Of a DNA stretch of 64,000 nucleotides, positions 1 through 64,000 are shown piece by piece. Below the pieces are notes generated by a model. That model was not told where the DNA came from. It searched no databases and saw only the letters and a list, made by a program, of their open reading frames with translations. Source of the DNA: an uncultured Sulfolobales archaeon (GTDB lineage Archaea; Thermoproteota; Thermoprotei_A; Sulfolobales; Acidilobaceae); assembly GCA_937921695.1 (NCBI GenBank), contig CAKZTZ010000001.1, forward strand, positions 95,932 through 159,931. Reading direction: 5' to 3'. Made by a program: the position numbers and the translations under genes. Numbering within the stretch: the first letter of the stretch is position 1; every line of letters begins with the position of its first letter.

Positions 1-6
1 GATATA

Positions 7-2666
<2,660 letters not shown>

Positions 2667-2687
2667 CCGGGGCTGTCTTCGATCCAG

Positions 2688-2993
2688 TTGTCTATAGAAA
2701 GGGAGCTTAAGAATTTGGTTAAAACAGGCAAATACTATCTGGGCTCTAGGAGGAGTTTAGAGGCTGTGAAGAGGGGCGAAGCAAAACTACTAATAGTCGC
2801 GGAGAACGCGCCCCCGGAAATCAGAGAGAGAGCACTATACTACGCTAAGCTTTCAAAAACTCCAGTCATAGTGTTCAAGGGATCTACAATGGACTTAGGC
2901 CTAGCTGTAGGCAAGCCTTTCACAGTATCCATAGTAGCGGTGCTAGATGAAGGAACTGCAAGACTCCTGGAAGTAGCGTCACTACAGGGATGA
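2688..2993 (+). CDS. rpl30e: Ribosomal protein L30e
   Basis: L7Ae/L30e-like sequence in canonical position between rpoA2 and nusA; TTG start. Confidence 0.92.
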   Translation: MSIERELKNLVKTGKYYLGSRRSLEAVKRGEAKLLIVAENAPPEIRERALYYAKLSKTPVIVFKGSTMDLGLAVGKPFTVSIVAVLDEGTARLLEVASLQG

Positions 2994-2997
2994 AGTT

Positions 2998-3429
2998 ATG
3001 AGCGAGGACAGGATAACAGTAGAGGAGCTACGTTATATCTCGGTTTTCAACGAGATAACCGGGGCTACAGCTTTCAGGTGCATAGTGGATAATGAGAGCG
3101 GCAAATACTTGTTTCTAGTAAAGAAGGGGGACTTAGGCAAGGCTATAGGGAGGAACGGGAGAAACATTAAAATACTCGGGGACCTCCTAAAAAAGCCCCT
3201 AGAAGTTTTCGAGTACTCAGAAGATATAGCTGGGATGGTTAGAAACCTCCTACCCGGAGTCGACGTCCTGAAAGTTGATGTAAGCGAGAGGGGGGAGGAG
3301 AAAATAGTGATAGTTAAAGTGAGAGAGGAAGATAAGGGTAAAGCTATAGGAAAAGATGGGAGGAACGTAAAAAGAGCCAGGCTAGTGTTAAACAAGATGT
3401 TCGGGGTAACAAAAATCATAATTAAATAG
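2998..3429 (+). CDS. nusA: NusA-like KH-domain transcription factor
   Basis: Two KH motifs (GKAIGRNGRNIK, GKAIGKDGRNVK); gene order. Confidence 0.95.
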   Translation: MSEDRITVEELRYISVFNEITGATAFRCIVDNESGKYLFLVKKGDLGKAIGRNGRNIKILGDLLKKPLEVFEYSEDIAGMVRNLLPGVDVLKVDVSERGEEKIVIVKVREEDKGKAIGKDGRNVKRARLVLNKMFGVTKIIIK

Positions 3430-3482
3430 TAACCTAAAAATTTAAGGTTTAACAATGAAAAACCTAAGCTAAGGGTTGACAA

Positions 3483-3926
3483 ATGCCGGGTAAAAAAGCC
3501 CCAGCAGGGCTCTTCGCCGCTAGAGCTCTGAGAAGGAAAAGGCTCAAGTTTAGGTGGAGTCAGAGAGAGTTTAGAGTAAGAATGCTTAAGTTAAAAGAGA
3601 AATACGACCCTCTAGAAGGAGCCCCCATGGCTAGGGGCATAGTACTTGAGAAAGTCGGCATAGAGTCGAGGCAGCCCAACTCAGCTCTTAGAAAATGTGT
3701 TAGGGTCCAGCTTGTGAAAAATAAGAAGGTTGTAACGGCTTTCGTCCCGTGGGACGGCGGGATACTTTACATAGACGAGCATGACGAGGTCGTAATAGAA
3801 GGCATTGGAGGCCCGAGGGGTAAGGCCCTCGGCGACATACCAGGAGTTAGGTATAAAGTTGTTACAGTTAACGGGGTCTCCCTTAAAGCTCTCTGGGAGG
3901 GTAAGAAACAGAAACCTAGGAGATAA
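3483..3926 (+). CDS. rps12: Ribosomal protein S12
   Basis: [19 protein letters not shown] motif; gene order. Confidence 0.97.
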
Positions 3927-3935
3927 TCTTTAAAG

Positions 3936-4427
3936 TTAACCCCTCTCCTCAAACTTCTCCTGCTGGTCTACCAGGCTCTTCTTAACATAAATGTCTTTAC
4001 CGGAAATTAACGCTAGATATACTGCGTGGCTCGGTATCATTTTTATACTCATGTTCACCCCCTCATCCTCAAGGTTCACGGAAGCAGTGTATAAGCCGGT
4101 AGCTGTGTCCAGCTCATCTATAGCCACGCTCTTCAAACCCTTAACTAAAGCCTCTTTAAACGTTTCACTATTAAGTATGAAAGTGAAAACACTCTGCCTC
4201 CTCGGTATAGTGGCTGCTTCAGTATACACTTTCAACGCTTCCGCCACATCTGACGGTATATTAACCATGGTGAAAACCCTCCCATCCTCCAGGGCTAGGT
4301 TAAGCTCTATTATATAGCCGCTCAAGCCTGTATACGCGTCCCTCACGAGCCTCTGGCTAACGAAGACGTCCACAACTCTAAGGAGGTCCCCTTTAATAGA
4401 CCTACCCACCTTAACGCACCATCTCAC
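3936..4427 (-). CDS. Conserved crenarchaeal protein of unknown function (possibly DUF2286-like)
   Basis: Long ORF convergent with rps12 with a 9-nt gap; family guess by eye. Confidence 0.6.
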   Translation of the reverse strand: MRWCVKVGRSIKGDLLRVVDVFVSQRLVRDAYTGLSGYIIELNLALEDGRVFTMVNIPSDVAEALKVYTEAATIPRRQSVFTFILNSETFKEALVKGLKSVAIDELDTATGLYTASVNLEDEGVNMSIKMIPSHAVYLALISGKDIYVKKSLVDQQEKFEERG

Positions 4428-4584
4428 TCTCTTTAAAAAATTGAGAACAAGCTTATTATAGCTTACACTCCATAGCTCTTTTCAGGGCCTACTAAAAGCT
4501 CCTATAAACTTTGATGCCGATAATGGAAAGTTTTAAACCTCCCAAGACTCCGGAGCATGTAATGGGGCTTTCACGAGGTGAGCT

Positions 4585-5274
4585 ATAGTTAAGGTTAGGA
4601 TAATATTTTTAGAGTCTTCCTTAGAGCTTGTTCCAGACGCTCTTAGAAGCCACCCTGAGGTTTTAAGGTCGGCCCGTAGATATGAGATACCCCCCTCCAG
4701 AATGGTCCTGGATAAGAGTTTACATTATAAGGCTATGGAGAGCCTGGATAAGAAGTGGAAGAGGGGTAGACCGGATATTCTACATACGAGCCTCCTCGTA
4801 ATAACAGACACGCCCCTATTCAACCTCGGCCTCCTAGACGTTTACTTCCACCTGCTAGACGGTAGGGTGTTCAAAGTAAGTAGTGAAACAAGGCTACCCA
4901 GGCATTTAGAGAGGTTTAAAGGGGTCATGGCAGGCCTCCTCAAGAACAACCAAGTCCCCCCAAGCTCCCCTAAACCCCTAATATATAAGGTTGCCGATAG
5001 CCTGCCCGAGTTTCTCTCAAGAGAGGACAGCAGGCTAATCCTGCTATGGGAGAAAGGAGAGCCTGTAACCCTAAAACAAGTTGTGGAAGAGGCGTTGAAG
5101 GTAAACAGTTTCATAGGGGTAGGGGCGTTCCCCCAGGGGGATTTTGAAGAGGAGACTTTGAAAATAGCGCACCAGAAATATTCGATAAAGGGGGTAGGCC
5201 AGCTTAAAACGTGGGGCGTGGCTGCAAGGCTCTTATGCTCTATTGAGGAGGTGTTAAAGCCTCAAGTTCCATGA
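4585..5274 (+). CDS. nep1: Ribosome biogenesis / rRNA pseudouridine methyltransferase Nep1 (SPOUT)
   Basis: LVPDALRSHPEVLRSARRYEIPPSRMVLDKSLHYKAME and GRPDILHTSLL motifs. Conserved N-terminus lies upstream of the ORF-track ATG (4702); the in-frame region 4582-4701 has no ATG/GTG/TTG. ATA at 4585 is the proposed start. Confidence 0.85.
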   Translation: MVKVRIIFLESSLELVPDALRSHPEVLRSARRYEIPPSRMVLDKSLHYKAMESLDKKWKRGRPDILHTSLLVITDTPLFNLGLLDVYFHLLDGRVFKVSSETRLPRHLERFKGVMAGLLKNNQVPPSSPKPLIYKVADSLPEFLSREDSRLILLWEKGEPVTLKQVVEEALKVNSFIGVGAFPQGDFEEETLKIAHQKYSIKGVGQLKTWGVAARLLCSIEEVLKPQVP

Positions 5275-5329
5275 TGGGGTTTAAGCCTTTATTACTAGTT
5301 TCGCGGCGGGCTCCCTGGAGTGGTGGTTC

Positions 5330-6205
5330 TCACTTTCTCCAGAGCTCTCTCCTCCTAGCTTCCAGTTGCTCTATAGGCCTCCCTTCATACTCGGCTGCTG
5401 TTTGGAGTTTCACGTTAAGTTCCCTAGCTATCTCCTCGTGTTCCCTTATGTGGCTTTTATAGTTTAGGTCTCTGAGGAGGTGGTGGTCTAATATTAACAT
5501 TTCCGGCTTAGCTTTTCTCATGAAAGACGCTAGGCCTCTAAGCCCCATCTCTACAGACTCCACGCTCACCACTTTACCTGAGAAATATGTTGGAGGCCCC
5601 CCAACTATAGCTATTGATGGCCTTGGAGTAGACCACCCCTCTAATATCGTTAAAGCTTCGGGATCTGCAGGCCCTTGAACGTCGCTCGTAAATATTAGGG
5701 ATTCGCCTTCGCAAGTAACTCTAACCATTAAAACCCTACCCACTTTAGTCCCGGGCTCCCCATGCCATACTGGCTTTGAAAGTTCAACAGTGAGGTCCCC
5801 TATTTTGAACACATTATTATCCCCTATAAGTATCCTCGCCCTATCTTTTAAGCCCGTCTTTAAAAGGAACATGTAGCCTCTAAACCTCTGGCTCGCGTTT
5901 ATGTTCCTCGAATAGTCTTTAACTATGAGGGTCTTATTATAGTATAGTTCCGGGTTATCCCTTAAATAGTGGTCGTAGTGATAGTGGGTCAAAACTATCA
6001 CATCACTCTCCCTTACAAGACTCTCAGCCTTGTCAAGTGCTTCATAGAGCCTCCTCCACTCTACATCGTGAGGGGGGAGCCCGTAACGTCTAGGGGCTAT
6101 AGCGGCCCCCAAGTCTAACCCCACTGTTACCCCGCAGGCTTCAATGAAAGTAGCCATGCTCCTTACACCCATACTGTCGGCGGCTACTATTTTAACCTTC
6201 AACAT
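5330..6205 (-). CDS. Metallo-beta-lactamase fold hydrolase (UPF0282-like)
   Basis: LTHYHYDHYLRD and LDHHLLRD motifs. Confidence 0.85.
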   Translation of the reverse strand: MLKVKIVAADSMGVRSMATFIEACGVTVGLDLGAAIAPRRYGLPPHDVEWRRLYEALDKAESLVRESDVIVLTHYHYDHYLRDNPELYYNKTLIVKDYSRNINASQRFRGYMFLLKTGLKDRARILIGDNNVFKIGDLTVELSKPVWHGEPGTKVGRVLMVRVTCEGESLIFTSDVQGPADPEALTILEGWSTPRPSIAIVGGPPTYFSGKVVSVESVEMGLRGLASFMRKAKPEMLILDHHLLRDLNYKSHIREHEEIARELNVKLQTAAEYEGRPIEQLEARRRELWRK

Positions 6206-6226
6206 GCGTCGCCTTCTCTGAAGTTT

Positions 6227-7264
6227 CTATCTAACTTCTATTTTAGCTTTTTCAGCTACTTTGAGGAAGTCTTCCCGGCTCACGTTTAGCCATTTAGAGA
6301 TTTCATAGTAAGAATCCCAGGTAATATATTCCCCCCTATAGTCTCTTTGAGCCCTCCTAGTTATCTCGAAATATAGCCTGCTGAGTATATCTTTTTTAGT
6401 CATGCTTGATAATATAGCTTTCTCAACGTTACCCTCATAGGTATATCTAGCTTTAAGAATTATCTCTACTATCTTGTTAATCCTATAAGGCACGCCGGCC
6501 GTGGAGCCTGCAAGCTCCACCCTCCTAGGGAGGCCCCATGGAACTAGGTTGTCCAATATTTTACCCAGGCCCGGCCTCGGAACCTTCTCCTGGAACCCTA
6601 TCAGGAAGGCTTCGGAAGTTAAAACATCGTTAGGGGTTAGAGTGTGGGGGGCGTCCTGCCTTATTATTATTACTTTATCCGCATCCGTGCTCCACAGGAG
6701 CTCGCTGGGCCTGCTTTGAGTTACTATAGCTTTATTCTTGCCGGCGACGTTGTAAAGCCATTCAGCCATGATCTTATCGGAGCTCGTTACAGCTAAATGC
6801 GGGTCCCAGAGGTACTCTCTGATCTTCTGGAGAGACTCTTCTATTTGAACCCTTAACGTCATAGAGTCTTCATGGCCCTGGATACTAGAGACCCCTATGT
6901 CTACTACGAATAAAGGGAATGGGGGTGAAGGTAGTAGGTCTGAAACCTCCTTCCAGGAGACGGACACTTTGTAGGGTTGACTCCTATAGGATATGGATGC
7001 GTCTGCCCTAATGTTACCCTCGGGGGTTAAGAGTTTGAATTTAAACCCTTTATAAGACTCTTCAGCTAAAATGCTCCCGGTGAAAGCATAGTCGTAGACT
7101 ATGTTATACTCGTTAACAAGCATTTCAACAGCTACATGCTGGAACTTTGATGTTGAGGCTCTCCTAACATCTAGGAAGGGTCTATAGCCGACCTTATATA
7201 CTCCTTTATTTGCTAGTATTTCTAGGAGTGCTATCGCAGGCCGCTCTGTGAATGCTGTTTTCAC
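6227..7264 (-). CDS. Trm10-like SPOUT tRNA position-9 methyltransferase
   Basis: Trm10-like C-terminal pattern (AFLIGFQEKVPRPG...GLPRRVELAGSTAGVPYRINKIVEIIL); overlaps the RNase HII ORF by 4 nt. Confidence 0.6.
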   Translation of the reverse strand: MKTAFTERPAIALLEILANKGVYKVGYRPFLDVRRASTSKFQHVAVEMLVNEYNIVYDYAFTGSILAEESYKGFKFKLLTPEGNIRADASISYRSQPYKVSVSWKEVSDLLPSPPFPLFVVDIGVSSIQGHEDSMTLRVQIEESLQKIREYLWDPHLAVTSSDKIMAEWLYNVAGKNKAIVTQSRPSELLWSTDADKVIIIRQDAPHTLTPNDVLTSEAFLIGFQEKVPRPGLGKILDNLVPWGLPRRVELAGSTAGVPYRINKIVEIILKARYTYEGNVEKAILSSMTKKDILSRLYFEITRRAQRDYRGEYITWDSYYEISKWLNVSREDFLKVAEKAKIEVR

Positions 7265-7938
7265 CCTTCAATACCCTTATCTAAATATTCATCCAAGGTT
7301 TTATGCCTTAAACCCCTCCTACCGCGCGCCCCTAAACCCAGCCTCCCCATTGTAGCCCACGTATACCTTATGATTGGGGGTTTAAGCCCAGCTTTCAAAA
7401 CGTCCCCAGCCCACTCTATAGTCCTAGGGTCGCTAGGGTAGCCGCTACCCTTAACCCCGTAGATTGATTTGAGAACCATTAACCTCCTATCTCTTAAGTA
7501 CTTAGCTATTATGCTAGCCGCTGAAACCTCGACATAGTTAACGTCAGCCCTCTCCTCAACTATAAGCTCCCCCCTAAACCCTATACTCTTAAGCTTACGA
7601 GGCAATACTCTAACATCGCCAAACCTATCTACAACTATCCTAGCATCGCGGAAGCCTTCACCCAGCCTCCGCGAGAGTATCCTTAAAACCTCGTAGGCAG
7701 CTATCTCTGTGAGCAGGTTAACGTTAAACTTGTCGATCAAACCCGGGCTCACAGCGTAAACAGCGAACGGCCTAGATTTAAGGATAGCGTAGAGCTCAGC
7801 CCTCCTCCTTGGGGTAAGCCTCTTACTATCTCTAACCCCTAAATCCATGAGGAAACCCCTATCATCCTCAACAAGGGCGAAAGCCGCCACGAAAAGCTCC
7901 CCTATAAGGCTACCCCTCCCAGCCTCGTCAACCCCTAT
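7261..7938 (-). CDS. rnhB: Ribonuclease HII
   Basis: GVDEAGRGSLIGELFVAAF encoded upstream of the ORF-track GTG (7890); RDSKRLTPRRR; start codon non-canonical or unresolved (ATA at 7938 proposed). Confidence 0.85.
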   Translation of the reverse strand: MGVDEAGRGSLIGELFVAAFALVEDDRGFLMDLGVRDSKRLTPRRRAELYAILKSRPFAVYAVSPGLIDKFNVNLLTEIAAYEVLRILSRRLGEGFRDARIVVDRFGDVRVLPRKLKSIGFRGELIVEERADVNYVEVSAASIIAKYLRDRRLMVLKSIYGVKGSGYPSDPRTIEWAGDVLKAGLKPPIIRYTWATMGRLGLGARGRRGLRHKTLDEYLDKGIEG

Positions 7939-8109
7939 TGAAACCCGTTGAACCCCCCTGAAACTCTCCTCCCCCGTAAAGTGCCACCTAAAGAGTTTCC
8001 AGGAAGAGTTGATGCTTAAAAGCTATTAAATACTATGCCCCGGAGCTAAAGCATCATTCAGCCCCTGTTAAGCGCGGCAGCTCGAAAGCCCCATTGGCGG
8101 GGGGCACTT

Positions 8110-9156
8110 CTATTTTACTAGTTTCCTTACCCATTTAATTATTAAGGGCCATGGGGATTCTAGGTTCTCTAGGAGTCTTCTAGTGTCTACCCTATACTTT
8201 TGAGGGTCTCTAGCTATAGATGTTAGTAGTTTCTCCGCCTCCTCATAGCTACTAGCATAGTATATTGGGAACCCCATCTTTGATAGTGCGGCATCTATGC
8301 TGATAACCCTGTCGAACAATGTTATCCCCGGGGCGCCCATTAAGGCTGCTTCCCTAGCCATGGTTATGCCCCCTGTTACCACTGCTGCAGAGTGGTATTC
8401 GAGGTCGGGCCCGTAAAACGGCTTGTCGAGCACTACGGCATTTTCAACTTTAGATGCTTGGATAGCGTGCTCCCTATATCTTGGTAGTATGACCGGCGTG
8501 TAGCCTAGGCTTGAAGCTTTCTCCGCGAGTTTAAGCACGAGGCTAGACTCTATGTTACTATAATAGTGGGCTTTAAACTCTTCAGGCCTGAAAACAATGT
8601 ATGTGAAAGGTTTCAAGCCGAGTTTCTCAACATTGGCCGGGTTAGGCTTATACTCCCTAACCCACAGGACCTCGTCAATCCCCCTAAAAGTCTCCATAAC
8701 TGTGAAGTCTTTCAACACGAACCTCTCAATCTCATCAGCTATAAACTCGCTAGCTATAACTACAGAAGCTAGAGGGTAAGAAAGCCTGTTCATGGCTATC
8801 CCGTGGGGCGTGTCGCCCAGAGCTATATAAGGTATCCCGAGCCCGAAAGCGACGCGGGCGGCGGGGGGTGAAGGATAGGATATTAAAATCTTCGGGGAAA
8901 ACTCTTCAACAACAACTTCCAAGTCCACCATCCTACCAATATCAGCTATAAGCTTGCCCCTTAAACTACCGCCCCCGTGAACCCCTACGGCAATATAAGA
9001 TTCTCCAAGATCCTCTAAGACTTTTATGGAGTAGTCGTAGCTCCTAACAGTTATAATAGTCTCATAGCCCTCGCTCCTGAGAAGCCTACTCAAAACAGCT
9101 GATAAGAGGCTCCTCTTAGCAGTAGAGGCGTCAAGCCATATGACGTTCGCACACAT
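8110..9156 (-). CDS. DUF354-family protein (predicted glycosyltransferase-like)
   Basis: NVIWLDASTAKR N-terminus, ALGDTPHGIAMNRLSYPLA pattern. Confidence 0.75.
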   Translation of the reverse strand: MCANVIWLDASTAKRSLLSAVLSRLLRSEGYETIITVRSYDYSIKVLEDLGESYIAVGVHGGGSLRGKLIADIGRMVDLEVVVEEFSPKILISYPSPPAARVAFGLGIPYIALGDTPHGIAMNRLSYPLASVVIASEFIADEIERFVLKDFTVMETFRGIDEVLWVREYKPNPANVEKLGLKPFTYIVFRPEEFKAHYYSNIESSLVLKLAEKASSLGYTPVILPRYREHAIQASKVENAVVLDKPFYGPDLEYHSAAVVTGGITMAREAALMGAPGITLFDRVISIDAALSKMGFPIYYASSYEEAEKLLTSIARDPQKYRVDTRRLLENLESPWPLIIKWVRKLVK

Positions 9157-9256
9157 AATTCCAGGCCCTCTAGCACTTTACATAGTCTGAAACCTTTAAA
9201 TAAAGCTCCCCGATAAAGTGGCAGCCTAGAGTTTGCCGTGGAGGTTGTGGAGGCCC

Positions 9257-9661
9257 CTAGAGGGGGCTCAACGGTATTTTCATGTGAATTTTTACTTTAT
9301 AAGGTATTTTATCCGAGTGTTTCCTTAGGAACTCCTCGTCCTCCTTGAGGTTCCTGTATTTCTCGTTTAGCATTACTGGTATACTGTTAACTATAGGGTA
9401 CCATCTCCCACAGTTACTGCAGACTAGGACCCCCTCCACTATATCTATGCCGGCGCACTTCCTACACTCTTCTATGGGGGTTTCACTGGCGGGCCTTGAG
9501 TATAGGCTGCACCATTTTCTACACTTGATCTTCTCAATGTCAACGCTGGCTTCCCGCTTTTCTTCCACTATACTGTGGAGTATTAGGTTGGGGTTCTTAC
9601 ACATGGGGCATGCGAGGAGCTCGTGGAAATAGTATTTCAAGCCATCCTCCCCCCTAGGCAT
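9257..9661 (-). CDS. Trm112-like zinc-binding protein with an extra Cys-rich insert
   Basis: LLACPMCKNPNL...LVCSNCGRWYPIVNSIPVML. Confidence 0.75.
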   Translation of the reverse strand: MPRGEDGLKYYFHELLACPMCKNPNLILHSIVEEKREASVDIEKIKCRKWCSLYSRPASETPIEECRKCAGIDIVEGVLVCSNCGRWYPIVNSIPVMLNEKYRNLKEDEEFLRKHSDKIPYKVKIHMKIPLSPL

Positions 9662-11043
9662 TTCCCGCTTATAACTCTTTTAGTGGCGCTCACAATGTTT
9701 TCAGCTTTCTCCCTCGAGCTAGCCTCAGCCATTATCCTCAACACGGGCTCCGTCCCGCTGGGCCTCACTAGTATCCAGAAGTCTTCCCCAAGAACTTTCA
9801 CCCCATCAATTGTTATAATCCTATGCCCTGCAAACAACTCTTTCACAGCTTCGAGAGAGCAGAGGACTTCGCCCCTACTCATAGGTATCTTCGTCTTTAC
9901 CGAGTAGTATCTTGGGAGAGCTGAGAGGAGGTCGCTCATTTTAGACTTTAAGGATGCTAGCATGTCTAAAGCTAAAGCTATAGTCATCGCCCCATCCCTC
10001 ACATACTGGTGTGGCACGTGCATGTAGCCCCCGTTCTCCTCAAACCCAGCTATGGCCCCCCCAGACTTCACCATAGTCCTGGCTATGGTTACAGAGCCTA
10101 CCGGGGTCCAAACAACTTCTACGCCGTGCTTGCTTAGATACTGTTCGACAACAATACTGCTAGAGACTCCTGTGAACACCCTCCTAGGTACGTCTCTCCA
10201 CTTTGTAGAAGCATAGTGGGATAAGACTGCCCCCATCTTATCCCCCCAGTGTATTTCACCCCTATCATCTATTATTATAGCCCTGTCAGCATCCCCGTCA
10301 TGGCCCGCCCCGATATCCGCGCCGCTAGACAATACGAGGCTCGCAGCGTTCGAGAGGTTTGCAGGCGTAGGCTCAGGCTCTCTCCCCGGGAAGTACGGGT
10401 CTAGGTGGCAGTTTAGGGAGAAGACTTTAACCCCAAGCTTCCTGAGGAGCAGGGGGGTTGCTAGGGCTCCCACGCTGTTAGCGCAGTCAACTACAACTTT
10501 AAACCCCCTCCTAGCTATTGATTCCGGGTCCACCTGGCTTATTATCGCGTTCACATAAGCGTCTATAAGCCCCCCAACGGTTTCAGGAGGCTCTGTGAGC
10601 GAGCGCCATTCAAGCTTAGAAGAGTGCCCCCTAAAATAAAGCTCCTCTATAGCCTCCTCATCTTCCCTATCAACCTCCACACCATCAGGAGCTATGACCT
10701 TAACCCCGTTATACTCTGGAGGGTTATGGCTGGCTGTGATCATGACGCCCCCATCGTAGCCCATGCTTTTAACAGAATACTGTAGGGCGGGCGTGGGGAT
10801 TAAGTTCGCATTATAAACCTTAACCCCCTCTGAGAGGAGCCCGGAGATTATAGCTGACAATATAATGTCGCCCCCAGCCCTAACATCTCTACCCGTAAGG
10901 ATCCTGCTACCCGGGCCGAAGAAGCCTCCAATAGCCCTCCCAAGCCTCAGAGCGAACTCAGGGGTTAGCTCTGAACCCGTTAAGCCTCTAACCCCGTCGG
11001 TCCCAAAGAGCTTCCCCAAAACCCGGCACCATAATAGTTTCAA
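9637..11043 (-). CDS. glmM: Phosphoglucosamine mutase / phosphomannomutase
   Basis: LFGTDGVRG; ITASHNPPEYNGVK; GHDGDADR; WILVRPSGTEPVLRI. Confidence 0.95.
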   Translation of the reverse strand: MKLLWCRVLGKLFGTDGVRGLTGSELTPEFALRLGRAIGGFFGPGSRILTGRDVRAGGDIILSAIISGLLSEGVKVYNANLIPTPALQYSVKSMGYDGGVMITASHNPPEYNGVKVIAPDGVEVDREDEEAIEELYFRGHSSKLEWRSLTEPPETVGGLIDAYVNAIISQVDPESIARRGFKVVVDCANSVGALATPLLLRKLGVKVFSLNCHLDPYFPGREPEPTPANLSNAASLVLSSGADIGAGHDGDADRAIIIDDRGEIHWGDKMGAVLSHYASTKWRDVPRRVFTGVSSSIVVEQYLSKHGVEVVWTPVGSVTIARTMVKSGGAIAGFEENGGYMHVPHQYVRDGAMTIALALDMLASLKSKMSDLLSALPRYYSVKTKIPMSRGEVLCSLEAVKELFAGHRIITIDGVKVLGEDFWILVRPSGTEPVLRIMAEASSREKAENIVSATKRVISGKCLGGRMA

Positions 11044-11153
11044 CTGCCGAGAGTAAAAGCGTTTAACGTACTATTAGCCGTGAGCTAAGCTCTGAGATAT
11101 TAAGATAAAAGATTTAAACTGATACACTAAAAGAGTGACGGAGGGTAAGTGAG

Positions 11154-11588
11154 GTGAGTCAAACTAGGGACGTGACGGAGTTCATTAGGAGCCTCGAGAG
11201 ATGGGTAGCTCTACAGAAGGTAGTCTTAGAAAACTTCAAAAATATGGATGTTAAAGTCAGGGATTCCGACAGGCTAGATATAATAATACATACGAGGCTA
11301 GCCTTCAACCACATGATTAGAACACTAAAAGCGTTCGACGACTGGCTCCAAGACCCTTTCATATCAAGTAGCATACCGAGAGACCTACTACTTGAAGTAT
11401 GGTCTACATCCCTAAAGATCCTAGAGTCCCTACTAGAGCTCGACATAAAACACACTGGGGAAGTTAGAAACCTCATAGAGAAAGCTGTAAAGGAGGGGCG
11501 CGTAAGCCCGGTCATAGCCCAGCTGAGAGACCTAACAACGCCGAGAGGGGAGGAACGAGAGAGGAGGGGCCCGACTATATCAATATAG
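11154..11588 (+). CDS. Conserved helical crenarchaeal protein (possibly DUF2153)
   Basis: 144-aa helical ORF; family guess by eye. Confidence 0.6.
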   Translation: MSQTRDVTEFIRSLERWVALQKVVLENFKNMDVKVRDSDRLDIIIHTRLAFNHMIRTLKAFDDWLQDPFISSSIPRDLLLEVWSTSLKILESLLELDIKHTGEVRNLIEKAVKEGRVSPVIAQLRDLTTPRGEERERRGPTISI

Positions 11589-11616
11589 CTTTATTAAGTG
11601 GAAAACGGGCCCCAAT

Positions 11617-12126
11617 TTATACTTCAAGCTCCTCGAGCTCCCTCTCTTTAGCTTTAAGAAGCTGGTAGGTGGCTTCCACAGCGTATTTCAAAGCAGCCTT
11701 AGCCTTAATAACCTCTACTGTAGACTGTAGATTCTCCAACTTCACCTCCACCACGGCGCCGTCAGGCCTCTCCTTTATAACAAGGTTTACAAGGTCTCCC
11801 TCAGCTCCACTCCTGGCTTGGAGGGCTCTAATATCCTCCCTGACACTATTCAAATACTCTTTAATCTCGTTAGGGAGCACTACTGGGCTATCATAGGAGA
11901 GCCTAACATACCCCTCACCGATAAACACTCTAGCAACACGCCTCCTACCTACCTTAACCTCCTCCACCTTCTCCCCCAGGAGAGGCTGCTGGCCCGACTC
12001 TAAGAACAACATTATCGCCTTATACACCTTAAGCTCAAACTCCAAACCCTCCACCTTCTCCCTAAGCCATTCAAGAACCTCCTCCTTAGACAGTTCTCTA
12101 GCCTCCTCCAAGCCATGCCTAGTCAA
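11617..12126 (-). CDS. Hypothetical coiled-coil protein
   Basis: Long ORF; helical N- and C-termini. Confidence 0.6.
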   Translation of the reverse strand: MTRHGLEEARELSKEEVLEWLREKVEGLEFELKVYKAIMLFLESGQQPLLGEKVEEVKVGRRRVARVFIGEGYVRLSYDSPVVLPNEIKEYLNSVREDIRALQARSGAEGDLVNLVIKERPDGAVVEVKLENLQSTVEVIKAKAALKYAVEATYQLLKAKERELEELEV

Positions 12127-12170
12127 AGGAGTGTACCCCCATTTACCTCTAACCCGCCCGGCTCATCTTA

Positions 12171-12386
12171 AGGATAAATCCCGGTCTTATCCCAGTCTTA
12201 CCGTGAATTCCAGGAGGGTTGAGCCTCATCTAGATTGACATCTGGAGACCCTTGAAACCCACAAGGATCCCCACCTCCTCCACAAGGGGGATCTTTTCCT
12301 TAGCCACCTGTAGGAGGGGCTCAGCCCCTGGGGAAACCCACATATAGTGAAACTTAAGATAACTTTCACTAGACGTTTCCCCCTAC
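12171..12386. ncRNA. Candidate structured RNA / leader upstream of the Ced-like locus
   Basis: Series of perfect hairpins including two nested 8-bp stems (GGGGAAAC 12330-12337 / GTTTCCCC 12375-12382 enclosing TAGTGAAA 12345-12352 / TTTCACTA 12364-12371); no ORF; strand undetermined. Confidence 0.35.
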
Positions 12387-12486
12387 TCCTGTTATGGAGC
12401 GCGGAGGGTCTTTGGTTTTGTAAGTCTTGTTTTAAACTTTCGGGTTTTCAAGTTTTCTGTCGCCAGTCTCCGGAGGTCTCACATTT

Positions 12487-12768
12487 ATGTTTCACCTATT
12501 GTGGGATCGGCTTATGGCTGACCTTGTCCAAGTTATAGAGGATTGGACTACTAGGGTCACTGTGCTAGCGTGGGCTCTGTTCTTGTTAACGTGGAGTATA
12601 GGTTGGGCTCTTAGGGGTGCTCCAATACCTTTCAGTAGGATTAAGAGGTTTGGGTCCGGCCTTGTAGAAGACTCTGTCTGGGCTGCTTTCTGGCTTGCTG
12701 TCGGAGTTACAGTGTTTAAGTTCATAACATACTTGGCGAGCCTAATCTCCCAGGCTCTAGGATCTTAG
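12487..12768 (+). CDS. cedA1: Small two-TM membrane protein, CedA1-like pilin candidate
   Basis: ~90 aa with two hydrophobic segments, directly upstream of CedA-like and CedB-like genes; true start may be ATG at 12514. Confidence 0.65.
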   Translation: MFHLLWDRLMADLVQVIEDWTTRVTVLAWALFLLTWSIGWALRGAPIPFSRIKRFGSGLVEDSVWAAFWLAVGVTVFKFITYLASLISQALGS

Positions 12769-12778
12769 AGGTGGCTCT

Positions 12779-14149
12779 ATGGACCCTGTTTACCTGGGCG
12801 TCTTAGCTATTAAACTAGCTGTCTTAACGTTCTATCTAGGCGTCCTAGTATATGCTCTCCCGCTACCTCTCAGGTCTGTTAAGAAGTGGGCTCCAGAACT
12901 CCTCTCAGACGGGGTTCAAGCTTTACTCATAGCCCTCATATACGGCACCCTCTACGTTGCTAGCTTGAACTTAGCGGGGCTCCTGGGAGGCTCCTGGGCC
13001 CTTCTAGATGTTTGGTTCAAGAAATCTGTGGGGGTCATAGTTAACATTAAAATGTTCCTAGCAGCCCTGGGGGCTGTGCCCGTCCTCTCTAAAATCTCCG
13101 GGATCGCTTATGCCGTAGCGGGCCCCCTAGATAGGGCGGCGACCCTAGCCCTACTCTTCATGGTAACCCTTTCAGGGATAACAGAGCTTGTCGTAAACTA
13201 TGGCCTAGCCCTCCTAGCTCTCGGGGTAGCCCTGTATGCTATCCCTTTTAAGCTAGCTAGGGGGGCGGGAGCGTGGCTCGTAGCTTTCATACTGGTTTTC
13301 AACGTGGGGCTACCCCTCCTACCAACCTTCATAGTAAGCCTAGCCTCTGAGCCCAGCGTGCCTGGGGAGGCTCCTAGTTTTTCAGTAGTTAAGGTTAAAG
13401 TAGTGTCAAACCACGGTCATCCAGCTTCTTATGGATTCCTAAAGATCCTTGACAGTAAAGCTAACATTGTAGCAGCGCACCCGCTAGACTCCAACGGCTA
13501 TGCTACCCCACTGTACCCGGAGATTTCAGGCATACTGTTACCATCGAACATAGACCTTTACCCTATACTAGAATACGACGGCTACATGATACCTTTAAAC
13601 CCCTCCCCCCTCAGGCTCGACACTCTAAACTCGAACTATGTAGAGCTCAGAGCACCCCATGTAGCCCTGTTCAGGGAGCCTCTAATAATGGTTTTATTAT
13701 CGAACCTTAACTATGAGCTTAAAGACTCAGGCAGCTCTCTCACCATAATAACTAAGCTAGGCGGAGACAGCTATGTTGATGTGAGAGCCCCCTCAACATG
13801 CTCCCTAAACGTTACAGCTATAGGGGCTAGTGTAAATGTGGGCACCTGGGAGTGGAGGGGGGTTTCAGGGCCCTCATACATGGTTACAGCCGCCTCTGAA
13901 GGCGATTATGAAATAAACGTGACTATATATAATTGCAGCCCTACGAGCACCCCCCATTATGGAGATTCAAAGGATTATGCTGACAACCTAGCTAGGAGTT
14001 TCGCTTTCCTCGACTTAAACCTTATTAGAGCCTTCGTCCTCTACTATCTCACAGTCCCCTTCATATATGTTTTCATACTCTTCCTGGCTACAGCAAGCCT
14101 AGCTAGAGTCCTAGGGGGGAGGGATAGGATCCCGGTTAAGGTGGCCTAG
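12779..14149 (+). CDS. cedA: Polytopic membrane protein, CedA-like DNA-import channel candidate with a large soluble domain
   Basis: About six N-terminal TM segments, ~220-aa beta-rich segment, one C-terminal TM; between CedA1-like and CedB-like genes. Confidence 0.65.
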   Translation: MDPVYLGVLAIKLAVLTFYLGVLVYALPLPLRSVKKWAPELLSDGVQALLIALIYGTLYVASLNLAGLLGGSWALLDVWFKKSVGVIVNIKMFLAALGAVPVLSKISGIAYAVAGPLDRAATLALLFMVTLSGITELVVNYGLALLALGVALYAIPFKLARGAGAWLVAFILVFNVGLPLLPTFIVSLASEPSVPGEAPSFSVVKVKVVSNHGHPASYGFLKILDSKANIVAAHPLDSNGYATPLYPEISGILLPSNIDLYPILEYDGYMIPLNPSPLRLDTLNSNYVELRAPHVALFREPLIMVLLSNLNYELKDSGSSLTIITKLGGDSYVDVRAPSTCSLNVTAIGASVNVGTWEWRGVSGPSYMVTAASEGDYEINVTIYNCSPTSTPHYGDSKDYADNLARSFAFLDLNLIRAFVLYYLTVPFIYVFILFLATASLARVLGGRDRIPVKVA

Positions 14150-14151
14150 CA

Positions 14152-15687
14152 ATGGTGAACCCTATAGACGCCTTAATAATAGTCCTAGCTTTCGCCTCCA
14201 TAGCCTTAATAATTAGAAACTTGATAGTGTCGAGGGATTTAAAGCTCCCCATAAGGATTAAGGGGAGCTCCACCCTCAAAGTCACCATTGGAGGATCGAG
14301 CTTCTCAGGCTACATAATAGTGGCGGATAAGGCGCCGGCCGGCGGGCGCGAGGCTGCAGCAAGGCTTATTGAAGTAGCTAAATCCATGAGGTCTAGCGTC
14401 ACTTTCATATCGAGCATGTTTAAAGTTGAGGGGGGGAAGCTTCTAGGATTCATAGAGGAGGAGATTAAAAAAGCTGAACTAGCTTACGCTGCTACGAAAC
14501 ACGTTAGATACGCGGAGAGGCTCAAACTACTCCAAGACCTTTACAGGACTGTGTCTAGAGACCACAGGCCCTACCTGGGCTCTCTAGCATTAATACTCTG
14601 GGTGCCGGATGATGAAGAGAGCCATGAGAAGATTGTTGAAGCTTTCAAGAGCATAGCTGAGGCTGAAACCGGTGCTTCATTCAAGATTCTCACGGGTAAA
14701 GTCGACTTAAGCTCAGCTATAACAAGCGTGCCGTCCATAGAGAGCTCGCTCAACATCCCAGCTGTAACAGTGGGCGAGGAAGATTTAGCTGATGGGAGGG
14801 GGGTCGTCTTAGGGAGGCTCTCTGAGAGGGAGGGAGTCTTAATTCTCGATTGGCCCAGGGATTTTGAGGCGCACATGGGGGTATTCGGCCCAACGGGGAG
14901 AGGTAAAACAGTGCTCCTCGCAGGTCTAGCAGCGCAGCTCGGCATTTTGAGCGAGAGCGCGTTAAACCCCTACATGGTCTTAGTAGTAGATCCTAAGGGC
15001 GACCTAGCCTCTATGCTTTCAGGGGTAGCCTCTAAAATTGTCAGGTTTAAGGGAGGCTGCATACCTATGCCCAGGCTCGACGGCTTAGCTTCCGAGCTTA
15101 TAAAGTCTAGTAGTGAGACCGGGTGGGGTAGGAGCCGTGTAGAGCCCTGCCTTGGATCCCTAATAGAGAGGGGGCTCATAGTTTACGATTTATCAGAGCT
15201 CCCCAACGAGGATAGGAACGTTGCTGCAAGCCTCATAGTGTCTAGCCTTGTTATAGAAGCTTCTGAAATAGGCCTCCCAGGCAGGATGGCACTCATAGTT
15301 GACGAGGCCTGGAGGGCCGCTCAAGGCCGGGCGACTCACATGGTGATAGCTCTGAGGGAGGGTAGGAGTAGGGGGCTCCACATAGTTTACGCTACCCAGT
15401 CGCCCATAGATGTGCCCGGGGCTGTCCTAGACAATACTAGGGCTATACTAGCTTTCGGGGGCTTCACTAGGAACTATGTTGAGCTAGCTGGGAGGCTAGG
15501 CCTTGAAAACGCGGACATCCTATTGAAACTCCCAGTGGGGGAGACTCTTATAAAACTAGGCGATAGGCCTCCAGTGAGGGTTTACTCATATAATTATAAA
15601 TCCATGCTTGTGAAACAACTAATAAGTGGAGGTGGCGGGGATGTCTCTAGCGGCGAAAATGATAGAGGAGATGGAGAAAAACGCTGA
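14152..15687 (+). CDS. cedB: HerA/VirB4-type ATPase, CedB-like
   Basis: Walker A GPTGRGKTVLL, Walker B MALIVDEAWRA, N-terminal TM segment. Confidence 0.8.
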   Translation: MVNPIDALIIVLAFASIALIIRNLIVSRDLKLPIRIKGSSTLKVTIGGSSFSGYIIVADKAPAGGREAAARLIEVAKSMRSSVTFISSMFKVEGGKLLGFIEEEIKKAELAYAATKHVRYAERLKLLQDLYRTVSRDHRPYLGSLALILWVPDDEESHEKIVEAFKSIAEAETGASFKILTGKVDLSSAITSVPSIESSLNIPAVTVGEEDLADGRGVVLGRLSEREGVLILDWPRDFEAHMGVFGPTGRGKTVLLAGLAAQLGILSESALNPYMVLVVDPKGDLASMLSGVASKIVRFKGGCIPMPRLDGLASELIKSSSETGWGRSRVEPCLGSLIERGLIVYDLSELPNEDRNVAASLIVSSLVIEASEIGLPGRMALIVDEAWRAAQGRATHMVIALREGRSRGLHIVYATQSPIDVPGAVLDNTRAILAFGGFTRNYVELAGRLGLENADILLKLPVGETLIKLGDRPPVRVYSYNYKSMLVKQLISGGGGDVSSGENDRGDGEKR

Positions 15688-16234
15688 GCTGAGGAGGAGG
15701 TTCCTCAAAATAATCCTAGCTGAAATAGCTTTAGAACCAGATATAAGGATGGCTCTCGCAAACGCAATAATAAGAGAGGCGGCCACGAAAACAGACCTAG
15801 CGGAGCTCACTAAGAAGATCGAGGGAGCCTTAGAGGAGAAAACGAGCAGAATAGAGTCATCAATGGTTACTAAGGGAGAGTTTAAAGCCCTCAACATTAA
15901 AGTTGAAACTCTAGAAGCCTTAATAACAGATTACGGTAAGAGCATTAAAGACTTGAACAAGCTAGGAGATAAACTATCATCCCTAGAGTCTTCAATGGAG
16001 GAATTGAAAGAGTCAATTAAAAGAGTAGGAGAGCTAGCGAGAGAAAACTCTAATAAAATAGAAGAGGTTAAAATAGGCTTAGAGGGTAAAGTCTCTTCTG
16101 TAACAGAAAGCTTCGAGGGTAAACTAGCCTCCCTTAAGAGGCCTATCAACATTATAACAGTTCTAAGTCTAACCTCACTAGCAGCCATAGCTGTTTTAGT
16201 ACTATTATTCCTAGCCTATATAGGGGTTCTCTAG
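15641..16234 (+). CDS. Coiled-coil protein with a C-terminal transmembrane anchor
   Basis: ATG 15641 preceded by GGAGGTGG; overlaps the cedB 3' end by 47 nt; heptad-rich body; C-terminal INIITVLSLTSLAAIAVLVLLFLAYIGVL. Confidence 0.75.
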   Translation: MSLAAKMIEEMEKNAELRRRFLKIILAEIALEPDIRMALANAIIREAATKTDLAELTKKIEGALEEKTSRIESSMVTKGEFKALNIKVETLEALITDYGKSIKDLNKLGDKLSSLESSMEELKESIKRVGELARENSNKIEEVKIGLEGKVSSVTESFEGKLASLKRPINIITVLSLTSLAAIAVLVLLFLAYIGVL

Positions 16235-16293
16235 CTCCCGCTCTAAAACCGTGCTAGGCTAGGGTAGATTAGCCCTAGAGCTCCATTTAAAGT

Positions 16294-17250
16294 ATGGTGT
16301 TAGGTTTGGCTTTCCTCTACGGGGAGCTTTTAGAAGACCCGGGGGCTAAACTTAGGGAGCTTATTAAGAGCAGAGATATAATAGTTGCCCCGGGAGTCTT
16401 CGGCCCCGTGTTCGCCCTCCTAGCTGAGAGTATGGGTTTCGAGGCCGCCTACCTCTCGGGGGCTGCTTTCACAGGCTTCTACGCTATACCGGATATAGGT
16501 TTAATAACTTTGAGCGAGCTCGCCACAATGACCAGGTACACGGCTAGAGTCTCTAGGATACCTTTAATAGTAGATGCTGATACAGGCTTCGGAGAAGCTA
16601 TCAATGTAGTGAGGACTGTTAGGGAGCTTGAAGAAGCGGGGGCTGCAGCTATCCAGATAGAGGACCAGGTTATGCCTAAGAAGTGTGGACACTTGCCGGG
16701 CAAGAACCTCATCCCCGCAGGCGATATGATGAAGAAGGTTAGGGCTGCAGTAGAGGCTAGGAGGAGAGACACTCTTATAGTTGCCCGCACAGACGCTAGG
16801 GATGTTGAGGGTCTCGACGCTGCTATTGAGAGGGCCCAGCTATACGTTGACGCCGGCGCAGACATAGTATTCCCTGAAGCTCTAAGGAGCATAGAGGAGT
16901 TCAGAGAGTTCGCTAGGAAAGTTAAGGCTCCACTACTCGCTAACATGACGGAGTTCGGGAAAACACCCTACATTAAAGTCCAAGAGTTCAGGGAAGCCGG
17001 CTACAAGATAGTCATATTCCCGGCGACAATATTCAGGGTAGCCCTAGGAGCGGCTAGGGAAGCACTAGATATTATAAAGAGGGAGGGAACACAAGTAAGC
17101 CTCCTCGACAAAATGATGACTAGGAGCGAGTTCTACAAGCTCATAGGCTACTCTGAATATGAATCAAGAGACTCTAAAATATCGGAGCAGGTTGACAAGA
17201 TCCTGAAATCCAAGGCTAAAAACATGTTCAAGCCTGAGGAAACCCTTTAA
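16294..17250 (+). CDS. prpB: Methylisocitrate lyase / PEP mutase-isocitrate lyase family
   Basis: DADTGFGEAINVVRTVRELEEAGAAAIQIEDQVMPKKCGHLPGK. Confidence 0.9.
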   Translation: MVLGLAFLYGELLEDPGAKLRELIKSRDIIVAPGVFGPVFALLAESMGFEAAYLSGAAFTGFYAIPDIGLITLSELATMTRYTARVSRIPLIVDADTGFGEAINVVRTVRELEEAGAAAIQIEDQVMPKKCGHLPGKNLIPAGDMMKKVRAAVEARRRDTLIVARTDARDVEGLDAAIERAQLYVDAGADIVFPEALRSIEEFREFARKVKAPLLANMTEFGKTPYIKVQEFREAGYKIVIFPATIFRVALGAAREALDIIKREGTQVSLLDKMMTRSEFYKLIGYSEYESRDSKISEQVDKILKSKAKNMFKPEETL

Positions 17251-17285
17251 GGTCCAGCTAAGTGTAAGTCTAGAGGGTGCAAGTA

Positions 17286-17402
17286 TTGGGAGGTAAGCAG
17301 AAGACCACCCTCTTCATTACGGGGAAGGAGAAAGGTTCCGAAGCTTCTGAAGGTAAAGGTAAAAGTAAGCCCAGAAAACCTGAGGGTAAGCCTGGGAAGT
17401 GA
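17286..17402 (+). CDS. Short basic peptide resembling an N-terminal tail of ribosomal protein S25e
   Basis: TTG start after GAGGGTG; MGGKQKTTLFITGKEKGSEASEGKGKSKPRKPEGKPGK; stop overlaps the GTG of the next gene. Confidence 0.45.
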   Translation: MGGKQKTTLFITGKEKGSEASEGKGKSKPRKPEGKPGK

Positions 17403-18253
17403 CTAGCCCCTTCGAGTGGCCCCCCAGGAGAAGGCGTAAGAAGCTGGCGGTAGCGTTACCAGCCAGCGTCTTAGCAACTGAGGAAACACTAGAACTTAAA
17501 ACTCTCAAGACCGGCATAATAGGCAGGATACTCGCCGTTTACAGGGTCGATCAGGCCGCCCTATTTATGGATCCCGAGTCTAGGGAGGGGGACCTTAAAC
17601 TCCTCAAGCTCCTCCTAGAATACATGGTCTCACCCCCCCATTTAAGGAGGAAACTCTACCCCATAACTAGGGAGCTCTCGGCGGCCGCCCTCCTCCCACC
17701 CTTAAGAATATATAGTCATGATATTCCAGAGGAGCTGAGGCCCGGGGTTAAACTTGATGTTTTAATAGAGTCTTGTAGAGGCTTGGAGTGCAAGGCTTAT
17801 ATTGGGAGGTGGGGCTACGGCTTTATAAGGGGGTTTTTCAAGCCTGGCGACGTGGTTACAGCTACTGTAGAGTCTGCGGGGGATAATATTGTCTTAAGCC
17901 CGTCCACGTGGGGGGAGGCTTATACAGGGTTCAAGGTTAAAGTAAAGCGTAAAGTTGAAGATTTAATAGAGAGTTTAAGGGTTGAAGGCTACCTCATAGT
18001 TTTAGCGAGTAAGTATGGGGGCTGGATATATGAAGTGCGTGATAGCATAAAGTCGAGGCTGCTAAATTCTAAAGGCCTCCTAGTGCTCTTCGGAGGACCC
18101 TACAAGTGCCTCTACGAGTATACTAATGGGAAACTCTATGATTTCATAGTTAACACTATACCCCTCCAGGGGGCGCTCACTGTTAGGACCGAGGAAGCTA
18201 TGATAGCCACGCTCTCAGCCCTAGATAATACACTCGGATATTTCAACATGTAA
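17399..18253 (+). CDS. SPOUT-fold RNA methyltransferase (DUF171-like)
   Basis: Position upstream of L3; LFGGPYKCLYEY...TIPLQGALTVRTEEAMIATLSAL C-terminus. Confidence 0.8.
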   Translation: MTSPFEWPPRRRRKKLAVALPASVLATEETLELKTLKTGIIGRILAVYRVDQAALFMDPESREGDLKLLKLLLEYMVSPPHLRRKLYPITRELSAAALLPPLRIYSHDIPEELRPGVKLDVLIESCRGLECKAYIGRWGYGFIRGFFKPGDVVTATVESAGDNIVLSPSTWGEAYTGFKVKVKRKVEDLIESLRVEGYLIVLASKYGGWIYEVRDSIKSRLLNSKGLLVLFGGPYKCLYEYTNGKLYDFIVNTIPLQGALTVRTEEAMIATLSALDNTLGYFNM

Positions 18254-18322
18254 GCCCCAGTTAATAGTATATGGTAAACTTATAAGGTTAGGGTTTAACA
18301 TAAGCCCTTAGAGGGTCTGCAA

Positions 18323-19360
18323 TTGGGTGCTAGGAAGAAGAGTGCCCCTAAAAGAGGGAGCCTCGGATACTCCCCTAGAAAGAGGGCTTCAAGGCTAGTC
18401 CCGAGGATAAAATCGTGGCCAGAAGTAGATCTAGGTAAACCCGCACTCCTAGCATTCTTAGGCTACAAGGCTGGAATGACCCACGCCTACATTATAGATG
18501 ATATTCCAGACAGCCCCACGAGCGGGAGGGAGATATTCGTCCCGGTTACTCTCGTGGAAACCCCGCCCATGATAGTTTTAGCTGTGAGGCTCTACGGCCG
18601 CGACCCTAACAGGGGCTTATACACGCTAGGAGAAGCTTGGACAGCTCCCCCCCAAGAGCTTGAACTCCACAGGAAGATACAGGCGCTAGGCTCCCCCAAT
18701 ACAGAGGATTCCCTCAAAAACCTCGAGAAGCTCCTGGATAAGGCTGTAGATGTTAGGGTAATACTCGCCTCCCAACCCAAGCTCGCCGGGGGGTTGAGTA
18801 AGAAGAAGCCCGACATACTGGAAGTTAAGGTAGGGGGGGTTCCCGATGTTAAAACCCTCTTCAACTATGCTGTGAGCAAGCTCGGCAAGGAGGTGAGGGT
18901 CTCGGAAGTATTCCAGCCAGGCATGCCTGTAGACATTATAGCTGTTACTAAGGGTAAAGGATTCCAAGGAGTTATAAAAAGGTGGGGGGTAAAGGAGCTA
19001 CCTAGATGGCATAAACACAGGAAAGGTAGTAGGAGCGGGCCTGGGGTCAGGGGCTCCGCGGCGGGGAGCTGGTGGGAAGTGCCTCAGCCTGGCCAGACGG
19101 GGTTCCACAGGAGGACTGATTATAATAAGAGGATACTTTCCATAGGTGTTGACGGCTCCCTAGTAACCCCTGCAGGGGGGCTCCTCCACTATGGGGTTGT
19201 TAAGAGCGAGCACCTCATAATAGCTGGGAGCATACCTGGGGTTGTTAAGAGGCCTATGGTGTTAAGGTGGCCTATAAGGCCTCCAACATGGTACGCTAGG
19301 GTAGGGGCGTTGAAGCCTAAGATCACATATATCAGTGTTGGGAGCAAGCAGGGTAGCTAG
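18323..19360 (+). CDS. rpl3: Ribosomal protein L3
   Basis: AFLGYKAGMTH; KGKGFQGVIKRWGVK. Confidence 0.97.
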   Translation: MGARKKSAPKRGSLGYSPRKRASRLVPRIKSWPEVDLGKPALLAFLGYKAGMTHAYIIDDIPDSPTSGREIFVPVTLVETPPMIVLAVRLYGRDPNRGLYTLGEAWTAPPQELELHRKIQALGSPNTEDSLKNLEKLLDKAVDVRVILASQPKLAGGLSKKKPDILEVKVGGVPDVKTLFNYAVSKLGKEVRVSEVFQPGMPVDIIAVTKGKGFQGVIKRWGVKELPRWHKHRKGSRSGPGVRGSAAGSWWEVPQPGQTGFHRRTDYNKRILSIGVDGSLVTPAGGLLHYGVVKSEHLIIAGSIPGVVKRPMVLRWPIRPPTWYARVGALKPKITYISVGSKQGS

Positions 19361-19372
19361 AGGTGTGTAAAC

Positions 19373-20188
19373 ATGCATTCAAGCCTCACACTATACTTGA
19401 GAGACCCCGTCAAAGTCCCAGTATATGATATGAGCGGGAGCCAGCTTGATGAGATAGAGCTCCCCCCAATATTCAGGCTCCCCGTCAGGAGAGATTTGAT
19501 AAGGAGAGTCTTCCTAAGCGCTTTCACTGCAAGACTACAGCCTAAAGGCAGAGACCCCATGGCTGGCAAGAGGACTACTGCTGAGAGCCTAGGCATAGGC
19601 TATGGGATAGCTAGAGTTCCCAGGGTTAAAGGTAGTAGGAGGGCGGCTTTCATAGGCTCGGCTGTGGGGGGTATGACAACATTCCCGCCTAGGGTTGAAG
19701 CCAGGCTGTGGGAGAGGGTTAATAGGAAAGAAAAGATCCTTGGAACGCTGAGCGCCCTCTCAGCCACTTCTATAACTGAAATAGTGAGGGGGAGAGGCCA
19801 TAAGTTCTCTGTCTCAGCGCTCCCAGTAATAATAGATTCTAAAGTCCTCGGCGAAATATCTAAGACTAGCGACGCGGAGGAGCTCCTCAAGAAACTAGGG
19901 TTATATGATGATGTTTTAAGAGCTAAAGAAAACACTAGGTGGAAAGCTGGAAAAGGAAAAAGGAGAGGTAGGAGATACAAAGAACCTAAAAGCATACTAT
20001 TCATAATAGAAGACCACAAATCCCCCCTAGCAAAATCCTTAAGAAACATACCTGGAGTCGACATAGCAACACCCAAAACCCTAAGCATACTCCACCTAGC
20101 ACCCGGAGGGGAGCCCGGAAGACTAACAGTCATAACCACGGGAGCCCTAAAAGCCTTAGAAGAGAGGTTCAAGGTGAAAACGCCTTGA
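19373..20188 (+). CDS. rpl4: Ribosomal protein L4
   Basis: Gene order; [38 protein letters not shown]. Confidence 0.95.
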
Positions 20189-20439
20189 AGAACGTTATAA
20201 TAAGAGTGCACTCAAGCGAGAAAGCCAGCAGGCTCATGGACAACGAGAACATAATAACACTAACAGTAGACAGGAGAGCCACAAAACACGATGTGAAAAG
20301 AGCTTTCGAGGAAATGTTCAAAGTTAAAGTAGTAGAAGTGAGAACACTAATAACAAGCAGGGGGGAGAAGAAAGCCTACGTAAAACTCTCCCCAGAAGTT
20401 AAAGCGAGAGAAATAGCTACAAGGATAGGCATAGTGTAA
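20185..20439 (+). CDS. rpl23: Ribosomal protein L23
   Basis: [33 protein letters not shown]. Confidence 0.96.
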
Positions 20440-20594
20440 GCAACCTTAAAAAGAGCCCCATCAAAAGCTAAACACCCACGTTTTAAACACGCCTAAAGCT
20501 CTGCTACTATAACTATTTACCTTCATAGAGTCTGTTCTAAAGTGTGCTGGAGTTTTACACAGTATCCAGGCTGGGAGGTTTATGAATGTGGGGG

Positions 20595-21533
20595 TTACTC
20601 TTCCTCTATTTCAGGGATTTTAGCTTTGCCTTCTTCGACTGTCTCCATGATTTTCCTGGCTATGTCTCTGAAGGCTTGGGCTGCTTCCGATTCTGGATAT
20701 TCTAGGAAGAATATTTTGCCTGCATCGTTACACTCTCTTATCCTGGGATCTATGGGGATTGCTCCTAGGAATGGTATATCGTATTCTTCAGCTATATCCT
20801 TGGCGGCGCCTTTTCCGAATATGTGTATAGTGTCTCCGTGGGGGCACCTGAAATAGCTCATGTTCTCTATTATACCTACTATGGGGACCTTCATTTTACC
20901 GATGAAAGCTACAGCTTTCTTAACTACAGACTTGGAGACTTCGCTCGGTATTGTTACTAGGATGAAACCGCTCAGCTTAGGCACAGACTGTGCTATTGTA
21001 AGATGTTCATCGCCAGTTCCAGGAGGTAAGTCTACGAGGAGGTATTCCAGGGGGCCCCAGTTAACATAGGCTAGCAGCTCCCTTATAGCTCCAGCTTTAA
21101 TAGGGCCCCTCCATATGAGCGCCACGTCATCCTTAGGTATGAGAAGCCCTATCGAGGCTACTTTAATACCTGGAGGAGCCTCTATAGGGTCAACAGTCCC
21201 ATCCATCCTCGCGAGCATGCCGTGGCCCGTTGGGATCCCAAGCATTTTATGTATGGATGGCCCGTGGAAGTCGAGGTCTAAAACCCCAACTTTCCTCCCT
21301 AAGACTGCTAGGGCGGCCGCCAGGCTTGATGTTACGAAAGACTTCCCCACCCCTCCTTTACTGCTCATTATCGCGAGTTTATACTTGATCTTCATCATGT
21401 TAGCTGTGGCCATTGCTTGCTGTTTGGCTATCTCCTTCATCCTATCAGCTACAGCCTTATAGCCTCCAGCTTGGGTTTCTCCACTCTTCCTGTAATGGTC
21501 CATCCTCAAACTTTTATCTGCATCTTTCTGCAA
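20595..21533 (-). CDS. Mrp/NBP35 family Fe-S carrier ATPase
   Basis: SSKGGVGKSFVTSSLA; LVDLPPGTGDEHLT. Confidence 0.95.
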   Translation of the reverse strand: MQKDADKSLRMDHYRKSGETQAGGYKAVADRMKEIAKQQAMATANMMKIKYKLAIMSSKGGVGKSFVTSSLAAALAVLGRKVGVLDLDFHGPSIHKMLGIPTGHGMLARMDGTVDPIEAPPGIKVASIGLLIPKDDVALIWRGPIKAGAIRELLAYVNWGPLEYLLVDLPPGTGDEHLTIAQSVPKLSGFILVTIPSEVSKSVVKKAVAFIGKMKVPIVGIIENMSYFRCPHGDTIHIFGKGAAKDIAEEYDIPFLGAIPIDPRIRECNDAGKIFFLEYPESEAAQAFRDIARKIMETVEEGKAKIPEIEEE

Positions 21534-21589
21534 CTTTAACCCCCCTTCTCTATAAAGTGTTCAGCGATTAAATTAACATATTATTAATA

Positions 21590-22945
21590 TTGTTAGTTTG
21601 CCGTTTAAAAACGCGCGCAAAGCCGGCTTCTAGGGGGCTAGAGTTGAAGCTAGCATTAATAACTACCCTGGAAGAGTTTGACGAGACCATTATTAGGAAC
21701 TTGGAAACCCTAGGATACCACGTTACTGTTATTAAAGTTGTAAGCTTGAGCCCAGAAGCGTTGTCAGAGGCTTTAGAGGGTTTAGAGTTCGACTACGCTA
21801 TAGTTCCAGGTTCTTCACCCCACGACTATGGGGGGCTAGAGTTTAAGGTTGTTAAGGGCTCTGTGTCACCATATACTCTACCATATATTTTATCGCTCGC
21901 GAGCCCAAGGGTTCTCAGCCCGAAAGTTCAAGCTGAGAAGGTTTTAGGGCCCAACGTTATGGCTGAAGTTGCTGAGAGAGTTTACATGGACATATTATCC
22001 TCTCTAGAACCCGCTTTCACCGTTGGAGGTTTAAAAGTACCCCGCAAGCCCCCTCCCATCTTAGTAGCCTCAGACATATACGTTACAGAGTCTAGGGTTG
22101 GCGATGCTGCTGTTGAAGAGTCCTCCTACAGGTTATCTGAGGGCGCCGACATAATTGTTCTAAGCTCTCACCCGACTTTAAACAGTAGGCTATACCTTGA
22201 CACTTTAGAGGCTGTAATGAGCTCCCTGGGGAAGCCTGTGGCAGCAGACCCTGCGCGGCTTGAAACGCTTGTAGAAGCAGTAGATATGGGAGCCCAGATA
22301 GCTATGAGCCTAACCCCGGGGGATCTAGACAGGATACCTAAAACATTGAGAGATAAAGCTGCCTACGTCATCATACCCGGGGAAACCTCAAACTGGGAAG
22401 CTAGAGTTGATATTCTAGAGAGGGCTCATAGTAGGGCTCTCGAGCTGGGGTATAATAGTGTGATATTAGACCCGATAGTTAACCCCCCAGTTTACAGGGG
22501 CACGCTAGACTCCCTCATAGCCTCCAGGATACTCTCAAAACTCGGAGCCCCAATAATGCTCGGGCTTAACAACGCTGTTGAAATGGCTGACATAGACACG
22601 CACGCCTCAACAGCCACACTAATAATGTTAGCCTGTGAAGCCGGGGCATCCATAGTAATGGTGGGGGAGGAAAGCTACAAAGCCCGGGGGAACACTAGGG
22701 AAGCAGCTAGAGCGGCTAGAATGGCCTCAATATCTCTGAAACTTAAAACCCCACCCAAAGACATGGGAATATCAATACTAGACTTTAAAGGCAAGAACCC
22801 CCCGGAAGGGCTGGAATACCTGGGAAGAGGTAGGGTGAAAATTAAAAAACTGGGGTTAGAAGTTAACTGTAGAGATAAGAACTCCCTAGAGGAGTTAAAG
22901 AATTATTGGAACCTCCTAGGGGAGGCGTGTAGGCCCTGGGTTTAA
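21590..22945 (+). CDS. Dihydropteroate synthase-related protein
   Basis: DHPS-like TIM-barrel pattern (SEGADIIVLSSHPTLNSR, VAADPARLETLVEAVDMGA). Confidence 0.75.
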   Translation: MLVCRLKTRAKPASRGLELKLALITTLEEFDETIIRNLETLGYHVTVIKVVSLSPEALSEALEGLEFDYAIVPGSSPHDYGGLEFKVVKGSVSPYTLPYILSLASPRVLSPKVQAEKVLGPNVMAEVAERVYMDILSSLEPAFTVGGLKVPRKPPPILVASDIYVTESRVGDAAVEESSYRLSEGADIIVLSSHPTLNSRLYLDTLEAVMSSLGKPVAADPARLETLVEAVDMGAQIAMSLTPGDLDRIPKTLRDKAAYVIIPGETSNWEARVDILERAHSRALELGYNSVILDPIVNPPVYRGTLDSLIASRILSKLGAPIMLGLNNAVEMADIDTHASTATLIMLACEAGASIVMVGEESYKARGNTREAARAARMASISLKLKTPPKDMGISILDFKGKNPPEGLEYLGRGRVKIKKLGLEVNCRDKNSLEELKNYWNLLGEACRPWV

Positions 22946-23673
22946 CGTTCTTCTAGCTCTTTTTTAACCTCCTCTTGGAGTTCCCTTATCTTCTTAATGT
23001 TCTCTCTAACTTTCTCAAGCCATTCCTTTGAAGCTTCTATACCCTTCCTGACGAAGAACGCTACAGCTTCACTCCTACTCTTAAATATACCGGCATCTAC
23101 AAGCTCATCTACAACCTTAGCATCCTCCTCTCTAAGCCTTATAGAGGATACTACAGTAGCTGCTGAAACACTCTCAGCAACCCTCCTAACCTCCTCTAAC
23201 GCGGACTTTAAAGCCTCCCCAACTTCCTTGCCCACGATCCTGGTGAGCCTCTGAGGCATAACTGTTATGGCGGTCCAGTAGGGGTCTCTCTTAATCCTTA
23301 TAAACTTCATAACCGGAACTTGATCCTCAATCTTCTTTATAACATCTTCATACTTCCTAGTAAACTCTTCAACCCTACTCTCTATAAGCTTCTCGACTTC
23401 CTCAACCGCCTGGGAGAGGCTTTTGTCACCAGCCCTCTCAGCCTCCCGCTTCAAGTCTTTCAATGATCTTTTAGCTTCTAGGAGCTCTTCCCCGAAATCG
23501 TCCACTATATCTTCAAGCTTCTTCGCTAGATATTTGAATCTGAAAGGCCCCCTCCAGTACATTGTCTCTTCAACGAGCTCCTCAAGCTCTCTAACAGCCT
23601 CCCTGTACGCGCTCTCTATTTTATTCTTAAGTTTTTCAATCTCTCCTTCAAACTTACTCAAACCCTTCACCAT
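22942..23673 (-). CDS. Coiled-coil protein with a C-terminal ribbon-helix-helix-like domain
   Basis: SSIRLREEDAKVVDELVDAGIFKSRSEAVAFFVRKGIE resembles CopG/RHH. Confidence 0.7.
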   Translation of the reverse strand: MVKGLSKFEGEIEKLKNKIESAYREAVRELEELVEETMYWRGPFRFKYLAKKLEDIVDDFGEELLEAKRSLKDLKREAERAGDKSLSQAVEEVEKLIESRVEEFTRKYEDVIKKIEDQVPVMKFIRIKRDPYWTAITVMPQRLTRIVGKEVGEALKSALEEVRRVAESVSAATVVSSIRLREEDAKVVDELVDAGIFKSRSEAVAFFVRKGIEASKEWLEKVRENIKKIRELQEEVKKELEER

Positions 23674-23676
23674 ACA

Positions 23677-23755
23677 TGTAATATTGTAAGCCGGAAGTTT
23701 AAATTCTTTAAGTTAACGTAATATTTAATCTTTTAAATTTTATATTAACATTACA
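23677..23755. promoter_or_regulatory. Iterated TGTAATATT-like half-sites upstream of the RHH-like gene
   Basis: TGTAATATT 23677-23685, CGTAATATT 23717-23725, AACATTACA 23747-23755 (inverse copy). Confidence 0.4.
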
Positions 23756-23884
23756 TTTTTCCCTACTTATAATTAGCGAAGCCAGCCACATCTAAAGAAA
23801 AAGCTTAAAAGTTACAGCAAACCCTATAAAATACTGGAGCAGAGCTAGATGCTCTAAGAGAACATACGTGAGGGTGTCACAACT

Positions 23885-24937
23885 TTGAACTACGATTTTA
23901 TAGTACTAGGCTCCGGAATATCGGGGCTCTCCACCGCCCTAATGCTGGGGGAGAAGGGTTACAGGGTAGCGCTCGTGGGGACTCCAGAGCTTATGGTTCT
24001 AGTTGGGGGGAGCTCCTCGGGCATACTAACATATCATATGGATGAGCCTTTCATAGACTGGTCTCTCAGGACGCTAGACTTCTACAAGAGGATAGACGGC
24101 AAAAGTATATTGAAGGCTGGCCCCAGCCTATGGTTCTCGCCTAGCGAGCCGTTCGTTAGAAAAACCCTAAACAGGGTGGCTGAGGCCGGGTTAAAATACA
24201 GGATCCTGGACTCGGATCAGGTTAGAGAGCTCCCCTTTAAGACTGTAGAGGGGGAGATAATTGCTATGGCCGAGCTTTACACTATAGCTGTAGGAAGGCT
24301 GTTTAAGGGTATCCTGAAAATAGTTGGAGATGTGAACGTTGAAATAGTGGAGGGGTGGGGGAGCCTTAAAGAGAATACTGTAACAGTGAGGGGTGAAACT
24401 CTTAGAGGCGAAGTTATAGTGGCCGCGGGCCCGTGGAGTAAAGAAATAGTAAACCTCGAGAACACGATAATATATAAGTGTCAGGCGGTGAGGCTGGAAG
24501 AGCCTCAAATAGATTACACTATAATAGATGATGTTAAAGGCTACTACGCCTCTAAAACAGAAGACAACACTATAGCCTTAGGGGACGGGATAAAGATCGA
24601 GGTGAAAGAGCCTGAGGAAGCCTTCAAGCCAGACAACTGTGTCGTAGAAGAGATCATAAGGAGGGCGGAGAGCAGGGGCATAATATCAAAACCGAAAATC
24701 TCATACACAGTATCGGCACCCTGCATAGGGACGGGAGACTCATACCCCCTAGTAGGTGAGGTTAAAGAAGGGGTCTACGTTATAACAGCCCTCGACGGGG
24801 TAGGATTCTCAATAGGGCCGGCCCTAGCAGAACTCCTAGTAGAACATTTAACCAGGGGGGCGAAAATACCGGGAGAACTAGACCCCAAGAGAAACATAGG
24901 TAACAAGAACCCGATAGAGCCCGTAGACCCCCCGTGA
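23885..24937 (+). CDS. FAD-dependent oxidoreductase (DadA/GlpO-like)
   Basis: DFIVLGSGISGLSTALMLGEKGYRVALV dinucleotide-binding motif. Confidence 0.9.
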   Translation: MNYDFIVLGSGISGLSTALMLGEKGYRVALVGTPELMVLVGGSSSGILTYHMDEPFIDWSLRTLDFYKRIDGKSILKAGPSLWFSPSEPFVRKTLNRVAEAGLKYRILDSDQVRELPFKTVEGEIIAMAELYTIAVGRLFKGILKIVGDVNVEIVEGWGSLKENTVTVRGETLRGEVIVAAGPWSKEIVNLENTIIYKCQAVRLEEPQIDYTIIDDVKGYYASKTEDNTIALGDGIKIEVKEPEEAFKPDNCVVEEIIRRAESRGIISKPKISYTVSAPCIGTGDSYPLVGEVKEGVYVITALDGVGFSIGPALAELLVEHLTRGAKIPGELDPKRNIGNKNPIEPVDPP

Positions 24938-24976
24938 GCTCAGCGTTCCCCGGCCGGGGGCGGCGGGCCTCTAGTT

Positions 24977-26473
24977 CTAGCCCCTTATCTTCTCCTCTAG
25001 GTATTTGTTGAAGTATTCAGTGTTCACAGGCTCTCCAAGGCTTTTCTCTAAGAGTTGCTTAGGCGGGTATGTGGCTCCATACTTGTGTATGTGCTCTCTT
25101 AGGAACACTTTTAGGTCGCCCAGCTTGTTAGCTTCAATTATATCGCTCAGCCTCGCCAGCTTCTTCTCTATAGTGGCTTTTATCTGAGCAGCTATTATGT
25201 TGCCTAAAGTGTATGTGGGGAAGTAGCCTATGTAAGCTATTGACCAGTGTATGTCTTGCATCACGCCCTCAGAGGGGTTTCCGGGTCTTAAGCCTAGTAG
25301 TTCATCCATCATGTTATCCCAGAGTTCTGGGAGCTCATCTACTTTAACTTCACCAGCCACCATTAGCCTTTCAAGCTTATACCTCAAGTATATGTGTAGG
25401 TTGTATGTTACCTCGTCAGCGTCAACTCTTATGAGGCTGGGCCTCACTATGTTGAAATACTTGTAGAGCTCCTCTTCACTATATCCCCTTGTGAACTCTA
25501 AATGTTTATCTAATATAGGCTTCACTAGCCTAGTAAACTCTAGACTCCTACCTATAATGTTTTCCCAGAACCTACTCTGGCTCTCATGGACCCCCAGGCT
25601 CGCGCCCCGAGCTAGGGGTGTCATGGCGAGGCCCTCATCTACCTGGAGGTCGTAGAGGGCGTGGCCGAACTCGTGTATGACGGCGAACATGCTCCTCCTA
25701 AAGTCTACACCTTCATATCTCGTTGTTATCCTAACATCTCTGAGCCCTATACCGCTAGTGAATGGGTGGGCGCTTACATCAAGCCTCCCCCTGCTCCAAG
25801 GGAATCCCAGTATGTCGAGTATCTCCCTGTTAACAGCCTCCATAGACTCCCTAGTGTAGGCTACACTCTCTAGAGGGTGGCTCTTAGGGAAACGGCCTAC
25901 GCTCAAGGCTTCATCTAAAACCTTCCTTATAGTCGGGACTATAGATGTGAATATGCTGTCAACATCCCTATCCCTCAGCCCCTCCTCGTAGAAGTCTAGG
26001 AGCGCGTCGTAAGGGTGCTCTTCATAGCCCACATGCTCTGCAACCTCCCTAGTAAGCTCCACTATTCTAGAGAGGTAGGGCTTGAAAGCCCCGAAATCCC
26101 CCCGAGGCCTAGCCTCCCTCCACACTTTTGAAGCCTCCTGTCTAAGCTTCGCAAGCTCATACTGGACCCTCTCAGGTATCTTCCTAATCCTATCTATCTC
26201 CCTCGAGAGAACCCTGACAACACCCCTCTCATAGTCGTTCAACCCTTCAGCATCCCTCAACATGTCAACCATGGGCGCGATATCGTTCAACAAGAGCCTC
26301 CTACTAAGAAGGGAGAGCTCTGCTGAAGCAACAGCCCTCTCAAAAACGCTCTCACGAGGCATGTAAGTCTCAGAATCCCAGCCCATGAGGCTCATAGAGT
26401 AGCCTAAAGCCCAGAGAGCCCTATACTTCTCTAGAAGTTCTAGGACGCGCTTATCCTCAAACACCGCTAACAC
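24977..26473 (-). CDS. Carboxypeptidase Taq (M32 metallopeptidase)
   Basis: VIHEFGHALYDLQ (HEFGH); HESQSRFWEN. Confidence 0.95.
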   Translation of the reverse strand: MLAVFEDKRVLELLEKYRALWALGYSMSLMGWDSETYMPRESVFERAVASAELSLLSRRLLLNDIAPMVDMLRDAEGLNDYERGVVRVLSREIDRIRKIPERVQYELAKLRQEASKVWREARPRGDFGAFKPYLSRIVELTREVAEHVGYEEHPYDALLDFYEEGLRDRDVDSIFTSIVPTIRKVLDEALSVGRFPKSHPLESVAYTRESMEAVNREILDILGFPWSRGRLDVSAHPFTSGIGLRDVRITTRYEGVDFRRSMFAVIHEFGHALYDLQVDEGLAMTPLARGASLGVHESQSRFWENIIGRSLEFTRLVKPILDKHLEFTRGYSEEELYKYFNIVRPSLIRVDADEVTYNLHIYLRYKLERLMVAGEVKVDELPELWDNMMDELLGLRPGNPSEGVMQDIHWSIAYIGYFPTYTLGNIIAAQIKATIEKKLARLSDIIEANKLGDLKVFLREHIHKYGATYPPKQLLEKSLGEPVNTEYFNKYLEEKIRG

Positions 26474-26553
26474 CTTAAAAGGCTGGGAAGCCCTAAACCT
26501 TAATAAAACTACTATATATAGCGGGTCGACCCAGTGAAACCAGGGGTTGAAGC

Positions 26554-27192
26554 TTGGATAGTAGAAGGGTGTGGAGGGCTAGCGAAGCCCTAGCAGCAAG
26601 GCACCTGGAATCCCAAGGGTTCAAAATAATAGATATGCATAGGAAGATCGCTGTGGGCGGGGTGGAAGTTTCAGACATAGATATAGTCGCGTTGAAAAAT
26701 GGAGAATACTACGCTGTAGAAGTCAAAGCAGGTAGTGCGGACGTTGACGCTGTAAGGCAAATCTACGTAAACTCTAAACTCGCAGGCATGAAGCCCATGC
26801 TAGTAGCTCGGGGCCTAGCCGATGAGAGGGCTCTAGTAGTAGCTAGAGAGCTTGGAGTCGAGCTTAACATACTACCAGACACTATAGTAGTAGATGTTAA
26901 CGAGCTGAGGGAAGCTGTTTACGACGCTGTCTACTCGGCATTAAACGACTTACTATACTATGTTACAGTATGCGATAAGATGAGCGGGGAAGAAATTAAA
27001 ATAGTAGAAACGCTGGCGAGCTGCGAGAGTATTTCCGACGCCGCGGAGAAACTGGGCGTGAACGAGGGCGAGCTCATATCGCAAATAGCTAAACTATCTA
27101 ATAAAAACCTCCTACCTAGAGGGGTTCCTTTTAGAAACCTAGTACTAGTATCTAGGATCATAATATTGGCGTGTTCTCGAGGAAAACCTTAA
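26554..27192 (+). CDS. RecB-like (PD-D/EXK) nuclease domain with C-terminal HTH-like region
   Basis: EVSDIDIVALKNGEYYAVEVKAG nuclease-like motif. Confidence 0.65.
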   Translation: MDSRRVWRASEALAARHLESQGFKIIDMHRKIAVGGVEVSDIDIVALKNGEYYAVEVKAGSADVDAVRQIYVNSKLAGMKPMLVARGLADERALVVARELGVELNILPDTIVVDVNELREAVYDAVYSALNDLLYYVTVCDKMSGEEIKIVETLASCESISDAAEKLGVNEGELISQIAKLSNKNLLPRGVPFRNLVLVSRIIILACSRGKP

Positions 27193-27193
27193 C

Positions 27194-27403
27194 CTATATA
27201 CGTCTCATAACAGTATGGGATTCAATGATCTCCCTAAATGTCAACTTGTAATGCTTAGCTTCAGTTAAACCTTCAAGGCCTATCATGCTTTCTAGCTCAG
27301 AGAGTAAGCTTGTAGGTAGCATTAATAATTCTTCGGAATCTAAGCCTATGTTACTCCCTTTTCTCCCTAACGCTTCCTTTAACGCGTTTATTATGCTTTT
27401 CAT
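27194..27403 (-). CDS. Small hypothetical protein (69 aa)
   Basis: ORF convergent with the nuclease-like gene, 1-nt gap. Confidence 0.45.
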   Translation of the reverse strand: MKSIINALKEALGRKGSNIGLDSEELLMLPTSLLSELESMIGLEGLTEAKHYKLTFREIIESHTVMRRI

Positions 27404-27655
27404 CCTGGATCTCCCTATTTAACAGTGTTAACTAGAGCTTTTAAGCTAGAGGTTTATAGATATAAATAGCTATTAATACTGTAAGCCCACCTTTTACATG
27501 TAAATTTTTCTTAACAAGATACTAGCCCAGGAGATCATACAAGCACACTTATAGCTTAAGTATTCCACATTATCATTCATATCTAAGCTAGTTATCCCTA
27601 TTATTTTGTTTAAATCATGTATTTAATAACGTTAGATTAGAGTATGATATATTAG

Positions 27656-27910
27656 GTGTTCTGTATGGCTGAAAAGAGAATAGAGCTCACTAAGGAGGCT
27701 TGGAAGACGTGCACGGATAAGCCTTCCGTCAAGCTTATGATGACTCTTGAGGAAGCTTCAGAAGGCGATATTATAGTTGTTGTTGGGGAGGAAGATTTCG
27801 CCCCCTCATCTATGGTTATGAAAGTTGTTGGGAGATGGGATATTGAAGTTCTAGATTTTGATAGTGACGGCTACCTTTATACTTTGAAGGTTAGGAAGGT
27901 TAAGGGTTAG
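27656..27910 (+). CDS. TusA/SirA-like small protein (atypical Cys motif)
   Basis: KPSVKLMMTLEEASEGDIIVVV...EVLDFDSDGYLYTLKVRK resembles TusA fold; adjacent to sufS. Confidence 0.55.
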   Translation: MFCMAEKRIELTKEAWKTCTDKPSVKLMMTLEEASEGDIIVVVGEEDFAPSSMVMKVVGRWDIEVLDFDSDGYLYTLKVRKVKG

Positions 27911-27915
27911 GGCCC

Positions 27916-29151
27916 ATGGTTGACTGTAAGAGTCTCAGGGGGGATTTCCCAGAGATATCTGGGAGGGGCCTCGTTTTCCTAGATAGTGCTGCGAGCTCCC
28001 TCAAGCCTAGGAGTGTTATAGATTCTATGAGGGTTTTCATGGAGAATAGTTATGCTAACGTTCACAGGGGCGCTTACAGGGTTAGCCTTGAAGCTTCTAA
28101 GGCCTACGAGGATGCTCACGAGGCTGTAGCTAAGTTTATTAACGCGTGGAGCTTGGAGGAGGTTATATTCACTAAGAACACTACTGAATCCCTCCAGCTC
28201 CTAGCCCTAACACTCTTCTATAATAAGCTCATAGGTAGGGGGGATGAAATAGTTGTTACTGAAGCTGAACACCATAGCAATATGCTCCCCTGGGTTAGGA
28301 TAGCTAGGATAGCCGGGGCTAAGGTTAAAATGGTCCCAGTAGATAGTGAGGGGGTCCCCCGCTGGGATATGCTCGAGGAGATCTTGAGCGAGAAAACTAG
28401 AGTAGTAGCTTTCGGCCATGCCTCCAACGTTACAGGATATCTCAGCGATGCTAGGAAGATAGCTAGGGAAGCCCGCAAAGTTGGGGCCCTAGTGGTTATA
28501 GATGGAGCCCAGTCGGTACCCCATGTTAAAGTAGACGTTAGAGAGTTGGAAGCTGACTTCATAGCTTTCAGCGGCCATAAAATGCTGGGGCCCAGCGGCA
28601 TAGGAGTCCTCTGGGGCAAACTAGACTTCCTCGAAAACCTAGAACCCCCCCTGGGGGGCGGGGGTACTGTTAAGAGGGTGAGGCTTGAAGGGGGAGATGT
28701 TAAGATAGACTGGGAAACCCCGCCCTGGAAGTTTGAATCTGGAACCCCGCCCATAGTGGAAGCTGTAGGCCTAGCTAAAGCTGTAGAGTACCTTGAGAAT
28801 ATAGGGATGCATAATGTTGAAGCACATGAAAAGAGACTCACAGAATATGCGATGAAAAACTTGGAAGAACTAGGAGACCCTATAAGAATACTCGGCCCCA
28901 AAGACCCTAACAAGAAACTCGGAATAGTATCATTCACTATAGGAACACTAGACCCCAGCCTCATAGGGGCGTGGCTAGACTCCTACAACATAGCTGTTAG
29001 AACAGGACTACACTGCGCCCACATACTCCACGACAAACTAGGGGCAACCCAGGGGAGTGTGAGAGCAAGCTTCTACATATACAACTGCCACGATGACGTT
29101 GATAAACTAAGAAACTCCCTAGAAGAACTCCTCAAAACACTAGAAAAATAA
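27916..29151 (+). CDS. sufS: Cysteine desulfurase (SufS-like)
   Basis: VFLDSAASSLKP; AFSGHKMLGPSGIGVLWGK; TGLHCAHILHDKLG. Confidence 0.95.
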   Translation: MVDCKSLRGDFPEISGRGLVFLDSAASSLKPRSVIDSMRVFMENSYANVHRGAYRVSLEASKAYEDAHEAVAKFINAWSLEEVIFTKNTTESLQLLALTLFYNKLIGRGDEIVVTEAEHHSNMLPWVRIARIAGAKVKMVPVDSEGVPRWDMLEEILSEKTRVVAFGHASNVTGYLSDARKIAREARKVGALVVIDGAQSVPHVKVDVRELEADFIAFSGHKMLGPSGIGVLWGKLDFLENLEPPLGGGGTVKRVRLEGGDVKIDWETPPWKFESGTPPIVEAVGLAKAVEYLENIGMHNVEAHEKRLTEYAMKNLEELGDPIRILGPKDPNKKLGIVSFTIGTLDPSLIGAWLDSYNIAVRTGLHCAHILHDKLGATQGSVRASFYIYNCHDDVDKLRNSLEELLKTLEK

Positions 29152-29243
29152 ACCAGACTCCAAAGCAGACGTTTACCCTATGAAACTCTAGGGTGTTCCC
29201 AAGTTAAAAACTCTAGTGTTTAAGGAATCGCTAATTATCTGGT

Positions 29244-29633
29244 TTACTTTGCTGTTTGTAGTTTAGCTATGTAGTCTTGGGGTTTTAGTAGGCTTTCCAG
29301 CTCTTTCGGGTTTTCAAGTTTAATCTTTAATATCCACCCTTCCCCGTAGGGGTCTTTGTTTAATAGTTCCGGCTCTTCTCTCAGCCTTTCATTGACCTCC
29401 GCTACTGCCCCCGCTGCGGGAGTGTATATTTCGGCTGTCGCTTTAATAGATTCTATGACAGCTACTGCCTGGCCTTTAGAGGCTCTAGCCCCCTTCTTGG
29501 GTAGTTCTACGCCTACAATGTCTCTTAGCATTTTCTGAGCGTAGTCGGATATGCCTATTGTTATAGTGTCGCCTTCAACTCTAACCCACTCGTCTGTTTG
29601 AGTGTATAGGAGTGTGTCATCTATTTTAACGAT
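29244..29633 (-). CDS. gcvH: Glycine cleavage system H protein
   Basis: VIESIKATAEIYTPAAGAV lipoylation motif; start taken at MIVKIDDTLL rather than the longer ORF. Confidence 0.85.
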   Translation of the reverse strand: MVKIDDTLLYTQTDEWVRVEGDTITIGISDYAQKMLRDIVGVELPKKGARASKGQAVAVIESIKATAEIYTPAAGAVAEVNERLREEPELLNKDPYGEGWILKIKLENPKELESLLKPQDYIAKLQTAK

Positions 29634-29721
29634 CATATTCTTTAAAGCCACCTCTACAATGCCCAAGCTCCGCGCACCAAAACTGTTTACATCACGCCAC
29701 CCTAATAAATATGAGTCTTTT

Positions 29722-30753
29722 TTAAGCCCGCTCGGAGGCTCCTGTGAGGCTTTCAAGCTCTCTAGCGTATTTCAATCCGCTCCCCGTGAGTATGAGCACG
29801 ACATCCCTATCTTCAAGCTTACCCGCTATAGCTTTAAAAGCAGCCCAGACAACGGCTGAGGAGGGTTCAACTATGAAGCCCATGGAGAGTAGCTCCCTCA
29901 ACGCCACCCTTATAGCTCCATTTCCAACCTTAACTACTCCTCCCTCCGTCTCTCTCACAGCCTTCGCAATCTCCCCAAGCCTTGGAGGCTCCTTTATAAC
30001 GAGGGCGTCTGCGAGGCTCGACTTCTCGCCCCCAATAGATTCTAAAACCCCTAGCACTCTCGAGAGGGGGGAGGCTTCGCTCGCCTGCACAGCTATGAGC
30101 CTGGGCTTAGCCCCAGCCTCCCTCAACCCCCTATATAAGCCTAAGAGCAGGCTACCGCTAGAAACAGGGGCTATAACAGTGGGGCTCTTATAGTGTTCTG
30201 CAAGCTCTAAACCTATACTCTTCATACCCTCGAGGAATATGGGGCTCGTCAAGTGGGCTACATGGAAACACTCGCCAGCCCAGGCTGCAGCCATGTTTGA
30301 AGCTTCAACCCTACTCTCAGCTATGAATACTTTAGCTCCTAAAGCTCTCAACAGTGAAACCTTAGGTGCCCCCGCAGTCTTAGGAACGAAAACTATAGGC
30401 TCTAAGCCTAGCCTAGAAGCGAAAGTCGCAAGAGACAATGCAGTATTACCGCTAGAGTCTACGACAACACACTTATAGCCGAGACCCCTAGCAAGCTGGA
30501 GACTATAAGAGACACCCCTATCCTTAAAACTACCAGAAGGATTCAAATACTCAAGCTTAAACCCAACAATACCCCCATAGAAACTCTCGAAAACAATGGG
30601 AGTACGACCCTCACCCAAAACCCTAGGAAAACTAGGAAGCTCGCCTGAAACCTCCAGAGGACCCCCACACCTCGGACACCAAGGATAATAAGACTCAAGA
30701 CCCCCGGAAAACCCGCACCTCGGACAATAAAGACTCCAAACCAAAACACACAC
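29722..30753 (-). CDS. thrC: Threonine synthase
   Basis: YCPRCG...GRTPIVFESFYGGIVGFKLEYLNPSGSFKDRGVSYS; start reassigned to GTG ~30753 because the longer ORF runs into the tRNA. Confidence 0.9.
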   Translation of the reverse strand: MCVLVWSLYCPRCGFSGGLESYYPWCPRCGGPLEVSGELPSFPRVLGEGRTPIVFESFYGGIVGFKLEYLNPSGSFKDRGVSYSLQLARGLGYKCVVVDSSGNTALSLATFASRLGLEPIVFVPKTAGAPKVSLLRALGAKVFIAESRVEASNMAAAWAGECFHVAHLTSPIFLEGMKSIGLELAEHYKSPTVIAPVSSGSLLLGLYRGLREAGAKPRLIAVQASEASPLSRVLGVLESIGGEKSSLADALVIKEPPRLGEIAKAVRETEGGVVKVGNGAIRVALRELLSMGFIVEPSSAVVWAAFKAIAGKLEDRDVVLILTGSGLKYARELESLTGASERA

Positions 30754-30809
30754 CCCAAAACTAAAAGCTAGAGAGGCTCTATAAGCTTTAGCCAAACCAA
30801 AAACTCTAG

Positions 30810-30888
30810 GGGCCCGTAGCTCAGCCAGGACTAGAGCGTCGGCCTGCGGAGCCGGAGGCCCCGGGTTCAAATCCCGGCGGGCCCGCCA
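30810..30888 (+). tRNA. tRNA-Arg (anticodon GCG), CCA encoded
   Basis: Acceptor GGGCCCG/CGGGCCC, anticodon stem TCGGC-CTGCGGA-GCCGG, T-arm CCGGG-TTCAAAT-CCCGG, GCCA 3' end. Confidence 0.95.
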
Positions 30889-31006
30889 CTACATACTCTC
30901 ACTCTAAGACTAGAGGAGCTCTCTATTCAACTTAACTTCCATCTTCGTGGAGAACCATTTTATGAGTTCATTGGCTTTGATGTTTTATGCTAATCATGTA
31001 TGCTTC

Positions 31007-32044
31007 TCACATTATATTTTCTCTTATTACTCTTAAAGCGTTCTCGTAAGCTATTTTCTCTACATCCCTGTCGCTTAGACCTCTCTCTTTTAGTTTTTCT
31101 AGGAGCCCTTGGACTTTATCTATGGATTCTAAGCCTTGTGGTGCTGGGAGCCCTAGGAGTCCTAGGAAGTCTGTGCCTATAGCTGCTATGTCTGGCCCGT
31201 ATGTTTCATGTATATACATGTATTGTTCTACTAGGTCTTCTATTGTGGGCCTCCTACCCCGGGCTATTATGGGGCCTATGCATGAGAGCCCTATAACTCC
31301 CCCGTTTTTCTTGAGGGCTTCCAGGGTTTCATCGTCCACGTTCCTAGGGGTGTCAACGTATTTTCTCAGGTTGGCGTGGCTTATGAGTATGGGCTTCTTA
31401 GCTATTGCTAGAGCGTCTAGGGCTGTCTTTTTACTTGCATGGGCTATGTCAACTATTATTCCTATCTTGTTAGCTGTTCTTACAAGCTCTTCGCCCTCAT
31501 CAGTTAACCCGTAATCTTTCTTTGCTGAAGCTCCACAGCCGTATTTATTGCACGGGTTCCATGTGATACCCAAGCTCCTCAATCCTAGCTTATGTAAGAG
31601 TTTCAAGTCATACGGGTCTGAGATGGGCTCTGCACCTTCAAGGTGGAGGAGTAGGCCAACCTTATTCTCCCCCCTCATAACCCTCTCGATACTACTGTAA
31701 TCCTCAACTATATAGAGCTCCCCATAGTGCTCGGCGAGCCTATAGTATATTCTGAGCTGCTCGAACAATATAGAGTCCGAGCCCCTGAACACTGTAGCGG
31801 GGATCCAGAGGCCATACATACTCTCATAAACTTTAGAGACCCCGGGCTCGAAAGTCTCAAGCCCGGTGAATATAGAGGCGAAGACAAGCTTAACCCCGCC
31901 CTTAAAATATTTAGGAATATCAGCATCCCTACCCTCAACATCAACATTGAAATCAGCAAGCCTATAACCGCCCCCATGCAGCATAAAATAAGTAGATATA
32001 TCCTCATGGAGGTCTATGACGGGCTTCAAGAGGTATAACACCAA
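31007..32044 (-). CDS. Membrane dipeptidase (M19 family)
   Basis: VIDLHEDI; LHLEGAEPI; DIAHASKKT; ISHANLRKYV; IAAIGTDFLGL. Confidence 0.92.
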   Translation of the reverse strand: MVLYLLKPVIDLHEDISTYFMLHGGGYRLADFNVDVEGRDADIPKYFKGGVKLVFASIFTGLETFEPGVSKVYESMYGLWIPATVFRGSDSILFEQLRIYYRLAEHYGELYIVEDYSSIERVMRGENKVGLLLHLEGAEPISDPYDLKLLHKLGLRSLGITWNPCNKYGCGASAKKDYGLTDEGEELVRTANKIGIIVDIAHASKKTALDALAIAKKPILISHANLRKYVDTPRNVDDETLEALKKNGGVIGLSCIGPIIARGRRPTIEDLVEQYMYIHETYGPDIAAIGTDFLGLLGLPAPQGLESIDKVQGLLEKLKERGLSDRDVEKIAYENALRVIRENIM

Positions 32045-32109
32045 AATATTTGAGTCTACTTTAGAGTTAATAAACTACAGTCCTCGAAGCTTAAATAATC
32101 CCCAACTCT

Positions 32110-33246
32110 TTAACGGTTGCTTTGAACCCCCTTAACAGATGCTAGTATTATGGTTGATATTGTTAGTGTCGCCACATATATGGCTGCAGCCTCGGCAACA
32201 CTGACCCCTATAAAGTAGAGTGCGGGGTATGTTATTGATGGCAGGCTGTATGTTAGGGTTATTATGCTTGCCGCTGTTGTCTGGGATTCTTTTGGTAGGG
32301 TCCTGCTTATGGTCATTGTTTGGGCTATTTCCTTGAATGGGTATATTGGTATGAGCCAGAGTATTATGAAGGGGATGCCTTCAAGCTTATACATTAACAG
32401 CCCGTAGACAGCGTATGTAGCGTAGACTGTTGCGAGCATTTTTATGGGCTCTATTTTATCCGCCAGCATTCCCGCTACCGGCCGTGCTACTGTTGAGAGT
32501 ATTGTGGTTAAAGCCCCCCCTATTAGGCCGAAGAGGAGGAGGCTGCCCGAAGTCTCGTAGAGTTTAATACTCATAATATTCCAGAAAAGGTTTAGCCCGG
32601 CCCCAGCGGCTAGAAGTGCTAATATGAGCTGGGGCTTTAAGAGTTTAAGGGAATCTAGAACGCTAGAATAAGATGGGGTCCCCGCGTCTCCGGCCTCGGA
32701 AGCTAAAGCTAGGAGTGCCGACGAGAGGCCCGCTAGGAGGCCCACGATAGCGAACACTAACACATAACCCCCCACAGGCTCGAGGACCCCGGGGGCTAGG
32801 GAGCCTATACTCCAGAATATGGGGAAAACAAGGGTAACAATAGCGTAAGTCTTAGCTGAGCCCCTAACAGACTCTAGTAGAGCCCCCAGAGCATTTATGA
32901 AGAACAAGTATTCAAATATGCTCCCTGCGAAAACAGGGATAACAATAAGCTTAGGGTCCACGAAAACAACTAGAGGGTAGAAGACTGCCCTCAAAACACT
33001 AATAGTAGCAACCACCCTACGCCCCCTATAAGCTTCACCTAAAACGCCCAAAGCCACAGCTATGACAACGGGGATAGTCTCGGCGGCAACAAGCATAGCT
33101 ACATACCTGTAAGCTTCAACTTCACCCAGAACATCTCTAACGTAAGCCCTTGAAGCTGTATAGTAAGCGGCTATAGCTAGAGTATCTAGAGCTAAGATTA
33201 CAGCGATAAGCCTAAGCCCCAGCAGCCCCCCAGCACCTCTAGTCAT
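32110..33246 (-). CDS. MFS-type transporter
   Basis: Multiple hydrophobic segments. Confidence 0.75.
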   Translation of the reverse strand: MTRGAGGLLGLRLIAVILALDTLAIAAYYTASRAYVRDVLGEVEAYRYVAMLVAAETIPVVIAVALGVLGEAYRGRRVVATISVLRAVFYPLVVFVDPKLIVIPVFAGSIFEYLFFINALGALLESVRGSAKTYAIVTLVFPIFWSIGSLAPGVLEPVGGYVLVFAIVGLLAGLSSALLALASEAGDAGTPSYSSVLDSLKLLKPQLILALLAAGAGLNLFWNIMSIKLYETSGSLLLFGLIGGALTTILSTVARPVAGMLADKIEPIKMLATVYATYAVYGLLMYKLEGIPFIILWLIPIYPFKEIAQTMTISRTLPKESQTTAASIITLTYSLPSITYPALYFIGVSVAEAAAIYVATLTISTIILASVKGVQSNR

Positions 33247-33371
33247 ATAATCCCTAAAACTGTCTAGGATAGTTTAAAGTTTAAAACCCCTCTATAAACA
33301 TTTAACAGCCCAAAATCTAAAGTTGAGGGCCCAGCCCGTGAACTAGCTGTTACTCAGAGCCATTAAACCGG

Positions 33372-33391
33372 GGGGTTGAATTCTCAACCCC
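33372..33391. repeat. Perfect 8-bp inverted repeat GGGGTTGA-ATTC-TCAACCCC
   Basis: Direct reading; in the intergenic region between an MFS gene and a phosphodiesterase gene. Confidence 0.6.
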
Positions 33392-33472
33392 TAAATTAAA
33401 ACAACGTAAAGGCGAGAACTGTAATTCGTGATTTAAGCGGCCACAAAGAGATACTTTAACCGGGGCCGGGCT

Positions 33473-34039
33473 TTGGTAAAAGTTAGAATTTTAGTTGTGA
33501 GCGACTCCCACATACCGGACAGGGCTGACGAGATACCTAGGGGGATTATGGATTTCATAGAGGAGGGCAGGCCATATGATATAGTGGTTCACGCTGGAGA
33601 CTTGACTTCAAGAGATGTGCTCGACTATTTCTCAAGACTGGGCTCTAAAATCTACATAGTCCAGGGTAACATGGACTGGCTTGACCTGCCGGAATCCGAG
33701 GTTTTCAATGTTCACGGTGTTAAAATAGGGGTCGTGCACGGTGACTTGGTGTATCCTAGGGGTGATTTAAAGGGTTTAACTAGAGTAGCTGAAGACTTAA
33801 AAGTTAAAATGCTCATATGGGGGCATACACATAGACCTCTACTCGCAAAGGTTGGGGATATCGTTCACTTAAACCCGGGCTCCATAACGGGAGCCTATAG
33901 TGGTGCGGGGGCAAGTTACGGGCCCTCATTCGCCATAGCTACTGTGAAAGCTTCCGATAAGCTGCTATTGGAGGTTAAACTCTACGCTCTAGATAAGGGT
34001 AGGGTGGTTGAAAAATACAGGTTGATAGAAGAGTTTTGA
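33473..34039 (+). CDS. YfcE-type phosphodiesterase
   Basis: VVSDSHIPD; HAGDL; VQGNMDW; GHTHRP; NPGSI. Confidence 0.93.
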   Translation: MVKVRILVVSDSHIPDRADEIPRGIMDFIEEGRPYDIVVHAGDLTSRDVLDYFSRLGSKIYIVQGNMDWLDLPESEVFNVHGVKIGVVHGDLVYPRGDLKGLTRVAEDLKVKMLIWGHTHRPLLAKVGDIVHLNPGSITGAYSGAGASYGPSFAIATVKASDKLLLEVKLYALDKGRVVEKYRLIEEF

Positions 34040-34080
34040 TTTCCTAGCAAGGACCGTGTTTCCCCGCCTTTATAATATTA

Positions 34081-35364
34081 CTAGCTACGTTGCTGGGGTG
34101 CTGGTGGAGGGCTTATTATTATAGTCTTCTCGTGGTATCTGAGACTCTCCTTTACCGTGAAAGCCTCTGGGAAACTTCTTGGGCTCCAAGTTTTCGGGGG
34201 CCTACTCTCTCTTCTAAATCTAGATGATTCCAAGTGTTCACGTTGTCTTTCTAGAGGCTCCACGGCTTTGAATATTCTGAGTGCTATAACTGTGTATATG
34301 GCCATTATTAGGGAAGCTGTTATTAGAGGTTTCCACAGGTTTCCATCAGCTATCAAGGATCCAGCTAGTTTCCCGGCGCCTGAGGAGATCTCGTAAGCTA
34401 TAATGACCATTGATATTGTGAGCCCCTTAACACTCTCGGGGGCTAGCCTGGTGTATGTAGTGTCGAAGAGGGAGTCCGCTAAGACTCCGAGGGAGGCTCT
34501 TATAGCATAGACTAGTATTAGGAGTGTTACTTCGCTCATAGTAGCCATTATAATTAATATGGCTGCCTGAGCTGCCACAGCATAAACATGGCCTGAGGCC
34601 GAGTTTAGATGCTCCCTCAGTTTAAGGGCTATTATAGAGGCGGTGGCAGCCGCGAATATGTAAGCATATGAATACATAGTCCCCACAACTTTCTCGTCAG
34701 CCCCGAGGGATGTAACTATGTAGTAGTCCATGTTATAAGCAGACATGCCTAGAGAGAAGCCTAATATGGAGGCTAGGAGAGTGAAATAAGCTATTACATG
34801 GAATCCCCTAGGGGAGGAGCCTCTAAAACCGCTACCGCCCCTGATAGATTCTAAGAACGGGTATACAGCCAGGATTATGGGAGAAGCTGAAACAGCAGTG
34901 TAGACCCGTATATCATCAACGTTTAAACCTAAAGATACGAGCATAGCACCTATAGATACCCCTAGGAGGCTTGAAGAATAGGCTAAAGTGAAGGCCGTAG
35001 CCTTAAAGCGGCTGCAAGCACTAATAGTATAGACGCTAACTACAGTATGGAAACCCATAGAAACACCTAGAATCGCCGGGGAAATCCAGACGAGACCGTT
35101 AGACTTTAAAGCAGCCAAGCCTATAACAAGGGCAACCCCGGAGCCTAAAGCTATAGGGAACCTTAAACCCCTATCATAGCTGAGGCCGGCGAGGAGTGTA
35201 GATATGGAGAAGACTAGAGATAAAACTAGACTAGCCAGACCATAATAGCCCCCTTCAAATCCAGAGTCAACAAGCCTCCTAGCATAGACACTCCATATAA
35301 CACCCCAAGCAACGCCCAAATAAAGCTCCGCCAAGAGCAGGTAGCCTATCCTCAATAGGCTCAT
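34081..35364 (-). CDS. MFS-type transporter
   Basis: About 12 hydrophobic segments. Confidence 0.75.
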   Translation of the reverse strand: MSLLRIGYLLLAELYLGVAWGVIWSVYARRLVDSGFEGGYYGLASLVLSLVFSISTLLAGLSYDRGLRFPIALGSGVALVIGLAALKSNGLVWISPAILGVSMGFHTVVSVYTISACSRFKATAFTLAYSSSLLGVSIGAMLVSLGLNVDDIRVYTAVSASPIILAVYPFLESIRGGSGFRGSSPRGFHVIAYFTLLASILGFSLGMSAYNMDYYIVTSLGADEKVVGTMYSYAYIFAAATASIIALKLREHLNSASGHVYAVAAQAAILIIMATMSEVTLLILVYAIRASLGVLADSLFDTTYTRLAPESVKGLTISMVIIAYEISSGAGKLAGSLIADGNLWKPLITASLIMAIYTVIALRIFKAVEPLERQREHLESSRFRRESRPPKTWSPRSFPEAFTVKESLRYHEKTIIISPPPAPQQRS

Positions 35365-35482
35365 TAAGCGTCACCCCCATAACACCTCCAAAGGTCTAAC
35401 TTAGACTATGACTTAGGGAATAGCTGAATAGATTAGCTTCCCCTATAATATTTTAAGCGTCAAACCTTATATATAGCCGTTA

Positions 35483-35500
35483 TATAGTCTCAAGACTATA
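35483..35500. repeat. Perfect 8-bp inverted repeat TATAGTCT-CA-AGACTATA
   Basis: Direct reading; intergenic between class II aldolase 3' end and MFS 5' end. Confidence 0.6.
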
Positions 35501-35512
35501 GTCAGGGCTGGT

Positions 35513-36121
35513 TTAAGAGTCTTTAGTGTTAAGTGTGAGCTTATCGAGTATTGTTTTGGCGAGGATTATTTTGGCTAGGTCTTCGAGGGCTTCTACAGTG
35601 TCTAGAGCGTCGTATATGTCGTTTGTACTGTAGGCTACTACTCCGTGCCTTTCGAGTATTGCTATGTTGCAGTTTGTTTCCTTCATTTTTCTAGCTGTTG
35701 TTTCTGCGAGTTCTAGTGTTCCAGGTTTTATTGGGGGTATTTTTGCTATGCATTTTATCTTGTGGTGGGCTTCCGCTAGTAGGTTTGCGTCTATGTTTAT
35801 GCCGGCTTCTACTAGGGCTAGGGTATGTGGGGGGTGTGCGTGGACTATTGCTTTAGCTTCTCTTATAGCCTTATATATTTGTGAGTGTAGCATGTGCTCG
35901 CTGCTTGGGGAACCGTTTATAGTGTTCCCTTCTAGGTCTATCACAGCTATTTCTTCGGGTTTAACAGTGTGTTTTGGGGTTCCTGAGGGTGTTATATAGA
36001 TTAACCCCCTAGCTCTATCTATTATGCTGGCGTTCCCTCCTTTAACCTGGACTAGGCCCCTCATGTAGAGGAGTTTTAGAACGTCGGCTAAGCGTGCTTT
36101 CTCCATCTCAGGGTTTTCCAA
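35513..36121 (-). CDS. Class II aldolase/adducin family protein
   Basis: GNASIID; TPSGTPK; SSEHMLHSQIY; HAHPPHTL. Confidence 0.9.
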   Translation of the reverse strand: MENPEMEKARLADVLKLLYMRGLVQVKGGNASIIDRARGLIYITPSGTPKHTVKPEEIAVIDLEGNTINGSPSSEHMLHSQIYKAIREAKAIVHAHPPHTLALVEAGINIDANLLAEAHHKIKCIAKIPPIKPGTLELAETTARKMKETNCNIAILERHGVVAYSTNDIYDALDTVEALEDLAKIILAKTILDKLTLNTKDS

Positions 36122-36128
36122 GGATCTC

Positions 36129-36665
36129 CTACCTGTCAGACTCCCCTATAACATAATAGTATACTGTGCTCTGCCACCCGCTTTTCGACCCTACTATTTT
36201 CAAGGGTTTCCAGCCTGGAACTTGGAAGTCTAGAGATATAATCCTAGTCCCCGGGGCTAGCTCCTTGGAGAGTTTAGGTTTAAGGGCTTCATTAACGCTG
36301 GCTAATAGGTACATGTAGACTACAGTGGCGTCTCTCAGGGGGATGTCGAAGAAGTCGCCGTGTATAGCTATAAACCTGTTTGAAACCCCCTCAATTTTAG
36401 CCCTCCTAACAGCTTCCTCCAAGAGATCCTTCCTAACCTCTACGCACACACCCCTCCTAATAGGGAACTTCTTTAAAACCTCTATAACAACCCTTCCATC
36501 ACCGCATCCTAGATCATAGAATACATCGTCATCACTCAAATCCAAAACTTTCAACACGAGATCCATAGCTTCCCTACGTGTAGGCACGAAAGGCACGACA
36601 GATCCTCCGCCTCCAGTCAAAGCAAGCCACCCTAGCCACGCCATAGTCTCTTCGAGGTAGTCCAA
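36129..36665 (-). CDS. aKMT/DOT1-like class I lysine methyltransferase
   Basis: VPFVPTRREAMDLVLKVLDLSDDDVFYDLGCGDGRVVI...EALKPKLSKELAPGTRIIS resembles crenarchaeal aKMT. Confidence 0.8.
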   Translation of the reverse strand: MDYLEETMAWLGWLALTGGGGSVVPFVPTRREAMDLVLKVLDLSDDDVFYDLGCGDGRVVIEVLKKFPIRRGVCVEVRKDLLEEAVRRAKIEGVSNRFIAIHGDFFDIPLRDATVVYMYLLASVNEALKPKLSKELAPGTRIISLDFQVPGWKPLKIVGSKSGWQSTVYYYVIGESDR

Positions 36666-36787
36666 ACCCCAAATACCTTATAGTATCATATGATGGTCCG
36701 AGGATAAATATTAATGTGGGAGAGTTTTAAGCTTCCAGTGTAAATATAAGCCTTTTAAAGAGAACATCTCCCGGAGGGTGTCCCAGC

Positions 36788-37186
36788 TTGGTTAAAACTA
36801 TCTATACTCCAAACGCCCCCAAGCCTATAGGACCCTATAGTCAGGGTGTTGTTGCAGGCTGCTTCCTCTACGTTTCCGGGCAAATACCCCTAGACCCATC
36901 TACAGGATCCATGGTTGAGGGGGATTTTAAGGCTAAAGCTCTCAGGGTTCTCGAGAATGTTAAAGCTATAGTTGAGGCTGCCGGCGCCTCCTTAAGGGAT
37001 GTTGTTAAAGTAACTGTTTACATTAGAGATATCAGGTTGTTCCAGGATTTCAACGAAGTATACTCCCAATACTTCCCCGAAAACCCTCCAGCTAGGGCTG
37101 TAGTTGAAGTCTCTAATCTCCCGAGAGGCTCGGACTTAGAAGTTGAAGCTGTAGCTTACGTGTGCCGTGAGGCTGAAACTTCTTGA
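36788..37186 (+). CDS. ridA: RidA/YjgF family imine/enamine deaminase
   Basis: [27 protein letters not shown]. Confidence 0.95.
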
Positions 37187-38406
37187 GCCTTGGGGGGCTC
37201 GCGGCTAAAATAGTGGAGTTGAGCCGTGAGGCTTTAACTGTAGTCCGAGAGTATACTCATTTAACGCCTTTATCGCCGAGCGCCACCCTCTCGAAACTAT
37301 CAGGGGCTAGGGTCTACTTGAAATACGAGAACCTCCAGAAGACTGGGAGCTTCAAGGTTAGAGGTGCTCTCTATAAGGTTTTCAAAGTTAAAGAGGGGGC
37401 TAGTGGTGTCGTAGCAGCCTCCGCCGGGAACCATGCTCAGGGGGTTGCTTATGCGGCTTCAATAATGGGTATGCCTTCAATCATAGTTATGCCTGAGTAT
37501 GCTAGCATACCTAAAGTTGAAGCTACTAAAAGCTATGGGGCTGAAGTAGTCCTCTATGGTAAAATATATGATGAGGCTTACAGTAAGGCCCTGGAAATAG
37601 CTGAAGCTAGGGGCTTCGAGTTCGTGCACGCCTTCGACGACATAGACGTTATAGCTGGGCAGGCTACTCTAGGCCTTGAGATCACGGGTCAACTCCAGGA
37701 TTTCGACGTTATACTAGTGCCTGTGGGCGGTGGAGGCTTAATATCTGGAATAGCTAGTATTGTTAAAGCTAGGAAGCCGGGGGTTAAAGTTATAGGTGTG
37801 GAGCCTGAAGCAGCCCCCAAAATGCTATACTCCCTAAAAGCGGGGAGGCCTGTCTCAATAGAGCCTAAGTATAGTATTGCTGACGGGCTCATAACTAAGA
37901 AGCCTGGGGAGCTCACGTTCCAAATAGTTTCAGAGCTCGTAGACGACATTGTTACTGTGAGCGAGGAAGAACTCTCTGAAGCCATATACCTGCTACTTGA
38001 GAGGAAGAAGACCCTAGTTGAGGGGGCGGGGGCTGCTAGCGTTGCAGCCCTCATATCGGGGAGGGTTAACGTTGAAGATAAGAAGACTGTAGCTATACTC
38101 AGCGGGGGCAACATAGACATGACTGTTATAAGTAAGGTTATCCTGAAAGGCCTCTCTAAAGCTGGGAGGGTTGTTAGGATAACAGGCTACGTCCTAGACC
38201 GGCCGGGCCAGCTTAAGAGAGTTCTAGAGGTCATAGCATCCCATAGGGGTAACATTATAGATGTGCAGCACGACTGGAGCGACCCTAAGATCCCAGCATG
38301 GCACGCTAAAGTCACTATAATGTTTGAAACCCCCAGTATTCAAGCTACAAACAAGATACTCGAAGACCTCCTCAAAGAGGGCTATGAGTTTAGTTTAGAG
38401 GGCTGA
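37183..38406 (+). CDS. ilvA: Threonine ammonia-lyase with C-terminal ACT-like region
   Basis: [19 protein letters not shown] motif; [10 protein letters not shown]; overlaps ridA by 4 nt. Confidence 0.92.
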
Positions 38407-38409
38407 TCT

Positions 38410-39312
38410 TTGGCTAAAATATGCATAGTAGGCATGGGGGCTGTGGGGGGGCTCCTAGGCTTCTTCTCTTCAAGAGGGTTGGGAGAACCCGTATATGCTG
38501 TTGTGAGGAGGAGTGAACATGCTGAGAAACTAAACGCTGGAGGCATAAGCTTAGAAGGTTTAATTAAGGGGAGCTATAATGTTAAGGCTGGCTTAAAGCC
38601 TCCGAGGGAAGGCTGCGACTACTCTATCATAGCTACTAAAGCCTATGACGCCCCTAAAGCCCTAGAAACTGTAGCGCCATACTCTAAAGTCCTAGCAGTA
38701 GCTTGTAACGGCTTCGGCCCCCTGGAAGCTGCCGCCAGCCTCTCTAAGCCAGCCCTCGGAGTCATAGTTGATTATGGGGTAACACGAGCCTCAGACAATA
38801 GGGTTGAAGTTAGAGGGTTGGGATCCCTAACTATAGGCCCCCCTAGAGGCTCGCCGGGAGAGTCTATAATATACGCTGAAACCCTAGCCAGTATAATGGA
38901 GCTGGGAGGGGCTAATGTTAGAGTTGTAGGCGACATAGAGCCGTGGAGGTGGCTAAAAGCCGCTGTCAACGCTGTTATAAACCCTATAACGGCAGTTACT
39001 AGGAAGCCTAATAGTATTGTTTTAGATGAAAGATTGAGGCCCCTAGTGGAAGGTTTAGTCGAAGAGGTTACCCTTATAGCTTCAAAGCTAGGCATAGTTA
39101 TGCCCTTAGAACCTCTAAGCTACGTGTATGAAGTAGCTTCTAAGACTAGGAACAATAAGTCTTCCATGCTAGCTGACGTTGAAACCGGGAGGAGGACTGA
39201 GATAGAGGAGATAAACGGATACATAGTTAGGGTAGCGGAGAGTCTAGGTTTAGAAGCCCCATACAATAAGATTCTATACTCCCTAGTTAAAACCTTAGAG
39301 GCCGGCATTTAA
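38410..39312 (+). CDS. panE: 2-dehydropantoate 2-reductase
   Basis: KICIVGMGAVGGLLG; upstream of panB. Confidence 0.9.
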   Translation: MAKICIVGMGAVGGLLGFFSSRGLGEPVYAVVRRSEHAEKLNAGGISLEGLIKGSYNVKAGLKPPREGCDYSIIATKAYDAPKALETVAPYSKVLAVACNGFGPLEAAASLSKPALGVIVDYGVTRASDNRVEVRGLGSLTIGPPRGSPGESIIYAETLASIMELGGANVRVVGDIEPWRWLKAAVNAVINPITAVTRKPNSIVLDERLRPLVEGLVEEVTLIASKLGIVMPLEPLSYVYEVASKTRNNKSSMLADVETGRRTEIEEINGYIVRVAESLGLEAPYNKILYSLVKTLEAGI

Positions 39313-39327
39313 AGGGGGTGTCGGAGC

Positions 39328-40170
39328 TTGAATAAGGTTACTGTGAGGGATATTGTGAAACTTAAGGGTGAGAGGAAGATAGTCATGGTGACAGCCTACG
39401 ACTACCCAACTTCTAAGATTGTTGATGAGGCTGGAGTAGACATTATACTAGTTGGAGACAGCCTGGCCATGGTTGTCCTAGGCTACCCTACAACCCACGG
39501 GGCTACAATGGTGGATATGGTAAGGCATACTGAGGCTGTGGCGAGGGCTAAACCTAAGGCTTTAATAGTTGGAGATATGCCCTTCGGCAGTTATGAGGAG
39601 GGCCCATCTAAAGCCCTCAAGTCAGCCATAGCGTTCGTGAAAGCAGGGGCTGAAGCCGTTAAACTTGAGGGGGGCAGCGAGTATGCTGACAGGGTTAAGG
39701 CTCTAGTAAATGCAGGCATCCCCGTTATGGGCCACATAGGGCTCACCCCGCAGAGATACCTTAAATATGGGGGTTACAAGCCTAGGGGGAGGAGGGTTGA
39801 AGAAGCTAGACAATTAATATTAGATGCTGAAGCCCTCCAAGAAGCAGGGGCTTTCTCCATAGTAATAGAGTTTACAGCCGCGGAAATAGCGGGCCTCATA
39901 ACTAGGAGGCTCCAAATACCTACAATATGCATTGGGAGCGGCCCCGACTGCGACGGCCAAGTCCTAGTTATACACGACATACTAGGACTCTCAGAACACA
40001 CACCCCCGTTCGCCAAGAAATACGTAGACCTGAGGAAGATAATAATGGAGGCAATATCTACATATGCGAGAGAAGTGAGGGAGGGGGTCTTCCCGGGACC
40101 TGAACACACTATAGTCAGGCTTAAAGAACCATTAAAACCCGAAGAACTCCAGGAAGAGGTTAAAAGTTAA
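39328..40170 (+). CDS. panB: 3-methyl-2-oxobutanoate hydroxymethyltransferase
   Basis: MVTAYDYPTSKIVDEAGVDIILVGDSLAMVVLGY. Confidence 0.97.
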   Translation: MNKVTVRDIVKLKGERKIVMVTAYDYPTSKIVDEAGVDIILVGDSLAMVVLGYPTTHGATMVDMVRHTEAVARAKPKALIVGDMPFGSYEEGPSKALKSAIAFVKAGAEAVKLEGGSEYADRVKALVNAGIPVMGHIGLTPQRYLKYGGYKPRGRRVEEARQLILDAEALQEAGAFSIVIEFTAAEIAGLITRRLQIPTICIGSGPDCDGQVLVIHDILGLSEHTPPFAKKYVDLRKIIMEAISTYAREVREGVFPGPEHTIVRLKEPLKPEELQEEVKS

Positions 40171-40238
40171 AGCCCGACAACCCCCATGTCTGGTTTAGAT
40201 TCTAACATTTAAGTTTCAAGCTCCCCCCAGGCTGTGGT

Positions 40239-41291
40239 GTGAATTGTTTGGGGTTTATCCATGGCTGTAGCGTTTACTATGACAGGTTTCTTGAAGATGC
40301 TGGGATACCTGTTGTTTTCGAGTGTACGGGGAGCTCTAAGATAGAGTCTCCGAGCAGCTTCCTCAACATAGCATCTGAGGCTTCAAAAATCCTCGGAGAG
40401 CTCCTAGGCTTAGAACTTAGAGTTCACAGTTTAAAACATTGGGAGTATATTGGGGGGAGGTTTAACTTATACGCTTTCAGCCTAGCTTCTAAAGAAATGC
40501 CCATAGGCCAGGTTAGAGTCGTGGAGACTGGAGGGGTTCTCGTCAACGTTTCCGGAACACTCTCCACCAGCATTTCTATGTTAACAGATGAAAACGTCTG
40601 GGATTCCCTAAAGTCCGGGGTTAGGCTCACAACAGGGTATAACATGGGGGTCACACTCCTCAAAGCCTCTAGAAGAGCGTGGCCTGAAGGGCAGAAAGCC
40701 ATACCGAAATACGTGATATACGCTGCTGAGGGGGTGCAAAACGTAGACCCTAAAACTTGGAGGCTTAAAGTTAAGGGAGAAGTTTCAAGAGAGCTCACAT
40801 TAACCCTAGAAGAGCTTGTTGAAACAAGTGAAGAGCTTGACGAGAGAGACTTCCACTGCGTCACAGGGTGGAGTGTTAAGGGTAACAAGTGGATTGGAGT
40901 TAGACTGGGAAAATTAGCCTCCAGGGCGGGGGTTTCTGGAGATGCGAAATGGCTCCTAGCCTATGGAGTAGCCGGATACTCAACAATAATCCCCATAGAT
41001 GAGGCTCTAAGAGAAGACTCTATAATAGCTGTGGGGCTAAACGGGGAAAAACTAACACCCGAGAGCGGATACCCTGCCAGGCTCTTAATCCCAAGACTCT
41101 ACGGGTGGAAATCAGCGAAGTGGATTAGGGAGCTCATATTCCTAAAAGAATACATAGATGGATACTGGGAAGCCCTAGCATACCATGAAAGAGGCCTTGT
41201 AGATGCTCAAGAGAGGTTTAAAGTTAGGAACCCTGAAATAGCTGAGAAAGGAGAGCTCCCGGGAAACCCGAAGCCTATAAAGCCTGGGTGA
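40239..41291 (+). CDS. Molybdopterin-dependent oxidoreductase (YedY/sulfite oxidase fold) with an unassigned N-terminal domain
   Basis: DFHCVTGWSVKGNKWIGVRL; YPARLLIPRLYGWKSAKWIREL. Confidence 0.8.
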   Translation: MNCLGFIHGCSVYYDRFLEDAGIPVVFECTGSSKIESPSSFLNIASEASKILGELLGLELRVHSLKHWEYIGGRFNLYAFSLASKEMPIGQVRVVETGGVLVNVSGTLSTSISMLTDENVWDSLKSGVRLTTGYNMGVTLLKASRRAWPEGQKAIPKYVIYAAEGVQNVDPKTWRLKVKGEVSRELTLTLEELVETSEELDERDFHCVTGWSVKGNKWIGVRLGKLASRAGVSGDAKWLLAYGVAGYSTIIPIDEALREDSIIAVGLNGEKLTPESGYPARLLIPRLYGWKSAKWIRELIFLKEYIDGYWEALAYHERGLVDAQERFKVRNPEIAEKGELPGNPKPIKPG

Positions 41292-41362
41292 AGCATTATG
41301 CTAGAGCCCTACTGAAACTAGAGTTTTAAATATTTTAAACCTTTGAAACCCCCTCTCTCTAG

Positions 41363-41848
41363 GTGGTCTCGATGAGTGCTAGTGAGGGCCTCTTAGTTAG
41401 GAAGATACGTGAGGGCACTGTTATAGACCATATTACTGCTGGTAGGGCTTTGAAAGTTGTGAGGCTCCTCGGCCTCGAGGGTTCCGGGTATACTATGGCT
41501 ATTGTTATGAATGTTGAGAGTAGGAAGCTTGGGCGTAAGGATATTGTTAAGGTTGAGGGCCTCTTCCTTGACGCTGAGCAGATTAATAAGATTAGCCTTG
41601 TAGCCCCACACGCCACCCTTAACATTATAAGGGATAGTGAGGTTAAAGTTAAACGTAAAGTAGAGCCCCCAGAGGTTGTTGAAGGCATACTCTCATGCCC
41701 TAACCCGACGTGTATAACTAGGAAGGGGGGTGAATACGTGGTTTCAAGGGTTAGACTCTCCTCTAGGGACCCCCTAACTTACCAGTGCGTCTATTGCGGC
41801 ACTATTATAGGTGAAGAGGATATTGTCAAGCTACTCACAGGATCTTAA
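41363..41848 (+). CDS. pyrI: Aspartate carbamoyltransferase regulatory chain
   Basis: GTVIDHITAGRALKVVRLL; zinc Cys motif CPNPTCIT...YQCVYCGT. Confidence 0.96.
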   Translation: MVSMSASEGLLVRKIREGTVIDHITAGRALKVVRLLGLEGSGYTMAIVMNVESRKLGRKDIVKVEGLFLDAEQINKISLVAPHATLNIIRDSEVKVKRKVEPPEVVEGILSCPNPTCITRKGGEYVVSRVRLSSRDPLTYQCVYCGTIIGEEDIVKLLTGS

Positions 41849-43121
41849 AGGTGTTTGCGTTGATAAACTAGCTACAAGCACTGGAATTAGAGAGGGTTCT
41901 TGTTTAGAGTTTAGTGGGGGCCTAGTTAAAGGGTTCTCCGAGAGCTCTAGGAGCTTCCTAGACCTTAGGGGTTTAGGCTCTATAGGGCTCCCAGGCATAG
42001 TTGACATGCACGTACACCTTAGGGGCTTAGAACTTTCTTATAAGGAGGATGAGGTTAGCGGGAGCCTAGCAGCTTTAGCTGGCTGCGTCACAGCTGTTGT
42101 CGACATGCCTAACACTAAGCCCCCATTGAAGACCCCGGAGGCTTTAGAGGCTAAACTTAGAGCTTTAAAGTCGGGCTCCCACGTCGACTACGGGGTTTAC
42201 GCCGGGATACCATATAGTGTTGAAGACCCCCAGCTCATGGCCTCAATGCCTATAGCTGGGTTTAAAGCTTACCCTGAAGATTTAGAGTCGCCCTCTAAAG
42301 TCCTATGTAGTGTTTTGAAAGCCGCAGAGTCTAGGGGGCTGCTTTTCATAGTGCACCCCGAACACCCTGAAATGTTGAAAACACCAGACTACGGGTTCGA
42401 CAGGAATAATAGTAGGCCCTGCTATGCTGAGGCTGCAGCTGTAGATGAGGTTTTAAAGCTAATATCAGAGTGCGGGTTTAAGCCCCGAGTTCACATAACG
42501 CACGCTTCGTGCCCCTCAACAGTATTGAGAGCTAAAAAATACGGGTTCACCGTTGATGTGACGCCGCACCACCTCCTCCTAGATGTTGATTCTTTCAAGC
42601 CCCTCAACAGTTTATGGTGTGAGTCTAAAGTAAACCCCCCGCTTAGGGGTTTAGTGGAGAAGAGCCTCCTCTGGAAACTCCTCTTAGAAGGCTATGTTGA
42701 CGCTATAGCTAGTGATCACGCCCCCCACGCTTCATGGGAGAAACTGTGGCTCCACCCTTCACAATGCTCCCCAGGCTTCCCGAGCCTTGAATTTTGGCCT
42801 GGGGCTCTCATGAGGATATTCGCTCTAATGAATGTTGAAAGCCTATATGCTAGGCTGACTTCCCTAGGGCCTTCTTCAATATTAGGCTTGAAGGGCTATG
42901 GGGGTTTAGACTCTGGGTTTAAAGCTAGCCTTTCAATATTCACCCCGGAGCCCCTAGAGTTTCACGGGGGCTCCTATTCTAAGGCTAGGATATCGCCCTA
43001 CTTAGGCTTTAAAACTTTAAACTGCCTAGCCTCGGTTATAAGGGGTAGACTATCATATTTTAAAGGTAGAGTGCTAGTAGGGGAGGGTTGGGGGGTGAAC
43101 ATGTTTGAGTTTAAAGGTTGA
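41811..43121 (+). CDS. pyrC: Dihydroorotase
   Basis: GIVDMHVHLRG; VVDMPNTKPP; ASDHAPHA; overlaps pyrI. Confidence 0.94.
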   Translation: MKRILSSYSQDLKGVCVDKLATSTGIREGSCLEFSGGLVKGFSESSRSFLDLRGLGSIGLPGIVDMHVHLRGLELSYKEDEVSGSLAALAGCVTAVVDMPNTKPPLKTPEALEAKLRALKSGSHVDYGVYAGIPYSVEDPQLMASMPIAGFKAYPEDLESPSKVLCSVLKAAESRGLLFIVHPEHPEMLKTPDYGFDRNNSRPCYAEAAAVDEVLKLISECGFKPRVHITHASCPSTVLRAKKYGFTVDVTPHHLLLDVDSFKPLNSLWCESKVNPPLRGLVEKSLLWKLLLEGYVDAIASDHAPHASWEKLWLHPSQCSPGFPSLEFWPGALMRIFALMNVESLYARLTSLGPSSILGLKGYGGLDSGFKASLSIFTPEPLEFHGGSYSKARISPYLGFKTLNCLASVIRGRLSYFKGRVLVGEGWGVNMFEFKG

Positions 43122-44016
43122 AGTTGTAGGTTTAAATCTTAAAACACCAGTAATGAACGCTAGCGGGGTCCTAGAGTGGAGTCCCGAGGCTGCGAGGAGG
43201 CTCATAGATGCTGGGGCTGGGGCTGTAGTATTGAAATCAGCTACTAGGGAGCCTAGGAGAGGCTATGACTGGCCTAGAATAGTTAGGGCTTTCGGAGGCT
43301 ATATTATAGCTGTAGGCATAGCTAACCCAGGGGCCCTGGAAGTCTCTAGGATGATAAAGGGTTTCAAGGAAGCCTCCGGGGGGGCTCCAGTAATAGCTAG
43401 TGCTGCAGGCTTCAGCCCTGAAGACTTCCTTGAAGTCGCAAACCTCCTCGAAGATGGGGGGGCTGACGCTGTAGAGTTGAACATGAGCTGCCCACACTTC
43501 AAAGGCGGGGGCATAGAGCTAGGCCAGGACCCGCAAACAGTCTACAGTATAGTTAGGGATGTATCTGGATCCCTCAAAATCCCTGTTATAGCTAAGTTGG
43601 GGGTAGCTGATAAGCTTGTAGATATTTCTGTTAAAGCCCTAGAAGCCGGGGCTAAAGCCCTAACCCTAATAAACACTATAAAAGCAATGAAGATAGATGT
43701 TTACACTAAGAAGCCTGTCTTAAGCAACAAAGTCGGGGGCCTCGCAGGGTCTGCAATACACCCGGTAGCTGTAAGAGCAATATATGATGTTTACAGGGAA
43801 ACTAGAGCTGAAATAATAGGGGCTGGGGGGGTGAGAGACTGGGAAACAGCAGTGGAAATGATACTAGCAGGGGCTAGAGCAGTCCAGGTAGGGGCAGCAC
43901 TAATAGATAGGGGGGAGGCTGTAATAACGGAAATAGTTAGAGGCTTAGAGAAATACGTTTGGATAGAAGGGATGAAAAACATAGGAGAACTCATAGGCCT
44001 AGCACACAAAACATAA
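43105..44016 (+). CDS. pyrD: Dihydroorotate dehydrogenase
   Basis: NASGVLEWSPEAARRLIDAGAGAVVLKSAT; ELNMSCPHFKGGG. Confidence 0.95.
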   Translation: MSLKVEVVGLNLKTPVMNASGVLEWSPEAARRLIDAGAGAVVLKSATREPRRGYDWPRIVRAFGGYIIAVGIANPGALEVSRMIKGFKEASGGAPVIASAAGFSPEDFLEVANLLEDGGADAVELNMSCPHFKGGGIELGQDPQTVYSIVRDVSGSLKIPVIAKLGVADKLVDISVKALEAGAKALTLINTIKAMKIDVYTKKPVLSNKVGGLAGSAIHPVAVRAIYDVYRETRAEIIGAGGVRDWETAVEMILAGARAVQVGAALIDRGEAVITEIVRGLEKYVWIEGMKNIGELIGLAHKT

Positions 44017-44253
44017 GTAATACCCTGGAAAGCCCGACTAAAAACTAAACTGGGGAGTACGAGAGACAATAGGCATTTAAATCTTAACAAGAGAAAATCA
44101 GTAAGGGGCTCATAGTGAGAGGTGAACCTCCCGGAGAATCCCCACTTATAAACCTTTATCCAAGACCCGCCGGCACAACTTCAATAAAAGATTGTAGCTT
44201 CTCAACACTATCTCTTTCAGGGGCTGTGAGTAGTGTAAACTAGGGGGTTAAAC

Positions 44254-45486
44254 GTGAAGTTTGAAGGGGTAAACCCCGAGTTTGTTGAAACGCTTAGAGC
44301 CGGAGGAACACTATACATGGAGAGGTACGCTGAACTCCTAGACTCTATCCAGTACAACAACCCCCCATACATCCAAGTAGACATGGAGAAATACCTCGGC
44401 ATACCCCAATCTTCAATATCAAGACTCCTATCAACCCTAAGAGACCAGGCTAAGGTCAGGATAAGGGGAGATTATATACATAGAATGCTAGACCTCAGAG
44501 TACTCATACTATCCTTCGATGATAAATGGATAAAAAACACGCCCCCCCTAGTAGACTGGATATCCTCAGCAGCCAACACTTTCAGAGGAGCAAACATAAT
44601 ATACAGGGTCCCCAAAGATAGTGTAGAAGATACTCTGGAAACATTGAAAAACATATTAGGAGAGCCTACTGAAACACTGATAATAGAAGACGCCCTCCTA
44701 GCAAAGCCAAGCATAAAATACTACTTCTGCGAGATAAAAGAAGAACTAAACCCAATAACAGCATTCAAATACAACGAAAAACACCCAGAAGTACCACCAC
44801 GACTAATATCCTTCGCGGAGAGAGAAGGGCAAGTATTAAGAGACAGCATAGACTCGGAGCTAATAGCCCAGTTTGAAGCACACGCAGTATATGCACTACA
44901 AGTAATAACAGAACAACTATCAAAAGCGAAAGTAGCTAAACCTAAGAGAAAAGCAGAGCTACACCTGAAACACGTAATTCCAGCACTGAGAGGCTCAAGG
45001 GTAATGTTCCTAGATAAGGATACTCTAGCCCTATACATGACCATAACAACAAGCCAGAATTGCGCGGCACACATGGCCAGAATACTAGCAACATATCCGT
45101 ACGCGGCAAACATAGGTAAGGCTAGGGACGGGAAACTATTCGTAGTGTTAGGAGGGGTATTGAAAGCAAGGCTACCGGACATAATGAGTTTAATAGGTGA
45201 TATGTGCCTGGTAGACTCTATCAGAGCAACAGTAGTAGCTCTAGACGGTATGACTATCAGGCAGTATTTCCCATACAGGAACTTCGACTCTGAGAATAGG
45301 AGGTGGGAGTTTAAATATGCAGCTCTAATAACGTTAGAGAAAATGTCTAGCCCAAGGTTCATGTCGCCGGATAAAGGCTATATTTACGAGTGGGATAGAA
45401 ATGCTTATATTGATAGGTTGAAGGAGAGTATGGGTGAGGATTATGTTAAGGAAATACTGGACATATTAAAGCGGAAAAAGCCTTAG
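44254..45486 (+). CDS. HTH-containing archaeal protein of unknown function (putative regulator)
   Basis: YLGIPQSSISRLLSTLRDQAKVRIRG winged-helix-like N-terminus. Confidence 0.65.
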   Translation: MKFEGVNPEFVETLRAGGTLYMERYAELLDSIQYNNPPYIQVDMEKYLGIPQSSISRLLSTLRDQAKVRIRGDYIHRMLDLRVLILSFDDKWIKNTPPLVDWISSAANTFRGANIIYRVPKDSVEDTLETLKNILGEPTETLIIEDALLAKPSIKYYFCEIKEELNPITAFKYNEKHPEVPPRLISFAEREGQVLRDSIDSELIAQFEAHAVYALQVITEQLSKAKVAKPKRKAELHLKHVIPALRGSRVMFLDKDTLALYMTITTSQNCAAHMARILATYPYAANIGKARDGKLFVVLGGVLKARLPDIMSLIGDMCLVDSIRATVVALDGMTIRQYFPYRNFDSENRRWEFKYAALITLEKMSSPRFMSPDKGYIYEWDRNAYIDRLKESMGEDYVKEILDILKRKKP

Positions 45487-45497
45487 TATCAACATGC

Positions 45498-45632
45498 TTA
45501 GAACGGGTCAAAGTCCGGGGGTCCCTTAGGCCCGTCGGCCTCCGCGGCCCCGAGGGTTAATAGTATGAGGGCTAGTATTATGGGTAGTAGCCTGAGGGCT
45601 ATGGGGGTTAGCCTGTATAGGGTGAGTTTCAT
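45498..45632 (-). CDS. 44-aa single-TM membrane peptide
   Basis: MKLTLYRLTPIALRLLPIILALILLTLGAAEADGPKGPPDFDPF; GAGGTGA SD upstream; TTTATAAA further upstream. Confidence 0.6.
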   Translation of the reverse strand: MKLTLYRLTPIALRLLPIILALILLTLGAAEADGPKGPPDFDPF

Positions 45633-45770
45633 CTTACTTTCACCTCTTGATGGTCATTTGCATGGGGCTCCCTCTTTTTCTGTCTTGTAGTTTTCGCTTC
45701 TTTGTTTTTCAAATATAGTTCTTGTTTTTGTTGTTTCTTTTTTGTTGAATTGAGGTTTATAAAGGTCTAT

Positions 45771-46760
45771 TCATTTCTCCTCTTTTTGTTCTAGGATTTT
45801 CTTTAGTAATGCCATTCTTAGTGGTATTCCTAGTTTTGCTTGTTTGTAGTATGCTGCGTGGGGTGTTTCGTCTATTTTTGGGTCTATTTCTTCTGTTTTT
45901 GGTAGGGGGTGTAGTATTTTGAGGTTTTTGTTTGCTTTTTTCTGTATTTGTTCTAGTGTTATTGTGTAGCTTCCTTTTATTTTCTCGTATTCTTCTGGGT
46001 CTGGTATTCTTTCTTTTTGTATTCTTGTTACGTATAGTATGTCTAGTTCTGGTAGTGTTTCTTCTAGGTTTTCTTCTTCTTTGTATGGTAGGTTTCTTTT
46101 TCTAGCTTCTTCTAGTATTTCTCTTCTTGCTTTTAGTTGTTGTGGTGCTATTAGGTATACTTTTTTGGGTTTGTAGTGTGTTAGTGCTAGTATGAAGCTT
46201 GATGCTGCCCTCCCATATTTTAGGTCTCCTAGGACTCCTATTGTTAGCCCGTCTACCCCTCCTTTGAGTTTTATTATTGTGTATATGTCTAGCATTGCTT
46301 GTGTTGGGTGGTGTTGTTTCCCGTCTCCAGCGTTTATAACGGGGTTTTCAGCTATGTCTGCTGCTAGTTTTGCAGCCCCATCATACTTGTGCCTTACTAC
46401 TATTGCGTCAGCGTAAGAGTCTAGCATTATTATGGTGTCTTTGAAGCTCTCCCCTTTAGCTATGCTTATGGCTTCCTCGCTTGTGAACCCTATTGTCTCG
46501 CCTCCCAGCCTTTTCATTGCTGATTCGAAGCTCATCCTAGTCCTAGTTGAGGGTTCGAAGAACGCTAGTGCTAGTATTTTACCTTCTAGGGGTTTGCCTT
46601 TAACACCTTTAACCATGATCTCGTCAGCCTCCTCGAAAAGCTCTTCTAGCTCCCCCCTGGTGAAGTCTAGTATTGATATTACATCCCTGCCTTTGAAGCC
46701 CGACACGTGGAACCACTTTAAATATTTAAATACCTGAGCCTTTAAGGGTTTAAGCTTCAA
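45771..46760 (-). CDS. pyrB: Aspartate carbamoyltransferase catalytic chain
   Basis: [41 protein letters not shown]. Confidence 0.97.
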
Positions 46761-46775
46761 CTCCCCCTCTTAGAA

Positions 46776-48161
46776 GTGGGGGTTGTCTTGGGGAGGGGCA
46801 GGTATTATATTGAGACTTACGGCTGCTCCCTCGCAGAGTTTGACAGTTCAATGATGGAGGCTAGGCTCTCGGAGGCTGGCTATGTTAGAGTTGGGAGTGT
46901 TGAAGAGGCTGAATATGTTTTAATAAATACTTGCGCTGTGAGGCTTGACACAGAGCAGAGGATTAGCGAGAGGCTAATAGAGTTGAAGTCTAAATATCCT
47001 AGTAGGAGGTTTATAGTTGCAGGGTGCCTAGTTAAAGCTAGGCCTGGACTAGTTTCAAAACTAGCCCCCGAGGCTAGCCTCCTATCTCCGCAGAACGTTC
47101 ACAGAGTTGTAGAGGCTTTCGAAGCCCTCGAGAGGGGTTTGAGGCTCAAAGCTCTAGAAGGCTCTAGGGATACCAGCTCCCTCCCCACCCCTAGGCCTTC
47201 AGGTGTAACCGCTACTATAATGGTTCAGGAGGGGTGTCTTGGGGATTGTAGTTTCTGCATAACTAAGATCGCTAGGAGGAATGTTAAGAGCTACCCTCCA
47301 AGGCTCATAGTTGAAGCTGTAGGCAAGCTAGTCTCAATGGGTGTTGTGGAGGTGAGGCTTACAGGCCTCGACACTGCAGCTTACGGCGTAGACCTTCCCG
47401 GGAGGCCTACGCTCGCAGACCTCTTAAACACTATACTGGATAAAGTTGAGGGGGATTACATGGTTAGAGTCGGGATGATGACCCCGGAGTTAGCCTTGGA
47501 AATACTAGACGACCTTATTGAATCCTACAGGGACCCCAGGGTTTACAAGTATTTCCACATACCAGTCCAGAGCGGTGACGACGAAGTATTAAGGGTAATG
47601 AACAGGAAATACACTGTAAACGAATACAAGAAAATACATTATAAAATAAAAACATCATACCCGGAAGCTATGATAGCCACAGACATAATAGTAGGCCACC
47701 CTGGAGAAGATGAAGAAGCATTCCAAAACACGGTAAAACTAGTAGAGGAGCTCAAATTCGAGAAAATCCACCTAGCACAATATAGCATAAGACCGCACAC
47801 AAAAGCAGCAGCAATGCCGCAAATACCGGACTGGGTTAAAAAAGAAAGAAGCAAGAAACTAGGCAAAATAGTGGAAAAAATAGGGTACGAGATAATGTCA
47901 AAATATAAAGGTAAAACACTAGAAGTCATAGTAACGGAAGAAGGATTCAAAAAAGGAAGCCTAACAGCGAGAACACACAACTACACCCCAGTAGTAATAG
48001 AACACGATGAAAAAATCCTAGGCTCAAAAGCCCTAGTAACCATAAAAGAAAACACATTCTTCGACCTAAGAGGAGAACTAGTAGAAATAATTAAACCACA
48101 TAGAACACTTAGAGAAGCAGCCCCGACGCCAAAAACCCTAATTGAATACTGGAGAGGGTAG
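46776..48161 (+). CDS. tRNA methylthiotransferase, MtaB/CDKAL1 type (radical SAM)
   Basis: YIETYGCSLAEFDSSMM; EGCLGDCSFCITKIARR. Confidence 0.94.
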   Translation: MGVVLGRGRYYIETYGCSLAEFDSSMMEARLSEAGYVRVGSVEEAEYVLINTCAVRLDTEQRISERLIELKSKYPSRRFIVAGCLVKARPGLVSKLAPEASLLSPQNVHRVVEAFEALERGLRLKALEGSRDTSSLPTPRPSGVTATIMVQEGCLGDCSFCITKIARRNVKSYPPRLIVEAVGKLVSMGVVEVRLTGLDTAAYGVDLPGRPTLADLLNTILDKVEGDYMVRVGMMTPELALEILDDLIESYRDPRVYKYFHIPVQSGDDEVLRVMNRKYTVNEYKKIHYKIKTSYPEAMIATDIIVGHPGEDEEAFQNTVKLVEELKFEKIHLAQYSIRPHTKAAAMPQIPDWVKKERSKKLGKIVEKIGYEIMSKYKGKTLEVIVTEEGFKKGSLTARTHNYTPVVIEHDEKILGSKALVTIKENTFFDLRGELVEIIKPHRTLREAAPTPKTLIEYWRG

Positions 48162-48175
48162 CAGAGTTTAGCCCG

Positions 48176-48322
48176 CTACTCCTCTTCCTCCTCCCATTCC
48201 TCCTCTTCTTCCTCCCAGAATTCTTCTTCCTCTTCCTCCTCCCATTCCTCCTCTTCTTCGTCAAACTCTTCTTCCCACTCTTCCTCTTCTTCCTCCTCCT
48301 CCCATCTCTTCTTTGCCGTCAT
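48176..48322 (-). CDS. 48-aa Glu/Trp-repeat acidic microprotein
   Basis: MTAKKRWEEEEEEEEWEEEFDEEEEEWEEEEEEEFWEEEEEEWEEEEE; GGAGGG SD; ATTTAAATA about 50 nt upstream. Confidence 0.7.
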   Translation of the reverse strand: MTAKKRWEEEEEEEEWEEEFDEEEEEWEEEEEEEFWEEEEEEWEEEEE

Positions 48323-48532
48323 TTAAGGTCCCTCCATCTTTTTCCATTTCTAAGCTCTGGGCTTCGGGGGTATTTAAATGTTTGTGTTTCTTCTCCTCCT
48401 CTAGGGGATTAGCTGGGGCTTGTGGAAGGTATATTTACGTGCTTCTGGTATACTCTACCTTCCAGCGTTTCAGGTTTCCTGGGGGGCCTTCTCGAGTTAC
48501 CAGAGTGTTTCCTTGTGTTGAAGGGTTTTTAG

Positions 48533-49453
48533 GTGTGGGCTTGCTATTGTTTGCTGGATTCGGGGTTGGGTTTGGAGTTTTACGTTTTCGAGCCTAGGTT
48601 TGTTGTTGCACTGTCTCTTGATGAGGTTAGGGGTTTAGCTGGGGCTTGCGGCTCTCTCGCTACTGTTAACCTGGGTCTTGGCAGGGTTAGGGTTGGGGTT
48701 GAGGGTGGGGTTTGCGGTTTCAATGTTGGGTCTAGGTTTTTCAGTGTTGAAGAGCTCCTAGAGGCTTCTAGGGGGTTGGATCCTAGGGGTATACTGGTTT
48801 ATGTTGAGGGTTTAGGGTTTGTTAGGGCTGAAATGTGGTGGGGGAGGTTTTATAAGCTTGTGAACGTTCCCGGGGGTGCTCCAACCCTTGAGATTGACGG
48901 GGTCCACATGCATAGGGTTGAAGATGTTACTCCTTGGGAGGATGCTATGTTTAAAGTTAGAGTTTTAAAAGTGAAGCCGGGCTCTAGGGTTCTAGATATA
49001 TGCACTGGACTCGGCTACACAGCTATAAACGCCCTCCACATGGGAGCCTCTGAAGTCCACACTATAGAGGCTGACGAGAACGTCTTATCAATAGCGGAGT
49101 TAAACCCCTGGAGCTCCGAACTCTCAAGCGAAAAGATTAAAATAATCCTCGGGGACGCCCTAGAAGTCATAGAGGAACTAGAGGAGGAGAGCTACACACA
49201 CATAATACACGACCCCCCAAGGCTCACAAAGTCAACAGGGGAACTCTACAGCCTAGAACTACACAGGAAACTCTACAAAATACTAAAACCGGGAGGAAAA
49301 CTATACCATTACACAGGAGAGCCGGGGAGAACAAGGGGGGCAAACGTGCCGGCAAAAATAGCCTCAAGGCTAAAACAAGCAGGATTCCAAGTTAAAGGCT
49401 ACAACCGGAGAACACAAGGGGTAATAGCGTTTAAACCAGGAAAACCCACATAG
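48533..49453 (+). CDS. Class I SAM-dependent methyltransferase
   Basis: VLDICTGLGYTAINALHMGASEVHTIEAD; THIIHDPPRL. Confidence 0.8.
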   Translation: MWACYCLLDSGLGLEFYVFEPRFVVALSLDEVRGLAGACGSLATVNLGLGRVRVGVEGGVCGFNVGSRFFSVEELLEASRGLDPRGILVYVEGLGFVRAEMWWGRFYKLVNVPGGAPTLEIDGVHMHRVEDVTPWEDAMFKVRVLKVKPGSRVLDICTGLGYTAINALHMGASEVHTIEADENVLSIAELNPWSSELSSEKIKIILGDALEVIEELEEESYTHIIHDPPRLTKSTGELYSLELHRKLYKILKPGGKLYHYTGEPGRTRGANVPAKIASRLKQAGFQVKGYNRRTQGVIAFKPGKPT

Positions 49454-49509
49454 GATAAGTCTGCTGAAACCCCGAGAATATAACTTATACAGAGCTTAGG
49501 CTCCCATGT

Positions 49510-50679
49510 TTACAGTGCCCCGAATTTTGAGGCCCATTCTTCGAATTTCGCTACTAGTGTTGGGTCTACGCTCGGCCTCCTTTTAGCTATGGCTGTTTTG
49601 AAGTCTTCTATTGATACTGGCCTGGGCTCTCCCGCGCCTCCTTTCTCGAAGACTTCTCTTACTGTCTTCATGTAAGCGTCTTGTACTATGTCTTTTATGT
49701 CGCTCCCCGAGTAGCCTTCTAGTGTTTCTGCGAGTTCTTCTAGGTTTATGTTACTATCTAATTTTATCTTCTTTGTTAGGAGTTCTAGGAGTTGTTTTCT
49801 AGCTTTCTTATCTGGTAGTGGCACGTATATCCTTTTCTGGAATCTTCTGAGGAAAGCCTCGTCTAGTTTCCACGGCTTGTTAGTAGCTCCTAGTACGAAC
49901 ATGTGTATTTTGAGGCTCTTATCTAGTATGCTGTCCATCTCTTTTAGGAACTGGTTTCTAACTCTAGCCTCCCCACCTACTTCAGTCGAGTATATTCCTA
50001 GGAGGGCGTCAACCTCATCTATGAAAACTATAACTGGGACCCCCCTGGAAGCCCTCTCCCTAGCGTATGTGAAGAGCCTCCTAACATTCTTCTCAGCCTC
50101 CCCAAGCCACTTACTCATTATACTAGCGGCGTCCGCATGGAGGAGCTCGGCCCCAGCCTCCCTAGCTACAGCCCCAGCTAGCATAGTCTTACCTGTGCCC
50201 GGGGGGCCGAAGAGGAGGACTCCACGATGCCACCCTAGGGGGAAGAGGTCTGGCCTCTTTACCGGGTAAACTATAGCCTCTATCATAGCGTTCTTAGCGT
50301 GCTCTAAACCCGCTATGTCTTCGAAAGTTAGCTCAGGCTTGACTTTGACTACGAAAGGTGGCAGTATTTTGTCGAGGTCGTCCCCCCTGTTTTGATCCAT
50401 GGTCTCCACAACATACTCTTCATCCTCCGGGGTAGCCGGCTGTAGCCTTACTTTCCCTTCAAGGTCTTTCACCTTCCTCTTATACTGGGCTAGCAGCCTC
50501 TTGTACAAGCTTGTGAGAGGGTGTTCCGGGTAGTTTTTAACAATATCCTCCAGGATATCCACGGCCCTCCTCAAGTTTGTTAAGGCGTTCTCATAGTCCC
50601 CCTCTCTTTCAGCTTTAGCAGCTGCTAGAGCATACTTCCTAGCGGCGTTCTCAAGGTAAGCTACCGCCGGGCTCCCCAA
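49510..50679 (-). CDS. cdvC: Vps4-like AAA ATPase CdvC
   Basis: MIT-like N-terminus; GPPGTGKTMLA; IVFIDEVDALLG; adjacent to cdvB. Confidence 0.93.
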   Translation of the reverse strand: MGSPAVAYLENAARKYALAAAKAEREGDYENALTNLRRAVDILEDIVKNYPEHPLTSLYKRLLAQYKRKVKDLEGKVRLQPATPEDEEYVVETMDQNRGDDLDKILPPFVVKVKPELTFEDIAGLEHAKNAMIEAIVYPVKRPDLFPLGWHRGVLLFGPPGTGKTMLAGAVAREAGAELLHADAASIMSKWLGEAEKNVRRLFTYARERASRGVPVIVFIDEVDALLGIYSTEVGGEARVRNQFLKEMDSILDKSLKIHMFVLGATNKPWKLDEAFLRRFQKRIYVPLPDKKARKQLLELLTKKIKLDSNINLEELAETLEGYSGSDIKDIVQDAYMKTVREVFEKGGAGEPRPVSIEDFKTAIAKRRPSVDPTLVAKFEEWASKFGAL

Positions 50680-50722
50680 AGTTTAAGACCTCCCAGTTTA
50701 AAAAACTTATTCTAAAAAATAT

Positions 50723-51508
50723 TTAGGAGGTTGAGGCCTCAGCCTCCCTCCTATATACTTTTATCAGCCCCCTAGCCTCCAGGGATTTTAAAGCCTCCCT
50801 GACTTCTTCAGGGCTCACGTTAAGCTCTCTAGCAGTTTTCCCCACGTTTATTATAGCCCCGCTACTCTTTATGTGCTCCAATAGTTTCTCCTCAAGGCTC
50901 ACTGTTTTAACCTTGTTAGAAGTTAGTATTTCGCTCTCCCTATTAGCCTCAGCTACAACCCTAGCTATCTCCCGTCTAACCTCAGGGTCTAAGTCTAGCC
51001 TGGCTGCCGGCATATATGAAGCTGTTATATCAGTGCTCCTTATAACCTTCTCAGTAGCCTCTATAACACTATTAAGCCTCGCCGCAGTCTCAGGGCTCAC
51101 CGCTGTGAGATAGTCCCCTGCAGCCCTCATAACATATTCTAGGGGTGCGAGCACCCTAACTAGGGTCTCAATGTTCCTAGCATCGTTTATCCTCTGTATA
51201 GCTAGAGCTAACAGTTTACTATAAGTTATGACTGAAGCCAGTATCTTCCTCTTAAGGATAACCTCGGCAGCCATAAGCTCGAGGCTCTCACTATCACCCT
51301 TCCTAGCAGCTGAGAGCATAGAGTCATAGTGACCCTCAATATCCCTAATAAGATGCTCCTTAAGACTGTCAACTTCTATCTTAGCCATGTGAAGCCTAGC
51401 AACTATATCGTCGAAGTCAACACTATTATCAGGAAACACTTTAGGCCTAACCCCCCAAGACACGCCTGAAACAATCCTCTTAACTATATCAACAACCACC
51501 AACCACAC
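50723..51508 (-). CDS. cdvB: ESCRT-III homologue CdvB with C-terminal winged helix
   Basis: Snf7-like helical core, C-terminal ISVGKTAREL-like winged helix; gene order. Confidence 0.88.
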   Translation of the reverse strand: MWLVVVDIVKRIVSGVSWGVRPKVFPDNSVDFDDIVARLHMAKIEVDSLKEHLIRDIEGHYDSMLSAARKGDSESLELMAAEVILKRKILASVITYSKLLALAIQRINDARNIETLVRVLAPLEYVMRAAGDYLTAVSPETAARLNSVIEATEKVIRSTDITASYMPAARLDLDPEVRREIARVVAEANRESEILTSNKVKTVSLEEKLLEHIKSSGAIINVGKTARELNVSPEEVREALKSLEARGLIKVYRREAEASTS

Positions 51509-51801
51509 CCCCCAAAGTATTTAACCTTACAACCCCGAAACTATCTAGAGAAGCCCCAAACGTTAGAGGAATAACAGAAAGTAACACCCGGATAAGACCG
51601 TTCCACCCCGGCAAAACCATGTTAAACCCTCATGGGAGGGCTTCCAGCGCGAGCTTAAAGTATCCTCTCATATATTGAGGCTGTTTAGAGTGTAGTTTTA
51701 CGCTAAGTAGGGGCGGTTTACCCCCTCTTATTAATACGGAACCCTTTCTATAACCCCTAGGACTGTAAAGCTAATAAGGCTGGGATAACAATAGATTAAA
51801 T

Positions 51802-51930
51802 TGCCCGAGCCCGGCCATAGCGGCCGGGAAACACCCGGACCCATATCGAACCCGGAAGTTAAGCCGGCCGCGTTAGGGGCTCCGTGGGGTCCGCGAGGCC
51901 TCGCAGGGCCCCTAAGCTGGGGCTCGGGCA
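51802..51930 (+). rRNA. rrf: 5S ribosomal RNA
   Basis: GCCCGAGCC...GGCTCGGGC terminal stem; CACCCGGACCCATATCGAACCCGGAAGTTAAGCC core. Confidence 0.95.
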
Positions 51931-51939
51931 CTTTAACAG

Positions 51940-52320
51940 GTGAAACTAGTGCCCCTAATAGTCTTCGATGGGGGTGTGGTGAGGAGGGCGAAACTAGAGG
52001 ATTATGTAGAAGCTGTCTACGCGCTAACGAGCATAGTGCCTCCGGGCAAAGTTACAACATATGGGGCTATAGCTAAACTAATAGGTGTGAGCCCGAGGCT
52101 CGTGGGCAGGATACTGGCGTCAAACGAAAAACCGATAATAATACCATGCCATAGAATAGTGGGCTCTAATGGGGACTTAAAAGGATACAGTAGGGGGGGT
52201 GTATGGGTGAAGAAGAGGATCCTAGAACTGGAGGGGGTGGAAGTGTTGAAGGGTAAGATAGCGCGGAACCATATACTAGAGGATCCTCTACAGCTATGGG
52301 GGCGGGGGGTTAAGCGATAG
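51940..52320 (+). CDS. ogt: Methylated-DNA-[protein]-cysteine S-methyltransferase
   Basis: IIPCHRIVGSNGDLKGYSRGG. Confidence 0.95.
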   Translation: MKLVPLIVFDGGVVRRAKLEDYVEAVYALTSIVPPGKVTTYGAIAKLIGVSPRLVGRILASNEKPIIIPCHRIVGSNGDLKGYSRGGVWVKKRILELEGVEVLKGKIARNHILEDPLQLWGRGVKR

Positions 52321-52329
52321 GAGCTGGGA

Positions 52330-53124
52330 CTATGATGTTGTTTGCGTAGAGTGTTTCCACTTTTCGAGGTTCCCTATTATTTTCATGGCTTCCACTATTT
52401 TATGGGGCATTAGGAGGTATGGGGTCCAGTATTTCAGTTTCTTCAGTTCTCTTATAGTCTCCCCTGTCGGGGCTCCTTCTTCAACATATGTTTTTATTAG
52501 CTCTTTTAAGTGCGTGCCTCTAGCTCTTGTTAAGTGCGTGTACGCTATTACTGTTATTATATCCCACGCTATGCTAGCAGGGTCTGAAGGCCTGGCCTGC
52601 TCCAGGTCTACTAGGGTTATAGAGCTACCGCTTACTATGAAATTACCTGGGTTCGCGTCTCCCAGGGCGTAGCCTCTAATGTGTATATCTGCTAGAGCTT
52701 TACCCGCCATCCTCCAAGCCCCGGGGTCTCTAGAGTCTAATACTGGAATCCCAGGTATGTACTCTTTAACTATTAGGGCTCCACGCTCCCACAAGTGTGC
52801 TGAGAGTATTCTAGGAGTGTTAACTACCCCCCTAAGCAGCCTAGAATAGTAGAGCTCGGAGAAAGCCCTAAGTTTAGGATCCCTCCTATACCTTACTGTA
52901 GGGGCTGCAGCTATGAAAGCCGGGAGCCACTTTAACGAAGACACACTATAATCCTTAACAGCTACTAAGCCCCTGGGACCAACACATATGTAAACAGAGT
53001 ATAGGAAACTCTTCCTAAAACACTTCACAGGCTCTCCAACATGAATTGAAGAAGCCTCTTCAGGCCCCCTAAACCCTAAAAACAAGAGGCCCTCATAAGC
53101 TAGAGGACCCCAAGACCCCTCCAC
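52330..53124 (-). CDS. Protein kinase-like fold protein
   Basis: LADIHIRGYALGDANPGNFIVSGSSITLVDLEQARP resembles HxD...DxE kinase motif. Confidence 0.65.
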   Translation of the reverse strand: MEGSWGPLAYEGLLFLGFRGPEEASSIHVGEPVKCFRKSFLYSVYICVGPRGLVAVKDYSVSSLKWLPAFIAAAPTVRYRRDPKLRAFSELYYSRLLRGVVNTPRILSAHLWERGALIVKEYIPGIPVLDSRDPGAWRMAGKALADIHIRGYALGDANPGNFIVSGSSITLVDLEQARPSDPASIAWDIITVIAYTHLTRARGTHLKELIKTYVEEGAPTGETIRELKKLKYWTPYLLMPHKIVEAMKIIGNLEKWKHSTQTTS

Positions 53125-53297
53125 AGGCAGACAACACCCTCCAAAACAAACTCAACCGGAAACCCGTGTAATCTAGAATAATCCTAAGTTTAAACTTTAC
53201 ACGCCAAACAATCTAACGCTCCCCCCTAGCGGCGGCCGCGTTCCCCGCTAGCAATTGGGGGTTTGAAGAAAATTTTATATATAAGGGGTATCATCGA

Positions 53298-53762
53298 ATG
53301 TTAAAAAGGGGTTTAATATTGGAGTGTGTCTTTTGCAGGATACTACAGGGGCTTGAAGAAGGCTTCATCCTCTATAGGGGTAAGGGGGTTGCCGTTATCC
53401 TTGATAAGTATCCTGTTAGTAAGGGTCATTTGCTCGTTCTGAGCGAGGAGCATTATGTTGGGGTTCACGATACTCCTCCAAATGTTTTAGCGAGGGTATG
53501 GCTTGCAGCCTCATCCCTAGCTAGGGTTTATAGGGTTGCTCTTAAGGCTCCCGGGGTTAATGTCGTCACGAACTCTGGGGGCGCCGCGGGCCAGGCTATA
53601 TATCATTTCCATGTTCACGTTATACCTAGGTGGGGGCCTGTGAAGGGCTTCTGGTCTGGGAGGAGGGATTTAAGTGAGGGTGAAGCTGTGGAGGTTTTAA
53701 ATATGTTGAAGCCATATACCGCTATAGTGGAGGAGTACTTAGAGCGTGTGAAGTTGCTGTGA
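53298..53762 (+). CDS. HIT-family hydrolase
   Basis: IYHFHVHVIPRW (HxHxH). Confidence 0.93.
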   Translation: MLKRGLILECVFCRILQGLEEGFILYRGKGVAVILDKYPVSKGHLLVLSEEHYVGVHDTPPNVLARVWLAASSLARVYRVALKAPGVNVVTNSGGAAGQAIYHFHVHVIPRWGPVKGFWSGRRDLSEGEAVEVLNMLKPYTAIVEEYLERVKLL

Positions 53763-53849
53763 TTGTTGTTAAGCCCACAATTAATACTCAAACTATTGAT
53801 CATTAAAATATAATACACTACACTATCAAATATTATCTGGGTGTTTTAA

Positions 53850-54869
53850 GTGAAGTTTCTAAGGTGTAAAGATATACCGGCACCTACGGGTAGGAGAGTA
53901 GCTATAATAGGTGCGGGCCCTGCAGGGCTAGGGGCTGCTGGAGTGCTCAAATGCTATGGCCATGATGTTGTAGTATTCGATATGATGCCTGAAGCTGGGG
54001 GCATGATGTTCTTCGGGATACCAGATGATAGGATTGACAAGAATAGGATTAGAGCTTCAGTTAGGGAGCTAATGGATGCCGGGGTTAGGTTCGTTTTCAA
54101 CACTAAAGTCGGCAAAGATATAACTCTAGAGAAGATCATAGAGGTCTTCGACGCCATATTAATAGCTACTGGGACCTGGAAGTCTAAGAGTCTCGGCGTT
54201 AAAGGCGAAGACCTCCCATGGATTGTTGAGGCCGCCCACTGGATAGTTAAAGTCCACCTAGCCCGCTACGGCTACATACCTTGGAGCGAAGTAGAGAAAC
54301 CAGAGGGGAGAGTCTTAATAATAGGGGCTGGCCTCACAGCAGCAGACGTGGCGACAGTAACCCTAACATACCCAGAGTTTAAAGGTGAAGTCTCAAAAGT
54401 AATACTAAGCTATAGGAGGACGAAAGAACTAGCCCCAATGAGGCTCTCAGAGTTCGATAGGATAGAAAAACTAGGAGTAGAAGTCTGGGAACTAACACAG
54501 CCAACACTACTCTACGAGGAAGGAGGCAAGAAAATAGTTAGATTCATAAAGATGAAACTAGAAAAAACACCTGGAGAGAAGAGGCCCAAACCAGTCCCCA
54601 TAGAAGGCTCGGAGTTCGACGAGGAATTCAACATAGTATTTAAAGCAATAGGGGAAGAACCAACACCACCCTTCGAAAAAGGAGAACACGGCATAGAACT
54701 CAACCCAGACGGGACAATAAAAGTAGACGAGCACCATAGAACAACGAGGCCGAAAGTGTTCGCAGCAGGAGACGTTAAACACGGCCCAAGCCTCATAGGC
54801 CCAGCGTTAAAATCAGGCTTAGACGCCGCTCAAAGCATACATAAATACCTCACAGGAATAATCAGATAG
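53850..54869 (+). CDS. GltD-like NAD(P)H oxidoreductase (FAD)
   Basis: RVAIIGAGPAGLGAAGVLKCYGHDVVVFD; VFAAGDVKHGPSLIGPAL. Confidence 0.9.
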   Translation: MKFLRCKDIPAPTGRRVAIIGAGPAGLGAAGVLKCYGHDVVVFDMMPEAGGMMFFGIPDDRIDKNRIRASVRELMDAGVRFVFNTKVGKDITLEKIIEVFDAILIATGTWKSKSLGVKGEDLPWIVEAAHWIVKVHLARYGYIPWSEVEKPEGRVLIIGAGLTAADVATVTLTYPEFKGEVSKVILSYRRTKELAPMRLSEFDRIEKLGVEVWELTQPTLLYEEGGKKIVRFIKMKLEKTPGEKRPKPVPIEGSEFDEEFNIVFKAIGEEPTPPFEKGEHGIELNPDGTIKVDEHHRTTRPKVFAAGDVKHGPSLIGPALKSGLDAAQSIHKYLTGIIR

Positions 54870-54934
54870 ACTTAAAACACCTACATACCGAATTTTTAAA
54901 CTCTAGAGTTCCTAATTTTATAGTGGTGTTGAAT

Positions 54935-54982
54935 ATGACCTGCCCCTGGTGTGCTACCCGTAGGAAGAAGAGGGATAAGTAA
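54935..54982 (+). CDS. 15-codon mini-ORF encoding MTCPWCATRRKKRDK
   Basis: ATG with upstream TTTTTAAA and GGTGTTGA; CPWC motif; next to copper locus. Confidence 0.35.
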   Translation: MTCPWCATRRKKRDK

Positions 54983-55055
54983 AGTCGAACCCCCACAACT
55001 CATATATACATGTTTTATTTAAACTTAGAAGCCGAGCTGTATAGAGGTGCTAGAT

Positions 55056-55223
55056 ATGCCTATAGACCCTGTATGTGGCATGGAAGTCCCTGAAACATCC
55101 CCCTATAAGGTTGATTATAAAGGCGAGACATATTATTTCTGCTGCGAAGACTGCCTAGAAGAGTTTAAGAGCGACCCAGAGTATTATGTGAAGCACGTTA
55201 AGAGAGAGGGGCATAAACATTAG
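55056..55223 (+). CDS. YHS-domain small protein (55 aa)
   Basis: MPIDPVCGMEVPETSPYKVDYKGETYYFCCEDCLEEFKSDPEYYVKHVKREGHKH. Confidence 0.9.
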   Translation: MPIDPVCGMEVPETSPYKVDYKGETYYFCCEDCLEEFKSDPEYYVKHVKREGHKH

Positions 55224-55239
55224 AAGGTAGGGGGCTCCA

Positions 55240-55410
55240 ATGCCCTTGGACCCTGTGTGTGGCATGGAGGTTTCAACAGCTACAAGGTTTAAAACTGTCT
55301 ATAAAGGCAAAGTCTACTATTTCTGCAGCGACCCTTGCAGGAGGAGTTTCGAGAAGGATCCTGAGCGTTATTTAACTCACGGGCCCCTAGGTCGTCATCC
55401 GAGCGAGTGA
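55240..55410 (+). CDS. YHS-domain small protein (56 aa)
   Basis: MPLDPVCGMEVSTATRFKTVYKGKVYYFCSDPCRRSFEKDPERYLTHGPLGRHPSE. Confidence 0.9.
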   Translation: MPLDPVCGMEVSTATRFKTVYKGKVYYFCSDPCRRSFEKDPERYLTHGPLGRHPSE

Positions 55411-55506
55411 AGGCTGTATTTAGGGTGGCGGCTTATTTAAACATGTTATGTATTTAATAGTGTTTAATAAAGAGCCTAAGGTTAAGAATCTTATTAGTAC
55501 CCTAGT

Positions 55507-57927
55507 ATGGAGTGGGAGGTTGTTGTGAGCGTTAGCCTGGTTACTGAGAGGCTTAAGATAGTAGGCATGCATTGTGCTACGTGCGTGTTAACTATTGAGA
55601 ATGTGGTTAAGGGTCTTAGGGGTGTGGCTAGTGTTCAGGCTAATTTAGCTTCGAGCGAGGCTGTTGTTTCTTATGATCCTTCTAGGGTTCATCTTAGGGA
55701 TATAGTTAGGGCTGTTAGGAGTGTAGGCTATGATGTTTATAAGAGGGAGGTTACATTTAGTGTTGATAACATGGTATCTATAGATGATGAGTCTATAGTT
55801 GAGTCTAGGCTTAGAAGCCTCCCCGGGGTTATAGATGTGAGTGCTTCCCACTTGAACAAAATGGTTATAGTTTATGTTAACCCTGAGACTGTGGACGCCC
55901 CTGATATTGTTAAAGTGTTGGGGGAAGCGGGCTATAAAGCCTCTATAACCTCTGAGGTTAAGCTTGAGGATTTCGGTAGGGTAGAGTTATCTTCTATGCT
56001 TAAATGGTCTATAATATCCCTTGCTGTGGGCTTCTCCCTCCTAGTTCTTTTCATAGATCATATGACCCTCCGCCTAGTTCCTGAGGGTGTTTTCAATGTT
56101 TTAGGGCTTCTAGGGTCTACTCTAGTCCTCTCCATACCTGGGAGGAGGTTTTTCATTGGAGCCTATAGGGCTTTGAGGAACGGTGTTGCTAACATGGATA
56201 CTCTGGTAGCTCTAGGGACGGGCTCTATATATGTTTACAGCCTCGCCGTAACACTAGGCCTTGTGGGGGGCGAAGTTTACTATGAGGCCGCAGTTCTCAT
56301 AATCGCTTTCGTGCTAACGGGAAGATATATTGAGGCTAGGGTTAAACACGGGGCCGGGGAAGCTGTAAAGAAACTAGCGGAGATGCAGCCCCAGGAGGCT
56401 AGCGTGATAAGAGGGGGGAGGGAGGTTAAAGTTAAGATTAGTGAAGTGAGGGTTGGCGATGTTATCGTTGTGAGGCAGGGCGAGAAAATACCTGTAGACG
56501 GTATAGTTGTTAAGGGTAAAGCTTACGTTGACGAGAGTGCTTTCACGGGAGAGCCTATACCTAGGGAGAGGGGAGAGAGGGATCCTGTCTACGCAGGCTC
56601 AGTAGTTACGGGGGGCTGGCTTCACGTAATAGCTACCAGGGTTGGGAGTGAGACTACTCTAGCCCAAGTAGCGAGGCTAGTCTCCCAGGCTCAGGCTGGG
56701 AAGCTCGGAATACAGAGGGTTGTTGACAGGATAGCTGGGTGGTTCACATGGATAATGATATTTATAGCTTTAGCGACTTTCACAACATGGTATATAATAG
56801 CGGGGGCTAGTTTAGAGACTTCACTAGTTTTCATGGCCTCAGTACTCCTAGTAGCGTGCCCCTGCGGCCTGGGCCTCGCAACCCCAACAGCTGTAGTAGC
56901 GGGGGTTAATGTTGCAGCCAGAGGGGGTGTAATAGTGAGGAATGTTGCAGCCCTAGAGAGGGCTGGGGATGTTAACGTTGTAGCCCTCGATAAGACTGGA
57001 ACTATAACTGTGGGGAAGCCCAGCGTAGTATCTATAGTGCCGGCCCCGGGCTATAGCGAGGTTGAAGTCTTAGAGCTAGCGGCTACTGCTGAGAAGTGGA
57101 GTGAACACCCTATAGCTAAAGCTATAGTTGAAGAATACAGGGCTAGGGTAGGCTCATACCCGGGGGACCCGGAGAATTTCGAGCCCCTAGTAGGTATGGG
57201 AGTCATAGCTACAGTCAAAGGGGAGACTGTCGGCGTGGGTAACGCTAAGCTTATGAGAGGGCTTGAAGTCGATGTTGAACCCTTAAGTGGGGAAGTTTCA
57301 AAACTAATGGGGGAGGGGGTTACAGTAGTATATGTATCCCGGTCCTCGAAACTAGCCGGGGTCATAGGTATAGCTGATAAGGTTAAAGAAGGCTCCGCTG
57401 AAGCTATAGGGGAGCTTAAAAAATTAGGGTTGAAAATAATTATGCTAACAGGAGATAGGCTGGAAACAGCTAAGGCAATAGCGGCCAGAATAGGCGTAGA
57501 CGAGGTATATGCAGAACTAGACCCCGAAGCTAAAAGCGACATAATAAGGGAAATACAGAAGAAAGGGTTCAAAGTAATGATGGTAGGCGACGGGGTTAAC
57601 GATGCTCCAAGCATATCAAAGGCTGACGTGGGAGTAGCCATGGGCACGGGGGCGGACGTGAGCAAAGAAGCGGGAGACATAATCCTAGTACACGGCAACT
57701 TGAAGAAGATACCTTTAATACTTAAAATAGCTAGGAGAGTGAGGAGGAGAATATATTTCAACCTATTCTGGGCCTTCATATACAACATAACCCTAGTCCC
57801 CATAGCAGCCGGGATCCTAGCACCAGTAGGGCTAACACTAAGACCGGAAATGGCGGCAGCAGCCATGGCACTAAGCTCTATAAGCGTAACACTCAGCAGC
57901 TACCAACTAAGCAGGTGGAACCCCTAA
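55507..57927 (+). CDS. copA: Copper-translocating P1B-type ATPase
   Basis: HMA CATC motif; CPC in VACPCGLGLATP; DKTGTIT; MVGDGVNDAPS. Confidence 0.96.
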   Translation: MEWEVVVSVSLVTERLKIVGMHCATCVLTIENVVKGLRGVASVQANLASSEAVVSYDPSRVHLRDIVRAVRSVGYDVYKREVTFSVDNMVSIDDESIVESRLRSLPGVIDVSASHLNKMVIVYVNPETVDAPDIVKVLGEAGYKASITSEVKLEDFGRVELSSMLKWSIISLAVGFSLLVLFIDHMTLRLVPEGVFNVLGLLGSTLVLSIPGRRFFIGAYRALRNGVANMDTLVALGTGSIYVYSLAVTLGLVGGEVYYEAAVLIIAFVLTGRYIEARVKHGAGEAVKKLAEMQPQEASVIRGGREVKVKISEVRVGDVIVVRQGEKIPVDGIVVKGKAYVDESAFTGEPIPRERGERDPVYAGSVVTGGWLHVIATRVGSETTLAQVARLVSQAQAGKLGIQRVVDRIAGWFTWIMIFIALATFTTWYIIAGASLETSLVFMASVLLVACPCGLGLATPTAVVAGVNVAARGGVIVRNVAALERAGDVNVVALDKTGTITVGKPSVVSIVPAPGYSEVEVLELAATAEKWSEHPIAKAIVEEYRARVGSYPGDPENFEPLVGMGVIATVKGETVGVGNAKLMRGLEVDVEPLSGEVSKLMGEGVTVVYVSRSSKLAGVIGIADKVKEGSAEAIGELKKLGLKIIMLTGDRLETAKAIAARIGVDEVYAELDPEAKSDIIREIQKKGFKVMMVGDGVNDAPSISKADVGVAMGTGADVSKEAGDIILVHGNLKKIPLILKIARRVRRRIYFNLFWAFIYNITLVPIAAGILAPVGLTLRPEMAAAAMALSSISVTLSSYQLSRWNP

Positions 57928-58053
57928 CCCGGGAGAGTTAAACCCATAGAAAGTCTTGGGGCGTTAGGCGAGCATGTTATTGGCTTCCCCTCATGCTATA
58001 AATAACATGGTTATTTAAATGTATATTAAGGGGTTCACTATAGAGTTTTAACG

Positions 58054-58716
58054 GTGACCCCTATGAGGATTAGCGATATTCTTAGGGTTAGAGCGGAGGA
58101 TTTATGGGTTAAGGATTTAAACCACCCTTTCGTAGTTGAGCTATACTCGGGCACCCTACCTCTAGAGAAGTTTAAATACTATTTACTCCAAGACTATAAC
58201 TATCTCGTAGGCATGGTTAAAGCCTTAAGCATACTAGCAGCTAAAGCTCCAAACCTAGACCTGGCGAGGGTCGCCCTAGAACTTGCATATGGAACTGTAA
58301 CTGGTGAGCTCGAGAACTATAAAAAACTACTTTCAATGGTGGGGCTTAGCCTATCAGAGGCTGAGAAGGTTGAGCCTAACCCTATTAACGTGGCTTACAT
58401 GAACTTCCTAACAGCCACAGCCTACCAGGAGGGGTTTTATGAGGGTCTAGCGAGCGTCCTCCCATGCATGTGGACTTACATGGATATAGCTGAGGCACAT
58501 AAGGATAAGCTGGAAAGGAACACTGTTGAAGTCTATAAGAACTGGGCTTCAACATACCTCAGCGAGCCATATAAGAATCTAGTCTCTGTTTTGAGAGAAG
58601 CTCTAGACGCTTCAGGTAAAAGCCCGGAGAGCTTGTGGCCGTTCTTCAAACTAGCTTTGAAATATGAGATCCTATTCTGGGAATATTCTTATAAAATGGA
58701 GAAGTGGCCCCTCTAA
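58054..58716 (+). CDS. tenA: TenA/thiaminase II family protein
   Basis: HPFVVELYSGTLPLEKFKYYLLQDYNYL. Confidence 0.9.
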   Translation: MTPMRISDILRVRAEDLWVKDLNHPFVVELYSGTLPLEKFKYYLLQDYNYLVGMVKALSILAAKAPNLDLARVALELAYGTVTGELENYKKLLSMVGLSLSEAEKVEPNPINVAYMNFLTATAYQEGFYEGLASVLPCMWTYMDIAEAHKDKLERNTVEVYKNWASTYLSEPYKNLVSVLREALDASGKSPESLWPFFKLALKYEILFWEYSYKMEKWPL

Positions 58717-58769
58717 ACCCTAATATGCTAAGGCAATATTGCCCTGGGAAATCCTGGCATAATGAGATG

Positions 58770-59030
58770 CTATCTTTCCTCCCCTCTTTGCCTCGCTTTC
58801 GACTCTTCAAACTCTCTCCAGCCTAGTATTAAGGCTATGCCTACCCCAGCTATTAATGCTCCAGTTATTAATGCTAGGGCTGCCGCTGTCAACCTTAGTA
58901 TTAATAGTGAAGTTTCCAGGCTAGTGTATAGGATTAAGTACGCATATGCGACTCCCCCCAGGGTCCCTGTTATGGTGAGGGTTAGGCCTAGTAGCTTTGC
59001 CGACACCATGGCTGAACCCTCATGGTTCAA
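58770..59030 (-). CDS. Small two-TM hypothetical protein
   Basis: 86 aa, two hydrophobic segments. Confidence 0.5.
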   Translation of the reverse strand: MNHEGSAMVSAKLLGLTLTITGTLGGVAYAYLILYTSLETSLLILRLTAAALALITGALIAGVGIALILGWREFEESKARQRGEER

Positions 59031-59174
59031 GGGTCTCTCAGGGTTTATTAAAGTGGGGTTTAACTTTTCACATGCTTCGCGACCCCCTTTTAAGCATCTC
59101 CCCTCGTTTTGATGGGTAGGTTTTAATAGAGATATTTAAGCTTGTTTTAGTCCTGAATTTCCTGGTGACCTCTG

Positions 59175-59672
59175 GTGTCTGAGGCTAGACAATACAGGCT
59201 TGTGTTAAGGAGAACTGCTAGGGGGCCTTCGCTGCAGTTGAGGGTTTCAACTCCTGAGGCTAGGGAGGCTACCCTGGTGAGGGTTGGCGGGGGCGGCGTT
59301 GGGGAGTTGTTTGAAACTATGGTTGACGTTTTGAAGAGGCATGGCTATGTGGAGGCTGAAACTAAGAGAGCTGTCATGACAGCTTACAGGGTTAAGCCTG
59401 AGATAGGCCCTGTAGTGGGCGGCTACATAATACTTGTTAGGAGAGCTAGAGACCCCTCCGCTTGGAAGCCTCTCTTCGAAGATTTCATAACTGAGAAGCA
59501 TGTTGGGGCTAAGACCGTGCTAAGCCACCTCCTCAGCCTCAGCGAGGATTTAAGTAAAATAAGCCCTCCACCCAAGAGGGTTAGGATGAAGCTCAACCCG
59601 AAGATACTTGATGGTGTAAGCGCCGGGGTTAAAGTTCTAGCTAGGAAACTCTGGGGCCTCCGCAAACTCTAA
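59175..59672 (+). CDS. Hypothetical protein
   Basis: 165-aa ORF with SD-like upstream; no recognised motif. Confidence 0.65.
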   Translation: MSEARQYRLVLRRTARGPSLQLRVSTPEAREATLVRVGGGGVGELFETMVDVLKRHGYVEAETKRAVMTAYRVKPEIGPVVGGYIILVRRARDPSAWKPLFEDFITEKHVGAKTVLSHLLSLSEDLSKISPPPKRVRMKLNPKILDGVSAGVKVLARKLWGLRKL

Positions 59673-59688
59673 CTCCTCCCCTACTTTT

Positions 59689-60909
59689 TTATCCGCATTT
59701 TAGGGCTGAGTATAGAGCGTCTTCATCCCCTAGTTTTAGCCCATATCTTTTCATTGGGTGGGCTGGCATGCCTTTCTCCTCGGGTATTATAGAGTATACT
59801 GTTTTCGAGAGGGCGTGGGCCATATCTATCTCCGTCTCAACACCTATGTGTTGTTCACCGTACATTGTAGGCTTATACGCTACTAGGAGGTCTGCCTGGT
59901 TTACGTATGCTAAGTCCCTGCTTTCTATCTGCGTCTCTACTGCTGACTTGAGGGCTTCCATGTAGCCTTTGTTTAGCACAGTCTTATCTACAGGGTATAG
60001 TATTTCGTTGAAAACTTGGGAGGCCAGGTTTATAGGGTATTCGTAGCTGTGAGGGGTCTCTGAGGGGTGGGGCCACCTGTCTCTCTTCTCTATAATAGTT
60101 TTAAGCTCCCCCTCAGCATCTGTTATCAGCTCGTCTATTGTCGTGGGGCTGTAAACTATGAGGTTCCTACACCTAGCTTCAAGCCTCTCTTTAAACTTTT
60201 CAACATCAACACTATCCGGAAACCCCCACACGCTCTCCCCAGCCTCCGAGGCTCTAGCCCTAACCTTAGTTATAGGGTGGGAGATGTAGGCAGACCTAAA
60301 CCTCCCCACGCCCCCGTAAGGCTCTCCGAGGGCGTGGGCTAGGAGCCTCTTATGCCCCTCTAGCGTATGCTTTAAACCGTAAACTACTACACTCACATTA
60401 CCCCTATACTCGAGGAGGGAAGCCATGTTGAAGTCTGAAGCTCTCCAGTAGAGGTATCCTAGGGGGTCTAGGGGCTGCCCTGTGAAGGCTCCAGGAGTCC
60501 TCCCCCTCCTAACCCTCTCAGCCAGCCTGTGTAGGGCGTGGTAATAGTCTTCAACATAGAGTATTACGTGAACTTCCCCGGCGGCAGACACTAGGTCTAA
60601 TATTGCTGGGTTAGGTATTATGTGCCTCCTCCTATAATATGTGAGGTGCACCCCTACAACAGCCTTAGTAGCTTCTAGATATCTGAGCATCCTATCAAGG
60701 GCGGCCTTAAACCTAGCTAGGGCAGTAGACCTAGATACTAGGAGCATCTCTACAGCTTCATAAGTAGGGGCGTGGAAAGCCTCTTCGAGGAACTCCTCAA
60801 ACTTAACAACGGGGACTTTAAACTCTCTCCCAGCTATTTCGAGGAGGCTACCCACTTCTATCCCAGTAACCCCTGATAGCACCACGATCTTCCTAAACTT
60901 CTCCCTCAA
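59689..60909 (-). CDS. Two-domain protein: P-loop-like N-terminus and nucleoside-deoxyribosyltransferase-like C-terminus
   Basis: IVVLSGVTGIEVGSLLE; AYISHPITKVR; DLAYVNQADLLVAYKPTMYGEQHIGVETEIDMAHALSK. Confidence 0.5.
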   Translation of the reverse strand: MREKFRKIVVLSGVTGIEVGSLLEIAGREFKVPVVKFEEFLEEAFHAPTYEAVEMLLVSRSTALARFKAALDRMLRYLEATKAVVGVHLTYYRRRHIIPNPAILDLVSAAGEVHVILYVEDYYHALHRLAERVRRGRTPGAFTGQPLDPLGYLYWRASDFNMASLLEYRGNVSVVVYGLKHTLEGHKRLLAHALGEPYGGVGRFRSAYISHPITKVRARASEAGESVWGFPDSVDVEKFKERLEARCRNLIVYSPTTIDELITDAEGELKTIIEKRDRWPHPSETPHSYEYPINLASQVFNEILYPVDKTVLNKGYMEALKSAVETQIESRDLAYVNQADLLVAYKPTMYGEQHIGVETEIDMAHALSKTVYSIIPEEKGMPAHPMKRYGLKLGDEDALYSALKCG

Positions 60910-60991
60910 AACGCTCCCAATAAACTATAATTAAGCATGTTGGAGTTTATAAAGAAAATAGTTTAATATACTTAATAGGAAGAAAGTTAAG

Positions 60992-61234
60992 GTGTTAGAA
61001 GTGCCTGCAGCCTATAAATGCATAGTGTGCGGCAGGAGCATACCTGAAGGTCAAGGAGTCATATTAAGGCGGGGAGGCCTCACCCTAACATTCCACAGTG
61101 GGAGATGCGCCTACAAGTTCTTCAAACTACTATTCGAGAGAGTAAGCCTAGAATGCCTCGAAACACCTTCAAAAGAACTAATAGAAAACCTCAAAACAAG
61201 GCTTAAGTCCAGAGAGCGCGCTAAGAAGATATGA
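60992..61234 (+). CDS. TRASH/L24e-like zinc-ribbon protein
   Basis: YKCIVCGRSIPEGQGVI...FHSGRCAYKFFK. Confidence 0.7.
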   Translation: MLEVPAAYKCIVCGRSIPEGQGVILRRGGLTLTFHSGRCAYKFFKLLFERVSLECLETPSKELIENLKTRLKSRERAKKI

Positions 61235-61284
61235 GCTTAAAGTTTTAAACCTAGACCCTATCATACTCTCCGAGGTGTTGGGGT

Positions 61285-61977
61285 TTGATCGTGAAAGTTA
61301 AACTATACTCTCTCCTCAGAGACTCTATAGGCTCCCAAGAGCTCCTCATAGAGCTCCCCGACGGCTCTAGGGTCTCAGAACTCCTCAAAACCCTCGAGAA
61401 ACATAGTGGGTTCAAGAGAGCTCTCGAAACTATTGGGGGCTCCCTCCTAATATTAGATGAGGAGGGCTCGAGACTATCCGAAGACAGCCCCCTCAAGTCT
61501 AGCGTAATCCACATAATGCCTCCCCCAGCCGGGGGCTCCCACATTGAAGTGGGCATACTAGAGCCGGGGGAAGAGTTCAACATTGAAGAATTAGAAGCTA
61601 GGCTCCCCATAGAGGGGGCCACAGCAATATTCATAGGCTATGTTAAAGGCTTAAATGAAGGTGAGAAAGTTTTAGAACTAAACTACGAGCACGCTGGAGA
61701 ACTAACAGTTAAAACCCTAAGGAAAATAGCTGAAGAAGAAGCTTCAAAATGGAAGTTGAAAAGCATAGCAATATACCATTACGTAGGCTCTAGGAAAGTA
61801 GGAGAGAAAACAATAATAGTAGCAGTCTCAGGAGAATCGAGAAAAACAGTATTCCCAGCACTAGCAGAAACAGTAGAGAGGGTTAAGAGAGAAGCCCCAA
61901 TATGGAAAATAGAACATAGAGAAAAAGGGAAAGTATACATACTAGGAGATAAAATAATCAAAATAGAACCTACATAA
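61285..61977 (+). CDS. MoaD-MoaE fusion (molybdopterin synthase)
   Basis: MoaD-like N-terminus ending IMPPPAGG, then MoaE-like region (ATAIFIGYVKG...LNYEHAGELTVKTLRKIAEE...IYHYVGSRKVGEK). Confidence 0.88.
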   Translation: MIVKVKLYSLLRDSIGSQELLIELPDGSRVSELLKTLEKHSGFKRALETIGGSLLILDEEGSRLSEDSPLKSSVIHIMPPPAGGSHIEVGILEPGEEFNIEELEARLPIEGATAIFIGYVKGLNEGEKVLELNYEHAGELTVKTLRKIAEEEASKWKLKSIAIYHYVGSRKVGEKTIIVAVSGESRKTVFPALAETVERVKREAPIWKIEHREKGKVYILGDKIIKIEPT

Positions 61978-62309
61978 CACAACATAAAAGCCAACATAGA
62001 AACCTCCAACACGTTAAAAGCGTTTGCCACTTAACAATATTCAAATAGCGAGATTAACCCTACCCCCCGGTGTCACCCACAAGCCCTGCAGCTTTCCACA
62101 CAACCTTCTCACATAATAGAATCGCTAAGAGTCCTCTAAGTACGTATATGTTGCGTTGGCCTGAGAGTTACGATCTAAAAGTACATGCCTTTAGTGTAGG
62201 TTTTTCGGGGTTCTATATGCTCTATAAGCTGGACTCTGGGTTCTAGCTTTTAGGACTAGGTTTTCCTTTTTATGTTAGTTTAGGGGTTTATTGTTAGCTG
62301 TTTGTAGCT

Positions 62310-62489
62310 TTATTTTTGAGTTGCTTTCCGTATTCCTAGTTTCTCGGCCATTTTCTTTGCTTTGTTTATGGCTTCTTCGGCGTTTTCGGCTCTCACGTTT
62401 ATTATGTATTTTGTTCCTTTTACTCTTACTCTGAATCTTCTGGTCCCGTGTTGTATGTAGTCTTCTATTATTTCGAGTTCCGCGTTCAT
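62310..62489 (-). CDS. Small conserved-looking protein (59 aa)
   Basis: MNAELEIIEDYIQHGTRRFRVRVKGTKYIINVRAENAEEAINKAKKMAEKLGIRKATQK; intergenic. Confidence 0.6.
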   Translation of the reverse strand: MNAELEIIEDYIQHGTRRFRVRVKGTKYIINVRAENAEEAINKAKKMAEKLGIRKATQK

Positions 62490-62558
62490 AGTGTTTACCC
62501 CTTTATTTGGCTGTTTCTGTGGGCTTTATTATTTAAGTTTCTCTAGTTCCTGTTCTAT

Positions 62559-63902
62559 TTGGTGATCTTTTTGGAGGCTCCTGTTATAAGGGTTACGCCT
62601 CCGGGGCCTAGGGCTAGGGCTGTTGTTGAGGGTGACTCTGAGCTTCTTATGCAGTCTTTTGTTCGATGGTATCCTCTTGTTATAAAACGTGGGTTTGGGA
62701 GTGTTGTTGAGGATGTTGATGGTAATGTTTATATTGACTTTAACTCTGGGATAGCGGTTTTGAATGTTGGGCATTCTCATCCTAGGGTTGTTGAGGCTAT
62801 TAAGGGGCAGGCTGGGCTTTTCACCCACTATTCTCTAACAGACTTCTACTATGAGCTTGCAGTTGACTATGCTAGGGAACTTCTCAGAATAACGCCTGTA
62901 GGCGATGCTAAAGTATTCTACACTAATAGTGGTGCTGAGAGTATTGAGGGGTCTATGAAGATAGCTAGGGGGTATTTTAAGGGTTCAAGGCCATACATTA
63001 TAGCTTTTATAGGGGCTTTCCACGGGAGGACTTATGGGGCTATGAGCCTCACAGCTAGCAAGCCTACTCATAGGAGGCACTTCCACCCCCTAGTGCCGGG
63101 GATAATACATGTTCCATACCCATACCCTTACAGGTGCCCCTTCAAAACAGGGAGCCCGGAAGAGTGTGGGGAGGCTACTCTAGCATATATAGAAGACTGG
63201 ATCCTAGGGAGGCTAGTGGACCCAGGGGAGGTTTCAGCAATATTCTTCGAGCCTATACAAGGTGAGGGAGGATACATAGTGCCCCCAGACAATTTCCTCC
63301 CAGGGCTCGAGAAAATAGCTAGGAAACACGGAATACTACTAGTAGCAGACGAGGTCCAGACAGGGTTCGGGAGGAGCGGGAAATGGTTCGCAGTACAACA
63401 TTGGAGTATAACCCCGGACTTAATGGCCCTAGCTAAGGCGATAGCCTCAGGCCTACCCCTAGGAGCAATAGTGGGGAGAAAAGAAGTAATGAGCCTACCC
63501 CCGGGAAGCCACGCTAATACTTTCGGGGGAAACCCCATAGCCCTAGCAGCAGCTAAAGCAACACTAGAAATACTAAAAGAAGGAGTAGTAGAGAGGGTAG
63601 ACAAACTAGGAAAAGAAGCCATAGAATACCTGGAAGAGAGGCTGAAAGAAACCCCAATAGTGGGAGAGGTCAGAGGCAAAGGGTTCATGATAGGAATAGA
63701 ACTAGTAAAAGACGGAAAATCTAAAGAGCCGGCTAGAGGAGAGCTAGTCAAAATCCTAAATGAAACATTCAAGAAAGGAGTCCTAGCTATAGGAGGGGGA
63801 ATATCTACGCTGAGAATAGCGCCACCACTAACAATAGAGGAGGAACTCCTATTCAAAGGACTAGACATAATAGTGGAAACAATAAAGGAAACTCCAAAAT
63901 AA
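62559..63902 (+). CDS. Class III aminotransferase (4-aminobutyrate/ornithine-type)
   Basis: FYTNSGAESIEGSMKIAR; VADEVQTGFGRSGKWFAV. Confidence 0.93.
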   Translation: MVIFLEAPVIRVTPPGPRARAVVEGDSELLMQSFVRWYPLVIKRGFGSVVEDVDGNVYIDFNSGIAVLNVGHSHPRVVEAIKGQAGLFTHYSLTDFYYELAVDYARELLRITPVGDAKVFYTNSGAESIEGSMKIARGYFKGSRPYIIAFIGAFHGRTYGAMSLTASKPTHRRHFHPLVPGIIHVPYPYPYRCPFKTGSPEECGEATLAYIEDWILGRLVDPGEVSAIFFEPIQGEGGYIVPPDNFLPGLEKIARKHGILLVADEVQTGFGRSGKWFAVQHWSITPDLMALAKAIASGLPLGAIVGRKEVMSLPPGSHANTFGGNPIALAAAKATLEILKEGVVERVDKLGKEAIEYLEERLKETPIVGEVRGKGFMIGIELVKDGKSKEPARGELVKILNETFKKGVLAIGGGISTLRIAPPLTIEEELLFKGLDIIVETIKETPK

Positions 63903-64000
63903 CACTTTAAGTCACCAATCCTAAAACCCTCAATATTAAAGGAACTAGAATCGTAGCTATCAAGGTCATAAGTATCGCTATAATCGCAACCCTAAAATTA

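Follow-up and report, generated by a model that had tools for sequence, protein, structure and literature searches.

A minus-strand open reading frame (ORF) at positions 48176 to 48322 of the window, the whole 64,000-nucleotide stretch of archaeal DNA analyzed here, is, judging from comparison of sequences, a real and conserved gene under strong purifying selection at the amino acid level. It encodes a 48-residue protein rich in glutamate and tryptophan (E/W), and this protein and its relatives appear to make up a previously undescribed archaeal family. The E/W gene is apparently linked ancestrally to the gene for ABCE1 (Rli1), the ATPase that splits post-termination ribosomes. This linkage to ABCE1 and to translation genes, the strongest new clue and one that a single window could not have revealed, suggests a role in ribosome recycling or termination rather than the nucleic acid mimicry, buffering of basic proteins, or chaperone activity that an initial sequence-only reading of the window had proposed.

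The window ORF and its surroundings

Retranslation of the ORF gave MTAKKRWEEEEEEEEWEEEFDEEEEEWEEEEEEEFWEEEEEEWEEEEE, followed by a stop codon. The coordinates of the sequence-only reading proved exact, and its length of 48 residues, five Trp, and two Phe was right; its figure of 37 Glu was too high, as 34 of the 48 residues are Glu, with one Asp in addition. The Trp residues are at positions 7, 16, 27, 36, and 43, the acidic run starts at residue 8, and the C terminus is WEEEEE. Because GAA and GAG are freely mixed among the Glu codons, the ORF is not a codon microsatellite, a point that had been correctly made before. A Shine-Dalgarno (SD) sequence, GGAGGG, lies on the minus strand at 48330 to 48335, with the ATG 7 nt downstream. 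A TATA-like box predicted from the sequence, ATTTAAATA, lies on the same strand at 48371 to 48379, approximately 49 nt 5′ of the ATG. The SD had been read correctly and the box had been placed one base off, at 48372 to 48380.

The E/W gene is convergent with a plus-strand gene at 46776 to 48161 encoding a MiaB/MtaB-like tRNA t6A37 methylthiotransferase (TIGR01578, 392 bits against a cut-off of 314.7; PF04055, UPF0004, and TRAM also matched), and the two stop codons are 14 nt apart. As this gene adjoins it, the E/W gene has no gene directly downstream on its own strand in the window. On the other side, a divergent plus-strand gene at 48533 to 49453 encodes a SAM-dependent methyltransferase or polyamine aminopropyltransferase-like protein, with general methyltransferase and spermine-synthase Pfam matches and with NCBIfam matches under the equivalog cut-offs. 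A methyltransferase of this type is a neighbor of the E/W gene in 16 loci. Separately, we observed an intragenic strand-skew gradient along the window genes, in which G+T at third codon positions drops from 5′ to 3′. The means by fifths over 43 ORFs were 0.57, 0.51, 0.49, 0.42, and 0.40, with extremes of 0.82 to 0.26 and 0.87 to 0.29; example genes are those at 48533 to 49453, 62562 to 63899, and 45774 to 46733.

Conservation and spread of the E/W family

A protein search of relatives with the window sequence returned only the self-match, which would wrongly suggest an orphan. Low-complexity handling masks the family, which was therefore traced with degenerate DNA patterns and by synteny. An E/W-rich minus-strand ORF with an open frame was found beside the t6A methylthiotransferase gene in all five other genomes of the same genus (G001 to G005), and likewise in two genomes from other genera of the window’s family; MVAKKKYEEEEEEEEEYWEEEEEELEEEGDEEEEYWEEEEEEFWEEEEEEEEEY and MITPIWEEEEEEFWEEEEEWEEEEDIDEEWEEEFEDEEEWEEEEEEFWEEEEE are examples of these syntenic homologs. 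The sequence-only reading had held that a missing syntenic ortholog or a broken frame would count against the gene. Neither was seen in the genus, and the orthologs, their intact frames, and the recurring promoter and SD sites back its view of the ORF as a genuine microprotein that had been missed.

The strict DNA pattern, (GAR)4-NNN-TGG-(GAR)4, encodes EEEE-x-W-EEEE, and the same pattern read backwards served as the control. Its sole match in the window’s own genome was the E/W gene. Across the order, it matched 122 of 216 genomes and 53 of 79 genera, compared with 3 genomes for the reversed control. A relaxed pattern, defined by two Trp, was present in 167 of the 216 genomes (101 of 120 good genomes) and in 68 of 79 genera, with a reversed control that was much lower, though not empty. 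Across the phylum, 105 of 400 genomes matched the strict pattern and the reversed control was almost empty. Among the matches listed, small E/W ORFs occurred in named genomes of Pyrodictium, Ignisphaera, Zestosphaera, Thermodiscus, and Thermofilum, and further taxa among them were Bathyarchaeota, Brockarchaeota, Methanomethylicota, and others.

Bacterial matches among those listed were mostly acidic patches within longer proteins and were largely left out, and viral contigs matched merely through stretches of larger or unrelated proteins. Three loci (L094, L109, and L115; Bacteroidia, Caldipriscus) encode bacterial proteins with long C-terminal DW/EW repeat tails. At a few loci only (L138, L169, and L173), a LysW-like zinc ribbon is fused to a long E/W tail; these fusion loci have one neighbor in common with E/W proteins of the MSKRKTPPK type. 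The L169-type sequence scored above the cut-off for PF21344 and below that for NF041070.

We take the window’s family to include Aeropyrum and Caldisphaera, and genus g10 is presumably Acidilobus-like. Acidilobus- and Caldisphaera-like genomes matched neither DNA pattern. Three loci from such genomes (L306, L307, and L308) have Glu-rich ORFs of approximately 55 to 58 codons in which Phe, Ser, or Gly replaces most Trp, in a neighborhood that is common to the three and different from other E/W sites. Homology of these ORFs to the E/W family is not certain. More generally, the case for homology across branches and across the phylum rests on composition, spacing, size, and position, as low complexity bars proof by alignment.

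Pfam and NCBIfam gave no match for the window protein or for the tested relatives without a zinc ribbon, and a PDB sequence search with a Sulfolobaceae member gave none either. We found no description of the E/W family in the openly licensed literature.

Protein features, selection, and expression signals

We counted as E/W proteins those of approximately 21 to 70 residues with Glu as at least half of the residues, at least two Trp, and an acidic run reaching the C terminus. The window protein falls within this definition and was recovered as locus L072. Family members range from 21 to 68 residues, with a composition of approximately 66% Glu and 12% Trp, and their gene is usually single copy. 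The C-terminal residue is Trp in 78 of 127 proteins and Trp, Phe, or Tyr in 94. Spacings of 2 to 4 between hydrophobic and aromatic residues are avoided, and spacings of 6, 7, and 13 are enriched. Because i+3 and i+4 are among the avoided spacings, the aromatics do not make up a conventional amphipathic helix. AlphaFold2 predicted a single helix over residues 3 to 47 of the window protein (pLDDT, 94.6), to which we give little weight because Glu-rich chains tend toward helix predictions.

In 41 close pairs, we counted 270 synonymous versus 92 nonsynonymous differences, for a crude pN/pS of 0.04, which is indicative only, as the pairs were of equal length with at least 85% protein identity and this choice lowers pN. 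The stronger fact for selection is that in several pairs the proteins are identical despite 5 to 11 synonymous changes in 23 codons. Family-wide, GAA and GAG occur with about the same frequency. An SD-like motif precedes 95 of 155 family members versus 15.8 expected from shuffles, and a full-score TATA box precedes 25 of 155 versus 3.1 expected. A similarly placed TATA-like box is present in most family f1 loci, e.g., ATATTTAAATACC at L071 and AATATATACC at L067 and L070.

Association with ABCE1

When the neighbors of E/W loci were clustered, the commonest was ABCE1. Only the RPB9, MiaB, and methyltransferase clusters were named by family search; the other names were assigned by reading the sequences. 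The usual gene order is eS17, Cgi121 (KEOPS), the E/W gene, in some cases an RPB9-like zinc ribbon gene, and ABCE1. In 61 of 157 loci, the E/W gene is codirectional with ABCE1 and lies directly 5′ of it (gap of 42 to 512 nt); in 15 it is near ABCE1 on the opposite strand, and in 5 it has another nearby position. These counts describe association and not binding, and with one gene block inherited in common, they overstate how many of the observations are independent. In 19 of the 157 loci the gene is convergent to MiaB, and in 2 it is beside the methyltransferase alone, which leaves 55 in which the context is different or the flank is too short. At seven loci (L131, L144, L150, L151, L161, L193, and L197), a short RPB9/TFS-like zinc ribbon gene (PF02150) separates the E/W gene from ABCE1 and in some cases is just a few nucleotides from the E/W stop codon. 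In the L084 group, the E/W gene is on the strand opposite the ABCE1 block.

We also performed a scan centered on ABCE1 in 30 further genomes from 25 other families, chosen independently of the DNA pattern. A hyperacidic ORF was found in 15 of the 30 loci, in every case upstream on the ABCE1 strand, and the reversed control gave 0. Trp was present in 14 of these 15 ORFs, which often end in EEEEW. In Sulfolobaceae, which we take family f11 to be, the E/W gene is a few tens of nucleotides 5′ of ABCE1 and the strict pattern mostly misses it. A predicted peptide of this kind is MVKVLVFEEDWEEEF...EEEEW. Among the Sulfolobaceae genomes scanned, L288 and L291 had no E/W gene at ABCE1.

The genomes sampled from families f15, f21, f22, f25, f31, f35, f38, f39, f41, f47, and f51 showed no E/W gene next to ABCE1, and thus ABCE1 cannot need the E/W gene there. 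Other genomes of f35 and f21 do match the DNA pattern. In the window’s family, all 30 ABCE1 loci scanned were without an E/W gene, which implies that the gene has moved there. The ABCE1 gene of the window genome, on a separate contig (G000:C20), is not flanked by an E/W ORF (L269). Most family f1 copies adjoin MiaB.

Proposed function and alternatives

Our leading proposal, which is tentative and drawn from gene context and analogy, is that the E/W protein may act in trans as an acidic-aromatic ligand, binding ABCE1 or the post-termination ribosome in the manner of the acidic Trp motif of eIF3j. The chain is poly-Glu with aromatics every 6 to 7 positions or so and often a C-terminal Trp. It would be a flexible or conditionally helical polyanion, with its Trp residues as anchors into a hydrophobic pocket with a basic rim, on either ABCE1 or the post-termination 30S subunit, and such anchoring would modulate the recruitment or release of ABCE1. 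This mode would be comparable to that of the eIF3j/HCR1 acidic Trp motif or of the hydrophobic tail of the stalk protein aP1.

The tail region of aP1/aL12 is acidic. In this small tail, a critical Phe fits into hydrophobic pockets of aEF1A, aEF2, aIF5B, and ABCE1 (PMC6791870). The aP1/aL12 sequence differs in being nonrepetitive and in being the tail of a ribosomal protein, not a separate microprotein. In eIF3j/HCR1, the likeness is a short translation binding motif with a Trp within an acidic run. Trp52 in the human protein or Trp37 in the yeast protein, with acidic residues after it (D38 and E40 to E43 in yeast), occupies a hydrophobic pocket of eIF3b, and the contact requires both Trp and acid (PMC2824034). 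HCR1 is a functional and physical partner of RLI1/ABCE1, and RLI1 overexpression suppresses an hcr1 deletion (PMC3836723). However, eIF3j is a larger eukaryotic protein, and the E/W protein approximates its acidic-Trp stretch alone, repeated. The window protein had no sequence or profile match to the eIF3j family in Pfam or NCBIfam, and the resemblance is one of motif type.

Some points speak against E/W proteins being ligands of ABCE1. The link to ABCE1 is broken in the window’s own family, the eIF3j Trp has been shown structurally to bind eIF3b, not ABCE1, and archaea have no eIF3. That E/W might be an ancient archaeal cofactor of ABCE1-driven recycling, perhaps a stripped-down counterpart of the eukaryotic eIF3j acidic module, is a bolder idea that we consider doubtful.

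We think it rather unlikely, though deserving of some weight, that the E/W protein is a general polyanionic chaperone or counter-ion for basic proteins (chromatin or ribosomal) with no specific partner, akin to prothymosin and Hero proteins. The Glu- and Trp-heavy composition, the loose constraint on length and sequence, and the retention of the gene through shifts in genomic position would all fit such a protein. However, a purely electrostatic buffer would need no spaced aromatics, the aromatic C terminus of so many members would be superfluous for a pure charge buffer, and a lasting linkage to ABCE1 would not be expected.

It is improbable that the ORF is a cis-acting leader in which the N-terminal Glu run destabilizes or pauses ribosomes and thereby controls ABCE1 downstream. 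MgtL, mgtQ, and other acidic leaders resemble it in being short ORFs with acidic residues near the start, upstream of another gene. D/E-rich N termini abort translation in bacteria and eukaryotes (PMC9718836), and acidic leader codons regulate mgtA and mgtB, with the ABC-F protein EttA relieving the pausing (PMC11282234, PMC8092293). A gene that such a leader could regulate, immediately downstream and in the same orientation, is present at the 61 loci 5′ of ABCE1, but not in the window. As the gene stands alone in the window’s family and is opposite the ABCE1 block in the L084 group, a role solely as a leader is unlikely. The E/W gene also differs from acidic leaders in being monocistronic or antisense to its neighbors in several lineages and in conserving its composition over the full length. 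Moreover, the gap to ABCE1 varies widely, an RPB9-like gene intervenes in some genomes, and neither conserved Trp spacing nor a C-terminal Trp would be necessary for a leader.

Very improbably, the E/W family could derive from, or work like, the substrate-bearing acidic C-terminal tail of LysW/ArgW, which likewise contains Trp, in an EDWGE motif. The rare zinc-ribbon fusions (PF21344, 30.4 bits against a cut-off of 27) link the two, and some archaeal forms have WEDWGEE, resembling the EDWGE motif, a term that occurs in PMC10433800. However, most E/W proteins have neither a zinc ribbon nor an EDWGE end, many end in Trp and not in an acceptor Glu, and no lysine or arginine biosynthesis genes were seen in the neighbor clusters looked at. 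The window protein itself has no N-terminal zinc ribbon match and no C-terminal EDWGE with an acceptor Glu.

Finally, chance or low-complexity DNA resembling an ORF, which the composition and the self-only protein match might suggest, is ruled out at the level of sequence evolution by third codon positions that vary freely while the protein is kept, the almost empty reversed controls (strict pattern; 0 in the ABCE1-centered scan), the genus-wide synteny, and the SD and TATA enrichment.

Significance

A conserved gene in most genomes of the order, including those of what look like model Sulfolobaceae, appears to have been overlooked: with its very small size and low complexity, it is liable to be passed over by gene callers and by masked searches. 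A simple DNA pattern can now be used to find such genes elsewhere, and the family indicates that a near-homopolymeric sequence can be strictly selected. If the E/W protein does act with ABCE1, as we tentatively propose, it would be a missing player in the ribosome recycling of archaea, a system that resembles our own more than any other does.
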